DNA of 64,000 nt, taken from positions 372,001-436,000 of the forward strand of contig NZ_JAKRGF010000002.1 in NCBI RefSeq assembly GCF_022347685.1, written 5' to 3'. The number at the start of each line of letters is the position of its first letter. Position 1 is the first letter of the stretch. The translations under genes and the position numbers were made by a program. Below are positions 1 to 64,000 of the stretch, piece by piece. This DNA comes from Thalassobius sp. Cn5-15 (GTDB lineage Bacteria > Pseudomonadota > Alphaproteobacteria > Rhodobacterales > Rhodobacteraceae). Under the pieces are notes generated by a model. It was not told the origin of the DNA. It worked only from the letters and a program-made list of their open reading frames with translations, and ran no database searches.

Positions 1-604
1 CAAGGCGCACCGCCAGCCCGGCAAAAATAGTGGCGCTGATGCGGCCCAGCCAGCGGGCAAACAGCGGGCTTTGCATCATCACACGTCCGGCGCTGCCAGC
101 AAATATACCGATCCCACCGTTGATGAGCGCCCCACCTGTGGCCAGCACCGCGCCGAAAATCATAAACTGCGCCAACACCGCGCCGCGCGCCGGATCAACG
201 AATTGCGGCACAAAGGCCAGCACGAACAAGATAAACTTGGGGTTCGTCAGATTCACCATCAGCCCCTCCCGAAACGCCCGCACTGTCGGCGCGGCCACAG
301 CATCTGTGCTGAGGTCGGAAGGGTTCAACGACATCCACGCCACATACAGGAGGTAACACACCCCCAGCCAACGGATCACGTCAAAGGCCACGGGGAACGC
401 CGCGACCAGTGCAGACAGACCCAAACCCGCCAGTGCAGTATGGATCACCCCACCAACTGAGATCCCCAGGCTGGCCGCCACCGCAGGCCGCGCCCCAGAT
501 CGCAATCCCTGCCCAAGGCAGAACAGCATATCCGGTCCAGGGGTAAGGTTCAGCGCCAGCGCTGCAGGAATAAAGGCCAGCAGGGTGACAGGATCAACGA
601 TCAT
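1..604 (-). CDS. LysE/RhtB-family exporter (partial, C-terminus beyond window)
   Basis: Inner-membrane exporter of the LysE/RhtB superfamily, which expels amino acids or related small metabolites; the substrate cannot be told from sequence. The first 201 residues are visible and the rest lies beyond the window edge. The N-terminus carries FIPAALALNLTPGPDM, the family signature, and NLTNPKFILFVLAFVPQF is the second conserved block. Several hydrophobic membrane segments can be followed. The ATG at 604 has AGGTGGG just upstream and lies 7 bases after the stop of the uracil-DNA glycosylase-like gene, so the two are probably co-transcribed. Confidence 0.9.
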   Translation of the reverse strand, partial: MIVDPVTLLAFIPAALALNLTPGPDMLFCLGQGLRSGARPAVAASLGISVGGVIHTALAGLGLSALVAAFPVAFDVIRWLGVCYLLYVAWMSLNPSDLSTDAVAAPTVRAFREGLMVNLTNPKFILFVLAFVPQFVDPARGAVLAQFMIFGAVLATGGALINGGIGIFAGSAGRVMMQSPLFARWLGRISATIFAGLAVRL

Positions 605-611
605 GCCCACC

Positions 612-1415
612 TCAGCCGTTCAGGTAAGCGCGCAGCGCCAAAAGGTCGGTCCAAGTGTCCCGCTTCGCCGCCGGATTGTTCAGCAGGCGCTGTGGTTCCA
701 GCATCGGCAGCGCGGGTATGCCCAGTGCCTCCCCCCATTGGCCGCGCAGACGGGAAATGCCGCGTTTGGCCAGCAGCGCCTGACAGGGCAAATTGCCCAT
801 CAGCACCAGCACATCAGGTTTGGCCAGCTGAATGTGACGTTCAAGAAACGGCTTCATCATCGCAATTTCCGCAGGCGACGCATCCCGGTTCGTCGGCCCA
901 CGCCACGGCAGGACGGTGGTGATATAGACGCCGCTGTCCCGCTCCGGGCTGGTGCGGTCCAGATCAATCGCGGCCAGCATTTTATCGAGCAGCGTACCTT
1001 GGGAGCCAACATAGGGTTTGCCCAAACGGTCCTCTTCGCGGTTCGGCGCTTCGCCCACGATCATCACGCGGGCCCCGGCCAGACCATCCCCGAACACAAG
1101 GCTGCGCGCGCCCTGTTTCAATTCACAATGCGGGAAGGTTTCCAAGGCCGCGCGTAGGCTGGGCAGATCATTGGCGGAGGCGGCGGCCGCGCGCGCCTCT
1201 GCCGGTGGATCAACCTTGGGCTTCGCCACAGGTGCCGGCGCACGGCGTTTGCCGTCAGGCCCAGCTGCGGCGGCAGCGGGTTTGGGTTGCGCCTGTTGCA
1301 GGTCATAGCGATTAATCGGCGCCGCGCAGAGCGTTTCATCAACGCCCAGCTCCAGCTGCCAATCCAACATCGCAAGCGCGACATGATAGTCTAGGGCCGA
1401 TTCCACCTGTTCCAT
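612..1415 (-). CDS. uracil-DNA glycosylase family 4-like protein
   Basis: Predicted DNA-repair glycosylase of the uracil-DNA glycosylase superfamily (family 4 type), 267 residues. Motif 1 region is GEAPNREEDRLGKPYVGSQG at residues 121-140, followed by LLDKMLAAI. The protein is diverged: family 4 enzymes hold a 4Fe-4S cluster with four cysteines, but here only Cys97 of the first pair remains and the later positions read LPWRGPTNRD and EIAMMKPF. The usual motif 2 histidine (HP) appears as EP in MLEPQRLLNNP. Residues 45-80 are a low-complexity Ala/Pro linker. The fold assignment is firm; activity on uracil is uncertain. Confidence 0.85.
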   Translation of the reverse strand: MEQVESALDYHVALAMLDWQLELGVDETLCAAPINRYDLQQAQPKPAAAAAGPDGKRRAPAPVAKPKVDPPAEARAAAASANDLPSLRAALETFPHCELKQGARSLVFGDGLAGARVMIVGEAPNREEDRLGKPYVGSQGTLLDKMLAAIDLDRTSPERDSGVYITTVLPWRGPTNRDASPAEIAMMKPFLERHIQLAKPDVLVLMGNLPCQALLAKRGISRLRGQWGEALGIPALPMLEPQRLLNNPAAKRDTWTDLLALRAYLNG

Positions 1416-1468
1416 AGTCTGAAGTTACCGCGCAGATGCGACAGGTGAAAGGGTGGTTACAAAACGGC

Positions 1469-2074
1469 TCACTTCTGCCCGATACGCGGCTCTTCGCCCT
1501 TGCGCAGGCGGGCGATGTTGGCGCGGTGCGTCCAGAAGATCAAGAGCGTCAGCGCCGCACCCATCACGATCATCTGACCATACCCCAACACCACCATCCA
1601 AAAGGTCGAGATTGCCGCCGCCACCAGTGCAGACAGCGACGAAATCCGCGCAATCACCGCCGTGGCCAGCCATGTCAGACAGGCAGCGACACCAACGGGC
1701 CACGCCAGTGCCAGCAACAAGCCAAGGAAAGTCGCAACCCCCTTGCCGCCCTTGAACTTCAGCCACACGGGGAAGCAATGGCCGAAAAACGCCATCAGAC
1801 CCGCCAGTTGTGCTGCATCCTCACCGGCAAAGGCACGGGCCAGCAGAACCGCAACCGCCGCCTTACCACCGTCAAGGATCAGCGTCAGCGCTGCGGCGAG
1901 TTTGTTGCCGGTGCGCAAAACATTGGTGGCCCCGATATTGCCAGACCCGATGCTGCGCAGATTGCCCAACCCCATCACAGCGGCCAGCACCATGCCAAAG
2001 GGGATCGAGCCCAGCAGGTACCCAATCAAGGCCCAAAGGCCGAGGGTCGTAGGATCAGACAGCAGGTGAGGCAT
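1469..2074 (-). CDS. plsY: glycerol-3-phosphate acyltransferase PlsY
   Basis: Membrane acyltransferase that moves an acyl group from acyl-phosphate to glycerol 3-phosphate, the first step of phospholipid synthesis with PlsX. The 201-residue protein has the PlsY blocks GYLLGSIPFG, GSGNIGATNVLR, LDGGKAA and FKGGKGVAT, and about five membrane segments. The ATG at 2074 shares its A with the TGA stop of the upstream dihydroorotase-like gene (TGATG), and GGAG lies 7 bases before it. A GTG one codon upstream is possible but too close to the GGAG. Translational coupling to the pyrimidine gene is likely. Confidence 0.95.
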   Translation of the reverse strand: MPHLLSDPTTLGLWALIGYLLGSIPFGMVLAAVMGLGNLRSIGSGNIGATNVLRTGNKLAAALTLILDGGKAAVAVLLARAFAGEDAAQLAGLMAFFGHCFPVWLKFKGGKGVATFLGLLLALAWPVGVAACLTWLATAVIARISSLSALVAAAISTFWMVVLGYGQMIVMGAALTLLIFWTHRANIARLRKGEEPRIGQK

Positions 2075-3354
2075 CACAGTTCTCCGAACACGGGGGCGCC
2101 GTTTACATATGTTGCCAGCACTTTGCCCTGCAGGCGCTGACCGTCAAAGGGGGTGTTTTTCGATTTCGAGCGTAGCTTGAACCGGTCCAGCACGAAAGGC
2201 GCATCAGGATCAAACAACACCAGATCCGCCGGTGCGCCCGTGGCCAGACGCCCCGTCGCCAACCCCAGCCGCGCAGCAGGGTTCAACGACATCGCGCGCC
2301 ACAGTTGAGGCATCGTCAGATCCCCCGAATGATAAAGCCGCAGCACCGCCGGCAGGAAGGTTTCAAGGCCCACGGCACCACTTGCCGCCTCTTCAAACGG
2401 CAGGCGTTTGCTTTCTTCATCTTGCGGGGTGTGGAAAGAGGAGATCACATCAATCACCCCCTCGCGCAGCGCCGCAACCAGTGCCAGACGGTCATCCTCG
2501 GCCCGCAGGGGCGGTTTGACCTTGAAGAAGGTGCGGTAGTCCGCGACGTCGAATTCGTTCAGCGTCAGATGGTGGATTGAGGTGCCCGCGGTCACGTCCA
2601 GCCCGTTCGCCTTCGCCCGCTCCAGCGCAGGCAGGGCGCGCGCTGTTGTGATCTGGTCAAAGTGGTACTTGGCGCCGGTCATCTCCAACAGCGCAATATC
2701 GCGATCAATGCCCATGCGTTCGGCCATCGCCGACACGGCAGGCAGACCGCGCAGGGACGCAAACTTGCCCGAGGTGACGGCAGCGCCCTTCGACAGGATC
2801 GGTTCCTGCGGGTGGCCCATGACCAAAGCGTCCAGCGATTTGGCATAGGACAGCGCGCGGGTCAGAACCTTGGTATCGGTGACCACATGATCGCAATCGG
2901 TGAAGGCCACGGCACCTGCGTCCTGCAGAAACCCAATCTCGGTCATCTCACGACCCGCACGGTCCTTGGTCAGCGCAGCCATTGGCACGACATTCACTGG
3001 AGCCGCTTCTTGCGCACGGCGGGTGACGAATTCCAGCGTTTCAGGGTTGTCGATGGTGGGGGTGGTGTCGGGACGGGTGACAATGGTGGTGACCCCGCCC
3101 GCCGCTGCCGCCTGCCCGGCGGTGCCAAAGCTTTCCTTGTGCCGCTCACCCGGCTCGCAGACTTTCACGCCGATATCGACGATGCCGGGGGCCAGATATT
3201 TGCCCTGCCCGTCGATCACCTCTGCGCCCTGGGGCACTGCGACCTCAGCTCCCAGCGCGGTGATGACGCCGTCTGTCACCAAAAGGCTGCCCAGATCAGC
3301 CGTTCCGGCCTCTGGGTTGACGAGGTGCACATTGGTGAACAAGAGCGTGGTCAT
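2074..3354 (-). CDS. pyrC': dihydroorotase homologue lacking catalytic residues (PyrC'-like)
   Basis: 426-residue member of the dihydroorotase/amidohydrolase family, encoded downstream of pyrB with three small genes between. Active dihydroorotases begin the metal site with DxHxHxREPG; here residues 60-69 read DIGVKVCEPG, so both histidines and the arginine are gone. The catalytic Asp of TDHAPH is replaced in SSFHTPQ (residues 305-311, Phe307 at the Asp position). The barrel otherwise looks intact, with RTFFKVKPPLR and the C-terminal KNTPFDGQRLQGKV. In pseudomonads an inactive PyrC' partners PyrB in the aspartate carbamoyltransferase complex; by analogy this protein is probably structural. A true pyrC would then lie elsewhere. 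Confidence 0.85.
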   Translation of the reverse strand: MTTLLFTNVHLVNPEAGTADLGSLLVTDGVITALGAEVAVPQGAEVIDGQGKYLAPGIVDIGVKVCEPGERHKESFGTAGQAAAAGGVTTIVTRPDTTPTIDNPETLEFVTRRAQEAAPVNVVPMAALTKDRAGREMTEIGFLQDAGAVAFTDCDHVVTDTKVLTRALSYAKSLDALVMGHPQEPILSKGAAVTSGKFASLRGLPAVSAMAERMGIDRDIALLEMTGAKYHFDQITTARALPALERAKANGLDVTAGTSIHHLTLNEFDVADYRTFFKVKPPLRAEDDRLALVAALREGVIDVISSFHTPQDEESKRLPFEEAASGAVGLETFLPAVLRLYHSGDLTMPQLWRAMSLNPAARLGLATGRLATGAPADLVLFDPDAPFVLDRFKLRSKSKNTPFDGQRLQGKVLATYVNGAPVFGEL

Positions 3355-3441
3355 GAGCGGTCCTTTGGTCTGTGTTCTTTTTGCTGCGGCCTTGTGGCGC
3401 TGTGTAGGCGTGAACGGCCTGTGTGGAAAGGGCGAAGTGCT

Positions 3442-3897
3442 CTAGCGGTTGCCAGCAATCGCCTGCGCCCGCTCGATGCGGGCAATGGTGTCTTCACGGT
3501 CGGCCTGAAACTTCAGCAAGTGTTTGTCGCCCGCATGGGTGATCACCTGCACCGCAGAGCCGAGCTTGCGAATTTTAGCAATCTCCACCAGACGCATGTG
3601 GCGACCCTGCGGGCCCAGCAAGCGGGTTTCGGTCATGTCCCAGCGCGCCTTTAGCTCATCAGACGCCAGATAAAAGGCACGCACAGCGATGGCCGCCAGA
3701 CCGCCGATGGCGCCGGTCCAGATATGCGGATTGCCAAGGATCATCAGAATCGCCATGCCACAGGCCATTGCGCCCGCTGCCAGCCAGGCATGATCACGCC
3801 AATAGGCCGCACGATCAGGATGGAAACTATGTTGTACGCTCTCACCGTCCTGCAACGGGGTGGTCGGAGTCATTTGCGGCATCAAATCGGAATGCAT
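3442..3897 (-). CDS. conserved membrane protein of unknown function
   Basis: Unrecognised 151-residue membrane protein. After a polar N-terminus of about 38 residues there are two adjacent hydrophobic segments (around residues 38-75), then a soluble tail with RWDMTETRLLGPQGRHMRLVEI and AVQVITHAGDKHLLKF, which resembles a small bacterial PH-like beta domain. The second of two tandem ATGs (3897) is chosen because AGGAGG lies 6 bases before it. It overlaps the stop of the next upstream gene as TGATG, so the genes of the pyrB group are translationally coupled. Confidence 0.7.
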   Translation of the reverse strand: MHSDLMPQMTPTTPLQDGESVQHSFHPDRAAYWRDHAWLAAGAMACGMAILMILGNPHIWTGAIGGLAAIAVRAFYLASDELKARWDMTETRLLGPQGRHMRLVEIAKIRKLGSAVQVITHAGDKHLLKFQADREDTIARIERAQAIAGNR

Positions 3898-4466
3898 CAT
3901 GCACCTCCTGTCAAAGCAGCGTAAATCGCCAAACAGCCAAGCAGCACCATCGCCGCCGTCATCAAATAGACCCAACGCGGTGTTGGCGTGGGAGCTGCGG
4001 GCGCGCTGCCTTGCAGCAGTTCGCCGACAGCGGATTGCGACCGCAATGGGGTAAACTCCAGATCGGGCACCTCTTCGCTCCATGCGCCGATAGGCGTCAC
4101 CGCAGAGACAGGCGACAACGTCACCGACTCACCTTTGAAAACCTGCGGGTAGAGGATCAACACAACGCCCGCCAGCGCCTCAAGGCGGGCGCGGTCAGGT
4201 TCCAGCGCCTCTTCGGGCAGGCCATTGGCCTTGATCAGGTAGTTCATCAGACCAAAATCCGACAGATCGGCCAGATCGAACACCTCAACCCGCGTGGCAT
4301 CAATCGCCTCAACGCCGAAGAGATCGGCCAAATGTCCCTTCGCCAACCCCGGCTCGGCATTGGCCAAAATGGCACCCAGACGGTCCAGTTCTGCCTGATC
4401 TGCGGCCAGCGAAAACAACCGCACACCGCGCGGTTCCTGTGGACGGACCGAGAGCAGTTCAAGCAT
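3897..4466 (-). CDS. hypothetical protein with C-terminal membrane anchor
   Basis: Unrecognised 189-residue protein. Residues 1-160 look soluble and acidic, with no catalytic motif I can name; residues about 163-186 (WVYLMTAAMVLLGCLAIYAALT) include a single C-terminal membrane segment, so the domain probably faces the cytoplasm as a tail-anchored protein. It sits between a 32-residue membrane protein and a two-segment membrane protein in the pyrB transcription unit, and its stop overlaps the next start. Confidence 0.65.
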   Translation of the reverse strand: MLELLSVRPQEPRGVRLFSLAADQAELDRLGAILANAEPGLAKGHLADLFGVEAIDATRVEVFDLADLSDFGLMNYLIKANGLPEEALEPDRARLEALAGVVLILYPQVFKGESVTLSPVSAVTPIGAWSEEVPDLEFTPLRSQSAVGELLQGSAPAAPTPTPRWVYLMTAAMVLLGCLAIYAALTGGA

Positions 4467-4497
4467 CAGCAGCCCCGATATGGTGCAACCGCATCAT

Positions 4498-4596
4498 TCA
4501 GGCGATCCAGACCATCAGCGCGACCAGCGCAAACATCACCAGCAGCGCATAGGTCGCAACCTTACCGGACATGCGGGGATCTTTGGGATCTTCCAT
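4498..4596 (-). CDS. 32-residue single-span membrane protein
   Basis: Very small predicted membrane protein: a charged start MEDPKDPRMSGK followed by one hydrophobic segment (VATYALLVMFALVALMVWI) and stop. The ATG at 4596 lies 5 bases after the pyrB stop (4601) and is preceded by GGAGG in the end of pyrB at workable spacing, so it should be translated from the pyrB mRNA. No family is recognised. The clean ribosome-binding site, correct topology and tight packing argue that it is real. Confidence 0.6.
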   Translation of the reverse strand: MEDPKDPRMSGKVATYALLVMFALVALMVWIA

Positions 4597-4600
4597 CGGC

Positions 4601-5569
4601 TCAGACCTCCACCGCTTGGGTGCCGCGTGCCTCAGCCCGTGCAGTCCGCAGGTTGCGCGCCAGCAGGTCCATTGCCGCCATCCGCACCGCAACGCCCATT
4701 TCCACCTGTTCCTGAATGACGGAACGGTTGATGTCATCTGCGATCGTGCCGTCGATTTCGACGCCACGGTTCATCGGACCGGGATGCATCACGATCGCAT
4801 TATCCTTGGCGTGAGCCAGCTTGGCCGCATCCAGACCGTAGCGGTGGTAGTATTCACGCTCTGACGGGATAAACCCACCATCCATACGCTCCTTCTGCAA
4901 GCGCAGCATCATCACCACATCCACGTCTTTCAGGCCTTCCTCCATATCGTGGTAGACCTCAACGCCAAACTGGTCGATCTGCGATGGCATCAGGGTCGGC
5001 GGACCCACCAAACGCACGCGATTTTCCATCTTGCCCAGCAGGATCAGGTTCGACCGGGCCACGCGGCTGTGGGCAATATCGCCGCAAATCGCGATGTTCA
5101 GGCGGTGCAACCGCCCCTTGGCGCGCCGAATGGTCAGCGCATCCAGAAGCGCCTGCGTCGGGTGTTCGTGTTTGCCATCACCGGCGTTCAGCACCGCGCA
5201 GTTCACCTTCTGCGCCAGAAGGTCCACCGCACCAGAATGCGGATGGCGCACCACCAACAGGTCGGGGTGCATAGCATTAAGCGTCAGCGCGGTATCAATC
5301 AGCGTCTCGCCCTTTTTGATCGACGAGGCCTGCATCGCCATATTCATCACATCCGCGCCCAGACGTTTGCCTGCCAGCTCAAAACTGGCCTGCGTACGGG
5401 TGGAGTTTTCAAAGAACATGTTGATCTGCGTCAGCCCTGCCAGCGCATCAGCGTGTTTCTGGTCCTGACGGTTCAGATCCACATATTGGTCAGCCCGGTC
5501 CAGAATGGCCGTAATCTCCATCGGATGCAGGGGTTCGATCCCCAGAAGGTGCTTCTGCGTGAATGTCAT
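4601..5569 (-). CDS. pyrB: aspartate carbamoyltransferase catalytic subunit
   Basis: Catalytic chain that condenses carbamoyl phosphate with aspartate, the first committed step of pyrimidine synthesis. The 322-residue protein has the carbamoyl-phosphate loop [13 protein letters not shown] (near residue 53), HPTQALLD, and the aspartate-domain MLRLQKERM and [12 protein letters not shown]. No regulatory pyrI is nearby; instead a catalytically dead dihydroorotase homologue lies downstream, as in organisms where ATCase contains PyrC'. The start at 5569 has GGAGAGG 5-8 bases upstream. The leader upstream holds an 8-bp stem and a 16-bp palindrome. Confidence 0.97.
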
Positions 5570-5591
5570 GGGCCCTCTCCAATGCGGTGCT

Positions 5592-5631
5592 GCCTGCTTA
5601 TAGAAAGGGCATTGCCACGGGGCAAGCAGGC
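5592..5631 (-). promoter_or_regulatory. stem-loop in the pyrB 5' leader
   Basis: GCCTGCTT at 5592-5599 is the exact reverse complement of AAGCAGGC at 5624-5631. The loop holds a smaller GGC/GCC pairing. If pyrB is transcribed from further upstream, this 8-bp stem folds 22 bases before the start codon. No U-tract follows, so it is not an ordinary terminator. A regulatory role is inference. Confidence 0.4.
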
Positions 5632-5656
5632 GCTACGTCCCATTTGAAATTAAGAA

Positions 5657-5672
5657 GATGCAGCGCTGCATC
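5657..5672. promoter_or_regulatory. 16-bp perfect palindrome upstream of pyrB
   Basis: GATGCAGC followed directly by GCTGCATC makes a perfect 16-base palindrome in the divergent pyrB / YHS-gene region. It is a reasonable shape for a dimeric regulator's operator, but no regulator can be named from sequence. Confidence 0.35.
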
Positions 5673-5922
5673 CATCACACCGCTGGGAGCACGCTGCCGC
5701 CATAACGCCCCACCGTTCACGCGGACCCCGCTAAAACGTTACTGTGTATATACGCACAAGTCTCACGCGTTCACCCACACTCAAATCTTGTTGTTTTGAA
5801 CGTGATCGCAGCAGTGCCCATTTTTTCTACACCACGGCGCGATTACGTCGTTGGAAGAAATTCATCGGCAGGTCTCGGAAATTACGCCGCCCCAGCCAAT
5901 CACAAAGATAAGGACTAACATC

Positions 5923-6399
5923 ATGAACCCGATCAAATCCCTCATCGGCGGCCTGGCCGTAGCTGTTGCACTGACCTCCACCGCTTTCGCGGCTGGCACT
6001 GAAGTAAACGCAACCTCCACCGGCCTGGCACTGCGTGGCTATGACCCTGTTGCCTACTTCACCCTGGGTGAACCGACAGCAGGTTCGCTGGACTTCACCT
6101 CCACCTACGAAGGTGCGACCTACCGCTTCGTTTCCGCTGACCACAAAGCACAATTCGATGCCAGCCCCGAAGCCTTCGCGCCTCAATACGGCGGCTACTG
6201 CGCCTTCGGCACCGCCATGGGCTTCAAGTTCGACGGCGACCCCGAAGTATGGAAAATCGTTGACGGTGAACTGTTCCTGAATCTGTCCAGCGCTGTTCAG
6301 GTCCGTTGGGAAGAAGATCTGACCGGTCTGATTAACACCGCTGACGTCAAGTGGGGCGAAATCGCCGACAAGACTCCGGAAGAGCTGCAGGCACAATAA
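5923..6399 (+). CDS. exported YHS-domain protein
   Basis: 158-residue secreted protein. MNPIKSLIGGLAVAVALTS is a Sec signal peptide with likely cleavage after AFA (about residue 23). The mature part has GYDPVAYFTLG, YRFVSADHKAQFDASPEAFAPQYGGYCAFG, the pattern of the YHS family, often linked to metal or haem handling. The YCAFG cysteine is present. The ATG at 5923 follows AAGGA and places the signal peptide at the N-terminus. It appears monocistronic and ends at a strong terminator. The exact ligand is unknown. Confidence 0.88.
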   Translation: MNPIKSLIGGLAVAVALTSTAFAAGTEVNATSTGLALRGYDPVAYFTLGEPTAGSLDFTSTYEGATYRFVSADHKAQFDASPEAFAPQYGGYCAFGTAMGFKFDGDPEVWKIVDGELFLNLSSAVQVRWEEDLTGLINTADVKWGEIADKTPEELQAQ

Positions 6400-6427
6400 A
6401 CTGTCCTGAACTCTGCATGTGTGGGAA

Positions 6428-6458
6428 GGCGGCCTCTTCGGAGGTCGTCTTTTCTTTT
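6428..6458 (+). terminator. intrinsic terminator of the YHS-domain gene
   Basis: Nine-pair stem (GGCGGCCTC with GAGGTCGTC, two G-U pairs) closed by a TTCG tetraloop and followed by TTTTCTTTT, 28 bases after the YHS gene stop. Confidence 0.9.
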
Positions 6459-6482
6459 GCCCGCTGCCGAACGCCCCAAAGA

Positions 6483-7466
6483 TCAGCGGCCAGCGCGGAT
6501 CGCCTGCGAATAAGACAGGCCCGGATGCAGTGCCTCTGCCCCTGTCGGCAGCAACGCGGCATCATAGCGATCCTGCAACGACCCCTCCCCACCCAGCACG
6601 CCGAGGTTTTCCAGATAGCGTGGCAGACGGCCAGACAGAATCAGGCTGCTGTCAATCGGCAGATCCGATTGCAGATTGCGCGCCAGACCATAGACCACCG
6701 TGGTGCAATTAGCAGAGATTGTATTATAAAACTGCGGCGCCGCCTCTAGATCCTGCGCCAATTCTACGTAGGACATGAACATCTGGCGGCGGTGTTCGGG
6801 CGACAAATCCACAGAGAACATCCGCACATCCTCGCCACGGTGATCAGCGCGCAGCTTGACGATGTCGCGTTCCTTGGCCCCGATCAGCACCAGTTCGAAC
6901 TGACGGAAAAACCCGCCCACCTCGCTGAACACCTCATCCGCTTCACGCCGGATTTCAACCGAAAAGGCGACCTGTTCCCCATCCGTGAAGCCAAAACTAA
7001 CCAGCAAATGCGCAATATCAGGGTTCGACCAGACAGATGTGAACATGTCCACGCTGTCCAACTGCGTCAGATCATAGGTCTGCGACACCCATGCCTCTGT
7101 CGCGGTATCACGATCCTGCCAGTCAAAATCGCGCAGGTTCGACAGGGTGACCTGATCGCCCGCAACCCGCGCCGTCACCCCATGCGCCACATCCGGCGCC
7201 CAAAGACGATCCGCACGCGGCGTGATCGTTTGATACCACCCCAAAACCACCAGCGCAGTGACCGCCAGCAGCGCCCAGCCTAAACGGCGTTTATGAAACT
7301 GCACCCGTAGCGCACCAAGGACGAGCGCCACCAGAAGCGCCAGCGCAAATGTGCGCAGGGCCCCATCCGTGTTGAGCCACAGCGCCGTCGCCGACCAAGC
7401 GGCACCAGCAAGGGTGATGATTGAAAAAAGAACGTGCGGGAGGATACGAAAAAAGCGAGACATCAT
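6483..7466 (-). CDS. DUF4105 (Lnb N-terminal-like) membrane protein
   Basis: 327-residue protein with three N-terminal membrane segments (about residues 8-30, 37-55, 62-80) and a large periplasmic domain of the DUF4105 family, related to the N-terminal domain of Lnb-type apolipoprotein N-acyltransferase and to NlpC/P60-like cysteine enzymes. The likely catalytic pair is visible as HLLVSFGF (His) and SANCTTVVYGL (Cys). Function in this group is not established; envelope lipid or lipoprotein work is a guess. Tandem ATGs at 7466 and 7463 cannot be separated. It converges with the YHS gene. Confidence 0.85.
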   Translation of the reverse strand: MMSRFFRILPHVLFSIITLAGAAWSATALWLNTDGALRTFALALLVALVLGALRVQFHKRRLGWALLAVTALVVLGWYQTITPRADRLWAPDVAHGVTARVAGDQVTLSNLRDFDWQDRDTATEAWVSQTYDLTQLDSVDMFTSVWSNPDIAHLLVSFGFTDGEQVAFSVEIRREADEVFSEVGGFFRQFELVLIGAKERDIVKLRADHRGEDVRMFSVDLSPEHRRQMFMSYVELAQDLEAAPQFYNTISANCTTVVYGLARNLQSDLPIDSSLILSGRLPRYLENLGVLGGEGSLQDRYDAALLPTGAEALHPGLSYSQAIRAGR

Positions 7467-7534
7467 CCCGCTCTCTTACCTGTCTGTCCCCTCAGGGTAA
7501 ATCCATCCCCTGCACTGACGCCACGCCGTTGCGC

Positions 7535-8905
7535 TCAGTAGCTGTAATCCGCGTAGATGCGGGTCAGATCACCGCCCCAGTCGCCATTGTAGCGCGCCAG
7601 CAGCTCATCCGCAGGAACCTGACCGCTGTCGACCGATTCCTTCAATGCGTTAAGAAAATGGGTTTCATTTGGCACCAAACCACCGGCGCCTTCACGGGCA
7701 CGGGCGATCAGGCCTGCCTCAGAAATATCCAGCACTTCACGTGCCAGATCGTGCATCTTGATGCCGTTCACTTCGGCCTGCAAACCGTCGATCGACGCCT
7801 GAACGCGCAGCCCTTCGCGGGTTTCCGCGTCCCAGCTCTTGACCAGATCCCAGGCCGCATCCAACGCACCCTGATCATACATCAGCCCCACCCAGAAGCC
7901 GGGCAATGCACACAGACGACGCCACGGGCCACCATCCGCGCCGCGCATCTCCATGTATTTCTTGATCCGTGCTTCGGGGAAAGCGGTGGTCAGGTGATCG
8001 GCCCAATCGCTCAGCGTCGGCACCTCACCGGGCAACGCGGGCAGCTGCCCCTTCAGGAAATCGCGGAAGGACTGGCCCAGCGCGTTGATATATTTGCCCT
8101 CGCGGTAAACAAAATACATCGGCACATCGAGCGCATATTGAACATACCGCTCAAACCCCATGCCGTCCTCAAAAACAAACGGCAGCATGCCAGTGCGCGC
8201 GTCATCAAGGTGGCGCCAGATTTTCGAGCGCCAGCTTTTGTGGCCATTGACCTGCCCCTCAAAGAAGGGCGAGTTGGCAAAGAGTGCCGTCGCCACCGGC
8301 TGCAACGCCAATGCCACACGCAGTTTTTGCACCATGTCCGCCTCTGACGCGAAATCAAGGTTCACCTGAACAGTGCAGGTCCGGCGCATCATCGCGCGCC
8401 CCATGGTGCCAACCTTTTCCATATAGTCGTTCATCAGCGTGTAACGACCTTTAGGCATCAGGGGCATTTCCTCATGCGACCACAGAGGGGCCGCGCCCAA
8501 GCCGATGAAACCCACGCCGATCTCATCCGCGATATCCTTCACCTCACGCAGGTGAACGTTCACCTCATCACAGGTCTGGTGAATGGTTTCCAGCGGCGCG
8601 CCCGACAGTTCCAGCGCCCCACCCGGCTCTAATGACACGTTCGCGCCATCCTTAGTCAGCCCGATCAGATTGCCGCCCTCCTCAACAGGTGCCCAACCGT
8701 GCCGGTCGCGCAGCGCCTCTAGCACCGCCTTGATCGACCGCACGCCCTCGTATGGCAGCGGTTTCAGTGTGTCTTTGCAGTAGCCGAACTTCTCATGCTC
8801 GGTGCCGATGCGCCAATCGTCCTTGGGCTTGCAGCCAGAGGCAAGATATTCTGCCAGTTGATCGTGATGTTCGATCGGCCCGCCGCCGGATTGAGGGATG
8901 GACAT
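7535..8905 (-). CDS. gshA: glutamate-cysteine ligase
   Basis: Joins glutamate and cysteine with ATP, the first step of glutathione synthesis, in the cytoplasm. The 456-residue protein matches the plant/alphaproteobacterial class: GTEHEKFGY near residue 34, LEPGGALELSGAPLETIHQTC around 90-110, and FFEGQVNGHKSWRSKIW. The ATG at 8905 has GGAG 7 bases upstream; an in-frame extension to 8941 has no ribosome-binding site and no family-like sequence. It is downstream of rsmE, a GNAT gene and a small membrane protein on the same strand. Confidence 0.95.
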   Translation of the reverse strand: MSIPQSGGGPIEHHDQLAEYLASGCKPKDDWRIGTEHEKFGYCKDTLKPLPYEGVRSIKAVLEALRDRHGWAPVEEGGNLIGLTKDGANVSLEPGGALELSGAPLETIHQTCDEVNVHLREVKDIADEIGVGFIGLGAAPLWSHEEMPLMPKGRYTLMNDYMEKVGTMGRAMMRRTCTVQVNLDFASEADMVQKLRVALALQPVATALFANSPFFEGQVNGHKSWRSKIWRHLDDARTGMLPFVFEDGMGFERYVQYALDVPMYFVYREGKYINALGQSFRDFLKGQLPALPGEVPTLSDWADHLTTAFPEARIKKYMEMRGADGGPWRRLCALPGFWVGLMYDQGALDAAWDLVKSWDAETREGLRVQASIDGLQAEVNGIKMHDLAREVLDISEAGLIARAREGAGGLVPNETHFLNALKESVDSGQVPADELLARYNGDWGGDLTRIYADYSY

Positions 8906-9010
8906 GGGCTTGCTCCGTTTTGGCTGCTGCGCAGGCGTCACTGCTGCGTGGAATCTAGGGTCAGATCAGAATGTCAGAAGGCAAAGATTTGTGGTCCGTA
9001 CCGGCAATTG

Positions 9011-9526
9011 TCAATGCAACTTTCGCATGTCGACATGCCACAGCAGGATCTCTTCGCTTAAGGGTTCGTCAAGAGCGGCCTGAACAACCTTCATATCAAG
9101 GCCCGGCAGGTTCGAGAACACGTCAAACAACTGATCCGCGCCCTCTGCGTTCACAGGAATGTCAAGTGGTGTGGTGTCTTGAGCCAGAAGATACCAGCGT
9201 TTGCGCCCTGAGCCGTCCACCAGCATGCGGATCGATACCAGACCCTCCACCGCCAGTGCACCGCCAGTCTCCGGGCCAAAATAGCCCAGCCGCCCTTCAT
9301 CCAGCGTCACCACACCAGCCCCACCGCCACCGCGATCAAACCGCGCACGGCGCAGGGCAAGAACGACCCAGACACCGCCAAGGATCACGATCAGGGCGCC
9401 AAGGGCGCGAAACAGTCCGAAAGACGTCAAAAACCAATGCGCCCCCAGAGCCGTCATCAGCGTCGCAATCAACACCTCACGCCAACGGCGCAGGCCAGCG
9501 GCGGCTTCGGGACGCATAAAACTCAT
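9011..9526 (-). CDS. hypothetical membrane protein
   Basis: 171-residue unrecognised protein with two membrane segments near residues 20-57 and a soluble C-terminal domain containing VVTLDEGRLGYFGPETGGALAVEGLVSI, probably a beta-rich fold. The ATG at 9526 is preceded by GGAG with 7-base spacing. A GTG two codons upstream overlaps the GNAT stop (GTGA) but sits too close to the GGAG. The gene runs with the GNAT gene and gshA. Confidence 0.7.
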   Translation of the reverse strand: MSFMRPEAAAGLRRWREVLIATLMTALGAHWFLTSFGLFRALGALIVILGGVWVVLALRRARFDRGGGGAGVVTLDEGRLGYFGPETGGALAVEGLVSIRMLVDGSGRKRWYLLAQDTTPLDIPVNAEGADQLFDVFSNLPGLDMKVVQAALDEPLSEEILLWHVDMRKLH

Positions 9527-9528
9527 GT

Positions 9529-10383
9529 TCACGCTCCTATCTCGACGGTCACATGCAATACTGCGACACGGTAGCTGCCGACGCGCTGAAAACCAATGGC
9601 CTCATAGGCACGTGACGCCGCATCGTTGTTGGAAAAGAGGAGTGCAGTTTTCGTGCCTTTTGCCCGCGCCTCAGCCAGATGAGCGGCGACAACACGGCGC
9701 GCATAGCCCTGCCCGCGCTGACCGTCAGGCGTATAGACTCCGCCAATCTGCACCATATCCTGAAACTGCGCATTAAAGGCCGTCATCGCAACCGGCCTGC
9801 CGCCAACGATCAACACGCGTGTCACGTCACCCTGAATGGCATTCACCGCCCGTTCAATCGCGCGGGTGGTTGCATCAGGGCCGGCCATACTACCAGTGTC
9901 ACGCCCATAGCCCAAATACCAAAAAGTCAGTGTTTCCACATCCAGCGTCTGCGGTGCACGGATATCACACGGACCATCGGGCAGGATCAGATCTGCGAGG
10001 TCAAGACGGTAGAGCGGTTCCACCGCATCTACAGTAAATGCCGCCTTTGACAGGCCCAGCGCGGCAATGGCATGGCCCACCTGTTCATCAGGGCCAGTGA
10101 TTCCCTTGACCATACGCCCGCGTACGGCATCAGCAAAATCCGCCCATACGCCTGCGTCAGCCTCCGGCGCCTGACAGAGGCCAAAGCCTTCGTTCGTCAG
10201 ACCAAAAACACCCCGGACCCTTTCCCCCGCCATCTGCAACAGATAGAGCGTACCATGCGGATGGTCGGCGTTGCCGATCCCCACTTCCTCAAGGTTTGAG
10301 CGCAGGAACATTGAGCTATTTGCGTGACGCGCCAGAAACACCTCCAGCGCGGGGCGATCAGCATCAGTGGCGGGGCGGATCAT
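9529..10383 (-). CDS. GNAT-family N-acetyltransferase
   Basis: 284-residue acetyltransferase. The C-terminal half is a standard GNAT domain: MVQIGGVYTPDGQRGQGYARRVV carries the acetyl-CoA pyrophosphate loop (RGQGYA), then LFSNNDAASRAYEAIGFQRVGSY. The N-terminal half is GNAT-like but lacks this loop, giving the tandem layout common in the family. The acceptor is unknown. Its stop is 2 bases below the start of the following small membrane-protein gene, and rsmE ends 40 bases upstream. Confidence 0.9.
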   Translation of the reverse strand: MIRPATDADRPALEVFLARHANSSMFLRSNLEEVGIGNADHPHGTLYLLQMAGERVRGVFGLTNEGFGLCQAPEADAGVWADFADAVRGRMVKGITGPDEQVGHAIAALGLSKAAFTVDAVEPLYRLDLADLILPDGPCDIRAPQTLDVETLTFWYLGYGRDTGSMAGPDATTRAIERAVNAIQGDVTRVLIVGGRPVAMTAFNAQFQDMVQIGGVYTPDGQRGQGYARRVVAAHLAEARAKGTKTALLFSNNDAASRAYEAIGFQRVGSYRVAVLHVTVEIGA

Positions 10384-10422
10384 TACGGCATCCTCACGAG
10401 CAGAATTTCAAAAGGGAATCAG

Positions 10423-11151
10423 TCACCAATCGCCCAAGTGTTGCTGCCAGATCGTCAAAGCCGCAACCGCTGCGGTATCAGCGCGCAAAATGCGTGGCCC
10501 CAGACTGATCACATGGGCAAAGGGCAGCGCGTGCAGGCGTTTGCGCTCCGTATTCGAAAACCCGCCCTCCGGCCCGATCAGAATTGCCCATTTCTCGCCC
10601 TTGTCACGTGCGGCCTCTGACAGTGCCTTGCCTGCGCCCACCTCTGCTTCATCACAAAAGACCAACTGACGATCCTGCGGCCAGTCGGCCAGCAGACGGT
10701 CAAGGCGCTGCAAATCACAGACCTCCGGCACATAGGTGCCGCCGCATTGCTCGGCCGCTTCGACCGCATGGGCCTGCAGCCGGTCCTGACGGATGCGCTC
10801 GGAATTGGTGTATTCGGTCTGAACTGGCAGGATCCGCGCCGCGCCCATTTCCGCCGCTTTTTCGACGATAAAATCGGTGCGTGCCTTTTTGATCGGAGCA
10901 AACAGAAGCCACAGATCGGGCGGCATCTGCAAGGGCCGTATCTGCTCCACACAGGTCAACGCCCCCCCGCGTTTCCCAGCCTGATCGACGCGGGCGCGCC
11001 ATTCGCCGTCCACACCGTTAAACAGCGCCAGTTCCGCGCCCACCTTCTGGCGCATCACGCCAAAAAGGTAATGCGCCTGATCACGGCCCAAGGGAACCGA
11101 TTGCCCCTGCCCCAAAGGATGCTCTACATAAAGGCGGATCTTAATGCTCAT
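10423..11151 (-). CDS. rsmE: 16S rRNA (uracil(1498)-N3)-methyltransferase
   Basis: SPOUT-class methyltransferase that methylates N3 of U1498 in 16S rRNA. The 242-residue protein has KKARTDFIVEKAAEMGAARI, the knot region ILIGPEGGFSNTER and LGPRILRADTAAVAAL, all diagnostic. Its start codon is only 11 bases from the divergent ubiA start, so its promoter must lie inside ubiA coding sequence. It probably leads the operon GNAT - small membrane protein - gshA. Confidence 0.95.
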   Translation of the reverse strand: MSIKIRLYVEHPLGQGQSVPLGRDQAHYLFGVMRQKVGAELALFNGVDGEWRARVDQAGKRGGALTCVEQIRPLQMPPDLWLLFAPIKKARTDFIVEKAAEMGAARILPVQTEYTNSERIRQDRLQAHAVEAAEQCGGTYVPEVCDLQRLDRLLADWPQDRQLVFCDEAEVGAGKALSEAARDKGEKWAILIGPEGGFSNTERKRLHALPFAHVISLGPRILRADTAAVAALTIWQQHLGDW

Positions 11152-11162
11152 GAGGCCTTTCT

Positions 11163-12155
11163 ATGTCTGACCAGCCCCATACGCCAGCCCAGAATGGCCC
11201 TGAACCAGATAGCGGCACAGTCGCTGACGCCGTCACAGGCAACTGGGTCGATCACCTGGCACCCGCATGGTCGCGCCCCTACCTGCGCCTCAGTCGTGCG
11301 GATCGTCCCATCGGCACATGGCTGCTATTGATCCCCTGTTGGTGGGGGCTGGCGATGGCGATGCTGCATGACGGGCAGGCCAGCCTGCACGATCTATGGA
11401 TCGCCACCGGCTGTGCCGTGGGTGCGTTTTTGATGCGCGGCGCGGGCTGCACATGGAACGACATCACAGATCGCAAATTTGACGGCGCAGTCGAACGCAC
11501 CAAATCCCGTCCGATCCCATCAGGGCAGGTCACGGTGAAACAGGCGCTGGTGTGGATGGCGCTACAATGCCTGATATCACTCGGGTTTCTGCTGACGCTG
11601 AACACCGCAGCAATCATCGCAGGTATTGTCGCCATCGTGCCTGTAGCGATCTACCCCTTCGCCAAACGGTTTACATGGTGGCCGCAGGTTTTCCTTGGGG
11701 TGGCGTTCAACTGGGGCGCCCTTCTGGCATGGGTCGCGCACACCGGCAGCCTGCACTGGGCGGCGGTGGTCCTCTACTTGTCGGGCATTGCATGGACGCT
11801 GTTCTATGACACCATCTACGCGCATCAAGACAAAGAGGACGATGCGCTGATCGGGGTTAAATCCACAGCCCGACTCTTTGCCGAAGAAACCCCGAAATGG
11901 TTGAAACGCTTCCTCACACTTGCCGTCCTGTTAATGGCGCTGGCGGTGGGGCTGGCGATGACTGGAACCAGCGCGGCGTCCCCCTTTGCCCTTCTGATCG
12001 CCCTCCTTGGGCCATGGGCGTTTGGCGCGCATATGGTCTGGCAAATGCTGCGCCTTGATACCGAAGACACGGGTGTTTGCCTGCGCCTCTTCCGCTCCAA
12101 TCGCAACACCGGCCTGCTGCCCTTGCTGTTTTTCGCCACCGCGCTGCTGATGTGA
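11163..12155 (+). CDS. ubiA: 4-hydroxybenzoate polyprenyltransferase
   Basis: Integral membrane prenyltransferase that attaches the polyprenyl tail to 4-hydroxybenzoate in ubiquinone synthesis. The 330-residue protein has the first Asp-rich motif GCTWNDITDRKFDGAVERTKSR (shown split: NDITD then R..R..PIPSG) and the second, DTIYAHQDKEDD, plus about eight membrane segments. It is divergent from rsmE with an 11-base gap between start codons. A short GGGCC/GGCCC repeat follows the stop. Confidence 0.95.
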   Translation: MSDQPHTPAQNGPEPDSGTVADAVTGNWVDHLAPAWSRPYLRLSRADRPIGTWLLLIPCWWGLAMAMLHDGQASLHDLWIATGCAVGAFLMRGAGCTWNDITDRKFDGAVERTKSRPIPSGQVTVKQALVWMALQCLISLGFLLTLNTAAIIAGIVAIVPVAIYPFAKRFTWWPQVFLGVAFNWGALLAWVAHTGSLHWAAVVLYLSGIAWTLFYDTIYAHQDKEDDALIGVKSTARLFAEETPKWLKRFLTLAVLLMALAVGLAMTGTSAASPFALLIALLGPWAFGAHMVWQMLRLDTEDTGVCLRLFRSNRNTGLLPLLFFATALLM

Positions 12156-12215
12156 TTGCGCTAAGGGCCTAAGGGCCCTAAACATCGCTGGACCAATAAA
12201 TAAAGACCGGACGAC

Positions 12216-14153
12216 ATGCGACTGTCCTCGTACCTTATCATCGCGGCAACCTTCGGGGTTGCGGGTGCCCTCAGCCTGACGGCCGCGGGCAGCATTGCCA
12301 ATGTGATCGAAGACACCTCGGAACTGGCGGTGCGCAATGGTCTGGACGCTGCAGACCTGACATGGGCAGAGGTCCATGCCAACGGCCTTCAGGTCTACCT
12401 GACTGGCACCGCGCCCTCCGAAGCAGACCGGTTCAAGGCTGTGACCACCGCCGGGCATCTGGTCGATGCCGCACGGGTCATTGACCAGATGGATGTGGCC
12501 AGCACTGCCGATCTGGCACCGCCGCGCTTCTCTATTGAGATCCTGCGCAATGACGACGGGTTGTCGCTGATTGGCCTTATTCCCACCGATAGCGACCGCG
12601 ACGCCCTGCTGGAAGCTGTGCGCAAGATCGCCGATGGCGGCACTGTGTCGGACCTGCTGCAAACCGCAGACTACGATATCCCCGAAGGCTGGCAGCGCTC
12701 TGTCGACTATGCGCTAGGAGCATTGAAAACGCTGCCGCGCTCCAAAATCTCAATCGAGGCAGATCGGGTCGCGATCACCGCGATGACCAAAACCGCCGAA
12801 GAGCTGCGCCGCCTGGAAACCGAACTGTCCCGCAAGGCAGATATGGAACTGGTTCTGGACCTGTCCGCCCCGCGTCCTGTGCTGACCCCCTTCACCCTAC
12901 GTCTCGTCATTGATGACGGCGCCGCCCGCTTTGACGCCTGCTCCGCAGATAGCGACGCCAGTGCGCAGCGTATTGTGGCCGCTGCCAAAGAGGCGGGCCT
13001 TGATAACGAACAGATGAATTGTACCGTCGGCCTCGGCGTGCCCTCACCCCGCTGGGCAGAGGCGGCGGAGCAGTCGATCAAGGCGCTGGCGTTCCTTGGC
13101 GCGGGTTCCGTCACCTTCAACGACGCCGACATCTCGCTGGTTGCGGAACTGGGCACCGATCAGGCGCAGTTTGACCGCGTGGTGGGCGAATTGGAAAACA
13201 CCCTGCCGGCGGTCTTCTCTCTGCATTCTGATTTGCCCAAACCGACCGCCAAAAATGACGACGGCGATGCGCTGGAGTTTACCGCCACCCTGTCGCCCGA
13301 AGGTCAGGTGCAACTGCGCGGCCGTATTAATGATGAGTTGAGCCGCACCGCAGCCGAAAGCTACGCAGTGGCCCGTTTCGGCAATGCAAACGTTCACACC
13401 GCCGCCCGTCTGGATAAGGCCCTGCCCAAAAGCTGGTCGTTGCGCGTGCTGACCAGCCTTGAAGCGCTATCACTGCTGTCAAACGGCTTTGTCAGCGTCA
13501 CACCCGATGTGATCCGCGTACAGGGCAACACTGGCCGCCCCGATGCTTCGGCCCAGATCGCGGGCTTTCTGGCCGAACGCCTAAATGAAACGCAGCGTTT
13601 TGACATCGACGTCACCTATCTGGAAAAACTGGATCCAATCGCATCCCTGCCAACCCCCGAGGAATGCGAAACGCAGGTCAACGACATCCTAAAGGTACGT
13701 AAAATCAATTTTGAACCTGGTTCAGACACACCCGATGCCTCGGCCCAAGGCGTACTGGATGACATCGCCGCAGTCCTGAAAGCCTGCAGCGAAGACCTGA
13801 AGTTTGAAATCGGTGGCCACACCGACAGTCAGGGCCGCGAAAGCATGAACCAGGCTCTCAGTCAGGCGCGTGCCGCAGCCGTTCTGTCTGGCCTGCGCGA
13901 ACGCCGCCTGCTGACCTCTGCCTACCGTGCGGTCGGCTATGGCGAAAGCCAACCGATTGCCGACAACGGCACAGAGGACGGCCGCGAGGCCAACCGCCGC
14001 ATTGAATTCAAGCTGATCCGTCCTGCCGCCACCGACACCAGCGCCGAGGATGAAAACGCCCTCGACGCGATGGCATCCGAAGGCGCAGAGGCGGCAGCGC
14101 AAAACACAGATAAGGCCACGCCAGAGGCCGAACAGACGAACGAAGGAAACTAA
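12216..14153 (+). CDS. OmpA-family envelope protein with repeated BON-like segments
   Basis: 645-residue envelope protein. An N-terminal hydrophobic segment (residues 1-25) acts as signal or anchor. Residues 30-490 contain repeats of about 70-80 residues resembling BON domains (for example WAEVHANGLQVYLTGTAPSEADRFKAV). The C-terminus (about 495-605) is an OmpA peptidoglycan-binding domain: INFEPGSDTP, IGGHTDSQGRESMNQALSQ and GREANRRIEF. A low-complexity acidic tail follows. It probably links outer membrane and cell wall. The next gene starts 5 bases after its stop. Confidence 0.88.
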   Translation: MRLSSYLIIAATFGVAGALSLTAAGSIANVIEDTSELAVRNGLDAADLTWAEVHANGLQVYLTGTAPSEADRFKAVTTAGHLVDAARVIDQMDVASTADLAPPRFSIEILRNDDGLSLIGLIPTDSDRDALLEAVRKIADGGTVSDLLQTADYDIPEGWQRSVDYALGALKTLPRSKISIEADRVAITAMTKTAEELRRLETELSRKADMELVLDLSAPRPVLTPFTLRLVIDDGAARFDACSADSDASAQRIVAAAKEAGLDNEQMNCTVGLGVPSPRWAEAAEQSIKALAFLGAGSVTFNDADISLVAELGTDQAQFDRVVGELENTLPAVFSLHSDLPKPTAKNDDGDALEFTATLSPEGQVQLRGRINDELSRTAAESYAVARFGNANVHTAARLDKALPKSWSLRVLTSLEALSLLSNGFVSVTPDVIRVQGNTGRPDASAQIAGFLAERLNETQRFDIDVTYLEKLDPIASLPTPEECETQVNDILKVRKINFEPGSDTPDASAQGVLDDIAAVLKACSEDLKFEIGGHTDSQGRESMNQALSQARAAAVLSGLRERRLLTSAYRAVGYGESQPIADNGTEDGREANRRIEFKLIRPAATDTSAEDENALDAMASEGAEAAAQNTDKATPEAEQTNEGN

Positions 14154-14158
14154 TCCTT

Positions 14159-14479
14159 ATGGAGCGCACGCAATTCATCATGGCCACTGCGATTATTCTA
14201 TTCGTGGCCTTCTGCATGGGGTGGTTTGCCTATTGGCTGATCCACCGCTTCACCCAGATTTCAAAATCGGACATGGGTGAATTGGACCGTATGGCGCAGG
14301 AACTGCACGAAGCAGAGGAAACCCGCGATCAGGCGATCACCTATTTGCAACAGCGCGAAGCAGAGCTGACCACTCAGCTGAGCCAGACAGAGGCAGAACT
14401 GGCCGCCACCATGGATGGCCTGCGCGAAGCCCGCCATGAAGCCGAAGAGCTGCGCGCCCATCTGGAACGCAGCGTCTAA
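14159..14479 (+). CDS. small membrane-anchored coiled-coil protein
   Basis: 106-residue unrecognised protein: an N-terminal membrane segment (residues 8-30, MATAIILFVAFCMGWFAYWL) and then a long heptad-rich coiled coil (about 40-105, e.g. MAQELHEAEETRDQAITYL). It follows the OmpA-family gene by 5 bases in the same operon, so it may work with that protein in the envelope. A bidirectional terminator follows. Confidence 0.75.
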   Translation: MERTQFIMATAIILFVAFCMGWFAYWLIHRFTQISKSDMGELDRMAQELHEAEETRDQAITYLQQREAELTTQLSQTEAELAATMDGLREARHEAEELRAHLERSV

Positions 14480-14520
14480 GCCCACCCGCGCCAATAAAAC
14501 ACAGCTAAGACAGCAAACAA

Positions 14521-14547
14521 AAACGCGCGCCAGCCGGCGCGCGTTTT
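14521..14547. terminator. bidirectional terminator between coiled-coil gene and hpaR-like gene
   Basis: ACGCGCGCC at 14523-14531 pairs perfectly with GGCGCGCGT at 14536-14544, flanked by A residues on the left and TTTT on the right. It serves the two convergent units. Confidence 0.85.
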
Positions 14548-14568
14548 GTGCTGCAGCGACATCGCCAG

Positions 14569-15045
14569 CTAACTGGTTTGGGCCGTTTCCTTAGCGCGCG
14601 GTTCCTCCAGCGATGCCTCCTGCAAATCATTCAACAGATCCAGTAGCAACTCCAACCGCGCTTCTCCCAGACCAGCCTTCAGCTGTTGGCACAGCAGCAT
14701 TGCTTCGGCCATGTTCGCATCAACCACCATGCGACCGGCATTGGTCAGCGTAATCTGCTGTTTACGCCCGTCATGAGGGTGCGGCTCCCGGTAAATCAGC
14801 GCTTTGCCTTCCAGCGTGTGCAGGATCCGCGTCAGCGATGGCAGCAACAAACAGGCACGTTCGGAAATCTCTGTCGGATCCAGAACGCCGCATTCCTCCA
14901 ATACCCGCAACACACGCCACTGCTGCTCTGTCAGCCCGACTTTGGACAGCATCTGACGCACCGGCCCCAATACTTTTTCACGCGCCCGCAGAAGGGCAAT
15001 AGGCAAAGATCGCTCGGTAGTTAAAGGAGGATTACATTCATACAT
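14569..15045 (-). CDS. hpaR: MarR-family regulator, HpaR-like
   Basis: 158-residue winged-helix repressor of the MarR family, of the type that controls homoprotocatechuate degradation (SLPIALLRAREKVLGPVRQML, TEQQWRVLRVLEECG, SERACLLLPSLTRILHTLEGKALI, DGRKQQITLT). These regulators respond to aromatic acids. No hpa catabolic genes are nearby; the divergent neighbour is an FAD-linked 2-hydroxyacid oxidase-like gene, the natural target. The symbol is by similarity only; the inducer is unknown. Confidence 0.85.
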   Translation of the reverse strand: MYECNPPLTTERSLPIALLRAREKVLGPVRQMLSKVGLTEQQWRVLRVLEECGVLDPTEISERACLLLPSLTRILHTLEGKALIYREPHPHDGRKQQITLTNAGRMVVDANMAEAMLLCQQLKAGLGEARLELLLDLLNDLQEASLEEPRAKETAQTS

Positions 15046-15238
15046 GGCAATGAACCTATCTTTCAGAGTGGTAAAAATAATAAAGGCACTTGGATCAGCT
15101 ACTCGGGGGGGTTTAGCTGGGGCCGTTATAGATGAAACAATGCCCCGATCTTTGAGCTATGACAAAACATACAGGCTATGTGCGTCCTATTGGGGCTGAA
15201 GCGTGGCACCTTGACCACAATCCAGAATGGAAGTTTTG

Positions 15239-16639
15239 ATGATAGATCAACTAGAAGAAATCGTAGGTGGCAAATATGTGCTGCACGGCGACGATCTGGC
15301 AGGCTGGCGCCATGACTGGACGGGGGCGTATGGTTTCGAACCACTTGCCGTCGTGCGCCCCGCTTCAACGACAGAGGTCGCCGCGGTGGTCCGCTGGGCC
15401 AATGGCACGGGCACCGCGCTGGTGCCTGTGTCGGGCAACACTGGTCTGTCTGGCGGCACCTTTGCAAACGGTGCCGTATTGTTGTCGCTGGACCGGTTAA
15501 ACCGCATTCGCGATCTGCGGCCCGATGCCCGCGTCGCGGTGGTGGAGGCAGGGGTGATCCTGTCCACGCTCCATGACGCGACAGAGGATGTGGATATGAT
15601 ATTCCCCCTCACCTTTGGGGCGCGCGGGTCGGCTATGATCGGTGGATGCCTGTCGACAAATGCCGGCGGCTCGAACGTACTGCGCTATGGCAACACCCGC
15701 GATCTGGTTCTGGGGATTGAGGCGGTGCTGCCCACCGGTGAGGTGGTCAACCTGATGAGCGAGCTGCACAAGAACAATTCGGGCTATGATCTGCGCCACT
15801 TGCTGATCGGGGCCGAAGGCACGTTGGGCATCATCACCGCTGCGGTACTGAAACTGCATCCCAAACCGCGCGCCTACGCCACCGCGATGGTCGCGCCACA
15901 GTCGCTGGACGGGGCGCTGCATCTGCTCAACCAGTTGCAAGAGGCCACGGGCGGCGCGGTAGAGGCGTTTGAGTATATGCCGCGTAGCCATATCGAGGTG
16001 CACAAACAAATCGATCCGCAGGCGCGCGAACCGTTCGAGGCACCGCAAAACATCAACATCCTGGTCGAGGTTGCCGCCACTGCCCCCCGTGATTGCACCC
16101 CCGGCGCAGACGGCCGCCCCGCCATCGCCGCCCATCTGGAAGACACGCTGGCAGTCATGTTTGAGGACGGGCTGCTACTGGACGCTGTGGTCGCCCAGAA
16201 CGAAGCTCAACGCACCGAGATGTGGGCGCGCCGGGAAGCGGCGGCAGAAGTCGCGATGTCGCGCAAACCCTTCATTTCAAACGATATCGCCGTGCCACTC
16301 GATAAGGTCGCGCCGTTTCTGGACACCATGGCCACCCGCCTGCCCGACTGCGATCCAGAGGCGCAAGAAATTATTGTTGCCCACCTAGGCGACGGCAATG
16401 TGCATTACACCGTCTGGCCTTCCAGCGACAATGCAGAGCTACGCGATCAGATCATGGAGTTGATGGAGGATGTGGCGCTGTCCTTCGGCGGGTCGTTTTC
16501 TGCCGAACACGGCATCGGCCTGTCCAAACTGCCCTCTATGCGGCGGCGCAAAGACCCGCAGGCCATCGCCACGATGAAGGCGATCAAGGCCGCCCTAGAC
16601 CCCAAGAGCATCCTAAATCCCGGCAAACTGTTGCCCTGA
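15239..16639 (+). CDS. FAD-binding oxidoreductase (GlcD / D-2-hydroxyacid dehydrogenase family)
   Basis: 466-residue flavoprotein of the VAO/GlcD family that oxidises 2-hydroxyacids such as D-lactate, glycolate or D-2-hydroxyglutarate. The FAD-binding part has VVRPASTTEVAAVVRWAN, PVSGNTGLSGGT and GARGSAMIGGCLSTNAGG; the C-terminal cap has AHLGDGNVHYTVWP, AEHGIGLSK and DPKSILNPGKLL. The ATG at 15239 has GGAAG 5 bases before it; an ATG four codons upstream lacks a ribosome-binding site. It faces the HpaR-like regulator across about 190 bases. Exact substrate is open. Confidence 0.9.
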   Translation: MIDQLEEIVGGKYVLHGDDLAGWRHDWTGAYGFEPLAVVRPASTTEVAAVVRWANGTGTALVPVSGNTGLSGGTFANGAVLLSLDRLNRIRDLRPDARVAVVEAGVILSTLHDATEDVDMIFPLTFGARGSAMIGGCLSTNAGGSNVLRYGNTRDLVLGIEAVLPTGEVVNLMSELHKNNSGYDLRHLLIGAEGTLGIITAAVLKLHPKPRAYATAMVAPQSLDGALHLLNQLQEATGGAVEAFEYMPRSHIEVHKQIDPQAREPFEAPQNINILVEVAATAPRDCTPGADGRPAIAAHLEDTLAVMFEDGLLLDAVVAQNEAQRTEMWARREAAAEVAMSRKPFISNDIAVPLDKVAPFLDTMATRLPDCDPEAQEIIVAHLGDGNVHYTVWPSSDNAELRDQIMELMEDVALSFGGSFSAEHGIGLSKLPSMRRRKDPQAIATMKAIKAALDPKSILNPGKLLP

Positions 16640-16657
16640 ATGCCCCAGAACGACAAA

Positions 16658-16684
16658 GCCCTGAAGAACACCTTCGGGGCTTTT
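16658..16684 (+). terminator. terminator of the FAD oxidoreductase gene
   Basis: GCCCTGAAG at 16658-16666 pairs with CTTCGGGGC at 16672-16680 (one G-U) and is followed by TTTT. Confidence 0.85.
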
Positions 16685-16705
16685 CAATTCTAAACCTACG
16701 TCGGG

Positions 16706-17665
16706 TCAGCCGCGCCAGCTAAAGAAATCAGGCCCCGCCTGTGCCAGCATGTCCTTCGCCATCGCGCGGCCCAGTTCCGCACCGTCCGACACCGCACAGG
16801 TGCGGTCATCTCGGATCACCTCTGACCCATCAGGGCGCAGCACCTCACCACGTAGGCGCAACTGGCCGCGCTCCAGCGTTGCCAGCCCCGCAACAGGGGT
16901 TTCACACGACCCGTCAAGAGCGGCCAGAAACGCCCGTTCCGCCGCCAGCCGCTGACCGGTTTCGCCGTCATGCAGCGCCGCCAGCATTTCACCCGCGCGA
17001 TCGTCATTTTCGCGCCGCTCAATCCCGATGGTGCCTTGGGCAATCGCGGGCAGCATATCCTCAGGCGCAATGGCCGAGCGCGCAGTGTCCGCCATGCCCA
17101 AACGGTTGAGGCCCGCCTTGGCCAGAAATGTCGCCTCCGCCACGCCCTCTTCCAGTTTCTTCAGGCGGGTTTGCACGTTACCGCGAAACTCCACCACTTT
17201 CAGATGCGGGAACTTGTTGAGCAGCTGCGCCCGACGGCGCAGCGACGACGACCCAACAACCGCCCCTTCGGGCAGGTCCTGCAGGCTCTCATACTTCAGC
17301 GATACAAAGGCATCGCGCACATCCTCACGCGGCAGAAAGGTATCCAGAAGCAGGCCGGCGGGCTGCTCCACCGGCATGTCCTTCGTGGAATGCACCGCGA
17401 TATCGATACCGCCGTCCAGCATGGATTGCTCGATCTCTTTCGTGAACAACCCCTTGCCACCCAGCGTTTTTAGCGGCGTATCTGTCTTGATCAGCGACAT
17501 ATCGTCACCGGTGGTCTTGATCACCACCACCTCAAACGCCGCCTCCGGCAGGTCAAAAGCCGCCATCAGACGTTCACGCGTCTCATAGGCCTGCGCCAGC
17601 GCCAGCGGCGATCCACGGGTGCCAATTTTCAGGGGCGAAGCGGGGGTGGGCAAAGTCAGTGTCAT
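16706..17665 (-). CDS. hemC: hydroxymethylbilane synthase
   Basis: Polymerises four porphobilinogen units into hydroxymethylbilane in tetrapyrrole synthesis. The 319-residue protein has IGTRGSPLALAQA, the active-site run VVGSSSLRRRAQLL, and FLAALDGSCETPVAGLA, whose Cys carries the dipyrromethane cofactor. The ATG at 17665 opens directly onto the domain; longer in-frame starts are not family-like. It is divergent from hemE. A TTGCCT / TAGAGC pair with 17-base spacing (17673-17701, minus strand) is a candidate promoter. Confidence 0.96.
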   Translation of the reverse strand: MTLTLPTPASPLKIGTRGSPLALAQAYETRERLMAAFDLPEAAFEVVVIKTTGDDMSLIKTDTPLKTLGGKGLFTKEIEQSMLDGGIDIAVHSTKDMPVEQPAGLLLDTFLPREDVRDAFVSLKYESLQDLPEGAVVGSSSLRRRAQLLNKFPHLKVVEFRGNVQTRLKKLEEGVAEATFLAKAGLNRLGMADTARSAIAPEDMLPAIAQGTIGIERRENDDRAGEMLAALHDGETGQRLAAERAFLAALDGSCETPVAGLATLERGQLRLRGEVLRPDGSEVIRDDRTCAVSDGAELGRAMAKDMLAQAGPDFFSWRG

Positions 17666-17806
17666 GCGCCTAGCTCTAATCGGCGACTGGGAAACAGGCA
17701 AGGGGCGCGAAAGCCCCACGCCTGCGGCGATTGATCCCGCAGAGGATGCACCCCTTGACATCAGCGGCCCAGAAGGGGACGAACCCCACAAGCGAAAGGA
17801 AACCCG

Positions 17807-18853
17807 ATGTCCGAGCCACAAAAACAGCAAAAGAAAATCCTGCGCGCCCTCGCAGGTGACACGCTGCCCACGCCCCCAATTTGGATGATGCGCCAGGCGG
17901 GCCGCTACCTGCCCGAATATCGCGCCACCCGTGCGCAGGCGGGTGATTTCCTGTCGCTGTGCTATAACAGCGAACTGGCCGCAGAGGTGACGCTACAACC
18001 AATCCGCCGCTATGGTTTCGATGCGGCGATCTTATTTGCAGACATCTTGCTGCTGCCGCAAGCGCTGGGGGCGGACCTGTGGTTCGTCACTGGCGAAGGC
18101 CCGCGCCTGTCGACCACCACCACTGCCGGTCAACTGGCCGCGCTGAAGGGCAAGGATGACATTCACGAGGTTCTGAACCCCATCTATGACACCGTGTCGA
18201 TCCTAAGCCGTGAACTGCCGTCTGAGACGACGCTGATCGGTTTCGCCGGTGCGCCCTGGACCGTCGCCACCTATATGATCGCCGGTCGCGGCACCAAGGA
18301 TCAGGGTCCGGCCCACGCGCTGAAGGACGAAAACCGCGCGGTGTTCGAAGGCCTCTTGGACTTGCTGACCGACGGCACGATTGAATATCTGTCCAAACAG
18401 ATCGAAGCGGGCGCCGAAGTGGTGAAACTGTTTGACAGCTGGGCCGGTTCACTGAAAGGCGCAGATTTCCAGAAATATGCGCTGGAACCCGCCAAACGCA
18501 TCATTGCCGAGATCAAAAAACGCCACCCCGGCATCCCCGTCATCGCCTTCCCGCGTGAGGCAGGCGATGGCTACATCGGCTTTGCCAAAGCAACTGGCGC
18601 CGATTGTGTGGCCGTTGACAATTCGGTCAGTGCCGAATGGGTCGCAGACCATGTGCAGGTCGATGGCTGTGTGCAGGGCAATCTGGCCTCGCGCCACATG
18701 GTGACAGGCGGTCAGGACCTGATCGACGACACCCGTCGCATTGTGCAGGCACTGGGCAAGGGGCCGCATATCTTTAACCTGGGCCACGGGATCACACCGG
18801 ATGCGGATCCTGAAAACGTCCAGCTGATGATCGACACCGTGCGCAACGGCTGA
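17807..18853 (+). CDS. hemE: uroporphyrinogen decarboxylase
   Basis: Cytoplasmic enzyme that removes four carboxyls from uroporphyrinogen III to give coproporphyrinogen III. The 348-residue protein has the signature [18 protein letters not shown] and [14 protein letters not shown], with the substrate-binding Asp in FADIL, and ends with [21 protein letters not shown] lies before the ATG. A perfect TTGACA at 17755-17760 upstream is a candidate -35, though the -10 at 17-base spacing is weak. It ends at a strong terminator. Confidence 0.97.
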
Positions 18854-18873
18854 TCATCCAACCGCCAATGAAT

Positions 18874-18909
18874 AAAACCCCCGTTCGCCAGGCCGTGCAC
18901 GGGGGTTTT
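18874..18909 (+). terminator. terminator of hemE
   Basis: AAAACCCCCGT at 18874-18884 pairs with ACGGGGGTTTT at 18899-18909, with a 14-base loop, 21 bases after the hemE stop. Confidence 0.9.
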
Positions 18910-18962
18910 CCTTTGCCGTTTGACCTCTTGCATCCCTGCAGCCAACGCGGCACACACGCCCT

Positions 18963-19481
18963 ATGGTTCATCACGTTACCCCGCACGATCCCGCATGGGC
19001 CGAGGCCTTCGCAACAGAGGCCGCGGCGCTGCATGCCGCCCTGCCTGATGTGGCGCTGACCCTATATCATATCGGCAGCACTGCGATCCCCGGCATTCTG
19101 GCCAAGCCAATCATCGACCTGATGGGCGTAGTACCGGAGCTGGCGCAAATAGACCGCCATGACGACGCAATGCAGGCACTGGGCTATGAGGTGATGGGCG
19201 CCTTTGGCATCGACGGGCGCCGCTATTACCGCAAGTTTGATGCGAACGGCCAGCGCAGTCATCACCTACATGTCTTTGCCACAGGGGCACCGGACATCAC
19301 CCGCCACCTCGCCTTTCGCGACTACCTGCGTGCCCACGATGATGTGGCAACAGAATACTCTGCACTAAAGGCGCAACTGACTGCTGCCGACACCGACTGG
19401 GAACGCTATGTGGAGGGCAAGGATCCCTTTATCAAACGGGTCGAACAGGACGCTCTGCGCTGGTATCAGGCGCGCCGCTAA
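18963..19481 (+). CDS. GrpB family protein (UPF0157)
   Basis: 172-residue protein of the GrpB/UPF0157 family, a nucleotidyltransferase-fold group of unknown function. The signature YHIGSTAIPGILAKPIIDLM is near residue 36, followed by RSHHLHVFA and a C-terminal YVEGKDPFIKRVEQDAL. Starts at the ATG 18963, shortly after the hemE terminator, so it is transcribed separately. It converges with the EamA transporter with only 4 bases between stops. Confidence 0.9.
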   Translation: MVHHVTPHDPAWAEAFATEAAALHAALPDVALTLYHIGSTAIPGILAKPIIDLMGVVPELAQIDRHDDAMQALGYEVMGAFGIDGRRYYRKFDANGQRSHHLHVFATGAPDITRHLAFRDYLRAHDDVATEYSALKAQLTAADTDWERYVEGKDPFIKRVEQDALRWYQARR

Positions 19482-19485
19482 TGCC

Positions 19486-20430
19486 TCAGGCTTTTGGCCC
19501 CCGCCGCAACACCGCGCCGATCCACATCGACATCGCCGCTGGCACCCGCGACCGGTTGCGCAGCACCGGCGTATTTTCCGAATGCCCACCCCGCGCCTCA
19601 CGGAACAGGATATACAGGCCAGAGACGATGATCACCCCCGCGCCCAACACGGTCGCGCGGTCCAGATGCTCATCAAAAAATACCAGCCCGAAAACCGTCG
19701 CCCACAGGATCTGCGAATACTGCATCGGCGCAACCACCGCCGCCTCTGACGCGCGGTAGGCAAACACCAACAGCAATCCCGCCGTAAAGCCCAACAGCGC
19801 AATCGCCCCCATCCCCGCCAGATCAGGCAGCGCTACGGGGCGATAGTCAAAAATCATCAGCACGCCCATCACCACAAAGTTTGCCGCCAACGGATACAGC
19901 ATCATCACCACCGGACGCTCCTCCTGCCCGACCTTGCGGGAAATGACAAAGACCAGCGACCCCAGACAGGCCGACGACAGCGCCGCCGCATGGCCCAGCC
20001 CCAGATCCGACGATCCGGGACGCAGCACCATGATCACCCCGCAAAGCCCGACAATGATCGCCGCCCCACGGTGCACCCCCACCTTCTCCCCCAGCATCGG
20101 AATCGCCAACAACGTGATCAGCAACGGCATGGAAAACAGGATCGCATAGACCTGCGCCAAGGGCAGTGTGGTGAAGGCGTGGAACACACACAGCGCATTC
20201 GCGGTCGCCGCCACGGTGCGGATCAGGTTCCAACCGGGATAGACTGGCAACAGCGTGCCCGCTGTCTTGTCCCGCATCAGCATCAAGCTGACCAAAGGGA
20301 AAGAAAACAGCGTCGCAAAGAACAGCACCTGCGCCGGCGCATAGGCACTGCCCAGATATTTGATCACCACATCATGTGTCGAAAAAAGGCCAAAAGCGAC
20401 CAGAGCATAGAGTGCGCCGGAAAGGTTCAT
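19486..20430 (-). CDS. DMT-superfamily (EamA) transporter
   Basis: 314-residue inner-membrane transporter with ten hydrophobic segments in two EamA repeats; LAQVYAILFSMPLLITLLAIPMLGEK (split here as LAQVYAILFSMPLLI and LAIPMLGEKVG) is typical of the first repeat end. Members export metabolites or drugs; the substrate cannot be named. The ATG at 20430 places the first membrane segment at the N-terminus; a longer start at 20523 would add a non-conserved stretch. Confidence 0.9.
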   Translation of the reverse strand: MNLSGALYALVAFGLFSTHDVVIKYLGSAYAPAQVLFFATLFSFPLVSLMLMRDKTAGTLLPVYPGWNLIRTVAATANALCVFHAFTTLPLAQVYAILFSMPLLITLLAIPMLGEKVGVHRGAAIIVGLCGVIMVLRPGSSDLGLGHAAALSSACLGSLVFVISRKVGQEERPVVMMLYPLAANFVVMGVLMIFDYRPVALPDLAGMGAIALLGFTAGLLLVFAYRASEAAVVAPMQYSQILWATVFGLVFFDEHLDRATVLGAGVIIVSGLYILFREARGGHSENTPVLRNRSRVPAAMSMWIGAVLRRGPKA

Positions 20431-20641
20431 CGGATGGATCCTGTTCGAGGGTGTAACGTCCGACAGCAGCCCCATGTCAGGATAAATGCGCCAGCATGTT
20501 TGCGCCACCAGACACGGAATCACCGTCCATGCGCAAGGGTTAACGTTAATTCTGTTTCAACAGTGTGACAAAGCAGACATCCGCCGTACACGGACAGATA
20601 TAAGGGCGCGCTTATGCGGAACGAACCCACCTTACAGACGC

Positions 20642-20672
20642 AAAAAAACCCGCCGTTTAAGGCGGGCTTTTT
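20642..20672 (-). terminator. terminator of tRNA-Arg
   Basis: CCCGCC and GGCGGG separated by GTTTAA, flanked by seven As on the left and five Ts on the right. It reads as a terminator 2 bases beyond the CCA end of the tRNA on the minus strand. Confidence 0.9.
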
Positions 20673-20673
20673 A

Positions 20674-20750
20674 TGGCGGACCGAGGAGGATTCGAACCCC
20701 CGACCCCTTGATTCGTAGTCAAGTACTCTATCCAGCTGAGCTATCGGTCC
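20674..20750 (-). tRNA. tRNA-Arg (anticodon ACG)
   Basis: 77-base tRNA with CCA encoded. The acceptor GGACCGA pairs with TCGGTCC, the D arm AGCTCAGCTGGATAGAGT, the anticodon loop CTACGAA (ACG, normally read as ICG for CGN codons) and the T arm GGGGGTTCGAATCC are all canonical. A promoter with 17-base spacing lies just upstream and a terminator just downstream. Confidence 0.98.
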
Positions 20751-20761
20751 GTCTGTGGCGG

Positions 20762-20790
20762 TGTTTAGGCTTTGGCGCTGGTAGCTGCAA
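20762..20790 (-). promoter_or_regulatory. promoter of tRNA-Arg
   Basis: Minus strand: -35 TTGCAG (20790-20785), 17-base spacer, -10 TAAACA (20767-20762), about 12 bases before the mature tRNA start. Confidence 0.65.
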
Positions 20791-20868
20791 GCGGAAAAAG
20801 ACAGAAAAATGAAATTCTTCTAAATTTTCTTTGAAAATATTTATCTTTCAATCACTTACAAAAATCAC

Positions 20869-22275
20869 TCAATTGTCTGACGGCACCAAATCCAATTCTG
20901 AATCACCACGTGGCAAGAAGATTTCAAACACAGTTCCCGACTCATTGGTCTGTTTCAGGCGCAATTGGCCGCCATGTCCACGGATCAACTCCTGCGAAAT
21001 CGCCAGCCCCAAACCTGTGCCGCCTTTGCTGACCCCACCTTGGAAGGGACGGAACAGATTTTCCTGCGCTTTGGGCGGCAGACCGGGGCCGGTGTCACTG
21101 ACCAGGATCACCCAATGATCGTCACACTCTTTGGCCGCGACGCAAATTTCCCCGCCCTGCCCCGATTGCACCAGCGCAATACGTGCGTTGCGAATCAGGT
21201 TCGACAAAACACGGAAAATCTGTTCGCCATCGGCACGGATCTGCAGCGTCGCCGGAATATCCTCGGAGAAGCTGACATCATGCCCCCCCGCCGACAGCCG
21301 TTCGCCATCGATCACATCGCTGACCAAATTGGCCAGCTCGACCCGTTCCAATCGCGGCGCTGGTTCTTCCGCTTTGCCGAAGGCCAGCGTGGCCTCACAC
21401 AAATGCACCGCGCGGGTGATCGAGTTCACCAGTTTCGGCGCCATCCGTTTCACGCCGGGGTCCTGCGACATTTCAATCCGGTCAGTGAACAGCTGCGCAG
21501 AGGTCAGCATGTTGCGCAGGTCGTGGCTGATCTTGGCCACCGCCCCTCCCAGCTGGGCCAAACGCTCTTTCTGTTTCAGCGCGCTGGTCAGTTCGGTCTG
21601 CATGGTTTCCAACGCCTCTTCGGCCTGACGCAATTCGAGCAGACTGGATTCGGGCGTGATGATGCGGCGTGTATCTTCGGGATCGCGGGCATAAACCTTC
21701 ATATGATGAACCACGCCTTTGATCGGTTTCACCAGAAACGCCCGCACCGCAAGAAACAAGAGCAGCGCCGTCACCACAGAAATCACCGCCGACAGTATCA
21801 GAACCCTGAAACCATAATCCACCATCGCCGCACGTAACCCGCTGGTTTCCATGGTTATCTCGATCAACAGCCCGGCCTCACGCACCGGGTTGCCGATCAC
21901 ACGGATCACCTTGGGATCGGGATCGATCAGCCGTGCAACTGCATCGCGGATCAATTCCGCCGCGCCAGCATCGCGCAGGTCGAAACTGGCCGAGATTGCC
22001 TGTGGCATCGGCGCGGCCAGTATCAGCTGCCGCGCTTCATCGCGGCGCAGCACCACGTTGAACACCTCTGCGTTGCGCAGCAGTTCCTCCTCCAGATCGG
22101 GGGAGATCATGTCATCAGCCAACAACGCCAGAGACGCGATCTGCGCCCGCTCCAGTCGCGATAGCAGATAGTCTTCGCGAAACCGCGCGATGGAAGGCAC
22201 GAAAATCATAACCTCAGCCAGCATCACAAAGATGATGGTCAAGATCAGGAAACGGCCAGAAAGGGTGTTCAACAT
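20869..22275 (-). CDS. sensor histidine kinase
   Basis: 468-residue membrane sensor kinase. Membrane segments at about 8-28 and 156-180 flank a periplasmic sensor of about 125 residues; a HAMP-like linker follows (VKPIKGVVHHM). The dimerisation box ISHDLRNMLTSAQL gives His251 as phosphoacceptor; the ATPase domain has NLIRNARIAL (N box), DTGPGLP (G1) and GGTGLGLAIS (G2). All catalytic parts are present. No response regulator gene is adjacent, so it is an orphan kinase. GGAG precedes the start. It follows the Lpd-like and TVP38 genes on the same strand. Confidence 0.92.
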   Translation of the reverse strand: MLNTLSGRFLILTIIFVMLAEVMIFVPSIARFREDYLLSRLERAQIASLALLADDMISPDLEEELLRNAEVFNVVLRRDEARQLILAAPMPQAISASFDLRDAGAAELIRDAVARLIDPDPKVIRVIGNPVREAGLLIEITMETSGLRAAMVDYGFRVLILSAVISVVTALLLFLAVRAFLVKPIKGVVHHMKVYARDPEDTRRIITPESSLLELRQAEEALETMQTELTSALKQKERLAQLGGAVAKISHDLRNMLTSAQLFTDRIEMSQDPGVKRMAPKLVNSITRAVHLCEATLAFGKAEEPAPRLERVELANLVSDVIDGERLSAGGHDVSFSEDIPATLQIRADGEQIFRVLSNLIRNARIALVQSGQGGEICVAAKECDDHWVILVSDTGPGLPPKAQENLFRPFQGGVSKGGTGLGLAISQELIRGHGGQLRLKQTNESGTVFEIFLPRGDSELDLVPSDN

Positions 22276-22328
22276 AGGGTCTCCAATACTGCGCCCCTTT
22301 AAAATATGGGGCTCAGGGGGTCACGAGA

Positions 22329-23744
22329 TCATGGCAGGAAGCGTTGCACCAGCCGCACCACCTTTTTCACCCGTAGGTTATCAAACAGTTTAGGCGAGAA
22401 ATAGGCACCCGCGGCGCGCTTGTTAAGCTCTGCGATGGTTGGATAGGGTGCGACCATTGCGCTGACCCCCGACATCTTGATCTTATTCGCGATCGCCAAA
22501 GACCATGTGGCGATCAATTCGCCCGCCTGATGCCCAACGATAGAAGCCCCGACAGGACGCCCTTTAACCACCATCACCTTAATCAGGCCCCTGGTCTGAC
22601 GGATCGCGATGGCGCGGTCGTTGTGGGAATATTCAAACCGCGCCACTTCCAGCGCATCGCCATGGATCTGGCGCGCTTGTTCTTCGGTCAGGCCCACCTG
22701 CGCCATTTCAGGATCGGTGTAGGTGGCCCATGGGATATGCGCGGTCACTTCTTTCGCGGGCAGGCCAAACAGCGCCTGACGGATGATCAGCCCCGCATGA
22801 TAGCCCGCGACATGGGTGAACTGCAGCCCACCGGCCACGTCGCCGATGGCAAAAACTTTCTTGTCCGTGGTACGCATGCTGGCGTCCACGGTGACGCCCT
22901 TGGGCGTGTAGGCGATGCCTGCCTTGTCCAGATCCAAACTGTCGATATTGGCCTTGCGCCCCACCGCGACCAGCAGATGGGTGCCCTCTACTGCGCCTTT
23001 CGGGGTCTGCACGGTGATCGCGCCTGCGGTTCCGGTGATTGCCTCGGCCGGCGCGTCTTCAAGGATCTCGATCCCCTCAGCGCGCAGATTGTCCAGCGCG
23101 ATGGTCGCCAGTTCCGGATCATCTTTGCCCAGCGCCCGCGCCCCTTCGATGACCGTCACCTTGCAGCCCAGACGCACATGCGCCTGCGCCATTTCAAGAC
23201 CGATAGGGCCACCCCCGATGATGATCAGGTGCTCCGGCTTCTCACGCAGATCAAACAGGGTTTCATTTGTGTAAAACGGCACATCTGACAGCCCCTTGAT
23301 TGGCGGCACCAGCGGCGACGAACCCGTCGAAATCACAATCCGGCGTGCGGTAATCGTGTGTTCACCCGCCTGCACCGTGCGCGGCGCGATGAAACGACCG
23401 TATTCGCGGATCACCCGCACGCCGAAGCTTTCAAACCGTTCCTGACTGTCCACCGGTGCGATCTGATTGATCACCCCCATGACATGATCCTTGGCGGCGG
23501 AATAGTCGACCTCAGCCGCAACCGGCGTGATCCCCATCGCAGCCCCCGCGCTCATCGCGTGAGCCGCATGACCGGCGGCCAGCAATGCCTTGGAGGGAAC
23601 GCAGCCAAAGTTCAGGCAGTCACCGCCCATTTTGTGGCCTTCCAGCAGGGTCACGTCGGCACCCATCTGCGACGCCCCTGCCGCAACGGACAACCCGCCA
23701 GAGCCTGCACCAATGACCAGAAGATCGGTTTTAATGTCAGCCAT
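22329..23744 (-). CDS. pyridine nucleotide-disulfide oxidoreductase (Lpd/MerA-like)
   Basis: 471-residue FAD flavoprotein of the lipoamide dehydrogenase/mercuric reductase family. FAD site VIGAGSGGLSVAAGA (about residue 10), redox disulfide GGDCLNFGCVPSK (Cys43, Cys48), NAD site IIGGGPIGLEMAQAH and the C-terminal FAD segment VFAIGDVAGG. The usual C-terminal HPT..E motif of true lipoamide dehydrogenases is replaced by APYPTIAELNKRA, which sets it apart, and no Lpd partner genes are near. It starts 2 bases after the TVP38 gene, a pair often found together or fused in bacteria. Substrate unknown. Confidence 0.9.
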   Translation of the reverse strand: MADIKTDLLVIGAGSGGLSVAAGASQMGADVTLLEGHKMGGDCLNFGCVPSKALLAAGHAAHAMSAGAAMGITPVAAEVDYSAAKDHVMGVINQIAPVDSQERFESFGVRVIREYGRFIAPRTVQAGEHTITARRIVISTGSSPLVPPIKGLSDVPFYTNETLFDLREKPEHLIIIGGGPIGLEMAQAHVRLGCKVTVIEGARALGKDDPELATIALDNLRAEGIEILEDAPAEAITGTAGAITVQTPKGAVEGTHLLVAVGRKANIDSLDLDKAGIAYTPKGVTVDASMRTTDKKVFAIGDVAGGLQFTHVAGYHAGLIIRQALFGLPAKEVTAHIPWATYTDPEMAQVGLTEEQARQIHGDALEVARFEYSHNDRAIAIRQTRGLIKVMVVKGRPVGASIVGHQAGELIATWSLAIANKIKMSGVSAMVAPYPTIAELNKRAAGAYFSPKLFDNLRVKKVVRLVQRFLP

Positions 23745-23746
23745 GG

Positions 23747-24508
23747 TTACAGCCCTTTCTGGCCGCGCACGGCCTTAATAACGATGGGCAGCGCCGCCAG
23801 TGCGCAGAGCCCCAGGATCGGCAACAGAATGGCCGGTTCAAAGATAATGCCAAGGTTGGGTGTTTCGCCGCGGGCAAACACCTCCCCCAGACCAGCCCCA
23901 ACAGAGGTGTAGACAACACCGCCCGGAATGATGCCAAGGAAGGTCGAGATGATGAACCGGCTGAGCGGCACCCCCACAAGGGCGGGCACAAGGTTCGCGA
24001 CGAAAAACGGCACCGCCGGCACCAGACGGATCAGGAACAGCATCGACCATTGGTTTTCATCAATGCCTTCCTTGATCTTCTTTACCGCACCCTCACCCGC
24101 GTCCATTTTGGCCGCAAGCCGTTCACCCAGCCCCCAGCGCGCTGCCATAAAGATGGCTGCCGCACCGACGGTGGCGGCGGTGATGTTGAACAGAGCACCG
24201 GGAAAGGTGCCAAAGAGAAAACCGCCGGTCAGCGTCGCGATGGTAGCACCCGGTAGCGAAAAACCGACGATCGCCACATAGACCGCAATGAACAGCAGCA
24301 CGCTGATCAGGTAATTGGCGTCGCGAAATGCGATCAGGGCCTGACGATTCTCTGCCAGCGCCTGAAAGCTGAACACATCCTTAAGGAACACCGCCCCAAG
24401 CACGGCGGCCACGCCGATCACCGCCAGCGGCAGGTAACGCGCAAGGCCGGACTTGGGCGCGTCCTTACCTCTGGAATCGCTGTTCGGGGGTTGGGAATCA
24501 TGTGTCAT
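23747..24508 (-). CDS. TVP38/TMEM64 family (DedA-like) membrane protein
   Basis: 253-residue inner-membrane protein with about six hydrophobic segments and the SNARE-assoc core: [20 protein letters not shown], then [19 protein letters not shown] and [17 protein letters not shown]. Members of this superfamily act in lipid or thiol/metal homeostasis; the exact role is open. Transcription runs into the Lpd/MerA-like gene and probably the histidine kinase, suggesting one functional unit. Confidence 0.88.
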
Positions 24509-24824
24509 AGTGCAGGGTCCACGTTGGTTTTGCTCAACTCATTCAGGCCTAAGATGCAGATTACGGGCCATTTTTGACAGTCTGTGCGCAGCATCCTCAC
24601 GGTGGGTTGATATCTGGTTACGATCCGGTGCAGAAAACGCGGGTAAAGGCGGGGTTTGTTACACAAACACCGTCCACCGTCCGAAATTGCAGCATTTTTG
24701 TTGCAAAACCGGATTTGGGCATTTGACTATTGCCGAAATCCCCCCTAAGGACGGGCCTCGGATTATATATCGGGCCGTAGCGATTCCGCTTGTCTGGCCC
24801 TCTAGACAAGATGGAGTCGGAGCG
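24509..24824. other. intergenic region upstream of rpmH
   Basis: Divergent 316-base spacer between the TVP38 gene and rpmH. It holds the rpmH promoter candidate and a small inverted repeat, GTTTG/CAAAC, at about 24655-24670. I see no gene and no replication-origin features such as clustered DnaA boxes. Confidence 0.6.
24723..24751 (+). promoter_or_regulatory. candidate rpmH promoter
   Basis: -35 TTGACT (24723-24728), 17-base spacer, -10 TAAGGA (24746-24751), giving a leader of about 67 bases before rpmH. Confidence 0.55.
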
Positions 24825-24959
24825 ATGAAACGCACCTACCAGCCCTCGAACCTGGTTCGTAAACGCCGCCACGGTTTCCGTGCGCGCATGGCCACCAAAG
24901 CAGGCCGCAAGATTCTGAATGCACGTCGCGCACGTGGCCGCAAGTCGCTGAGCGCATAA
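24825..24959 (+). CDS. rpmH: 50S ribosomal protein L34
   Basis: 44-residue basic ribosomal protein: [20 protein letters not shown] and [17 protein letters not shown] match L34 closely. GGAG lies a few bases before the ATG. It begins the conserved rpmH-rnpA-yidD unit. Confidence 0.98.
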
Positions 24960-25001
24960 GCTTAGCCACTTATCGGACAGATGACACCGCCGGAGGCCCC
25001 C

Positions 25002-25469
25002 ATGACAGGCGACAGTGCCGACATGGGGAAGACCCCTCCGGCGGTTTCTGTTTGTCTGACGGTTCTGAAGAACCGCAGCGATTTCCTGCGTGCCGCCAAA
25101 GCGCGCCGGCAAGGCACGGGCGGTATGATGGTGCAGGCCCGCAAACGCCAGCCGGAGGAAGCTGCAACCGGCGTACGTGTCGGATTTACCTGTTCCAAAA
25201 AGGTTGGCAATGCCGTGGCCCGCAACCGTGCGAAACGCCGGATGCGTGAGGTCGCGCGTCTGGTCCTGCCGGAGCATGGCCTGCCTGACTATGACTACGT
25301 TCTGATCGGCCGCGCCGAGGCAACCGCCCAGCGCCCCTTTGATCAGCTGCAGGGTGACCTTATATATGCACTGAAACGTCTGCACCAACCGCCCCCGCCG
25401 CGGGGTGAGGGGGACAAGGCGAAACGTCCTCACAATCGACCGCACAAATGGAAACCTCAGACGTCATGA
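25002..25469 (+). CDS. rnpA: ribonuclease P protein component
   Basis: Basic protein subunit of RNase P, which binds the RNA subunit and matures the 5' ends of tRNAs. The 155-residue protein has [37 protein letters not shown] and [10 protein letters not shown], the RNR motif region. The ATG at 25002 is chosen because CGGAGG lies 6 bases upstream; the ATG at 24981 has none. The tail after about residue 130 is proline/lysine rich. Its stop overlaps the yidD start. Confidence 0.95.
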
Positions 25470-25732
25470 GCCCGCTTGCCCATATCGCTGCCCTACCAGT
25501 GCATTTCTATCGTCTGGTAATCAGCCCCTGGCTTGGCTCCAACTGTCGCTACCAACCCACCTGCTCTGCCTACGCGCTGGAAGCGTTGGAAAAACACGGT
25601 GCTTTCAAAGGCAGCTGGCTGGCGCTCCGCCGCATCGGTCGGTGTCACCCACTTGGCAGTTCTGGCTATGATCCAGTGCCAGAGCCGACAGGCAAAGGCG
25701 GCTGCGAAACAGGCGACGATCAGCCCCGCTGA
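25466..25732 (+). CDS. yidD: membrane protein insertion efficiency factor YidD
   Basis: 88-residue amphipathic protein helping YidC-mediated membrane insertion. [28 protein letters not shown] is the family hallmark (here [14 protein letters not shown] then YQPTCSAYA), followed by [16 protein letters not shown]. The ATG at 25466 overlaps the rnpA TGA (ATGA); an ATG at 25448 would add METSDV. In many genomes yidC comes next, but here it is 5.2 kb away. Confidence 0.93.
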
Positions 25733-26187
25733 ACCGCCATCATGCCCCTGCCGAGGGCACGAAACCCTCGCACCGTTTTGCAGTGACACAGATGTGCCCC
25801 GGCCAATACCAAATGTGATCATCAACGGATGTGCCGCAATGCCCAGCGCCCTGCCGCACAGTCGCGCTGCTGCACTGCAACTGTACCAGGTTCGTTTTCT
25901 GCCGTACCCAAGGCGGGGTATAGATATGTTCATATTCCGGCGCCGCATCGCGCTGTGCACCCTCTGGCATTCACGCAGTCACCCCCTCGCGCCACAGTTG
26001 GAACCATTAATCGTGTGATTTCATCTTGGCTTCTTAGCAGGCGTGCCCCCCATTGGCCGTGGCGAACGTGATCCGAAAAACACAGCCATGCGCCGGACCG
26101 GGCAAACACTGCACAGCGTATTTTGCGATCCCGCCCAAATCGTGTATGCCCTCCACAGGTCCACAACCAGAGGCAAGGAGGGTGACC
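25733..26187. other. non-coding or degenerate stretch after yidD
   Basis: 455 bases without a gene I can support. A CGAGGG/CCCTCG stem at about 25752-25770 followed by a short T run may end the rpmH-rnpA-yidD transcript. Several open frames cross the region on both strands, but none has a good start site or family resemblance. Confidence 0.5.
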
Positions 26188-26298
26188 ATGTATATCATTG
26201 CATATCGCTCTCAGCTGGCTGAGGTCCAATCTGGCGCGGGACGCGGCCTGGCGGGATACCCCGCGGCACGACGCGGCGGGGCTTGCGCACTGCGCTAA
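26188..26298 (+). CDS. possible small protein with a strong ribosome-binding site
   Basis: 36-codon frame starting MYIIAYRSQLAEVQSGAGRG. AAGGAGG lies 6 bases before the ATG, close to ideal, yet the product is not recognised. The overlapping frame one base on remains open for about 48 codons (LRSNLARDAAWRDTPRHDAA) and looks just as protein-like, so this may be a frame-shifted remnant of a small protein. Treat as tentative. Confidence 0.35.
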   Translation: MYIIAYRSQLAEVQSGAGRGLAGYPAARRGGACALR

Positions 26299-26474
26299 GC
26301 ATTCCGATCCTTCGCCAACGGGCGCCATGATGGCCCCATCCTTTCCGACATCGCCTGCTGATCTGTGACCACTGCCCCTTGGTGCATCTGCACCATCTTA
26401 GTCGCACCGCATCCCGATGTCGGCCCACCTACCCTCAACACTGAAGGACCGGTCCAAGTGGACCGCATCAACAT

Positions 26475-26690
26475 ATGACACGTACCGAAACCACTCCTAA
26501 TGGGCTGAACCCCAGCCTGATTCTAGAAGAGCTGATCACCAAACACGGCCTGATCAGCGTCCTGCGCGCACTGATCCATGCGCAAAGCCGTCAGCGGACC
26601 CGCAAGCGTGCGGCAGCACGGATGACAGACCACATGCGTCGCGATCTGGGCCTGCCCACCCAAACCGCACCCCCACGGCGGGGTCGGTAA
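26475..26690 (+). CDS. small hypothetical protein
   Basis: 71-residue unrecognised basic protein. The end MTDHMRRDLGLP recalls the short C-terminal motif of DUF1127-like proteins of this group, and the middle is arginine-rich (QSRQRTRKRAAARM). The ribosome-binding site is weak; the palindrome GGACCGGTCC and a GGTCC/GGACC repeat lie 13-32 bases upstream. A 19-bp inverted repeat begins just past the stop. Confidence 0.55.
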   Translation: MTRTETTPNGLNPSLILEELITKHGLISVLRALIHAQSRQRTRKRAAARMTDHMRRDLGLPTQTAPPRRGR

Positions 26691-26694
26691 GGCG

Positions 26695-26734
26695 GGGGCG
26701 CGTGCAGGGAGGCAAGCCTCCCTGCACGCGCCCC
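26695..26734. repeat. 19-bp perfect inverted repeat at a convergent junction
   Basis: 26695-26713 is the exact reverse complement of 26716-26734, with only two bases between, so a very stable hairpin forms in RNA from either strand. It lies between the convergent genes ending at 26690 and 26746. There is no T-tract on either side, so it is unlike the ordinary terminators in this window. Confidence 0.85.
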
Positions 26735-26745
26735 TCCCCCAACTG

Positions 26746-27450
26746 TCAGTTCGGGGGCAAAGCCGTCTCCACCGCAGGTAAAGCCTGTTCGCGAAGGATG
26801 GTTTGATCCGCAAGCGACAGGGTGAACAGCGTCACCGCCTTATCACGGGTGGCGGCGATGGTCAGCGCCTCTTCCGTTTCACCCACCAGCTGGTAGCTGT
26901 CGTGATCCGTTAGAATAGGCGTGCAGACAGAAAACGCTGCATCTAGCAAGCACAGGCCTTTGCGATCACGATCTGACAAGCGCTGATCGCCATTGGTGTC
27001 ACGTCGCACCACCTCCAGCGTGTAAGCCACAATCGGCGCATTCTGATCCCCCAAAGGGCGCTTTAGTTCAGTCTTGTTCAGCGCCAGTTGATCCACACCA
27101 TCAAACAACCATGTACTTTGCCCGTCAGCTGCAACATGCAAGTAATTCACCTGATCCGGCAAAGCATAGCTGCCCGCCCCCAAGATAAGGCTGCGGCGCC
27201 TCGCTACGAGCGGAACAACATAAGCATCGCCCGCTACAAACGCTGTGCCATAACGAAAGCTCTTTTCATCCCGCACCTTGGGCAGCTTTTCTTCGTCATT
27301 GTGCCTGACCGCAAACACGCTTTCACCACTCATCCAAGAGTTATATGTCACCACGGCACTAAAGACTGTCGTGATCAGAAAGATGAGTGAAGCACAGGCA
27401 ATAACAACACCGTTAAAGCGCCAAATCCATTTGAAGAAACCGGTTTCCAT
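26746..27450 (-). CDS. hypothetical membrane-anchored protein
   Basis: 234-residue unrecognised protein. One N-terminal membrane segment (about residues 9-38) and a large, probably periplasmic domain. RDTNGDQRLSDRDR (about residues 150-163) matches the Asp/Asn spacing of an EF-hand or dockerin-type calcium loop. Two Cys (LCLLDAAFSVC) could form a disulfide. The ATG at 27450 has AAAGGA 5 bases before it; the GTG six codons upstream overlaps that site. Confidence 0.65.
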   Translation of the reverse strand: METGFFKWIWRFNGVVIACASLIFLITTVFSAVVTYNSWMSGESVFAVRHNDEEKLPKVRDEKSFRYGTAFVAGDAYVVPLVARRRSLILGAGSYALPDQVNYLHVAADGQSTWLFDGVDQLALNKTELKRPLGDQNAPIVAYTLEVVRRDTNGDQRLSDRDRKGLCLLDAAFSVCTPILTDHDSYQLVGETEEALTIAATRDKAVTLFTLSLADQTILREQALPAVETALPPN

Positions 27451-27594
27451 TTCAATCCTTTCAAACACCTATCCGTGCAAATAGCCGCACAGCAAGTCTT
27501 GAAACTGTTATCCGATCACCGAGAAAATCGTCAATTCATCAATCCAAAACGGGTGCAAAATTCCTTGTTTCGCAAGCAAAACAGAGCGTTACGC

Positions 27595-28143
27595 TTACTG
27601 TTTCTCAAAGAAGATCAGAACTTCACCCAGTTCCACGCCAAAACGGGACATATACGCGCGGTTGAGCAGACGCCCATCCTCCAACAGCCACATCCAGTCG
27701 TCAAAATCGACACGCAGCGTGTCACCGCCCGGCACGGGTAGGTCGATCTGGTAGCGCCAGTTGAAGGTATCCCCACGCTCCTCCCCCACGGCGATGCCCT
27801 GCACGCCCTGTGCCGTGCCTTCCCACGTCTGATCCGCGCCAGCGGGACCGGTTTTGCGCAGGCGCCAGATGCGTTGCTCTGTACTGCCGTCGGCATAGGC
27901 GAAGTCTTCGACCAAGGTCAGGGTTTCGCCGTCCCATGTGCCATCAATCACCACCTCAAACCGCCGCCGCACGGTGCCGAAACGATCATTGAACTGACCG
28001 TAGGCGATGGTGCGACCATCAAAGTATTCCTCCAAGTTCAATTGCTTGTCGCTGAGCTTGGGATCCTCAAGGCTGGGCTTGCCGCAGGCGGTGAGGGTGA
28101 TCAGGGCACTGAGGCTGAGAATCAGGATGATAAATGCACGCAC
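27595..28143 (-). CDS. DUF3833 family lipoprotein
   Basis: 182-residue lipoprotein. The start is a GTG at 28143, preceded by AAAGGAGG with 5-base spacing; this yields a signal peptide ending in the lipobox LTAC (Cys about residue 24). The mature part matches DUF3833: LEEYFDGRTIAYGQFNDRFG, VVIDGTWDGETLTL and VDFDDWMWLLEDGRLLNRA. The family is often found beside fatty-acid or SAM-dependent lipid genes, but none is adjacent here; function unknown. Confidence 0.88.
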   Translation of the reverse strand: MRAFIILILSLSALITLTACGKPSLEDPKLSDKQLNLEEYFDGRTIAYGQFNDRFGTVRRRFEVVIDGTWDGETLTLVEDFAYADGSTEQRIWRLRKTGPAGADQTWEGTAQGVQGIAVGEERGDTFNWRYQIDLPVPGGDTLRVDFDDWMWLLEDGRLLNRAYMSRFGVELGEVLIFFEKQ

Positions 28144-28277
28144 GAGAACCTCCTTTACTGAGGTATACGCAGCACCGTCCTGTTTGGATGAAACCACATA
28201 TAACCTTGGCCTGCACGCGGTGATCCTGCGCAAGATTTTACTTGGCAAAGCGGCCCTCAGCGTTTAGGCGGCGGCGC

Positions 28278-29150
28278 ATGCTTGATGATGATCTGGACGA
28301 TATCCACCCGCTCTTTGCCGGCGCGCCTTCGACGACCGAGTTCAAGAAGCTGCGCAAACGAATCGTGCGTCAGACGCGCGAGGCGATTGAGCAATATGGC
28401 ATGATCGAACGCGGCACCCGCTGGCTGGTATGTCTGTCAGGCGGCAAAGACAGCTACACCCTGCTGGCCGTCCTGCACGAGCTGAAATGGCGCGGTCTGC
28501 TGCCTGTGGATCTGCTGGCCTGCAATCTGGATCAGGGACAACCGGGGTTTCCGGCCACCGTCCTGCCAGAGTTTCTGGAGCGGATGGGCGTTGAGCACAG
28601 AATTGAGTATCAGGACACCTATTCTGTCGTGATGGACAAGGTTCCGCAGGGCCGCACCTATTGCGCACTGTGTTCACGTCTTCGCCGCGGGAACCTTTAC
28701 CGGATCGCACGCGAAGAGGGCTGCTCGGCGGTGGTGCTGGGTCATCACCGCGATGACATTCTGGAAACCTTTTTCATGAACCTGTTCCACGGCGGCCGTC
28801 TGGCGACCATGCCGCCGAAGCTGGTAAATGAAGAGGGCGATTTGTTTGTCTACCGTCCCCTTGCTCATGTGGCCGAAGCGGATTGCGAAAAGTTTGCCGT
28901 GTCGATGAACTATCCGATCATTCCCTGTGATCTGTGCGGATCACAAGACGGATTGCAGCGTCAGCAGGTAAAACAGATCCTTGATCAATGGGAAAAGAAC
29001 AGCCCCGGCCGCCGTCAGGTGATGTTCCGTGCACTGACCAATGTGCGCCCGTCGCATATGCTGGATCCGAAACTGTTCGATTTTATGGGCCTCGCACTGG
29101 GGAAAGATAAAATTGATCAGATCGCGGATGAAATACCCAAGTTGCGTTAA
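28278..29150 (+). CDS. ttcA: tRNA 2-thiocytidine biosynthesis protein
   Basis: ATP- and iron-sulfur-dependent enzyme that thiolates C32 of certain tRNAs. The 290-residue protein has the PP-loop [11 protein letters not shown] (SGGKDS at 54-59) and two CxxC pairs, [11 protein letters not shown] and [13 protein letters not shown], which bind the cluster. The ATG at 28278 is preferred over an in-frame TTG at 28242. It is divergent from the DUF3833 gene. Confidence 0.95.
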
Positions 29151-29167
29151 TCCTCCTTTGAGCATTT

Positions 29168-29205
29168 CGTGACCAAGTTGTCCTGTCCGACAACAAAAGG
29201 TCACG
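29168..29205 (+). promoter_or_regulatory. nested stem-loop covering the EAL gene ribosome-binding site
   Basis: CGTGACC (29168-29174) pairs with GGTCACG (29199-29205), and inside it TTGTC (29178-29182) pairs with GACAA (29189-29193). The purine-rich AAAAGG that would bind the ribosome lies in the internal loop and 3' arm, 3-4 bases before the ATG at 29209. This could gate translation; the role is inferred. Confidence 0.45.
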
Positions 29206-29208
29206 AGT

Positions 29209-30759
29209 ATGCGCCTGTTTTCCGCTGTCACTTCTGTCTTTCCGGCCCGGGGTCTGCCCGTTCGGTCCCTGCGCCGTGCGTTCAATGCAGTGATGTCAGG
29301 TCCGCAGGCACTGGCCTTTCTGCCAGCGCTGATGCTGGCAGCCCTCTGGCTGGGCGGTGAGGGATGGCTGCTGGCAGTGGCACTGGGGCTGCCAGCTTTA
29401 ATTGCAATGAACGGTGGCATGGCGACGAAGGCGGTGATGCCTGCACCACTGGGATTGGAGGCGACGCTGGATCAGTTCCTACTGCAGTGCGACATGCGAA
29501 ATCTACGCTCTGCCTTGTTTCTGGTGGCGATCGATTCCTTTGACAAAATGAACACCCAGCATGGGTTTTCGGCGGCCGATCAGGTAGAAACCCACATTGC
29601 CGGTCAGTTGCAGCGGGTGCTGCGACCTGATGATCGGCTGTTCAATCAGGGCGGCGGCAAATATGCGGTGGTGCTGGCGCCGGTGGCAACGCTGGACCTG
29701 GAAAACGCGCTGCAACTGGCGCGACGGCTACAGGACACGGTGGCGCGCCCTGTGCCGCTGGATGGCACGGCGCTGCATATGACCTGTTCGGTCGGTTTTG
29801 CACTGGAGCGGCAGATGGCGCATCCGTTTGGCCCAGCCATGTTGGAGGCCGCGCAGGCCGCGCTGGATGATGCGCTGCACAATGCTCCTGCTGCGATCCG
29901 CGCCTATGCCCCGGGGATGGAAGGACGGCGGCGTGCGCGTACCGACCGGCTGCACGATCTGGTCCGCGCCTTGGAAAGCGGAGCGATTCATCCGTGGTTC
30001 CAGCCCCAGATCTCCACCGAAACGGGGGAGATTACGGGGGTCGAGGCACTGGCGCGTTGGAAACACAGCGATCAGATTGTCCCCCCGTCGGAATTCTTGC
30101 CACTGATCGAACAGCATGGACTGTGCGAACGGCTGGGCGATGTGGTCCTGACCCATAGCCTGATGGCGCTGGCGTCCTGGGATCAGTCGGGGGTCGTGGT
30201 GCCGCAGGTTGGCGTCAACTTCTCTGACGCGGAACTGCGCAATCCTAAACTGGTGGACAAAATCAACTGGACGCTGGATCGTTTCGACCTTGCCCCCAGC
30301 CGTCTGAATGTGGAAATTCTGGAAAGCGTTGTCGCCGCCTCCCCCGATGATGTGGTGGTGCAGAATATCGCCAAACTCGCGACACTGGGCTGCGGCATTG
30401 ACTTAGATGATTTCGGCACTGGCAACGCCTCGATCACCGCGCTCAGCCGTTTTGATGTCAAACGGATCAAGATCGACCGCTCCTTTGTTACCAGCATAGA
30501 TAAGGATCAAGACCAGCAGCGTTTGGTCGCAGCGATCCTGTCGATGGCGGAACAGCTGAGGGTGGACAGCCTGGCTGAGGGCGTGGAAACTGCCGAAGAA
30601 CACACATTGCTGGCACAGATGGGCTGCCGCCATGTGCAGGGGTTTGGCATCGCCCGACCTATGCCCGCCAAGGATACGCTGGACTGGCTGCGCAGGTATC
30701 AATCGCGCGATCCATTGGTGCCAGAGATTGGCCGCACCCTGAGCAATCGCACCAGATAA
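29209..30759 (+). CDS. degenerate GGDEF / intact EAL protein (c-di-GMP phosphodiesterase)
   Basis: 516-residue signalling protein. Hydrophobic segments around residues 35-68 anchor it. The GGDEF domain (about 90-235) has GGGKY at 148-152 instead of GGDEF, so it should not make c-di-GMP. The EAL domain (about 247-500) keeps EALARW (279-284), NVEILES, DLDDFGTGNAS, KIDRSFV and LAEGVET, so phosphodiesterase activity is likely. A stem-loop covers its ribosome-binding site. It follows ttcA by 58 bases. Confidence 0.9.
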   Translation: MRLFSAVTSVFPARGLPVRSLRRAFNAVMSGPQALAFLPALMLAALWLGGEGWLLAVALGLPALIAMNGGMATKAVMPAPLGLEATLDQFLLQCDMRNLRSALFLVAIDSFDKMNTQHGFSAADQVETHIAGQLQRVLRPDDRLFNQGGGKYAVVLAPVATLDLENALQLARRLQDTVARPVPLDGTALHMTCSVGFALERQMAHPFGPAMLEAAQAALDDALHNAPAAIRAYAPGMEGRRRARTDRLHDLVRALESGAIHPWFQPQISTETGEITGVEALARWKHSDQIVPPSEFLPLIEQHGLCERLGDVVLTHSLMALASWDQSGVVVPQVGVNFSDAELRNPKLVDKINWTLDRFDLAPSRLNVEILESVVAASPDDVVVQNIAKLATLGCGIDLDDFGTGNASITALSRFDVKRIKIDRSFVTSIDKDQDQQRLVAAILSMAEQLRVDSLAEGVETAEEHTLLAQMGCRHVQGFGIARPMPAKDTLDWLRRYQSRDPLVPEIGRTLSNRTR

Positions 30760-30903
30760 AACGGTCAGAATGGCGGGAGCGCACTCAGGTGCGGGCCAAA
30801 CGATTCCCCGGGCCGCACGCGGCCTGCACGCCGGCCCCCAACGCCAGTTGCGTATAAAACCCCAACAAAACAGCGCCTATCGTCGCAAACGGGGGGAAAG
30901 CCC

Positions 30904-30932
30904 TTGACCTTTGGGGCCGCACTCTGTTGAAC
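30904..30932 (+). promoter_or_regulatory. weak candidate yidC promoter
   Basis: TTGACC (30904-30909), 17-base spacer, TTGAAC (30927-30932). The -35 context TTGACCTTTGG also occurs in the rpsM promoter candidate; the -10 is poor. Confidence 0.35.
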
Positions 30933-30970
30933 CAGCGGCTAAGAATTCCAAGGACAGGCACGCACCCCCG

Positions 30971-32758
30971 ATGGACGATCAGAACAAAAACCTTCTTTTG
31001 GCAACAGCACTCAGCTTTGTCGTAATTCTGGTTTGGTTTGTCATGTTCCCCCCGCCGGAACAGACCGCAACCGACCCCAACGCCGCAGTGACGGCTGAGG
31101 CCAGCGCCCCCGTTGCAGCTGCCGCCGCCAACACCGCCGCCGCTGTCGCGACAGAGGTGGAAACCACCGATGCCCCACGTCTGGCAATTGAGACCGCACG
31201 GGTTAACGGCTCCATCTCTCTCAAAGGTGGCCGTATCGACACGCTGGCGCTGAAGGACTACCGCGAAACGCTGGACGCAGACTCTGACATCGTCAGCATG
31301 CTGTCACCCATCGACAGCGCGCAGCCTTATTACACCCTGTTCGGCTGGGCGCCCGGTCAGGGGCTGGCCATCGATCAGGTGCCCGGCGCCAACACCATCT
31401 GGTCGGTCAACGGCAATGACGTGCTGACCGCAGATAGCCCTGTGACCCTGACCTGGGACAACGGCGCTGGCCTCATCTTCACCCGCGAAATGGCGATTGA
31501 TGAGAACTACATGTTCCAGATCACCCAGAGCGTCACGAACAGCGGGGCCACAACCGTGTCGCTGGCGCCCTATGGTGTGATTGCCCGCCACGGTGAGCCG
31601 GAAGAGATGAAAAACTTCTTCATCCTGCACGAAGGCCTGATTTCTATGGCCGACGGCGAGTTGGCAGAGGTGGATTATGACGACGTAGCCGATCTGGACT
31701 TCGACGCCCGCGAAGGATCACGTGCCGAAGTGACCCAAGTGTCGGAAGCCGGCTGGACCGGTTTCACCGATCATTACTGGATGGCCACCCTGATCCCCGA
31801 AGCGGGCTTTAAGTCTGTGCGTAAATATGACGAACGCAGCGACGTTTACCAGACCGAAGCGGTACAACCGACCCAAACGCTGGCCCCCGGCGCAACCGTA
31901 ACAGCCTCCACCCGTCTGTTTGCAGGCGCGAAGGAATGGGAGGCAATCCGCGCCTATGAAAACAACGCAGGCGTGCCCGGCTTCCTCGATTCGATCGACT
32001 GGGGCTGGTTCTTCTTCTTCACCAAACCGATCTTCTGGCTGCTGCACACGCTGAACGCCATGATCGGCAACATGGGCTGGGCCATCATCGGTCTGACCGT
32101 GGTGATCAAAATCCTCGTCTTCCCACTGGCGTATAAATCCTATGCATCGATGGCGAAGATGAAGGAACTGCAGCCACAGATGGAAGCGTTGAAGGAAAAG
32201 GCGGGCGATGACCGCCAGAAGATGCAGCAAGCGATGATGGAGCTGTATAAGAAGGAAAAGGTCAATCCGGCGGCAGGCTGTCTGCCGATCCTGATCCAGA
32301 TCCCGATCTTCTTCTCGCTCTACAAGGTGATCTTCGTCACGCTTGAGTTGCGCCACGCTCCTTGGGTCAGCTGGATCACCGATCTGTCGGCACCCGATCC
32401 CAGCTCAATCCTGAACCTGTTTGGTCTGCTGGCCTTTACCCCGCCAGAACCCGGTTCCATTCTGGCAATCATCAGCTTGGGCATTCTGCCGATCCTGCTG
32501 GGTATCTCCATGTGGTTGCAGCAAAAACTGAACCCGGCGCCCACGGATCCGACACAGCAGATGATCTTTGCATGGATGCCTTGGGTGTTTATGTTCATGC
32601 TCGGCGGCTTTGCCTCCGGTCTGGTCCTCTACTGGATCACCAACAACATGATCACCTTTACCCAGCAGTATCTGATCATGCGCAGCCACGGTTACAAACC
32701 GGACGTGTTCGGCAACATCAAGTCGAGCTTCAAGCGAAAGGAAAAGGCAAAAGAATGA
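30971..32758 (+). CDS. yidC: membrane protein insertase YidC
   Basis: 595-residue inner-membrane insertase and folding factor, with or without SecYEG. Starts MDDQNKNLLLATALSFVVIL (first membrane segment), then a large periplasmic domain (about 60-360) with an Ala-rich linker, then the conserved core with YKSYASMAKMKELQPQM, NPAAGCLPILIQIPIFFSLY and the C-terminal segments. The ATG at 30971 is the family-like start. It overlaps the MOSC gene (ATGA). Confidence 0.97.
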   Translation: MDDQNKNLLLATALSFVVILVWFVMFPPPEQTATDPNAAVTAEASAPVAAAAANTAAAVATEVETTDAPRLAIETARVNGSISLKGGRIDTLALKDYRETLDADSDIVSMLSPIDSAQPYYTLFGWAPGQGLAIDQVPGANTIWSVNGNDVLTADSPVTLTWDNGAGLIFTREMAIDENYMFQITQSVTNSGATTVSLAPYGVIARHGEPEEMKNFFILHEGLISMADGELAEVDYDDVADLDFDAREGSRAEVTQVSEAGWTGFTDHYWMATLIPEAGFKSVRKYDERSDVYQTEAVQPTQTLAPGATVTASTRLFAGAKEWEAIRAYENNAGVPGFLDSIDWGWFFFFTKPIFWLLHTLNAMIGNMGWAIIGLTVVIKILVFPLAYKSYASMAKMKELQPQMEALKEKAGDDRQKMQQAMMELYKKEKVNPAAGCLPILIQIPIFFSLYKVIFVTLELRHAPWVSWITDLSAPDPSSILNLFGLLAFTPPEPGSILAIISLGILPILLGISMWLQQKLNPAPTDPTQQMIFAWMPWVFMFMLGGFASGLVLYWITNNMITFTQQYLIMRSHGYKPDVFGNIKSSFKRKEKAKE

Positions 32759-33492
32759 GCGCAACAGTCGCAAATCTTTGGCGGCACCCGATCAAAGGCA
32801 TCGGGGCCGAGCCTCTCTCCAAGGTCCGTCTCTCACGAGGCGGGCCTGTTCCGTTGGATCGGGCCTATGGCGTGTTGACGGGCGATGCAGTGGACACTGG
32901 CGCATGGCAGAGCTGCCGGTATTTCGCCCGCGGCTGTTACGGCCCAGAACTGATGGCGGTCACCGCTCGCAGTGATGGTGATCTGATCACGCTGACCCAT
33001 CCGAAGCTGGATGATCTGACGGTGAACCCAGATCTGGACGGTGCCAAGGTGGTGGAGTGGATCAAACCGATCTATCCTGCGGAACGCGCCGCGCCGCATA
33101 CCCTGATCAAGGCCCCAGCCGGCGGCATGGCCGACGCGGATTTTTCCGCTGTATCGATTCTGTCCACCTCATCGCTGACCGATCTGGGCCAAACTCTGGG
33201 TGCCGATCTGGATCAGCGCCGATTTCGTGGCAACCTGTGGGTTGACGGGCTAACGGCATGGTCCGAACTGGATCTGATGGGCCGTGAGCTGCGGATTGGC
33301 GACGTGCGACTGAAGGTGATTGACCGCATCCAGCGCTGCCGCGCCACGGAAACAAACCCCGAAACTGGTGAACGCGATCAGACCACGCTGAAGGCGATCC
33401 GTGACAGTCAGGGGCACACTGATTTCGGCATCCGTGCCGAGGTTCTGAATGATGGCGAGATCGCGCTTGGCGACCGCTTTGAGGTACTTTGA
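32755..33492 (+). CDS. MOSC domain-containing protein
   Basis: 245-residue protein with a MOSC N-terminal beta-barrel-like part (VANLWRHPIKGIGAEPLSKV) and a MOSC domain: FRGNLWVDGLTAWSELDLMG, and RIQRCRATETNPETG with the conserved Cys that handles sulfur in this superfamily. MOSC proteins bind molybdenum cofactor or move sulfur or amidoximes. It is translationally coupled to yidC upstream and engB downstream, a layout common in this family of bacteria. Substrate unknown. Confidence 0.9.
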   Translation: MSATVANLWRHPIKGIGAEPLSKVRLSRGGPVPLDRAYGVLTGDAVDTGAWQSCRYFARGCYGPELMAVTARSDGDLITLTHPKLDDLTVNPDLDGAKVVEWIKPIYPAERAAPHTLIKAPAGGMADADFSAVSILSTSSLTDLGQTLGADLDQRRFRGNLWVDGLTAWSELDLMGRELRIGDVRLKVIDRIQRCRATETNPETGERDQTTLKAIRDSQGHTDFGIRAEVLNDGEIALGDRFEVL

Positions 33493-34142
33493 TGCAACTC
33501 CCCTTCCCACTGGCCGAAGCGCCGGATCAAATCACCCGCGAAAAGGGCCGCCTGCTGTTTGCCGGTGAAACCGACTTCCTCAAGGGCGTGGTCGCAATGA
33601 ACGGCCTGCCAGAGGCGGACCGGATCGAAGTCTGCTTTGCCGGTCGTTCGAACGTCGGGAAATCCAGCCTGATCAACGCACTCACCGGCCGCAAGGGTCT
33701 AGCGCGCGCGTCAAACACGCCGGGCCGTACGCAGGAAATCAACTTTTTCACCGCGGGTGAAGAACATTATCTGGTCGACCTGCCCGGCTATGGTTTTGCC
33801 AACGCGCCGCTGGCGGTGGTGGAAAAATGGCAGCGGCTGCTGAAACAGTATCTGTCCGGCCGTCAGAACCTGCGCCGTGCCTTTGTGCTGGTCGATCATC
33901 GCCATGGGGTGAAACCCGTGGATGAGGAGATTATGAGCCTGTTGGACAGCTCCGCCGTGACCTTCCAGTGCGTATTGACCAAGGAAGACAAGGTGAAGGC
34001 CAAGGATCGTGAACGCATTCTGGATCAGGTGCGTGAGAGGCTGGCGAAACACCCCGCCGCTTTTCCTGAACTGATCGTCACCTCATCCGAAAAAGGCGAT
34101 GGGATCGAGACGCTGCGCAGCACCATTGCGACGCTGATCTAA
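33492..34142 (+). CDS. engB: ribosome biogenesis GTPase EngB (YsxC)
   Basis: 216-residue GTPase for late 50S assembly. G1 is GRSNVGKSSL, G3 DLPGYGFANAP, G4 TKEDKV; the N-terminus is short as in the family. The ATG at 33492 shares its A with the MOSC stop (TGATG). Confidence 0.95.
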   Translation: MQLPFPLAEAPDQITREKGRLLFAGETDFLKGVVAMNGLPEADRIEVCFAGRSNVGKSSLINALTGRKGLARASNTPGRTQEINFFTAGEEHYLVDLPGYGFANAPLAVVEKWQRLLKQYLSGRQNLRRAFVLVDHRHGVKPVDEEIMSLLDSSAVTFQCVLTKEDKVKAKDRERILDQVRERLAKHPAAFPELIVTSSEKGDGIETLRSTIATLI

Positions 34143-34150
34143 GACACATT

Positions 34151-34181
34151 AACGGCGGCCTCAGACGTGTTGGCCGCCGTT
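34151..34181. terminator. convergent hairpin between engB and SDR gene
   Basis: AACGGCGGCC (34151-34160) pairs perfectly with GGCCGCCGTT (34172-34181). It overlaps the last codons of the SDR gene and has no clear T-tract, so termination is probable rather than certain. Confidence 0.5.
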
Positions 34182-34904
34182 CACCTCAATCTCTGTGCCG
34201 GTGATGTAGGACGACGCATCAGTACAGAGGAAATAGATGGTGTTTGCCACCTCTTCGGTCTGCCCCAAACGGCGCAGCGGAATATCCTCAACCAGTTTTT
34301 CAGTGCCCGGTGACAGGATCGCGGTCTCAATCTCACCCGGTGCAATCGCGTTGACCCGCACGCCCATCGGGCCGAAGTCATGTGCCATTTCACGTGTCAG
34401 CGCGGTCAGCGCGGCCTTGGACGTGGCATAGGCGGCACCGGCGAAGGGATGCACGCGGTAGCCTGCGATGGAGGTCACATTGACAACAGCGCCTTTAGTC
34501 GCTGCCAGTTCTTCGCGCAGGCCACGGGCCAGCACAACAGAGGCAAAGAAGTTCACATGGAACACCTGCCCCCACGTCATCAGATCAGTGTCAATGGTAT
34601 TGAGCCGCCCGCCTTCGGGGGTTTTGGGTGAGATGCCCGCGTTGTTGACCAATGCATCCAACTTGCCGTCCAGACGGTCGCGGATTTCTTCAACCTTGTT
34701 GATGGTATCGGCAGGGTCAGACAGGTCGATCTGGATGTGGTTTTCCGCCCCTCCACCCCAGGGGCATTCCGCTGGAAAGGGCGCACGGGAACAGGTGATC
34801 ACCCGCCAGCCCGCTTTGTTGAACCGACGCACGGTGGCGTGGCCGATACCGCGACTGGCGCCAGTCAACAGCAGGGTTTTACGTCTGTCGCCTGTATCAC
34901 TCAT
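34161..34904 (-). CDS. short-chain dehydrogenase/reductase
   Basis: 247-residue NAD(P)-dependent [18 protein letters not shown] is the Rossmann glycine motif, NNAGIS follows, the catalytic set is Ser in [10 protein letters not shown], Tyr-x-x-x-Lys in YATSKAAL, and the C-terminus [14 protein letters not shown] is typical of 3-oxoacyl reductase-like enzymes. The ATG at 34904 starts just before the Rossmann fold; the longer frame to 35030 is not family-like. Substrate unknown. It is divergent from argB. Confidence 0.92.
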
Positions 34905-35062
34905 CTCTGCCACTCTCTCTAGCCACCTTTTGCGGTCAGCGTAGCATCCCCACCAGCGGGCGCAACCGGACCCGGCGCCGCAGTCACAGCAGATCGCGGG
35001 GTTGGCAGCAGCCCGCTGAGCGGATAACACCGTTTAGGTTAGTTAGAGATAAGACGTTCACA

Positions 35063-35944
35063 ATGAAGAAGCAGAACATGGATCGCGATTGGATTGCAAC
35101 GGCCCGGACCCTGTCCGAGGCCCTCCCCTACCTGCAGCGCTTCACCGGCGCGGTGGTGGTCGTGAAATTTGGCGGCAACGCCATGGGCAATGATGAGGCG
35201 ATGGCCGAATTTGCCCGCGACATGGTTCTGATGCGACAAGTGGGCGTGAATCCTGTGATCGTGCATGGCGGCGGCCCAATGATCAATGAAATGCTGGCCA
35301 AGCTGAACATCGAAAGCGATTGGGTGCGCGGTAAGCGGGTGACCGATAAGGCCACGGTTGAGGTCGTCGAAATGGTGCTGGCTGGGATGGTCAACAAGCG
35401 TATCGTGCAGGCGATCAACCATGAAGGTGGCCGCGCCATTGGTATTTCCGGCAAAGATGACGGGCTGATGATCTGTGATGTGGATGATCCAGAGCTGGGT
35501 TTCGTCGGGCGTCCCGCCCAGATGAACGTGCAGGTGGTGCGTGATCTGTATGATGCCGGAATGATTCCGGTGATCGCCCCCGTCGGCGCAGGCCGTGAGG
35601 GCAATGAGACCTATAACGTCAACGGTGACACCGCCGCCGGTGCCATCGCGGGTGCGCTGCAGGCCGATCGCCTGCTGCTGCTCACCGACGTGGAGGGTGT
35701 CAAAGGCGCTGACGGGGCGGTTGTCACCCAGCTGAGCACCACACAGGTGCGCGACATGATCGCCGATGGTACCATCGCTGGCGGCATGATCCCGAAAACC
35801 GAAACCGCGCTTAAGGCGGTAGAAGATGGCGTGCGCGCGGTCGTTATTCAGGACGGGCGGGTGCCCAATGCCTGCCTGTTGGAGCTGTTCACCGAACACG
35901 GCGCCGGATCAATGATCCGCGGTGATGAAGCCGAGGACGTTTGA
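35063..35944 (+). CDS. argB: acetylglutamate kinase
   Basis: Phosphorylates N-acetylglutamate, the second step of arginine synthesis. The 293-residue protein has [39 protein letters not shown] (substrate side) and [25 protein letters not shown]. The N-terminal helix [22 protein letters not shown] is like arginine-sensitive hexameric forms. Start at 35063 or 35078 is not decided. The next gene starts on its stop. Confidence 0.96.
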
Positions 35945-36579
35945 TCAGCTGGTCTGATATCGAAGATGCCGCCTCCGGGCGGCATCTTGTTATTATGGGG
36001 GCGCTCTACCCCAATGATCTGGCAGGGGTGGAAACGCTGATCCTGCTAGGTCCAAAGGAGCCGGGGTTTTGGCCACAGTTCGTCCATACGGCAGAGTATG
36101 GTGATGGCCTGCCCGATCCGATGGATCGCTGGTCCACCCGGATGATCACTGATCTGGCGACGCAATTTGACGGCCAGGCGTTTTATCCATTCGGCGGGCC
36201 ACCCTATCAGCCGTTTTATCAATGGGCGCTGGCGACAGGGCGGGCTTGGCCCTCCCCGATCAATCTGTTGGTGCATGATACAGCGGGGCTGCTGGTGTCC
36301 TATCGCGGCGCGCTGGGGCTGCCCCAGCGGTTAGAGATCCCGAAGAAGGTACCGCTGTGCCCCTGTGACAGCTGTGCAGACCAACCCTGCCGCAGCACCT
36401 GCCCTGTTGGTGCCTTTGACAGTGGGATCTATGATGTTTCTGCCTGCAAGGCCCATATCAGCAGTGCGGCTGGCAAGGTTTGTATGCGGGGGTGCCTGGC
36501 CCGCCGCGCCTGCCCGATCAGCGCCCGTTATCCACGGAACGCGGATCACAGTGCCTTTCATATGGAGGCCTTTCTATGA
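35941..36579 (+). CDS. 4Fe-4S ferredoxin-like protein
   Basis: 212-residue cytoplasmic protein with eight or more cysteines: [21 protein letters not shown] (split as [11 protein letters not shown] and STCPVGAFD, about residues 140-160), then [23 protein letters not shown]. The pattern suits one or two iron-sulfur clusters, similar to epoxyqueuosine-reductase-like ferredoxins. The N-terminal domain has [15 protein letters not shown] and [15 protein letters not shown]. The only start keeping the conserved N-terminus is a TTG at 35941 overlapping the argB stop (TTGA); an ATG at 35995 would shorten it. Confidence 0.8.
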
Positions 36580-37070
36580 GCCTGAAACTGATCCTTATGC
36601 GCCACGCCAAATCCGATTGGGATGATCCCACGCTAAGCGATCATCAGCGTCCGCTGAACAAACGCGGTCGTGCCTCGGCCACGGCGATGGGGGATTGGCT
36701 GCGTGAGAGACGGCATCTTCCGGACCTTGTGCTCAGCTCGGATTCTGTCCGCACTCAGGCAACGTGGGAGCGGTTGGGGATGACCGCCGAGGTACGGATG
36801 ATGCGGTCCCTCTACCTCTCGCCTGCCTTGCAGATGCTAGAGGTGTTGCGGCAGCTGCGTGACGCGCAGACGGTTTTGATGCTGGGGCACAACCCCGGCA
36901 TTGGCGATCTGGCGCAGCAATTGGCGGCGGCGGATCCGCGTGATGATGGGTTTGCCCCCTACCCCACCTGCGCCACAACGGTGTTTGGGTTTGAGGCAGA
37001 TGCTTGGGCCGGGGTGCGACCGCAGACAGGCATGGTGCTTGATTTCACCATTCCGCGGCGATTGATCTAA
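36576..37070 (+). CDS. SixA-like histidine phosphatase
   Basis: 164-residue phosphohistidine phosphatase of the SixA group. LILMRHAKSDW has the catalytic RHG-type motif (RHA), RPLNKRGRASA the next conserved arginine, VLMLGHNPGIG the second histidine. Such enzymes dephosphorylate histidine phosphotransfer proteins. ATGA overlap with the ferredoxin gene; GGAGG lies 8 bases upstream. No PTS or phosphorelay gene is adjacent. Confidence 0.9.
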   Translation: MSLKLILMRHAKSDWDDPTLSDHQRPLNKRGRASATAMGDWLRERRHLPDLVLSSDSVRTQATWERLGMTAEVRMMRSLYLSPALQMLEVLRQLRDAQTVLMLGHNPGIGDLAQQLAAADPRDDGFAPYPTCATTVFGFEADAWAGVRPQTGMVLDFTIPRRLI

Positions 37071-37123
37071 GCGCCTTGGAATTTGCCCCAAATTCCCAGC
37101 CGCTTTTCTAACGCCAGAACAGC

Positions 37124-37153
37124 AAAACGGCGCCCTCTTGGGGCGCCGTTTCT
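37124..37153. terminator. bidirectional terminator between SixA-like gene and bztD
   Basis: AAACGGCGCCC (37125-37135) pairs with GGGCGCCGTTT (37141-37151), 11 pairs with a 5-base loop. It sits between two convergent operons. Confidence 0.9.
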
Positions 37154-37173
37154 GTATCGTATCAGAGGTTTTC

Positions 37174-37965
37174 TTAGTGGCCCAAGATCTGGCTGAGGAA
37201 CAGCTTGGTCCGCTCGCTCTTGGGGTTGTTGAAGAACTCTTCCGGTTCGTTCTGTTCCACGATTTGCCCCTGATCCATAAAGATTACCCGGTTTGCCACC
37301 TGACGGGCAAAGCCCATTTCGTGGGTCACACACAGCATGGTCATACCCTCTTCGGCCAGTTCGATCATGGTGTCGAGCACCTCTTTGATCATCTCTGGGT
37401 CCAGCGCCGAGGTGGGTTCATCAAACAGCATGATACGCGGCATCATGCAGAGCGAACGCGCAATCGCCACACGCTGCTGCTGACCACCAGACAGCTGACC
37501 GGGATATTTGTTCGCCTGATCGGGGATTTTCACCTTCTCAAGGAAGTGCATTGCACGCTCTTCGGCCTCTTTCTTGGGCGTTTTACGCACCCAAATCGGG
37601 GCCAGCGTACAGTTTTCCAAAATGGTCAGATGCGGGAACAGGTTGAAGTGCTGAAACACCATGCCAACCTCGGACCGGATCTTGTCGATGTTTTTCAGGT
37701 CATTGGACAGTTCTGTACCATCAACGATGATCTTGCCCTGCTGGTGTTCCTCCAGCGCGTTCAGGCAGCGGATCAGGGTCGATTTACCCGACCCCGAGGG
37801 GCCTGCGATAACGATACGTTCACCCTGATTGACGGTCAGGTTGATGTCGCGCAGCACATGGAACGCACCGTACCATTTGTTCATCCCGGTGATGTCGATT
37901 GCGACCTCATCCGAGACTTGCATTTTGGTGCGGTCAATTGCGCGGTCGATTGCCAGTTCAGACAT
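37174..37965 (-). CDS. bztD: glutamate/glutamine/aspartate/asparagine ABC transporter ATPase
   Basis: 263-residue ABC ATPase of the polar amino acid uptake system. Walker [11 protein letters not shown]-loop [12 protein letters not shown], signature [15 protein letters not shown], Walker [13 protein letters not shown], and switch His in VTHEMGFA. Last gene of the bztABCD order and 12 bases after bztC. The N-terminus has about 20 extra residues compared with GlnQ, as in BztD/AapP. Confidence 0.95.
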
Positions 37966-37977
37966 ATGTTGAACTCC

Positions 37978-39273
37978 TTAACGGTGATCGGTGGCGAGGC
38001 GACGCTCGAGCCACTGTGAGTATTGAGAGATGCCGTAGCAGACGACAAAGAACAAAAGCGCGGCAAAGCCCAGCAGTTCCCAGTAGACGCCGTTCCATTC
38101 GGTGGACGCCAAAATTGGGCCGCGGATCATACCGACCAGATCAAACATCGAGATCACCGAAACCAGTGTGGTGTCTTTGAACAGGCCAACGGCCACATTC
38201 ACGATACCGGGGATCGAGATTTTCAATGCTTGCGGCAGGATAATCAGACGCATCGCTTCGGGATAGGCCAGGCCAAGGCTGTCTGCCGCTTCGTACTGCC
38301 CTTTCGGTAATGCGGCCAGACCGCCCCGGATCACTTCGGCGATATAGGCCGAGGAGAACAGGGTGATCATGATCACAACGCGCAGGAACAGGTCCACCGT
38401 GCTATCTGGTGGGAAGAAGTAAGACAACATCACCGAGGCGACAAAGAGCAGCGTGATCAGCGGCACGCCGCGCACGAACTCGATGAAGACCACACAGATG
38501 CCTTTGATCAGCGGCATGTTGGACTGACGCCCCAGTGCCAGCGCGATACCCAAGGGCAGCGACAGCGACACACAGGTGACGCCCAGCATTAGGTTCAGCA
38601 TGAACCCGCCAAGGTCACGGCTGGGCACCGCCTGCAGCACAGCATTATCCGATGCGCCCTCAGGGATCAGCGCCCCGCCCACGTACCACACCACCAGCGC
38701 GGCACCAATGGCACCGATGAAGCCAAGAGCGAAGTTGTCACGCCCAAGGGTGCGGAACACCAGCCCGGCACCGACGAAACCCAAGAGGCCCACGACAGGC
38801 GCCAGGATCGTTCCGCCCCAGATCAGCCAGTAGGCAATAAACGGGTAAAGCGCGGTGAAGATCAGCAACTTGCGCGGCAAGTCAAAGAACAGTACCGGCG
38901 CAGCGGCAACCAGCAACAGAACCACAGCAAGGTTCGGGCGCCAGTATTCCGATGCCGGATATTTGAAACCATAGAGCAACTGGTGCCAGCGTTCGGTCAG
39001 GACCGAGAAACAAGCGCCGGTTTCACCCTGCAGGATTTCGCGACATTCCGACAGGCTGCCGGTGGTCCACAGACCATTCATCACCCAAGGCAGAACCTGC
39101 CCGAGGATCATGTAGATCACATAGAAGGACGCAACGGTCAGCAATGTGTTGGCGGGGGTGGAGAACAAGTTCTCACGCAGCCATTTAACCGGACCCACGG
39201 AGTTTGCGGGCGGATCCAGCTGCGGCAGTGTGCCTTCGGCGACGAAGGCAATCGAATCTTTCGGTGTTGCCAT
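37978..39273 (-). CDS. bztC: amino acid ABC transporter permease BztC
   Basis: 431-residue permease with about eight or nine membrane segments. The C-terminal half has the binding-protein-dependent permease core: FIEFVRGVPLITLLFVAS and AYIAEVIRGGLAALPKGQYEAADSLG (EAA loop, split as AYIAEVIRGG and PKGQYEAADSLGL). The long N-terminal half is characteristic of BztC/AapM rather than GlnP. It pairs with BztB and follows it by 3 bases. Confidence 0.95.
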   Translation of the reverse strand: MATPKDSIAFVAEGTLPQLDPPANSVGPVKWLRENLFSTPANTLLTVASFYVIYMILGQVLPWVMNGLWTTGSLSECREILQGETGACFSVLTERWHQLLYGFKYPASEYWRPNLAVVLLLVAAAPVLFFDLPRKLLIFTALYPFIAYWLIWGGTILAPVVGLLGFVGAGLVFRTLGRDNFALGFIGAIGAALVVWYVGGALIPEGASDNAVLQAVPSRDLGGFMLNLMLGVTCVSLSLPLGIALALGRQSNMPLIKGICVVFIEFVRGVPLITLLFVASVMLSYFFPPDSTVDLFLRVVIMITLFSSAYIAEVIRGGLAALPKGQYEAADSLGLAYPEAMRLIILPQALKISIPGIVNVAVGLFKDTTLVSVISMFDLVGMIRGPILASTEWNGVYWELLGFAALLFFVVCYGISQYSQWLERRLATDHR

Positions 39274-39276
39274 GTC

Positions 39277-40509
39277 TCAGCGCTCCTTCAGCTTCACGGA
39301 TGCGTTGTAGAAGTTCATCGCCATCGAGATCAGCAGCGATGCGGTCAGATAGAACAGCATCAACAGCAGAACACATTCAATCGCGCGACCTGTCTGGTTC
39401 AGGGTGATCCCGCCCAGCGTTGCGGTGATATCCGCATAGCCCACGGCGATCGCCAGCGAAGAGTTCTTGGTGATATTGAGGAACTGCGAAATCAGCGGCG
39501 GGATGATCACCCGCAGCGCCTGCGGCAGGACCACCAAATTCATGATCCGACCCGAGCGCAGCCCCAATGCAGCGGCGGCTTCGGTCTGGCCTTTGTTAAT
39601 AGCCTGAATACCAGCACGCACGTTTTCCGCAATGAAGGCACCGGTATAGATCGACAGGGCGAACCACAGGGCAATCAGCGGGCCACCGACCTTGATGCCG
39701 CCTTTGAAGTTGAAGCCTTTCAGCGCCGGCACTTCAAAGGTCAGCCCCATCACCAGCATCAGCACGGCGAAGGGCACAAACCACGCAGCCAAAATGGGCA
39801 GCAGGGTGCGCGGGCGCACGCCGGTTGCCTCTTGCTTGGCGTTGGCGCGGGATGTGATCTGGCGGGTGATCACCAGCGACAGGACAAAACCGGCCAGCAC
39901 CAGAATCCAGTTCATCGCCGCATTGGCAAAGATACCGTTCTGGAAATAGGGCATCGGGATGTAGACGCCGCGATTGGTGAAGGCAAAGAGGTCCAGCACC
40001 ATGCCTGCAGTGGCGTCATCACCGCGGAAATCACGCGGAGCCGGCATCACAGCGGTCATGATGGTGAAGATGATGATGATCCAGATCAGCACCGGAATAT
40101 TCCGGAAGATCTCGACGTAGACGGCCATCAGTTTGGACACCAGCCAGTTGTTCGACAGGCGCAAAACACCCGCAATCACGCCAAATACGGTGGCCGTGAT
40201 ACATGCCAAGACGGCCACCAGCAGGGTGTTCAGGATCCCGACCAGCGCCGCTTTGGCGTGGGAGGATTGGCTGTCGTATTCGACAAGCCGCTGGTTGATG
40301 TCATAACCAGCCGGGTCGCCGAGGAAACCATAAGAGATGTTGAGGCCCGCAGCGCGCAGGTTCTGGATCAGGTTGTTGCCCAGAAACCAGATGCACAGCG
40401 CAAGCATAATGGCAGCGATCGCCTGAAAAGTCAGCGAACGATACCGGGTGTCATAAATCAGCATAGATAGCCGAAACGACGCCTTGGGAGGGTCGGTGAG
40501 AGTTGTCAT
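39277..40509 (-). CDS. bztB: amino acid ABC transporter permease BztB
   Basis: 410-residue permease with about eight membrane segments, including an inserted region near residues 60-230 seen in BztB/AapQ. The permease core shows YVEIFRNIPVLIWIIIIF early and, later, AFIAENVRAGIQAINKG then QTEAAAALGLRSG, the EAA loop that contacts the ATPase. Forms the channel with BztC. The gene is separated from bztA by a hairpin. Confidence 0.95.
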   Translation of the reverse strand: MTTLTDPPKASFRLSMLIYDTRYRSLTFQAIAAIMLALCIWFLGNNLIQNLRAAGLNISYGFLGDPAGYDINQRLVEYDSQSSHAKAALVGILNTLLVAVLACITATVFGVIAGVLRLSNNWLVSKLMAVYVEIFRNIPVLIWIIIIFTIMTAVMPAPRDFRGDDATAGMVLDLFAFTNRGVYIPMPYFQNGIFANAAMNWILVLAGFVLSLVITRQITSRANAKQEATGVRPRTLLPILAAWFVPFAVLMLVMGLTFEVPALKGFNFKGGIKVGGPLIALWFALSIYTGAFIAENVRAGIQAINKGQTEAAAALGLRSGRIMNLVVLPQALRVIIPPLISQFLNITKNSSLAIAVGYADITATLGGITLNQTGRAIECVLLLMLFYLTASLLISMAMNFYNASVKLKER

Positions 40510-40593
40510 TTGGGAATTCCCCGTCTGTCGACCTTGTTATTTTATAGCCGTTTTGCCGGCCTTTTGGTCGAACTTTTTACCTGTCAGTAGGTC

Positions 40594-40621
40594 AAAGGGC
40601 GCAGCTTGCGCCGCGCCCTTT
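40594..40621 (-). promoter_or_regulatory. intercistronic hairpin between bztA and bztB
   Basis: AAAGGGCGC (40594-40602) pairs perfectly with GCGCCCTTT (40613-40621), 15 bases after the bztA stop. Such hairpins after the binding-protein gene usually protect its message and reduce read-through so the binding protein is made in excess; here only a few Ts follow, so it is at most a partial terminator. Confidence 0.65.
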
Positions 40622-40635
40622 AACGTTAGATGTAT

Positions 40636-41652
40636 TTAGCGGAACGGCGGCGAGTACAGCAGACCACCGTCCTTGTAGGATGCGTTCAAGCCACGCGACA
40701 GAGCGATCGGGGTTGCTTCGCCGATGTTCTTTTCGAACAGTTCGCCGTAGTTGCCGCCTGCCATGATGGCTTTCTTCGCCCAGTCTGCGTCCAGACCCAG
40801 CATCGCGCCCAGGGTGCCTTCGGAACCCAGCAGACGGTTGGTTTCAGGAACGTCGGTGCCTGCTGCCAGCTCTGCTACGTTGGCGGAGGTCACGCCCAGC
40901 TCTTCAGCGGAGATCAGCGCATTCAAAGTCCAGCGAACAACATCGCCCCACTCGTTGTCGCCATGACGGACCAGCGGGCCCAGCGGCTCTTTGGAGATGA
41001 TTTCGGGCAGAACAACGTGCTCACCCGGTGCTTCGAAGGTGGCGCGGGTTGCGGCCAGACCCGAGGCGTCGGTGGTGTAAACGTCACAGGCGCCGGACAG
41101 GTACTGCTGCTGCGATTCTGCGTTGGTTTCTACCGGAACAGGCTCATAGCTGATGTTGTTGGAACGGAAGAAGTCCGCCAGGTTCAGCTCGGTGGTGGTG
41201 CCGGTCTGGATACAAACAGTCGCGCCGTCCAGCTCCTTGGCCGAGGATACACCCAGCTCTTTGGGAACCATGAAGCCCTGACCATCGTAGTAGTTCACAC
41301 CAACGAATTCAAACTTCAGGTCGACATCGCGCGAGAAAGTCCATGTGGTGTTACGCGCCAGCATGTCGATTTCACCCGACGCCAGAGCGGTAAAGCGGGT
41401 TTTACCGGTGGTCGGTACGAATTCCACGGCGGCCGGATCACCCAGAACAGCGGCAGCTACAGCGCGGCACATACCAACGTCGAAGCCTTCCCAGTTGCCG
41501 TTTGCGTCGGGGGCAGCGAAGCCAACCAGACCGGTGGTCACGCCGCAGTTCAGCTTGCCGCGCGCTTTGACGTCGTCAAGCGTACCAGCAGCCGCTGCAC
41601 CAGCGGCCAGACCAGCAACGGTCAGCGCGCCAAGAAATACGGATTTTTTCAT
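40636..41652 (-). CDS. bztA: periplasmic amino acid-binding protein BztA
   Basis: 338-residue solute-binding protein for glutamate, glutamine, aspartate and asparagine. Signal peptide MKKSVFLGALTVAGLAAGAA with cleavage after AAA (about residue 22). The mature part matches the family: ARGKLNCGVTTGLVGFAAP, GFDVGMCRAVAAAVLGD, ATVCIQTGTTTELNLADFF. The ATG at 41652 follows GAGG and opens the signal peptide. First gene of bztABCD, with about 220 bases of leader before it. Confidence 0.96.
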   Translation of the reverse strand: MKKSVFLGALTVAGLAAGAAAAGTLDDVKARGKLNCGVTTGLVGFAAPDANGNWEGFDVGMCRAVAAAVLGDPAAVEFVPTTGKTRFTALASGEIDMLARNTTWTFSRDVDLKFEFVGVNYYDGQGFMVPKELGVSSAKELDGATVCIQTGTTTELNLADFFRSNNISYEPVPVETNAESQQQYLSGACDVYTTDASGLAATRATFEAPGEHVVLPEIISKEPLGPLVRHGDNEWGDVVRWTLNALISAEELGVTSANVAELAAGTDVPETNRLLGSEGTLGAMLGLDADWAKKAIMAGGNYGELFEKNIGEATPIALSRGLNASYKDGGLLYSPPFR

Positions 41653-41819
41653 GTTTACCTCTTCCTGATTATCCGCCCTGCTTTGGGCGGTTATGCTTCG
41701 GTCCGTAGTCTTAGCATTGATAACACTTAGGCCAGAACCGTGGGCGATAAAGCCGAGACATTGCCCGGCAATTCCAAAACATTGGGCGAATTCATCGCTA
41801 AAGGTCAAGACGCAGTTCA

Positions 41820-41842
41820 CAAAAACCGAAGCATTGTCGGTT
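41820..41842 (-). terminator. probable terminator of the ATP12 operon
   Basis: Minus strand: AACCGA and TCGGTT (41842-41837 and 41829-41824) form a six-pair stem followed by TTTTT, 30 bases past the ATP12 gene stop. Confidence 0.6.
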
Positions 41843-41871
41843 CTTTCACAGAAGACGTCGGTATTTGCCTA

Positions 41872-42600
41872 TTAATCAATACCTACATCAAAGGGTTGGC
41901 ACAGGTCGAAAAATGCCTTGGCGTGTAGGAACTCCGCGCGCTTCTTGGCCGCCTGTTCTGTGGCCTCATCATCGGCGCCCCACTGCTCTTCCTGCCAGGT
42001 CTCATCGACACGGGACAGATCCCAAATCGCGGCGATCTCCTGCTGGTTGAACGCGGCAGCAAAGGCAAGAACGAGAGAGCCGGAAATGCCGACCAGATCA
42101 TGGAAGGCCGCCAGCTGAAAGTTGTCCATTTTGTGCACATTTTTAGCCAATTTGGCTAGGGATACCGCATCCTGCGCCACATGCATGATACCTCCACTGG
42201 TTGCCAGACGGGCACCGAAAGTCTGATCCGCCCAATCCAGCATTGGATCCCAGAGCGCCGCCTGACGGTCGATCAGTTCTGCTGGAGACGTAGCGCGATA
42301 ACACAGCAGATCCGTGCCGCCGTATTCCGCCAACATCGCCGCAACCTCATCGTGCTGCGTTGCCACCTTGTCCAGCGCAGAGTTGGCGGTACGGGTGAAC
42401 GGCATATTTGCGGGGTCCACTTCGCCCTCTTGGGCCTCCCATTCCTGCGCGATCGCCTCTGCCAAAGCGCGAGTCGGGAGAATCACCAGCGTTTTTGCCG
42501 GTGTCCGCACGGGCCGCCCGTCCAGTTCCACCCGGAAACCGCCGTCAACCTCGGCAACTTTGGCCTCTTTCCAGAACCGTTTGGGTTTCATGATGCTCAT
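41872..42600 (-). CDS. ATP12-family F1-ATPase assembly chaperone
   Basis: 242-residue protein of the ATP12 family, which in mitochondria chaperones the alpha subunit of F1-ATPase and is conserved in alphaproteobacteria. RFWKEAKVAEVDGGFRVELDGRPVRTPAK near the N-terminus (here RFWKEAKV and VELDGRPVRTPAK), then EWEAQEGEVDPANMPFTR and LLCYRATSPAELIDRQ. GGAG lies before the ATG, whose position is 3 bases after the HAD gene stop. Confidence 0.92.
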   Translation of the reverse strand: MSIMKPKRFWKEAKVAEVDGGFRVELDGRPVRTPAKTLVILPTRALAEAIAQEWEAQEGEVDPANMPFTRTANSALDKVATQHDEVAAMLAEYGGTDLLCYRATSPAELIDRQAALWDPMLDWADQTFGARLATSGGIMHVAQDAVSLAKLAKNVHKMDNFQLAAFHDLVGISGSLVLAFAAAFNQQEIAAIWDLSRVDETWQEEQWGADDEATEQAAKKRAEFLHAKAFFDLCQPFDVGID

Positions 42601-42603
42601 GTC

Positions 42604-43284
42604 TCAACTCTCCCAGATCTTTTCAATTGCAGCCGGCAGATCGCGGAAATCGCTGACCACCTGATCCGCCAAGGGCGCCAGACGCGCCACGTCATGATAA
42701 CCCCAATCGACTGCAATGGCAGCGACACCCGCCGCGCCTGCCATTTCCATGTCAAATACCGTGTCACCGATCATCACCGCGTTACCCGCGGTCAGTCCCA
42801 TTTCACTCAGCGCCGCTTCGATCATCGCGGGATGCGGCTTGGAGGGATGATGGTCCGCCACCTGCTGGGTCAGAAACATACGTTCCAGCCCGTGGCCGGC
42901 CAGCAGCGCATCAAGGCCGCGACGCGATTTGCCGGTCGCGATCCCCAACAGATAGTGATCCACCGCTGCCAGTTGATCCAGCACCGTGCGGGCATGTGGG
43001 TAAAAGGGCGAGGATTGCGCAGATCCCTGTTCAGCGCGGATCTGCATATAGGCCTGTTTATAACCCTCAACGATCAAAGCCTGATCCTGCGCCGTCATAT
43101 CCGGTGCCAGCTCGGCCACCGCAATGGGCAGCGACAGGCCAACGATCGAGAGGGTTGCCGCGCGGCTGGGGGGCGCCGCGCCCACGCCCTGAAAGGCACG
43201 TCTCATTGATTCAAGTATATGGGCCTGACTGTCCACCAGCGTGCCATCCACATCAAAGAGGATCAGCCGCAGGTCAGCACTCAT
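42604..43284 (-). CDS. HAD-family hydrolase (phosphoglycolate phosphatase-like)
   Basis: 226-residue HAD-superfamily phosphatase of subfamily IA. Motif I LFDVDGTLVDSQ has the nucleophile Asp; motif II is IATGKS; motif III/IV region is KPHPAMIEAAL and MIGDTVFDMEMA. Substrate is unknown; phosphoglycolate-type activity is the usual guess. It starts as ATGA on the rluC stop in a chain crcB-rluC-HAD-ATP12. Confidence 0.9.
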   Translation of the reverse strand: MSADLRLILFDVDGTLVDSQAHILESMRRAFQGVGAAPPSRAATLSIVGLSLPIAVAELAPDMTAQDQALIVEGYKQAYMQIRAEQGSAQSSPFYPHARTVLDQLAAVDHYLLGIATGKSRRGLDALLAGHGLERMFLTQQVADHHPSKPHPAMIEAALSEMGLTAGNAVMIGDTVFDMEMAGAAGVAAIAVDWGYHDVARLAPLADQVVSDFRDLPAAIEKIWES

Positions 43285-44327
43285 CGCAGACCCTCAAACG
43301 GGTCGTGTTCGATCAGGTCCTCGGACCAGCCCAGCGTGTCCCAGCTGTGCGCCATGTGATCAGGCAACGGCGCCTCAATGGAGGTGACCTTGCCGGTGAT
43401 CGGATGTTCAAACTGCATCTGACGGGCGTGCAGGTGCAGCTTCTTGGAAATCACCCCCCCCAGTTGAGCGCCCCAGCCATCGCCAAGATTTTCCTGACCA
43501 GATCCGCCATATTTGCCATCCCCAATAATGGGATGGCCGATCTCGGACATATGGGCGCGCAGCTGGTGGGTCCGGCCGGTCACCGGTTCCATCGCGACCC
43601 AAGCGGCGCGGCTGGCCACACGGTAGAGCGTCGCATAAAGCGTATGCGCGCGTTTGGCCCCATCGGTGCGATCCACTTCGCGGGGGTGGACGCAGATCAT
43701 CTTCTCGCCCTCGCCCTGTCGGCCGTGCCCCGGCGCCTTCACCAGCCCGTATTTCACTTCGCCCAGATAGGGCGTCGGCACACCGGCAACCAAAGCCCAG
43801 TAGATCTTGCGCGTCTGTTTATGGCGAATCGCGGCCGTCAGCGCCTGCGCCACCTGACGGGTACGCGCCAGCAACAGAACACCGGAGGTATCTTTATCAA
43901 GGCGGTGCACCAGTCGCGGCTTTTCCTCAAACCCGAACTTTAACGCCTCTGCCAGACCATCGACATGGCGTTTCTGCTTGCTGCCACCTTGGGTCGGCAG
44001 ACCAGCGGGTTTGTTGATCGCGATGATATGATCGTCGCGGTAGAGTACAGTCGACTGGATCAGCTTCTCATCCGCTGGGGAAACCTTGGGCTTTGCGGGT
44101 TCTTTGGGCTGCTCAGAAGCATCGGGCAGAGGCGGGATGCGGACGTTCTGACCGACCTCGAGCCGCGTTGCGGGCTTCACCCGCGCACTGTCAACGCGCA
44201 GTTCACCCTTGCGGCACATCTTTTCGATCCGAATCTGCGACACATGCGGGAACATCCGCTTCAGCCAGCGGTCCAGCCGCTGATCGCCGTCACCCGGCCC
44301 CACTGTGATCATCTGTACACGGCTCAT
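43281..44327 (-). CDS. rluC: RluA-family 23S rRNA pseudouridine synthase
   Basis: 348-residue pseudouridine synthase. N-terminal S4 domain (RLDRWLKRMFPHVSQIRIEK) and catalytic domain with RLVHRLDKDTSGVLLLA, where the Asp of RLDKDTSG is the nucleophile, then GRTHQLRAHMSEIGHPIIGD. Similar to RluC, which modifies 23S rRNA. The ATG at 44327 overlaps the crcB stop (ATGA). Confidence 0.92.
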   Translation of the reverse strand: MSRVQMITVGPGDGDQRLDRWLKRMFPHVSQIRIEKMCRKGELRVDSARVKPATRLEVGQNVRIPPLPDASEQPKEPAKPKVSPADEKLIQSTVLYRDDHIIAINKPAGLPTQGGSKQKRHVDGLAEALKFGFEEKPRLVHRLDKDTSGVLLLARTRQVAQALTAAIRHKQTRKIYWALVAGVPTPYLGEVKYGLVKAPGHGRQGEGEKMICVHPREVDRTDGAKRAHTLYATLYRVASRAAWVAMEPVTGRTHQLRAHMSEIGHPIIGDGKYGGSGQENLGDGWGAQLGGVISKKLHLHARQMQFEHPITGKVTSIEAPLPDHMAHSWDTLGWSEDLIEHDPFEGLR

Positions 44328-44701
44328 GCCAACACCCATCGCATTGCGTAAACGCCCAAAATCAAAGCTGCCAGCGAACAGACCACCGACACCCCGACAT
44401 ACAGCGCCGCCCACCCCACCTGTCCGCGCTCGAACAATGTGTAGGCTTCCAAAGAAAAGGCCGAAAACGTGGTAAAGCCGCCCAAAACACCGGTCATTAG
44501 CACCGGATTGAGGTGGCTCAGCCCGCGCTGACCCAGAAACACCACCGCCATCCCCATAAGACCAGACCCCAGCACATTCACAAACAGGACGCCCAGCGGA
44601 AAGCCCGCGCCGACCAGCTTGAAAATCGCCACGCCCGAGAGGTAACGCAAAACAGCGCCCACTGCCCCGCCAAGGGCCACATGCAAAGCGGTGATAAACA
44701 T
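44324..44701 (-). CDS. crcB: fluoride exporter CrcB/Fluc
   Basis: 125-residue four-segment membrane protein, a dual-topology fluoride channel. GGAVGAVLRYL, GTLFVN-type segment PLGVLFVNVLGSGLMG and GGFTTFSAFSLEAY are the conserved blocks (the last carries the fluoride-track Phe/Ser residues). AGGAGAGG precedes the ATG at 44701. I could not recognise a fluoride riboswitch in the 78 bases upstream. Confidence 0.93.
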   Translation of the reverse strand: MFITALHVALGGAVGAVLRYLSGVAIFKLVGAGFPLGVLFVNVLGSGLMGMAVVFLGQRGLSHLNPVLMTGVLGGFTTFSAFSLEAYTLFERGQVGWAALYVGVSVVCSLAALILGVYAMRWVLA

Positions 44702-44779
44702 GGCGCCTCTCCTGCGGGCTGGACGCTGCATTGTCAAGTTTTACAGCAGGCTCTGGCGCCATGCGTGCGTTGCATAGCC

Positions 44780-46099
44780 CTAGTCGCCTCGTTTGCGACG
44801 GAGATTTTCGAAATACTCCATCCGCTTTTTCAGATCGCGTTCAAAACCGCGTTCAACTGGTTGATAAAACGGCTGACGCTCCATCGTTTCCGGGAAGTAG
44901 TTCTGGCCGGAAAACCCATCCTCGGCGTCATGGTCATAGGCATAACCTGCACCATAACCCTGATCCTTCATCATTTGCGTGGGGGCATTCAGGATATGTT
45001 TCGGCGGCGGTTCTGATCCGTGTTTTTTGGCCGCGCGACGCGCCGCCTTGTAGGCCATATAACCGGCGTTGGTTTTTGGTGCCAGCGCCAGATAGATCAC
45101 CGCCTGCGCCAATGCCAGCTCGCCCTCAGGCGAGCCGAGGCGCTCATACGCTTCCCACGCATGCATGCAGATCGCCTGTGCCTGCGGATCAGCCAGCGCG
45201 ATATCTTCGACCGACATGCGCAGCAGGCGGCGGGCCAGATAGCGGGGATCCTCGCCGCCCTCCAGCATACGGGCATACCAATAAAGCGCCGCGTCTGGGT
45301 CTGATCCGCGCACGGATTTATGTAGTGCGGAGATGAGGTTATAATGTTCCTCACCGGATTTGTCGTATTTCGCCGCCCGTTTCATCAGGCGATTTGCCAG
45401 CGCGTCGCGGCCAAGCGGATCAACCACCTTCCACGCGGCCACCTGTTCGATCAGATTAAGCAGCGCCCGACCATCGCCATCGGCCATGTCCAGCAATGCC
45501 TCCCGCGCCCCTGCATCGAGCGGCAGGTCACGGCCCAATTCCGCTTCCGCCCGTGCGGTCAGCCTCTCCAACTCTTCCGTCGACAGGCGTTCCAGCACCA
45601 AGACTTGCGAACGCGACAGAACAGCCGCGTTCAGCTCAAAGCTGGGGTTTTCGGTGGTCGCGCCCACAAGGAGGATGGTGCCATCCTCCATATGCGGCAG
45701 AAAGCCGTCCTGTTGGGCCTTGTTGAAACGGTGGATCTCATCCACGAACAGTAGCGTGCCCTGCCCGTTCTGACGGCGGATTTTCGCGGCCTCAAACACT
45801 TTGCGCAGTTCTGGCACGCCGGTGAAAATCGCGCTGATCTGCACGAAATGCAAATCGGTTTCATCCGCCAACAGCCGCGCAATGGTGGTTTTGCCCACAC
45901 CGGGCGGCCCCCAGAAGATCAGCGAGGACAGGCTGCCAGATCGTAACATGACGCCCAGCGGTGCCTCGTCGCCCAGCACCTGTTGCTGACCGATCACCTC
46001 TGCCAGCGTTTTCGGGCGCAGGCGATCCGCCAGCGGGCGCGGCGCCGTTCCGGTAGCGGTTTCAGCAGATGGGGTGTCAGATGCAAAGAGGTCAGCCAT
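44780..46099 (-). CDS. rarA: replication-associated recombination protein A
   Basis: 439-residue AAA+ ATPase (RarA/MgsA) that acts at stalled replication forks. Walker A GPPGVGKTTIA, Walker B LLFVDEIHRFNKAQQD, sensor ATTENPSFELNAAVLSRS, and the C-terminal tetramerisation part with ALVGFDRN-equivalent DPDAALYWYARMLEGGEDP. It starts 4 bases after the degQ-like gene stop. Confidence 0.96.
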   Translation of the reverse strand: MADLFASDTPSAETATGTAPRPLADRLRPKTLAEVIGQQQVLGDEAPLGVMLRSGSLSSLIFWGPPGVGKTTIARLLADETDLHFVQISAIFTGVPELRKVFEAAKIRRQNGQGTLLFVDEIHRFNKAQQDGFLPHMEDGTILLVGATTENPSFELNAAVLSRSQVLVLERLSTEELERLTARAEAELGRDLPLDAGAREALLDMADGDGRALLNLIEQVAAWKVVDPLGRDALANRLMKRAAKYDKSGEEHYNLISALHKSVRGSDPDAALYWYARMLEGGEDPRYLARRLLRMSVEDIALADPQAQAICMHAWEAYERLGSPEGELALAQAVIYLALAPKTNAGYMAYKAARRAAKKHGSEPPPKHILNAPTQMMKDQGYGAGYAYDHDAEDGFSGQNYFPETMERQPFYQPVERGFERDLKKRMEYFENLRRKRGD

Positions 46100-46102
46100 G
46101 CC

Positions 46103-47497
46103 TCAGTTTCTGAACCGGATCTGCACCCGCTGCAAGCCGCGTTGCACGGTGATCGCCACCCTGCTGCCAAGTTCTGACAGGATTTCGCGCGCCTCTGCCG
46201 GTGTGGTGGCCTGCGTGCCGTTGATGCCCAACAGGATATCGCCCCGTTGCAGGCCGACACGCGCGCCGTAGGGGCCGGTCGCTTCGACAATCACGCCCAT
46301 CGCATCCAGCGGCAGGCCAAACTGGGCAATCACCGCAGGGTTCACATGCGACAGTTCCAACCCCGGCAGAACGTCGGCATCCGACAGAGTGACTGTGTCG
46401 CGCGCGGGCTCTTCCGGTGGCAGGATCAGGTCCACATCCACTTGGCGCGCAACGCCATCACGGTAGTAGGTGACTGCGACACGGCTGCCCATACCGGCAA
46501 CCGACATGCGGTAGATCATTTCCTGCGGGCTGTTCACCTCACCGCCCGACACCATCTGCACTACGTCACCGGGTTGCAGGCCCGCTGCGGCAAAGGGGCT
46601 GGCCGCATGCAGGCCAGAGATCAGGACGCCACCGGGACGGTCCAGCCCCAGCGTTTCGGCGATGGCATTGTCGATGCTTTGCCCGCTCATCCCCGCCCAA
46701 GGGCGGAGGAAGCTGTCGTAGCCCTGACGCGCCTGCGCCACGAACTGTTCGACCAGATCCGCAGGAATGGCAAAGCCCACCCCGTTTGACCCACCAGAGC
46801 GGGTGAGGATCGAGGTGTTCACCCCGATCAGCTGACCATTAATATCAATCAAAGCCCCGCCGGAGTTACCGGGGTTGATTGCCGCGTCGGTCTGAATGAA
46901 ATAGGCCCGCCCTGCCCCCGTGGCCGCGCCAGATCGTGCGAGGCCCGACACAATGCCTGAGCTGACGGTTTGGCCGATGCCAAAAGGGTTGCCGATAGCA
47001 AGTGCCAGCTCACCCACCTCAACCGCGTCGCTGTCGCGCAAGGACAGGAAGGGCATGTCCGGCGCCTCCTCCAGCTTCAGGATGGCCAAATCGCTGGCCT
47101 GGTCCGCCAGCATCACCTTGGCGGCAAATTCGCGGCGGTCCTTCAGCACCACGCGAATATCCGTGGCGCCGCCAACAACATGGTAGTTCGACACCACATA
47201 GCCATCCGCCGACAGAATCACACCCGACCCGAGGGAGTTCTGCACCTCTGGACGCGTTTCGCCAAAATCACGGAAAAACTCGCGAAAGAAGGGATCATTG
47301 CTGAATGGGCTGCTGCGGGTTTGCACCACACGTTTGGCGTAGATGTTGACCACCGCAGGGGCCGCCTGTTTCACCAAAGGCGCAAAGCCGAGCGCAATTT
47401 CTGCCTGCGAGCTGGGCACCTTGGTTTCCGCCACAGCAATGAGCGGCTGCGCCGCAAGGGTCAGGGCAGCGACAATGGGCACGGCGTAACGCAACAT
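46103..47497 (-). CDS. degQ: Do/DegQ-type periplasmic serine protease
   Basis: 464-residue HtrA-family protease with quality-control role in the periplasm. Signal peptide (residues 1-24, cleavage near AVA-E). The triad is His106 in SNYHVVGG, Asp136 in QASDLAIL, Ser212 in NPGNSGGAL. Two PDZ domains follow (VLISGLHAASPFAAAGLQPG and VIVEATGPYGARVGLQRGD). The ATG at 47497 has AGGAGG 8 bases upstream; a TTG just before it is less likely. Confidence 0.94.
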   Translation of the reverse strand: MLRYAVPIVAALTLAAQPLIAVAETKVPSSQAEIALGFAPLVKQAAPAVVNIYAKRVVQTRSSPFSNDPFFREFFRDFGETRPEVQNSLGSGVILSADGYVVSNYHVVGGATDIRVVLKDRREFAAKVMLADQASDLAILKLEEAPDMPFLSLRDSDAVEVGELALAIGNPFGIGQTVSSGIVSGLARSGAATGAGRAYFIQTDAAINPGNSGGALIDINGQLIGVNTSILTRSGGSNGVGFAIPADLVEQFVAQARQGYDSFLRPWAGMSGQSIDNAIAETLGLDRPGGVLISGLHAASPFAAAGLQPGDVVQMVSGGEVNSPQEMIYRMSVAGMGSRVAVTYYRDGVARQVDVDLILPPEEPARDTVTLSDADVLPGLELSHVNPAVIAQFGLPLDAMGVIVEATGPYGARVGLQRGDILLGINGTQATTPAEAREILSELGSRVAITVQRGLQRVQIRFRN

Positions 47498-47593
47498 CAA
47501 AGATCCTCCTTCAGGTCACCGAAGATATGCGGTCGACCCGCCGTAAATGCAAGGCACGCGGCGGGCCGATCCCGATTGCGGCTGATGAAGGGT

Positions 47594-48664
47594 TCAGCCC
47601 GCTTTGCGCAGCGGGCTAGCGCGGCGGATTTCCACTGCCTGTGCCAGACGGCGTAGCATGGTCACCGTGTCTTCCCATCCCAGACAACCATCCGTGATCG
47701 ACTGGCCATAGGTCAGCGGTCCGTCGCCCAAATCCTGACGGCCTGCAACGATATTGCTCTCCATCATCACACCAGTGATGCGGTGATCGCCTGCCTCCAT
47801 CTGGCCAGCGATATCTTCCAGAACCATCGGCTGTTTCATCGGATCCTTGCCGCTGTTGGCGTGGCTGGCGTCGATCATCACATGGGGGCGAATGCCATCC
47901 TGTTCGGCCATACGGCAGGCCGCATCGATCGAGGTGGCATCATAGTTCGTGCCGCCCCCACCGCGCAGAATGATGTGGCAGTCGGGGTTACCGCTGGTCG
48001 CCGCAATCGCCGGACGGCCGTTTTTGGCCAGCGCCATGAAATGATGCGGGTGCGCCGCCGAACGGGCGGCATCAATGGCGATCTGCACATTGCCACGGGT
48101 GCCGTTTTTGAACCCGACAGGACAGCTGAGGCCCGATGCCATTTCGCGGTGGATCTGACTCTCAGTGGTGCGTGCACCGATAGCGGCCCAGCTGACCAGA
48201 TCGGAAATGTACTGCGGCACGGAGGCATCGAGGAATTCCGTCCCCACTGGCAGGCCCAGTTGATTGACGTCCAGCAGCAACTGGCGCGCCACCTCAAGGC
48301 CCGCATCAATGCAGAAAGTACCATCAAGGCCGGGATCATTGATCAGCCCCTTCCAGCCGGAAATCGTGCGCGGTTTTTCAAAGTAGACGCGCATGACAAT
48401 CTCTAGCTGTTCGCCCAATTCGTCGCGCAGAGGGACCAGGCGGCGGGCATAGTCCATCGCCGCCTCTGGGTCATGGATCGAACAGGGGCCAACAACGACA
48501 ATCAGCCGATCATCATGGCCATGCAGCACCTTTTGCACGGCTGTGCGCCCGTCCAAAACGGTGCGGATGGACTGCGCGGTGATTGGCAGTTTGGCGGTCA
48601 GTTCAGCGGGGGTGCGCATTTCCATCATATTGGTGATGCGCAGATTTGCGGTTTCAGATGTCAT
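47594..48664 (-). CDS. aroG: 3-deoxy-7-phosphoheptulonate (DAHP) synthase, class I
   Basis: First enzyme of the shikimate pathway, condensing phosphoenolpyruvate and erythrose 4-phosphate. The 356-residue protein is of the AroAIalpha class: VVVGPCSIHDPEAAMDYA, MRVYFEKPRTISGWKGLIND, SQIHREMASGLSCPVGFKNGT and DASHANSGKDPMKQ. Upstream is a leader ORF rich in Phe, Trp and Tyr and an intrinsic terminator, so synthesis is probably controlled by attenuation in response to aromatic amino acids. No other aro or trp gene is adjacent. Confidence 0.96.
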   Translation of the reverse strand: MTSETANLRITNMMEMRTPAELTAKLPITAQSIRTVLDGRTAVQKVLHGHDDRLIVVVGPCSIHDPEAAMDYARRLVPLRDELGEQLEIVMRVYFEKPRTISGWKGLINDPGLDGTFCIDAGLEVARQLLLDVNQLGLPVGTEFLDASVPQYISDLVSWAAIGARTTESQIHREMASGLSCPVGFKNGTRGNVQIAIDAARSAAHPHHFMALAKNGRPAIAATSGNPDCHIILRGGGGTNYDATSIDAACRMAEQDGIRPHVMIDASHANSGKDPMKQPMVLEDIAGQMEAGDHRITGVMMESNIVAGRQDLGDGPLTYGQSITDGCLGWEDTVTMLRRLAQAVEIRRASPLRKAG

Positions 48665-48721
48665 GGTCGGGTGTCCTAAGATTGAAGAGTGTCTGGGTTA
48701 GGCCCCCCGTCGGCGGATGCG

Positions 48722-48747
48722 AAAAAACCGCCCGTTGGGGGGCGGTT
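48722..48747 (-). promoter_or_regulatory. attenuator terminator of aroG
   Basis: Minus-strand RNA: AACCGCCC (48747-48740), 6-base loop, GGGCGGTT (48733-48726), overlapping a run of six Us (48727-48722). It lies 34 bases after the leader ORF stop and 57 bases before the aroG start. Its 5' arm can instead pair with GGCGGT in the leader ORF (48809-48804), extended to 8 pairs with one bulged A. Confidence 0.85.
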
Positions 48748-48781
48748 CGTCTGGTATCTCTGGTGCGTTTAGAATGTTTCC

Positions 48782-48859
48782 TCAGAACGCGCAGATCCCT
48801 CCGACCGCCGTGTGGCGCGGATAGAAGGAATACCAAAAGAATACGGTCTGATGTGTCAT
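48782..48859 (-). CDS. aromatic leader peptide of aroG
   Basis: 25-codon ORF in the aroG leader. Residues 7-13 read FFWYSFY: six of seven codons are for Phe, Trp or Tyr, the end products of the pathway. The next codons (CCG CGC, 48820-48815) can pair with GGCGG at 48809-48805; ribosomes stalled on the aromatic run would cover the first part and free GGCGGT to pair with the terminator 5' arm. It has no Shine-Dalgarno; the candidate promoter places transcription start at or within a base or so of the ATG, as a leaderless message. Start, spacing and terminator fit classical attenuation. Confidence 0.85.
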   Translation of the reverse strand: MTHQTVFFWYSFYPRHTAVGGICAF

Positions 48860-48866
48860 GGCCAGA

Positions 48867-48895
48867 ACGCTAGCGACGATTCGGGATTCTGTAAA
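48867..48895 (-). promoter_or_regulatory. candidate promoter of the aroG leader
   Basis: Minus strand: -35 TTTACA (48895-48890), 17-base spacer, -10 TAGCGT (48872-48867). Expected start near 48860, next to the leader ATG at 48859. Confidence 0.5.
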
Positions 48896-48920
48896 GGGGG
48901 GGACAATGTCTGTTTTTTAC

Positions 48921-49007
48921 GCACACCGCGTCCGAACCGAGGGGCGAAGCAGAGCGCCCGCCCCGTGAGGCGGTTCGGGCGCTGCCAAGTCAAAGATTTG
49001 GCAATGA
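48921..49007 (+). repeat. dispersed double-hairpin repeat, copy A
   Basis: An 87-base element beginning GCACACCGCG and ending in TTTGGCA. It holds two adjacent stems: AGCGCCCG with CGGGCGCT, then TGCCAAGTC with GATTTGGCA. The element at 60489-60576 aligns along its whole length in the same orientation. It lies between aroG and the DCC-family gene. Confidence 0.75.
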
Positions 49008-49052
49008 CATTCCAGCTATCGGGGCTATCTGATCCGCAAGATAGGAAACAAC

Positions 49053-49451
49053 ATGACCGAAACACCCGAAACCCGCACGCTCTACAATGCAGACTGTCCC
49101 GTCTGTAACGCCGAGATTTGTCATTACGCCGCCTACTCCGATGCGCGCGCGTTGCCCTTGGCCTTTGAGGATTTGAACACCGTCGATCTCACCGATTGGG
49201 GCGTCACATCGGATCAGGCTATGCGGCGGCTGCATGTGCTGCATCAGGGGCAGATCTACGTCGGATTTGATGCCTTTGTGATCCTTTGGGACCAGATGCC
49301 GCGTTACCGTTTTGCCGCGCGCATTGGCCGGCTGCCCCTGATCCGCCCCCTTGCCCGCTGGGGGTATGAGAGGATCGCAGCGCCGTGGCTATATAGGTCT
49401 CATAAAAAGCGCATGGCAAAATGGGCCGCAAAAAATCAGGCTACAAAATAG
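49053..49451 (+). CDS. DCC-family thiol-disulfide oxidoreductase-like protein (DUF393)
   Basis: 132-residue protein of the DCC (DUF393) family. LYNADCPVCNAEICHYA carries the Asp-Cys-Pro-x-Cys motif (about residues 14-18), and RLHVLHQGQIYVGFDAF and APWLYRSHKKR are typical. A thioredoxin-like redox role is suggested for the family but not proven. It converges on the rplQ operon with a shared terminator between. Confidence 0.9.
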   Translation: MTETPETRTLYNADCPVCNAEICHYAAYSDARALPLAFEDLNTVDLTDWGVTSDQAMRRLHVLHQGQIYVGFDAFVILWDQMPRYRFAARIGRLPLIRPLARWGYERIAAPWLYRSHKKRMAKWAAKNQATK

Positions 49452-49482
49452 AAAAACCCCCGCACCATTTCTGATGCGGGGG
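49452..49482 (-). terminator. terminator of the alpha (rplQ) operon
   Basis: CCCCCGCA (49457-49464) pairs with TGCGGGGG (49475-49482); on the minus strand the stem is followed by TTTTT. It lies 29 bases past the rplQ stop. Confidence 0.9.
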
Positions 49483-49510
49483 CAGGTCCGGTCACGAATG
49501 ACCGAGGATC

Positions 49511-49933
49511 TTATTCGTCAACGGCTGCTTCTGCAGCGGCAACGCGTGCTTTGTCAGCAGCGCCTTTGGCGTCGACGTCACGATCAACGAATTCGATGAT
49601 CGCCATCGGCGCCATGTCACCGTAACGGAAGCCGGCCTTCAGGATACGAACGTAGCCGCCCTGACGGTCCTTGTAGCGCGGGCCCAGAACGTCAAACAGT
49701 TTGGTAACGTACTGGTCTTGCTTCAGCTTGGAAGCTGCCTGACGACGGGCGTGCAGATCGCCACGTTTCGCCAGAGTGATCATCTTTTCGATGATCGGGC
49801 GCAGTTCTTTTGCTTTCGGCAGGGTGGTCTTGATCTGTTCATGTTCGATCAGCGAACCGGCCATGTTCGAGAACAGCGCTTTACGGTGTTCATGAGTACG
49901 GTTCAGACGGCGGTAACCACGAGCGTGACGCAT
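49511..49933 (-). CDS. rplQ: 50S ribosomal protein L17
   Basis: 140-residue L17 of the large subunit. Starts [20 protein letters not shown], with [17 protein letters not shown] and the acidic tail usual in alphaproteobacteria. Separated from rpoA by 152 bases that contain a GGGGCGG/CCGCCCC hairpin (50048-50070). Last gene of the alpha operon. Confidence 0.98.
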
Positions 49934-50047
49934 TTTCTATCTCCTAAACTTGCGTTTTTGCTTTGTCAGGCCGGCGATGCGTGTCGCTGGCTCACCTTGG
50001 GGTCATGCGACCCGAATAGTCCCCGGCAGCTCCGGGCATGTGTACAC

Positions 50048-50070
50048 GGGGCGGCCCACTGGACCGCCCC
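50048..50070 (-). promoter_or_regulatory. hairpin between rpoA and rplQ
   Basis: GGGGCGG (50048-50054) pairs with CCGCCCC (50064-50070) around a 9-base loop, 16 bases past the rpoA stop. No T-tract follows, so it probably marks processing or attenuated read-through to rplQ rather than full termination. Confidence 0.5.
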
Positions 50071-50085
50071 GGTATTTTAGATGGC

Positions 50086-51102
50086 TTAGAAAGCGTCTTC
50101 GAACTTCTTCGCCAGATCTTCGATGTTGTCCGGCGGCCAGTCCTCGACGTCCATGCCCAGATGCAGCCCCATACCCGACAGCACTTCCTTGATTTCGTTC
50201 AAGGATTTGCGGCCGAAGTTCGGGGTGCGCAGCATTTCCGCTTCGGTTTTCTGGATCAGATCGCCGATATAAACGATGTTGTCGTTCTTCAGGCAGTTGG
50301 CCGAACGTACGGACAGTTCCAGTTCGTCCACTTTCTTCAGCAGCAGCGGGTTGAACTCCAGACCGTCGTCTTCGTCCTGACGGCCAGCCGACTCGGGCTC
50401 TTCGAAGTTTACGAAGATCGACAGCTGATCCTGCAGAATACGCGCCGCATACGCGATGGCATCTTCAGGAGTGATCGAACCGTCGGTTTCAACCTTCATG
50501 GTCAGTTTGTCATAGTCCAGAACCTGACCTTCACGGGTCGGCTGAACGTCATACGAAACCTTTTTGACCGGCGAGTAGATGGCGTCGATCGGCATCAGAC
50601 CGATGGGCGCATCTTCCGGCTTGTTACGGTCCGCAGGAACGTAGCCTTTGCCGGTGTTGACGGTCAGCTCCATGTAGAGGTCTGCACCATCGTCGAGGTG
50701 GCAGATCACATGATCTTTGTTCAGGATTTCGATGCCAGCACTGTCAGAGATGTCACCAGCGGTCACAACTGCCGGACCTTTGGCGTTGATCGACAGGCGC
50801 TTGGGGCCTTCGACTTCCATGCGCAGCGACACGCCTTTGAGGTTCAGAACCACATCGGTTACGTCTTCGCGCACACCAGCAACGCTGGAAAACTCATGCA
50901 GAACGTTGTCGATCTGTACGCTGGTGATGGCCGCGCCTTGCAGCGAGCTCATCAGAACGCGGCGCAGCGCGTTGCCCAAGGTCAGACCAAAACCGCGCTC
51001 CAGCGGTTCAGCAACCAGAGTTGCCTGACGAGTCGGGTCATTGCCCGGCTTTACGTCAAGCTGGGTAGGCTTGATCAATTCTGCCCAGTTCTTATGGATC
51101 AT
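50086..51102 (-). CDS. rpoA: RNA polymerase alpha subunit
   Basis: 338-residue alpha subunit, which nucleates core assembly and contacts UP elements and activators. N-terminal domain starts [16 protein letters not shown] and has [19 protein letters not shown]-type block; C-terminal domain has [20 protein letters not shown]. The ATG at 51102 with GGAGGG upstream is the family start. It lies between rpsK and rplQ as usual. Confidence 0.98.
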
Positions 51103-51213
51103 GCGTCCCTCCATTCCTGTTCTGTCTCCATGTCCCAAAGACAGAACGCCCGAGGCTTCAAAATGACATACTGGGGCCGTGTCGGTGACACAGCCCCAGT
51201 CTTAAAAGCTGGA

Positions 51214-51606
51214 TTAGACCCGGCGGCGTTTCGGCGGGCGGCAGCCGTTGTGTGCGATCGGGGTTACATCACGGATCGAGGTGATGTTGAAACCGATTGC
51301 GGCCAGTGCGCGCAGTGCCGATTCACGGCCCGAACCGGGGCCCTGAACTTCAACTTCCAGAGTCTTAACACCGTGTTCCTGAGCTTTCTTGCCCGCGTCC
51401 TCTGCAGCCATCTGAGCGGCGTAAGGAGTCGATTTACGCGAACCTTTGAAACCCATGGTACCGGCAGACGACCACGAGATCGCGTTGCCCTGTACGTCCG
51501 AGATCAGGATCTTGGTGTTGTTGAAGCTGGAGTTAACGTGTGCAACGCCAGCTGCGATGTTCTTGGAGACCTTTTTCTTGCCCCCACGACGGGTATCACG
51601 TGCCAT
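51214..51606 (-). CDS. rpsK: 30S ribosomal protein S11
   Basis: 130-residue S11, with [20 protein letters not shown] and [19 protein letters not shown] at the C-terminus. GGGAGG lies 9 bases upstream of the ATG. Between rpsM and rpoA in the alpha operon. Confidence 0.98.
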
Positions 51607-51621
51607 TGGTAGCTACCTCCC

Positions 51622-51990
51622 TTACTTCTTCTTACCGGCGATCGGTTTTGCCGGGCCCTTACGGGTACGAGCGTTGGTGTGGGTACGCTGACCGCGAACC
51701 GGCAGGCTACGACGGTGGCGCAGGCCACGGTAGCAACCCAGGTCCATCAGGCGCTTGATGTTCATGGTCACTTCACGACGCAGGTCACCTTCAACGGTGT
51801 AGTTGGCGTCGATGTGCTCACGGATGGCCAGCACTTCGGCGTCGGACAGTTCGTTGACGCGACGGGTGAAGTCGATTTTTACAGCTTCGCAGATTGCTTC
51901 GGCCGAGGTCTGGCCAATGCCAGTGATGTAGGTGAGGGCGATCGGGACCCGTTTAGAGGTCGGGATGTTAACGCCGGCGATACGTGCCAC
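51622..51990 (-). CDS. rpsM: 30S ribosomal protein S13
   Basis: 122-residue S13 at the head of the small subunit. [20 protein letters not shown] is at the N-terminus and [20 protein letters not shown] near the C-terminus. The start codon is GTG at 51990 with AAAGGAAA upstream. It is the first gene of a separately promoted alpha operon: 320 bases and a terminator separate it from adk. Confidence 0.98.
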
Positions 51991-52146
51991 GTGTCACTTT
52001 CCTTTTCAGTTGCGGTTCCGTAGTTCCAGAACCTTTTTTCACAACGTAAGCCCGGCGTGTTTTCACCGGGCCTTTGCTGATCTAGGTGGTCTGCGCAGGT
52101 GCCTAAAAGACGGCGCAAAAATTCGATTCCCCATAGGGGATGGCCG

Positions 52147-52175
52147 TAGGTAGGAGGAATTCTGCCAAAGGTCAA
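52147..52175 (-). promoter_or_regulatory. candidate promoter of rpsM-rpsK-rpoA-rplQ
   Basis: Minus strand: -35 TTGACC (52175-52170), 17-base spacer, -10 TACCTA (52152-52147), about 150 bases before rpsM. Confidence 0.6.
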
Positions 52176-52260
52176 CCCAGCTTGTGCATACGCACGGTTT
52201 TGCCTGTCAGAAAATCAACACTTCCCTTGCGGCAAGCCTTTAGAGGCTCTCTTTAGACGT

Positions 52261-52291
52261 AAAAAAACCCGACCGCAAAGCCGGGTTTTTT
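52261..52291 (-). terminator. terminator after adk
   Basis: AAAAAACCCG (52262-52271) pairs with CGGGTTTTTT (52282-52291). On the minus strand the stem is followed by seven Us. It lies 19 bases past the adk stop and separates it from rpsM. Confidence 0.9.
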
Positions 52292-52309
52292 ATTCAGTCA
52301 GCCGTCCGA

Positions 52310-52888
52310 TCAGGCGTCCAGCACCTTGGCGATGTCTGCGGACACGGTGTCGATGTCGTTCAGACCATCTACCGCAGTCGACAGGCCTTTGGCATAGTAG
52401 TAACCGATCAGCGGCGCGGTCTTTTTGTAGTATTCGACCAGACGGAAACGCACGCTTTCCTCATTGTCGTCAGCACGCGCCTCTTTACCAGCAGCAACCG
52501 CTTCGGCAGCGCGGTTCACGATCCGCGCAACCAGCGTTTCATCGTCAACCTGCATTTCAACAACCGCAGCAAGGGTTTCACCCTGCTCTTCCAGCAGCTC
52601 CGCCAATGCATCCGCCTGCGGCAGGGTACGGGGGAAGCCGTCAAAGATGAAACCACCCTTTTTGTCGCCCTGCAGCTTTTCGCGGATCAGGCCGATCACG
52701 ATGTCATCGGTCACCAGACCACCGCGATCCATCACCTCGGCCACAACCTTGCCCATTTCAGTGCCGCTGGAGCGCGCTTCACGCAGCATGTCACCAGTGG
52801 ACAGCTGGATCATGTTACGCTCTTCCACGAGTTTCGCGGCCTGAGTTCCTTTGCCCGCGCCGGGCGGTCCAAGCAGAATAATGTTCAT
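52310..52888 (-). CDS. adk: adenylate kinase
   Basis: 192-residue adenylate kinase, interconverting ATP + AMP and 2 ADP. P-loop [19 protein letters not shown] site [24 protein letters not shown] and, instead of a long zinc-type lid, the short lid form (residues about 130-140, [18 protein letters not shown]). The start overlaps the secY stop (ATGA), as expected in the spc operon. Confidence 0.97.
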
Positions 52889-54252
52889 CGACGCGATGGT
52901 CCCTTCCTGTTGCGTTTTTTCCCTTTGCCACGCAGCTGGGATTTTTCAATGAGGCCTTCGTATTGGTGGGCCAACAGATGGCTTTGCACTTGCTGAATAG
53001 TGTCCATGGTCACGGACACAACGATCAGCACGGAAGTGCCCCCGAAGTAGAACGGGATAGCCAACTGGCTGCGCAGGATTTCCGGCAACAGACACACAGC
53101 TGCCAGATAGGCCGAACCCAGAACCAGCACACGGGTGGTGACGTATTCCAGATATTCGGCGGTCTTCTTACCGGGACGGATGCCCGGCACGAAACCGTTT
53201 TGGTTTTTCAGGTTGTCGGCAACTTCGTCCGGTTTGAACGAAACGTTGAAGGTGTAGAAGAACGCAAAGAACACGATCATCGCCACGAAGAACAACAGAT
53301 AGAGCGGCTGACCAGGGCCAAAATAGGCCAGAATGGTAGACATGATCGGACCGGTCTGGTTCCCAGAGAAAGTAGAGATCGTGGTCGGCAGCAGCAGAAG
53401 CGACGAGGCAAAGATCGCCGGGATCACGCCCGCCGGGTTTACCTTGATCGGTAGGTGGCTGGAGCCGCCATCATAAACTTTCATCCCGACCTGACGGCGC
53501 GGGTACTGGATGTGGATCTTGCGCAGTGCGCGTTCCATGAACACAACAAAAGCGATGGTGGCGATCATCATGACCATCACACCGATGATCACACCGGGGC
53601 TGATGGCGCCCGAACGGCCTTGGCTCAGGAACTGGGCCAGTGCAGCAGGAACTTCGGCGATGATGCCAACAAAGATGATCAAAGAGATACCGTTGCCGAT
53701 GCCACGCTGAGTGATCTGTTCACCCAGCCACATCAGGAACATGGTGCCGCCCACCAGCGTGATCACGCAGGAGGCAACAAAGAACCAATAGCCCAATTCC
53801 GCCTGCACCAGATCACCGGAATAAAGGCCCGCTGCCAGACCGTAGGCCTGCACAGTTGCCAAAAACACGGTGCCGTAGCGGGTGTATTGGTTGATCTTTT
53901 TACGGCCCTGCTCGCCCTCTTTTTTCAACTGCTCCAGCGCCGGCACCATCGAGGTCAGGAGCTGCACAATGATCGAGGCAGAGATGTAGGGCATAATGCC
54001 CAGGGCAAAGATCCCCATCCGACCCAGCGCACCGCCGGTGAACATCGACAGGATGCCCCCCAGACCAGCTGCCGCGCCTTCCATGAATTCGCGCAGTGCG
54101 TTGCCGTCGATGCCGGGAACGGGAATGAAAGTGCCCAGACGATAAACGATCAGAAGGCCCAGGGTGAACAGGATGCGGTTGCGCAGCTCAGTCGCCTTAC
54201 CAAAAGCGGACCAGCTGGTGTTCGCAGCCATTTGTTCTACAGCAGATACCAT
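52885..54252 (-). CDS. secY: preprotein translocase subunit SecY
   Basis: 455-residue channel subunit of the Sec translocon with ten membrane segments. [15 protein letters not shown] at the first segment, [16 protein letters not shown] in segment 4-5 and [22 protein letters not shown] at the cytosolic loop are characteristic. The second ATG (54252) gives the family N-terminus [11 protein letters not shown]; an ATG at 54270 has no ribosome-binding site. Confidence 0.97.
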
Positions 54253-54376
54253 GCGTTGGTCTCTCTTCATATGACAACGCCGCCCGGAGCGTTTTCCAGC
54301 TCAGGCGGCGTTCTTAGGAAAACTGGGGTCATATGTAAGCGGCGAAGCCGCCGCTCACAACCCGTTAACGCGTCAC

Positions 54377-54838
54377 TTACGCGCCTTTGACCTTCAGAGA
54401 GCCGCCTGCTTTTTCGACAGCTTCGATGGCCGACTTGGAGGCGCCAGTCACATCCAGTTCAACTTTGGCGTTGAACTCGCCTTTGGCGAGGATGCGGATG
54501 CCGTCCAGTTTGCGACGGATCAGGCCGCTTTCGACCAGAACATCTTCGGTGATCGGTGCAGATACGTCGATCTTGCCGGCTTCGATGAACTTGCCCAGCA
54601 GGCCCAGGTTCAGAACGGCATATTTCTTGGGGTTCGGTACGTTGAAACCGCGCTTAGGCAGGCGCTGGTACAGCGGCATCTGGCCACCTTCGTAGCCGTT
54701 GATCGAGACACCCGAACGCGACTTCTGACCTTTGATACCACGGCCACCCATTTTACCTTTGCCGGAGCCGGGACCACGGCCAACGCGCATGCGTTTTTTG
54801 GTTGCGCCAGGATTGTCGCGGAGTTCGTTAAGTTTCAT
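54377..54838 (-). CDS. rplO: 50S ribosomal protein L15
   Basis: 153-residue L15. [20 protein letters not shown] and the glycine-rich [20 protein letters not shown] are diagnostic. AAGGAG lies 7 bases before the ATG. It heads the rplO-secY-adk unit, which has its own promoter because a terminator after rpmD and a DUF1127 gene intervene. Confidence 0.98.
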
Positions 54839-54937
54839 TTCGCTTCTCCTTGCCGGAACTGACCCCTGAAGCGTAAGCGGGTCAAACACGGCGTTTTTTG
54901 CTTGTTGATTCTATGACCCACCTAAGGCCACCGGGCG

Positions 54938-54966
54938 CGTATACGCGGGTTGGGCACATGGATCAA
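54938..54966 (-). promoter_or_regulatory. candidate promoter of rplO-secY-adk
   Basis: Minus strand: -35 TTGATC (54966-54961), 17-base spacer, -10 TATACG (54943-54938), about 100 bases before rplO. An 8-bp inverted repeat, GTTGGGCA (54949-54956) with TGCCCAAC (54979-54986), straddles the -35 and could be an operator. Confidence 0.6.
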
Positions 54967-55024
54967 GGGGGCGATCCCTGCCCAACACCTGTGAACACAA
55001 CGATGCATCGTCCGGCCGCCCCCC

Positions 55025-55060
55025 AAAAAACGCAAAACGCCTCTGCAAAGGCAGAGGCGT
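55025..55060 (-). terminator. terminator of the DUF1127 gene
   Basis: ACGCCTCTGC (55037-55046) pairs perfectly with GCAGAGGCGT (55051-55060); on the minus strand TTTTGCGTTTTTT follows. Confidence 0.9.
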
Positions 55061-55094
55061 CATGCAATCAAAGCGATGTGCGTTGATGCGCCGC

Positions 55095-55307
55095 TTAGAG
55101 GCGATAAACGTGCTCAAAAGCGACGCGCTGGATGTCGTGGCGATCTACGCCCAGATCAATCAGTTCGCGGTTGCTGAGCGCGGACAGTTCGCTCACGGTT
55201 TCATTGTAAGCGGCGCGGCGCTTGCGCGCAGCTCTCAGTGCCGCGAAGGCGGCGTTCAGACGGGCAACGGGGTGAAACCCACGGGGAGTAGTAGCTGCAA
55301 AAGCCAT
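55095..55307 (-). CDS. DUF1127 domain protein
   Basis: 70-residue small basic protein. An Ala/Arg-rich N-terminus (AFAALRAARKRRAAYNETV) is followed by the DUF1127 motif LSALSNRELIDLGVDRHDIQRVA. In related bacteria small DUF1127 proteins such as CcaF1 bind RNA and some are stress-induced; whether this one does is unknown. AGGAA precedes the ATG. It has its own terminator and lies inside the spc ribosomal region between rpmD and rplO, which is unusual. Confidence 0.9.
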   Translation of the reverse strand: MAFAATTPRGFHPVARLNAAFAALRAARKRRAAYNETVSELSALSNRELIDLGVDRHDIQRVAFEHVYRL

Positions 55308-55948
55308 ATTTTTATTCCTAATGTTGTACGTCAGGGCGAATTCCCCAAGCGTGCTTGCATGTCGTTGTTGGCGACAGCGGTTATATAGGAATGGTGTTGT
55401 AGAAAGAGTATCGCAGACTCCGCCCGCCTGCTCTGCGTTTTGTGCATGGCTTGCCTCATGCGGCCGCGTTTGAGGCCAGACATAGTGGCGCGGCGATGGC
55501 CACTAGCAACTCCACCTCATACAGCGAAAGCGGAGCGTTGCTGCAGGCGCATACCACCTGTGCAGGCACCTCAGCGCTTTACGTTTCGTGACACAGACAA
55601 CTGGCGGTACCGGGCCCACGATTCCTTTTAGCCCCGTTCGGACATCGCATCAGCTCGTGGATGAAACCCTCACCCCCTCTCCACCAGCAGATAACGATAG
55701 CGTTTGAGCCGTGCGCGCCAATGCGAAGATGAACAGAATCGGATTTCAGGATTTCGAACCGATCCTGCGCCATAACACCCCGAAACATACGTCACTGCGA
55801 TACTGATGCCGCAGCTGTCATGCCATCATCTGAGCCTCCGCTGCCGCCGTCGCCGCGCAGATCTGCCTCTGCATGAATATCTGCTTGGCTATATGATCCC
55901 TTATCTCCACTGGTCACAGTGGTCATATGCGCCACATACCGCACAATA
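55308..55948. other. 641-base stretch without a supported gene
   Basis: Between the DUF1127 gene and the rpmD terminator. The part next to the DUF1127 gene (55308-55400) should hold its promoter, including an AT-rich TATATA near 55384. The remainder has only short open frames without ribosome-binding sites or recognisable motifs (for example a 69-codon minus-strand frame ending at 55579). Its lower coding quality than the flanks suggests decayed or foreign sequence. Confidence 0.5.
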
Positions 55949-55981
55949 GAAAACGCCCCGACCAGAAGATCGGGGCGTTTT
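55949..55981 (-). terminator. terminator after rpmD
   Basis: AAACGCCCCGA (55951-55961) pairs perfectly with TCGGGGCGTTT (55970-55980), followed on the minus strand by TTTTCTATT. It lies 23 bases after the rpmD stop and breaks the spc operon before rplO. Confidence 0.92.
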
Positions 55982-56003
55982 CAATTTTCAAGAAGCGGAC
56001 GGC

Positions 56004-56192
56004 TTAGCCGCGCTCTTCGATGATTTTCACCAGATGCGGGATCTTATTGACCATGCCGCGAACCGAGGGAGTATCCTCCAGCTCACGAGTTTTGTGCATC
56101 TTGTTCAGACCCAGACCCACCAGAGTGGCGCGCTGATCTGCGGGGCGACGGATCGGGGAACCGATCTGTTTTACGACGATGGTTTTAGCCAT
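56004..56192 (-). CDS. rpmD: 50S ribosomal protein L30
   Basis: 62-residue L30 ([39 protein letters not shown]). It follows rpsE by 12 bases and is the last gene of its transcript, ending at a strong terminator. Confidence 0.97.
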
Positions 56193-56204
56193 GGGACGCT
56201 CTCC

Positions 56205-56762
56205 TTACGAGTCTGCCGCGGCAGGTGCTTCGTCCTTGCGCAGGATGTCAGCAACTTTTTTGCCACGACGTGCTGCAACCGAACGCGGGCTGGACTCTTT
56301 GGTCAGACCGTTCAGGGTTGCGCGGATCATGTTGTAGGGGTTCTGCGAACCGATCGACTTGGACACAACGTCTTTGATGCCCAGCATTTCGAAAACGGCA
56401 CGCATCGGACCACCTGCGATGATCCCGGTCCCTTCCGGTGCGGTGCGCATCACGACCTTACCGGCACCGTGACGACCTTCCATGTCGTGGTGCAGGGTGC
56501 GGCCCTCTTTCAGAGGTACGCGGATCATTTGACGCTTGGCCTGCTCGGTGGCTTTACGAATGGCCTCAGGGACCTCTTTCGCTTTACCTTTACCGAAGCC
56601 TACACGGCCTTTCTGATCGCCGACAACCACCAGAGCGGCGAAGCCGAAGCGCTTACCACCTTTAACGGTTTTCGACACACGGTTGATCGCGACGAGACGA
56701 TCTGCGAATTCCGGAGCTTCGTCGCGGTCGCGGCGATCCCGGCGGTTTTCACGTTCTGCCAT
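56205..56762 (-). CDS. rpsE: 30S ribosomal protein S5
   Basis: 185-residue S5 with double-stranded RNA-binding domain ([37 protein letters not shown]) and [20 protein letters not shown]. The ATG at 56762 has AAAGGA upstream; an earlier in-frame start is not family-like. The N-terminus [15 protein letters not shown] is charged, as usual in alphaproteobacteria. Confidence 0.97.
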
Positions 56763-56890
56763 TTCGGCATTCCTTTCTGAATGGCGCATTGCGGCGCCTG
56801 TTGTTTCAATCCTGGTGACTGCCCGATCAGAAAAGCCTGATAGGACAACCCCGGATCATCGGGGGGGCGACAGGCGCCCCCCGCAGGTCA

Positions 56891-57250
56891 TTAGACCTTC
56901 AGGCCACCTTCACGCGCAGCCTCGGCCAGAGCCTTGACTTTGCCGTGGAACAGGAAACCGCCACGGTCGAAGTACGCTTCGGTGTGGCCGGCCTTTACGG
57001 CGCGTTCCGCAACAGCTGCACCAACTTTGGCAGCTGCTTCGATGTTGTTTTTGCCAACAACGCCCAGGTCTTTTTCCAGCGACGAAGCCGATACCAAGGT
57101 TACACCGCTGACGTCGTCGATCAGCTGAGCGCTGATGTTCTTGTTCGAACGGTGAACCGAAAGGCGCAGCTTGCCGGTGTTCACTTTGCGAAGTTTGTTC
57201 CGGACGCGCAGGCGGCGCTTCAGAAACAGGGTTCTTTTGCTGTTTGCCAT
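56891..57250 (-). CDS. rplR: 50S ribosomal protein L18
   Basis: 119-residue L18, a 5S rRNA-binding protein ([40 protein letters not shown]). Between rplF and rpsE, with about 128 bases before the rpsE start. Confidence 0.97.
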
Positions 57251-57261
57251 TAGTCTGGTCC

Positions 57262-57795
57262 TTACTTCTTCTTGCCTTCCTTGCGGAAGATAAACTCGTC
57301 TTTGTATTTGATGCCTTTGCCTTTGTAGGGCTCGGGCTTACGCCATTCGCGGATGTTCGCCGCGACCTGGCCAACGAGTTGAGCGTCGTCACCTTCGATG
57401 ATGATTTCGGTGGGCTTCGGTGCGGTCACGGTCACGCCGGCCGGCACTTCGAAGTTCACGTCGTGCGAGTAACCGAGGTTCAGCTTCAGGACATTGCCCT
57501 GCATCTGAGCACGGTAACCAACACCGTTGATCTCAAGCTCTTTCTTGAAACCAACAGTCACACCTTTGACCATGTTGGCCACCATGGTGCGCGACATGCC
57601 CCACTGCTGACGAGCGCGCTTGGACTTACCACGCGGGGTAATGGTCACAGCGTTATCTTCAACAGCGATGGTCACATCATCGGTTGCAGTGAAGGTCTGG
57701 GTCGCTTTCGCGCCTTTCACTTCGATGGTCTGGCCGGACACAGTGGCGGTAACGCCGCTGGGCAGTTCGACCGGTTTTTTACCAATACGAGACAT
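57262..57795 (-). CDS. rplF: 50S ribosomal protein L6
   Basis: 177-residue L6: [19 protein letters not shown] at the start and [18 protein letters not shown] at the C-terminus, the rRNA-binding signature. In spc order between rpsH and rplR. Confidence 0.98.
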
Positions 57796-57806
57796 TGCAG
57801 ACCTCC

Positions 57807-58199
57807 TTAGAAGACGGTGCAGAGCACTTCGCCGCCAACGTTGTTGGAGCGAGCGTTTGCATCCGACATCACACCTTTCGGAGTGCTGACAATCGACACG
57901 CCCAGGCCCTGACGGACAACGGGGATGTCATTGACGCCCATGTATACGCGACGACCGGGTTTGGAGACCCGCTTCAGTTCGCGAATAACGGGGGTGCCTT
58001 CGTAGTACTTCAGCTCGATTTCGAGGGTCGGATGACCATCAACACCGGTGCCTTTTTCGTAGCCGCGGATGTAGCCTTCGTCAGCCAGTACATCCAGAAC
58101 CCAGCCGCGCAGCTTGGATGCGGGGGTCGAAACATTCGACTTACCACGCATTTGAGCGTTACGGATACGGGTGAGCATATCGCCGATAGGATCGTTCAT
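57807..58199 (-). CDS. rpsH: 30S ribosomal protein S8
   Basis: 130-residue S8 ([40 protein letters not shown]). S8 binds 16S rRNA and in enterobacteria represses the spc operon through rplE; I did not identify the matching mRNA site. Confidence 0.98.
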
Positions 58200-58212
58200 T
58201 ACTATCTCTCCC

Positions 58213-58518
58213 TTACCAGCTGGATTTCACCAGACCGGGGATCTGGCCAAACGAGCCCAGTTCCCGCAGCATGATACGGCTGACCTTAAGCTTACGGTAG
58301 TAAGCGTGAGGACGACCGGTCAGCTGACAGCGGTTGTGCAGACGGGTAGCCGAGCTGTTGCGCGGCAGTTTCGCAAGCGCGAGAGAAGCGCGAAAACGCT
58401 CTTCCATCGGCTTTTCTTTGTCGTTGATAACCTCTTTGAGGGCAGCGCGCTTGGCAGCGTATTTTGCAACCAGCTTCTCGCGCTTAACCTCACGGGCGAC
58501 CATGGATTTTTTAGCCAT
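58213..58518 (-). CDS. rpsN: 30S ribosomal protein S14
   Basis: 101-residue S14 of the zinc-free long form ([20 protein letters not shown], no CxxC motifs; [20 protein letters not shown]). It lies between rplE and rpsH. Confidence 0.98.
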
Positions 58519-58537
58519 AACTCTAATCTCCCCGCGC

Positions 58538-59098
58538 TTAGCTGTTGAAGGGCATGTTGAGTGCTTTCAACAGGCTCTTCGCTTCCGCGTCGGTGTTCGC
58601 GGTGGTGGCAATCACGATGTCCATACCCCAGACTTCGTCAACTTTGTCGAAGTCGATTTCGGGGAACACGATGTGTTCTTTCAGGCCGGTGGCGTAGTTG
58701 CCACGGCCGTCGAACGACGTGCCCGAAACACCGCGGAAGTCGCGGATACGAGGCATTGCGATGGTGATCAGACGGTCCAGGAATTCATACATGCGGTCGC
58801 CACGCAGGGTCACTTTCGCGCCCATCGGCATACCTTCACGTACGCGGAAGCCCGCGATCGAGTTCTTGGCAACGGTGGTCAGAGCTTTCTGACCAGCGAT
58901 CTTGGTCAGATCTTCCTGAGCGGATTTGGCTTTCTTGCTGTCTTTGACAGCTTCTGCGCCGCAGCCGATGTTCAGGACGATTTTGTCCAGACGCGGGATC
59001 TGCATGTCGTTTTTGTAGCCGAACTCTTCTTTCAAAGCAGCGCGGATGGTTTCGACATACTGAGCCTTCAGACGCGGGGTGTAAGTTGCATCAGTCAT
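58538..59098 (-). CDS. rplE: 50S ribosomal protein L5
   Basis: 186-residue L5, a 5S rRNA-binding protein ([40 protein letters not shown]). The start shares its A with the rplX stop (TAATG), indicating coupling. Confidence 0.98.
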
Positions 59099-59403
59099 TA
59101 GATCACGTCCCCCGTGGTCTTGGCGAAGCGTACCTTCTGGTCACCTTCCATGCGGAAGCCAACGCGGGTTGCTTTGCCGTTTGCGTCCAGGATCGCCAGG
59201 TTCGACAGCTGGATCGGCATGGCCTTGGGCAGGCGGCCACCTTGGCTGGTCTGGGTCTGACGGGTGTGGCGGATGGCCATGTTGATACCATCTACAACTG
59301 CTTTGCCGGCTGCGGGATCAACGGAAGCGATAACGCCTTCTTTGCCCTTGTCTTTGCCGGTCAGCACGACGACCTTGTCGCCTTTTTTCAGTTTAGCAGC
59401 CAT
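59098..59403 (-). CDS. rplX: 50S ribosomal protein L24
   Basis: 101-residue L24 with a KOW motif ([19 protein letters not shown]) near the N-terminus. Starts just after rplN stop in spc order. Confidence 0.98.
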
Positions 59404-59404
59404 A

Positions 59405-59773
59405 TTACAGCACCTCCGGAGCGAGCGACACGATCTTCATCATGCCTTTGCCGCGCAGCTCACGAACAACCGGGCCAAAGATACGTGTACCTACGGGCTC
59501 GTTGTTGTTGTTCAGGATAACAGCTGCGTTGCGATCGAAACGGATCGCGGTGCCGTCTTCACGACGTACTTCTTTGGCGGTGCGAACGACGACGGCTTTA
59601 CGCACGTCACCTTTTTTCACACGACCACGCGGAATGGCTTCCTTTACGGAAACGACAATAATGTCGCCCACCGACGCATAACGACGGTGCGAGCCACCCA
59701 GAACCTTGATGCACTGAACTCGGCGTGCGCCTGAGTTGTCAGCTACATCCAGATTGGTCTGCATCTGGATCAT
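59405..59773 (-). CDS. rplN: 50S ribosomal protein L14
   Basis: 122-residue L14 ([40 protein letters not shown]). It begins the spc part after rpsQ, with 89 bases between them. Confidence 0.98.
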
Positions 59774-59862
59774 TTGGTTTCTCCCGACCTGTGGGGGGAC
59801 TTGCAGAGGTCCATTTCCCCAGGGTTTCGCTAATTAAAGCGTTGGGATCGGCTAAGTCAGAC

Positions 59863-60093
59863 TTAGGCGATCACTTCCCAACGCTTCGTCTTCGACTTCG
59901 GTGCACATTCCTGGATACGGACGCTGTCACCGACGTTGAATTGGTTGTTCTCATCGTGAGCCCGGTACTTTTTGGACTTACGGATGGTCTTTTTCAGAAC
60001 GGGGTGCGTAAAGCGGCGCTCAACCTGAACAGTCACGGTTTGTTCGTTAGCGTTCGAGGTTACGGTGCCTTGCAGAATACGTTTGGGCATCAA
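59863..60093 (-). CDS. rpsQ: 30S ribosomal protein S17
   Basis: 76-residue S17 ([40 protein letters not shown]). It follows rpmC by 8 bases. Confidence 0.98.
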
Positions 60094-60101
60094 TCAGGTC
60101 C

Positions 60102-60302
60102 TTATTCAGCAGCCGCTTGGGCTTTTTCGTTCAGCACAGTGGCAACGCGTGCGACGTCACGACGGACTTGGCGCATACGAGCAGTGTTTTCGAGCTGATT
60201 GGTGGCCTGTTGAAAGCGCAGGTTAAACGCTTCTTTCTTAAGAGCCGACAGTTCCTCACGGAGCTGATCCGGCGTCTTATCACGCAGTTCATTGGCGTTC
60301 AT
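60102..60302 (-). CDS. rpmC: 50S ribosomal protein L29
   Basis: 66-residue L29 ([40 protein letters not shown]). In most genomes it directly follows rplP, but here 1.9 kb and two unrelated genes intervene, and it begins its own transcript. AAAGGAAAAGG lies before the ATG. Confidence 0.98.
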
Positions 60303-60421
60303 GTCGCCTTTTCCTTTCTACTACACCAGAAGGCCCCGCTATGTGTTTGGGTCACCTTGTTGCCTGGTGGGTTATGTCTGCACGGACGAATCCTTACAGC
60401 CTGCGAATCCGCAGATGCCGC

Positions 60422-60450
60422 TACATAAGGGGGATCAGGGGTGAGGGCAA
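60422..60450 (-). promoter_or_regulatory. candidate promoter of rpmC-rpsQ-rplN... operon
   Basis: Minus strand: -35 TTGCCC (60450-60445), 17-base spacer, -10 TATGTA (60427-60422), leader of about 110 bases to rpmC. Confidence 0.6.
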
Positions 60451-60488
60451 GGGAAAGATGGGGCGGCCTTATTTTATTATGTCAAACC

Positions 60489-60576
60489 GCACACCACGCC
60501 TGAACCGCAGAGGTGAAGCGAAGCGCCCGCTCCGTCGGAGAGACGGGCCCTGCCAAATCGCAGGTTTGGCAGCAAT
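60489..60576 (+). repeat. dispersed double-hairpin repeat, copy B
   Basis: 88-base element beginning GCACACCACG and ending TTTGGCA. It holds AGCGCCCG paired with CGGGCCCT (one mismatch) around CTCCG/CGGAG, then TGCCAAATC with a GGTTTGGCA partner. It matches copy A at 48921-49007 in order and orientation; base changes in one arm are often matched in the other or kept as wobble pairs. Confidence 0.75.
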
Positions 60577-60646
60577 GCTTCGCCAGCGTTCAGCCCAATC
60601 GTCACACCCCCTACCCCTCATGCACGCGCGGGTGTATCACCACCCC

Positions 60647-61273
60647 ATGTCACAGATTGAATCGCTCTTCGTCACGCGCATCTATCGCGCAGAACTCAAC
60701 GAATTTGGCCCCGGCGTTGATCCGGATGAGCTGGAAGCCTCCTGCTATGGCATTGCCGAGGATGATGAGGCTGGTCAGGACTGGTGTGAGGAAAACGGCT
60801 ATCCCGGCTACACCTCCTATGCCTCGCTCACCGACCTTGGCTGGCGCTCGCCGATCTTTGCCGATGTGATCAAGGCACTCGACGCACACGTCGCCGCCTT
60901 TGCCGAGGATCTGGAATTTGACCTCGCCGATCGCAAGCTGGAGCTGGAAGACCTCTGGATCAACATCCTGCCCGAAGGCGGCATGCACTCGTCGCACCTG
61001 CACCCCCATTCGGTGATCAGCGGCACCACCTATGTGTCGATGCCCGAAGGCACGTCGTCACTGAAGCTGGAAGATCCCCGTTCCGGCCGCCTGATGGCCG
61101 CCCCGCCGCGCAAGAAGGACGCGCGCCGCGATCTGCAAACCTTTGTCTATATGGAACCGAAGGTGGGCGATGTGCTGCTCTGGGAGAGCTGGCTGCGCCA
61201 CGAGGTGCCGATGAACATGGCCGAGGATGACCGTGTCTCTGTCAGCTTCAACTACAAATGGGCGGCAGAGTAA
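60647..61273 (+). CDS. putative 2OG-Fe(II) oxygenase (TIGR02466-like)
   Basis: 208-residue protein resembling the TIGR02466 family of putative 2-oxoglutarate/iron oxygenases, double-stranded beta-helix fold. Candidate metal residues lie in SSHLHPHSVISGTTYV (HxHxH rather than the classic HxD) and the distal His in SWLRHEVPMN, with Arg in RVSVSFNY for 2-oxoglutarate. LEDPRSGRL is also typical. Substrate unknown. The ATG at 60647 is chosen; longer starts run through the repeat. It sits alone on the plus strand within the ribosomal cluster. Confidence 0.82.
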   Translation: MSQIESLFVTRIYRAELNEFGPGVDPDELEASCYGIAEDDEAGQDWCEENGYPGYTSYASLTDLGWRSPIFADVIKALDAHVAAFAEDLEFDLADRKLELEDLWINILPEGGMHSSHLHPHSVISGTTYVSMPEGTSSLKLEDPRSGRLMAAPPRKKDARRDLQTFVYMEPKVGDVLLWESWLRHEVPMNMAEDDRVSVSFNYKWAAE

Positions 61274-61284
61274 GCCCCAGATAG

Positions 61285-61310
61285 AAACGGCCCCATGCGG
61301 GGCCGTTTTC
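61285..61310. terminator. bidirectional terminator between oxygenase and channel genes
   Basis: AAACGGCCCC (61285-61294) pairs with GGGGCCGTTT (61299-61308) around ATGC, between two convergent genes. Confidence 0.9.
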
Positions 61311-61324
61311 GTTTCGTCGCTTGC

Positions 61325-62089
61325 TTAGCGATCCCGCAACGCCTGTTCGATGCGGTCCAACCGGGCCACAACATCATCACGGTATTCATCCGTGGCAGCC
61401 GCCGTCTCCTCCGCATGGGCATCCTGCATAGTGCTGACGATCAGACCCACAACAAGGTTCATCACCGCAAAGGCCGTGATCAGGATAAACGGCACAAAGA
61501 ACAGCCAAGCACTTGGATGCACCTCCATCACCGGACGCACGATGCCCATCGACCAGCTTTCCAGCGTCATGACCTGAAACAGAGAATAGAGCGAGGCACC
61601 CAGTGTGCCGAACCATTCAGGGAAGCTTGCGCCATAAAGCTTGGTCGCCATCACCGCGCCAATGTAAAAGATGATGCCCGTCAGCAAAAAGACCGAGGCC
61701 ATGCCCGGCAGCGCCAAGATGAACGCCTCAACCACACGGCGCAAGGAGGGCACAACCGAGACGACTCGCAACAGACGCAGGATCCTCAGCGCCCGCAGGA
61801 CGGCCAGACCATCACCCGCTGGCGACAGGGAAATCGCCACAATCGCCGCGTCAAACAGGTTCCAGCCAGAGCGGAAGAAGGCAAAACCGCGCGCATAAAG
61901 TTTGGCGGCCAGTTCGATCACAAAGATCGCCAGACAGATCTGATCCAGCGCCTCGATAACGCCGCCCGCCGTGGCCATCACAGCAGGTGACGTTTCCAAC
62001 CCGAGGATCATCGCGTTAAACAGGATCACCGCCAAAATGGCATTGCCCACCCACGGGCGGTCCAGAAATTCAGCTACGGCTCTGCGCAT
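61325..62089 (-). CDS. bacterial voltage-gated sodium channel (NaChBac/NavAb type)
   Basis: 254-residue single-domain, six-segment channel that assembles as a tetramer. The voltage sensor S4 has four gating arginines at three-residue spacing (Arg99, 102, 105, 108 in VLRALRILRLLRVV). The selectivity filter TLESWSM is at 175-181, the motif of bacterial Na+ channels. S6 ends about residue 222, followed by a C-terminal linker and a short coiled coil (VVARLDRIEQALRDR). Marine Roseobacter species encode such channels. The gene sits alone on the minus strand, between rplP and rpmC. Confidence 0.95.
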   Translation of the reverse strand: MRRAVAEFLDRPWVGNAILAVILFNAMILGLETSPAVMATAGGVIEALDQICLAIFVIELAAKLYARGFAFFRSGWNLFDAAIVAISLSPAGDGLAVLRALRILRLLRVVSVVPSLRRVVEAFILALPGMASVFLLTGIIFYIGAVMATKLYGASFPEWFGTLGASLYSLFQVMTLESWSMGIVRPVMEVHPSAWLFFVPFILITAFAVMNLVVGLIVSTMQDAHAEETAAATDEYRDDVVARLDRIEQALRDR

Positions 62090-62156
62090 GATTTACCCTC
62101 TGTTCGCTTGAGCGCTATATGTGGGGTTTTAGAGCGCCACGCAAGAACTACACAAA

Positions 62157-62190
62157 ACAAAACCCCCGCTGCGCGAACAGCGGGGGTTTC
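62157..62190 (-). terminator. terminator after rplP (end of S10 transcript)
   Basis: AAACCCCCGCTG (62160-62171) pairs perfectly with CAGCGGGGGTTT (62178-62189), 12 pairs, followed on the minus strand by TTTTGTTTTG. It lies 24 bases past the rplP stop. Confidence 0.93.
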
Positions 62191-62213
62191 GAATTTTTCA
62201 AGAGCGGTAAGGC

Positions 62214-62627
62214 TTACCAGTCTTCGCGAACGACGACGCGGGTTTTCACCGGCAGTTTCATCGCGGCCAGACGCAGGGCCTCACGTGCGATCTCTTCGTC
62301 GACGCCGTCGATTTCGAACATCACACGACCCGGCTTGACCTTGGCTACCCAACGGTCAACCGAACCTTTACCTTTACCCATACGAACTTCGATCGGCTTT
62401 GCAGTGACCGGTACATCGGGGAAGATACGGATCCATACACGACCCTGACGCTTCATGTGACGGGTCATGGCACGACGCGCAGCTTCGATCTGACGGGCAG
62501 TTACACGCTCGGGCGTGGTTGCCTTCAGACCGTAGGTGCCGAAGTTCAGGTCGGAACCGCCTTTGGCCAGACCTTTGATCCGGCCCTTCTGCATCTTGCG
62601 GAATTTAGTACGCTTTGGCTGAAGCAT
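62214..62627 (-). CDS. rplP: 50S ribosomal protein L16
   Basis: 137-residue L16 at the 50S peptidyl-transferase region ([40 protein letters not shown]). Last gene of the S10 transcript here, ending at a terminator instead of running into rpmC. Confidence 0.98.
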
Positions 62628-62639
62628 TGTCAGATCTCC

Positions 62640-63353
62640 TTAACGACGGCCACGACCACCGCCAGTGCGGGGCGCGGGACCATCCTGGGCTTCTGCAGCG
62701 CGACGATCACGAGCAGCAGGATCGTGCTCCATGATTTCGCCTTTGAAGATCCAGGTTTTGATGCCGATGATACCGTAGGGAGTCATCGCTTCGGCGTGAG
62801 CGTAATCGATGTCCGCACGCAGGGTGTGCAGCGGCACGCGGCCTTCACGGTACCATTCGGTACGCGCGATTTCTGCACCGCCCAGACGGCCAGCAACGTT
62901 TACACGGATGCCCAGGGCGCCCATGCGCATGGCGTTCTGAACCGAACGCTTCATCGCACGACGGAAGGACACACGGCGTTCCAGCTGCTGAGCGATCGAC
63001 TCTGCAACCAGCTGAGCGTCCAGCTCGGGCTTGCGCACTTCAACGATGTTCAGGTGCAGTTCGCTGTCGGTCATGTTCGACAGTTTCTTGCGCAGAACTT
63101 CGATGTCAGCACCTTTTTTGCCGATGATCACACCCGGACGCGCGGTGTGAATGGTCACACGGCACTTCTTGTGGGGGCGTTCGATGATCACGCGGGCAAT
63201 ACCGGCCTGCTTGCACTCTTCACCGATGAACTCACGGATTTTCAGATCTTCCAGCAGAAGATCACCGTAGTCTTTGGTGTCGGCATACCAGCGGCTGTCC
63301 CAGGTGCGGTTCACCTGCAGGCGCATGCCAATCGGATTTACTTTCTGACCCAT
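62640..63353 (-). CDS. rpsC: 30S ribosomal protein S3
   Basis: 237-residue S3 with KH domain ([20 protein letters not shown]) and [25 protein letters not shown] overlap with rplV. The C-terminal 20 residues are Arg/Gly rich. Confidence 0.98.
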
Positions 63354-63733
63354 TAGGCTTGCTCCTCAACTTGACGCACCGTGATGGTGAGTTCCGAGAA
63401 CGGCTTGACGATCTTGCCGAAACGGCCACGTGCACGAGGGCGACCGCGTTTCATGGTCAGGTTTTTGCCTACAAAGGCTTCTGCCACGATCAGCTCGTCC
63501 ACATCCAGGTTGTGGTTGTTTTCGGCGTTCGCAATTGCGGACTGAAGACATTTCTTCACATCCTGCGCGATCCGCTTTTTCGAGAAGGTCAGATCGGTCA
63601 GAGCCTTTTCTACCTTCTTGCCGCGGATCATTGCGGCGACCAGATTCAGTTTCTGCGGCGAGGTACGGAGCATACGGGCCTTGGCCATTGCTTCGTTATC
63701 TGCCACGCGGCGGGGATTTTTTGCCTTGCCCAT
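63353..63733 (-). CDS. rplV: 50S ribosomal protein L22
   Basis: 126-residue L22, lining the exit tunnel ([40 protein letters not shown]). It follows rpsS by 3 bases and overlaps rpsC. Confidence 0.98.
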
Positions 63734-63736
63734 GAC

Positions 63737-64000
63737 TTACTTCCGCTTCGCTTTTTTGTCAGCCGCGTGACCGTAATAGGTACGAGTCGGCGAATATTCA
63801 CCGAACTTCTGACCAATCATGTCTTCGGTGACGTTGACGGTGATGTGCTTCTGACCGTTGTAAACGCCAAACGTCAGGCCCACGAATTGGGGCAGGATCG
63901 TCGAGCGGCGCGACCAGATTTTGATGACTTCGTTACGACCCGATTCACGCGATGCTTCGGCTTTTTTCAGCACATAAGCATCCACGAAGGGGCCTTTCCA
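63737..64000 (-). CDS. rpsS: 30S ribosomal protein S19 (partial, N-terminus beyond window)
   Basis: The C-terminal 87 residues of S19: [20 protein letters not shown] then [20 protein letters not shown] and [20 protein letters not shown]. About five N-terminal residues, including the start codon, lie beyond the window end. Confidence 0.97.

Follow-up and report, generated by a model that had tools for sequence, protein, structure and literature searches.

That DAHP synthase is under allosteric control is textbook knowledge. Control of this enzyme by a leader is reported for few bacteria in the searchable literature, and, as far as open-access papers were searched, we know of no described attenuator that reads all three aromatic amino acids. 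The aroR-aroF attenuator of Corynebacterium glutamicum is said to have been described by Neshat et al. 2014. As far as the available parts of two papers go, the aroR leader with its Phe-Tyr-Phe codons precedes aroF and was reported to respond to Phe, not to Tyr (PMC11802643, PMC4046766). For Acholeplasma, the accessible text of one study describes the motif uORFC-13-1, a predicted upstream ORF (uORF) before aroF (PMC8632094). Attenuation sensing Tyr-tRNA was hypothesised for aroF of E. coli and Shewanella, with reference to Camakaris 1980, in the available passages of two papers (PMC8632094, PMC2659441), and the accessible part of a Shewanella screen counts aroF ('attenuator sensing tyr-tRNA') and aroH among the predictions with literature support (PMC2659441).

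The window, i.e. the whole stretch of 64,000 nucleotides analysed here, contains a short ORF with clustered aromatic codons upstream of aroG. An earlier note on this DNA had interpreted this arrangement as attenuation by an aromatic leader in front of a DAHP synthase gene. Our computational analysis supports this interpretation: the aroG leader is very probably a ribosome-mediated transcription attenuator that responds to the charging state of the tRNAs for Phe, Tyr and Trp. The leader is widespread and would let one gene read all three end products.

The aroG leader and its parts

The product of aroG scores 507 bits against TIGR00034 (cut-off 173) in a family profile search, and the closest solved chains in a structure-chain search are Phe-sensitive DAHP synthases, which we take to be E. 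coli AroG. The position of Ser211 in such enzymes affects Phe versus Tyr feedback; in the alignment with the solved Phe-sensitive enzyme, the protein encoded in the window has Ala at this position.

The elements upstream of aroG are listed in Table 1. The 25-codon ORF with the run FFWYSFY, reported in the earlier note, is real and was correctly placed, and the terminator with six T in front of aroG was found in the sequence as claimed there. Thus, two features of the attenuator class are present: a short leader ORF in which codons for the end products are clustered and, judged by sequence, an intrinsic terminator between leader and gene.

Table 1. Features of the aroG leader region in the window (positions of the window; minus strand throughout)
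Feature	Position	Strand	Basis
Candidate -35 element TTTACA	48890..48895	-	Promoter scoring; common form in relatives is a TGACA-type -35 with a 17-nt spacer
Candidate -10 element TAGCGT, 7 nt 5' of the leader ATG	48867..48872	-	Promoter scoring
Leader ORF, 25 codons plus stop, peptide MTHQTVFFWYSFYPRHTAVGGICAF	48859-48782	-	ORF list and upstream regions of relatives
Control codons FFWYSFY, codons 7-13 of the leader ORF	48821..48841	-	Codon analysis and ribosome-position folds
Segment 1, CCGCGCC, predicted partner of segment 2 in the anti-antiterminator hairpin	48814..48820	-	Alignment and pairing counts
Segment 2, GGCGGT, copy of the terminator 3' arm; alternative predicted partners segment 1 and segment 3	48804..48809	-	
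Segment 3, terminator 5' arm AACCGCCC	48740..48747	-	Sequence and alignment
Segment 4, terminator 3' arm GGGCGGTT plus six-T tract	48722..48733	-	Sequence and alignment
Intrinsic terminator, AACCGCCC-loop-GGGCGGTT	48747-48726; six T 48727-48722	-	Sequence
aroG, class I DAHP synthase, 356 aa, ATG at 48664	47594..48664	-	TIGR00034
Strong terminator-like site, 12 pairs	49456-49483	-	Just 3' of ORF 49511-49933 (-), presumably ribosomal protein L17

A strict consensus scan of positions 48000-49500 listed no promoter, and the terminator of the aroG leader was likewise unlisted. The -10 element in the window has three of six consensus matches, its spacer to the -35 element being 17 nt long; the terminator was probably missed because its stem includes two of the six T. 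At the gathering score, the sole Rfam match in the whole window is a tRNA (20677-20750), with no leader or T-box family; below the gathering score (E up to 10) there are three matches around the leader, no leader family among them.

We propose the following course of events. Transcription would begin at the leader ATG. When Phe, Tyr and Trp are plentiful, the ribosome would pass the aromatic codons and reach the stop codon, segment 2 being first covered and then captured by segment 1; the 5' arm of the terminator would be left free, the terminator would form, and transcription would end before aroG. Shortage of any one of these amino acids would make the ribosome wait on the aromatic run and cover segment 1, so that segment 2 could pair with the 5' arm, no terminator would form, and aroG would be transcribed.

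Conservation and predicted alternative pairing of the leader

The region upstream of aroG was compared between the window and 80 relatives (the top 80 among at least 590), 81 regions altogether. A strict leader rule (Trp-containing aromatic run, start codon, and GC-rich arm plus T run) was satisfied by 62 of the 81, and the aromatic run, whose absence from relatives the earlier note would have counted against its own reading, is conserved. The other 19 comprise two regions too short to judge (L024, L037), two leaders with a terminator missed by the pattern (L066, L067), one reduced leader (L041), and 14 gamma- and betaproteobacterial loci which were counted as leader-free. Among these 14, L065 has an aromatic-rich ORF that lacks both Trp and a GC-rich terminator; the one in L063 is weaker. 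The aromatic run was found again in Alphaproteobacteria, in Lysobacteraceae and in some other Proteobacteria.

Two side observations concern individual loci. In L065, a Coxiella-labelled record, the aromatic run SFYAYRFSNFFYF lies upstream of 957, before a DAHP synthase gene, and may be a chance product of AT-rich sequence. In L101, L102 and L041 the aromatic run is reduced or scattered and the terminator is kept, possibly reflecting decay or change of the sensor.

In an alignment of 47 non-redundant leaders the mean column identity is 57%, and TGG, the GGCG of segment 2, the terminator arms CCGCC and GGCGG, and TTTT are invariant in all 47; the invariance of TGG is partly due to the strict rule, which demanded Trp. 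At one pair of the terminator stem both sides are substituted in 22 of the 47. A script located the terminator in 106 of 108 leaders, missing L177 and the mis-picked leader L187.

The promoter also keeps its place. The best-scoring -10 element ends 6-8 nt 5' of the start codon in 49 of the 62 leaders, in line with the leaderless ORF considered in the earlier note, and it is usually paired with a TGACA-like -35 at a 17-nt spacer; in L012 and L015, which are outside the 49, an in-frame upstream ATG restores a distance of 7 nt. This spacing puts the predicted start of transcription on the leader ATG or directly beside it, and judging from these positions the leader ORF is probably leaderless. According to the accessible parts of two papers, trpL of Sinorhizobium meliloti was shown to begin at the transcription start (PMC7298713, PMC10117765).

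The alternative pairing of GGCGGT proposed in the earlier note, either with CCGCGCC or with the 5' arm of the terminator, fits the computed pairings. Segment 2 can pair with the chosen 5' arm in 59 of the 62 leaders; the three others (L053, L068, L077) show three of five pairs because the script picked an upstream CCGCC. The first four of these pairs never vary, the fifth is absent in 7 of 47 leaders, and pairing at the outer positions is found in roughly half of the 47 at most. Since the core never varies, it has no support from covariation. In single leaders, the copy of the terminator arm is only modestly unlikely (median shuffle p 0.085), and in 33 of 108 leaders segment 2 cannot be located by an exact match to the terminator arm, since the stem extends into the T tract. 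The hairpin of segments 1 and 2 has a mean energy of -10.2 kcal/mol over the 62 leaders, its register varying in the alignment, and is weak in four Bradyrhizobium loci (about -6 to -7 kcal/mol). In 50 of the 62 leaders the distance from the start of segment 2 to the stop codon is exactly 25 nt. A ribosome terminating there would thus be placed just 3' of this segment.

To analyse the effect of ribosome position, the RNA was cut directly after the 5' arm of the terminator and a ribosome footprint was masked, which extended 18 nt to the 5' side and 12 nt to the 3' side of the first base of the A-site codon. In this cut RNA the antiterminator is the best fold at 320 of 370 aromatic-codon positions versus 15 of 62 stop-codon positions, and in 27 of 62 leaders free of ribosomes. 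A footprint shorter by 6 nt gave 289 of 370 and 15 of 62, a footprint longer by 6 nt 324 of 370 and 19 of 62. With the ribosome at the last aromatic codon the antiterminator is formed in 50 of the 62 leaders, and at the next three codons in 23, 3 and 1. In most relatives codons 5' of the run are permissive as well, the window being an exception: among codons 1-26, the antiterminator was confined to A-site codons 8-14 (9-15 with the shorter and 7-13 with the longer footprint), a zone consisting of the aromatic run and at most two codons beyond, and it was absent from the cut RNA both at the stop codon and without a ribosome. Folding the leader into its alternative structures, as the earlier note had advised, thus revealed a switching zone over the aromatic run in the cut RNA, and an antiterminator with the ribosome on the control codons, a further feature of the attenuator class, belongs to this cut-RNA fold only. 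In the full-length equilibrium fold with ribosome masks, the terminator was preferred at each position tried and there was no switch. That fold therefore lends no support to the model, in which a kinetic switch is assumed.

A further helix was considered, in which the aromatic codons would pair with a motif upstream of the terminator. It was found in 21 of 62 leaders versus 13.5 expected in shuffles, which is not clearly above the shuffled background, and was rejected.

Codons and peptide of the aromatic run

We collected 103 distinct leader peptides with four or more aromatics per nine residues; Trp played no part in the choice. The run holds both Phe and Tyr in all 103; exactly one Trp is found in 92 and none in 11. 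These numbers bear on the strongest alternative, namely that the leader is a Phe/Tyr attenuator with an incidental Trp codon, in which only shortage of Phe and Tyr (or of Phe) counts. This would fit the constant presence of Phe and Tyr, the 11 runs lacking Trp, and the aroF operon of C. glutamicum, whose reported response is to Phe but not to Tyr despite leader codons for both. On the other hand, Trp was retained in 92 of 103 peptides although the set was not chosen for it, and in the cut-RNA folds Phe, Trp and Tyr each own a codon at which a stalled ribosome would permit the antiterminator in 52 of the 62 leaders, all of which had been selected to contain Trp. We regard an incidental Trp codon as possible but doubtful, and prefer the reading in which all three amino acids are sensed. 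Natural variants (leaders with and without the Trp codon, reduced runs, a frameshifted clade) make sensing of several amino acids, and the role of codon speed, accessible to experiment.

The choice of codons in the run is unusual. GC3 is 29% in the Phe and Tyr codons of the run, 81% in its other codons, 84% before it and 74% after it. Among the Phe codons of the leaders, 211 of 299 are TTT, versus 35 of 594 in the downstream aroG genes; among the Tyr codons, 179 of 279 are TAT, versus 205 of 571 (counts from 108 leaders, the mis-picked L187 among them). Phe and Tyr codons that end in T are decoded through wobble pairing; the bias can naturally be understood in terms of slow decoding, and we take it as a sign of selection for this property.

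Upstream of a metabolic gene, a short peptide rich in aromatic residues could also work as an arrest peptide of the TnaC type, which would sense a free aromatic compound and stall the ribosome. The codon bias points to decoding speed instead. Moreover, among the 103 peptides no conserved residues beyond the sensed codons were found, as would be looked for in nascent-peptide arrest: the residues before the run vary, and so does the order of Phe and Tyr around Trp. Finally, four Phenylobacterium leaders (L044, L046, L052, L054) carry a one-base insertion directly 3' of the run, by which the C-terminal peptide is out of frame while segments 1-4 are retained. The four loci form one clade, and the insertion was probably a single event. 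It indicates that the constraint past the run acts on the RNA, the run itself being constrained as codons. Peptide arrest is thus a very improbable explanation, and attenuation by waiting at the aromatic codons is preferred.

Occurrence of the leader together with aroG

A covariance model of the leader (R1) was searched against the genome of the window (G000) and against samples of genomes from its class, family and phylum. G000 was in all three samples, and G499 and G361 in two each. The training leaders of R1 overlap with the class sample in G000 only, and with the family sample in G763, G816, G820, G864, G898 and G000. In its own genome the leader is the single strong site (E 5.7e-27) beside 13 weaker matches. 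The second best of all (L083, E 0.0037) was considered as a leader and rejected, having neither aroG nor an aromatic run.

In the class sample (385 genomes) R1 matched with E below 1e-9 in 14 genomes, the next best match being a partial one (2.7e-6), and these 14 are also precisely the genomes with aroG (E at most 1e-60). Leader and aroG of G187 lie near the ends of two different contigs, and in G277 and G355 the runs are reduced or scattered. The family sample (198 genomes) has aroG in 11 and R1 (E at most 1e-6) in 10; the leader of the eleventh genome (G875) is present by inspection. In the phylum sample (398 genomes) aroG-type genes occur in 225 and R1 matches (E at most 1e-6) in 44. The 23 alphaproteobacteria with aroG in this sample are the identical 23 with the leader. 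Of the 21 matches outside this class 17 lie before aroG, three before pheA-like genes, and one is apparently due to chance, and 185 of the 202 non-alphaproteobacterial genomes with aroG-type genes in this sample have no R1 match beside aroG. Altogether, the three samples contain 44 distinct alphaproteobacterial genomes with aroG, and the leader is present in all 44 (43 by the covariance model, one by inspection).

In a quick tree of 108 aroG proteins, 93 of them labelled as leader-bearing (L065 and L063 were set by hand to 'none' and L102 to 'leader'), the leader label changes three times versus 14.3 times in shuffles. Alphaproteobacteria and Lysobacteraceae come together in a group of 83 proteins (SH-aLRT 99), of which 82 have the leader; the remaining one is L041 with its reduced leader. 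Two records titled Nocardioides (L013) and Mycobacterium (L026) carry aroG with leader and group with Leisingera or alphaproteobacteria; they are possibly mislabelled or contaminated.

A class II DAHP synthase is encoded as well in each of the 14 class-sample genomes that carry aroG. In the genome of the window this gene (L132, PF01474, G000:C9:368168-369478) is preceded by a Shine-Dalgarno-like GGAGG, and no leader was evident by eye upstream of it. We consider it more probable than not that the aroG leader is a three-input switch, in which any single shortage of Phe, Tyr or Trp would suffice to induce DAHP synthase, that lineages gained or lost the Trp input by change of one codon, that the Phe and Tyr codons (TTT, TAT) were selected to be slow, and that leader and aroG travel as one unit, providing a second, inducible class I enzyme beside class II. 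If so, a single leader would monitor the branched aromatic pathway through each of its three end products.

The company of aroG in 44 of 44 alphaproteobacterial genomes of the samples, together with a peptide that is poorly conserved outside the run, also speaks against a main job in trans, with attenuation being secondary. A small RNA or peptide of this kind is known from rnTrpL and peTrpL of Sinorhizobium, and the accessible text on S. meliloti states that both the terminated leader RNA and the leader peptide act in trans (PMC7298713); for the aroG leader we hold such a main role to be even more improbable than peptide arrest. A chance ORF plus an unremarkable terminator in the intergenic region upstream of aroG, for which the strict scans with their unlisted promoter and terminator could be quoted, is practically refuted, since the run with its conserved codons, the pairing segments and the promoter-to-ATG spacing all recur in relatives, making the locus more than chance.

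In comparison with known systems, the leader belongs to a small-ORF family in Proteobacteria for which no matching Rfam or NCBIfam model was found here. The pheL-pheA leader of other Proteobacteria has the identical order of parts, and R1 also matches three such loci (L183, L186, L190), in which the gene behind is presumably that of a chorismate mutase/prephenate dehydratase; their leaders are Phe-rich and without a Tyr or Trp codon. Two Enterobacteriaceae loci (L079, L080) have no such leader before aroG. Within the open-access literature searched, we met no aroG leader of this kind for Alphaproteobacteria or Xanthomonadales; an earlier prediction may be contained in Vitreschak 2004 or in the attenuator database mentioned in PMC1173090. 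With trpL of S. meliloti, as described in the accessible parts of the publications (PMC7298713, PMC10117765), the aroG leader would share the leaderless ORF at the transcription start, the alphaproteobacterial host and transcription attenuation, but trpL has Trp codons and precedes trpE(G). uORFC-8-2 of Rhodobacterales cysS is likewise a predicted ribosome-mediated attenuator and comes from the same bacterial order; it differs by its Cys codons and by the tRNA synthetase gene it precedes, according to the available text (PMC8632094).

The closest likeness is to leaders of DAHP synthase genes. For E. coli and Shewanella aroF, attenuation was likewise proposed for a proteobacterial DAHP synthase gene, as a hypothesis for one Tyr-sensitive isoenzyme. 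uORFC-13-1 also consists of a predicted uORF with one or more Phe codons and a terminator before a DAHP synthase gene, but it is described from Acholeplasma and environmental sequences only, with at least one Phe codon and an own ribosome-binding site, and the accessible description has no Trp or Tyr codons. In aroR-aroF, a short leader with aromatic codons precedes the DAHP synthase gene and attenuation by stalling under Phe limitation is described, but the host belongs to the Actinobacteria and the run is Phe-Tyr-Phe, Trp not being mentioned in the accessible text; this comparison is by description only. The aroG leader is very probably a classical attenuator in its mechanism, and what appears to be new is the combination of three aromatic inputs and its spread.
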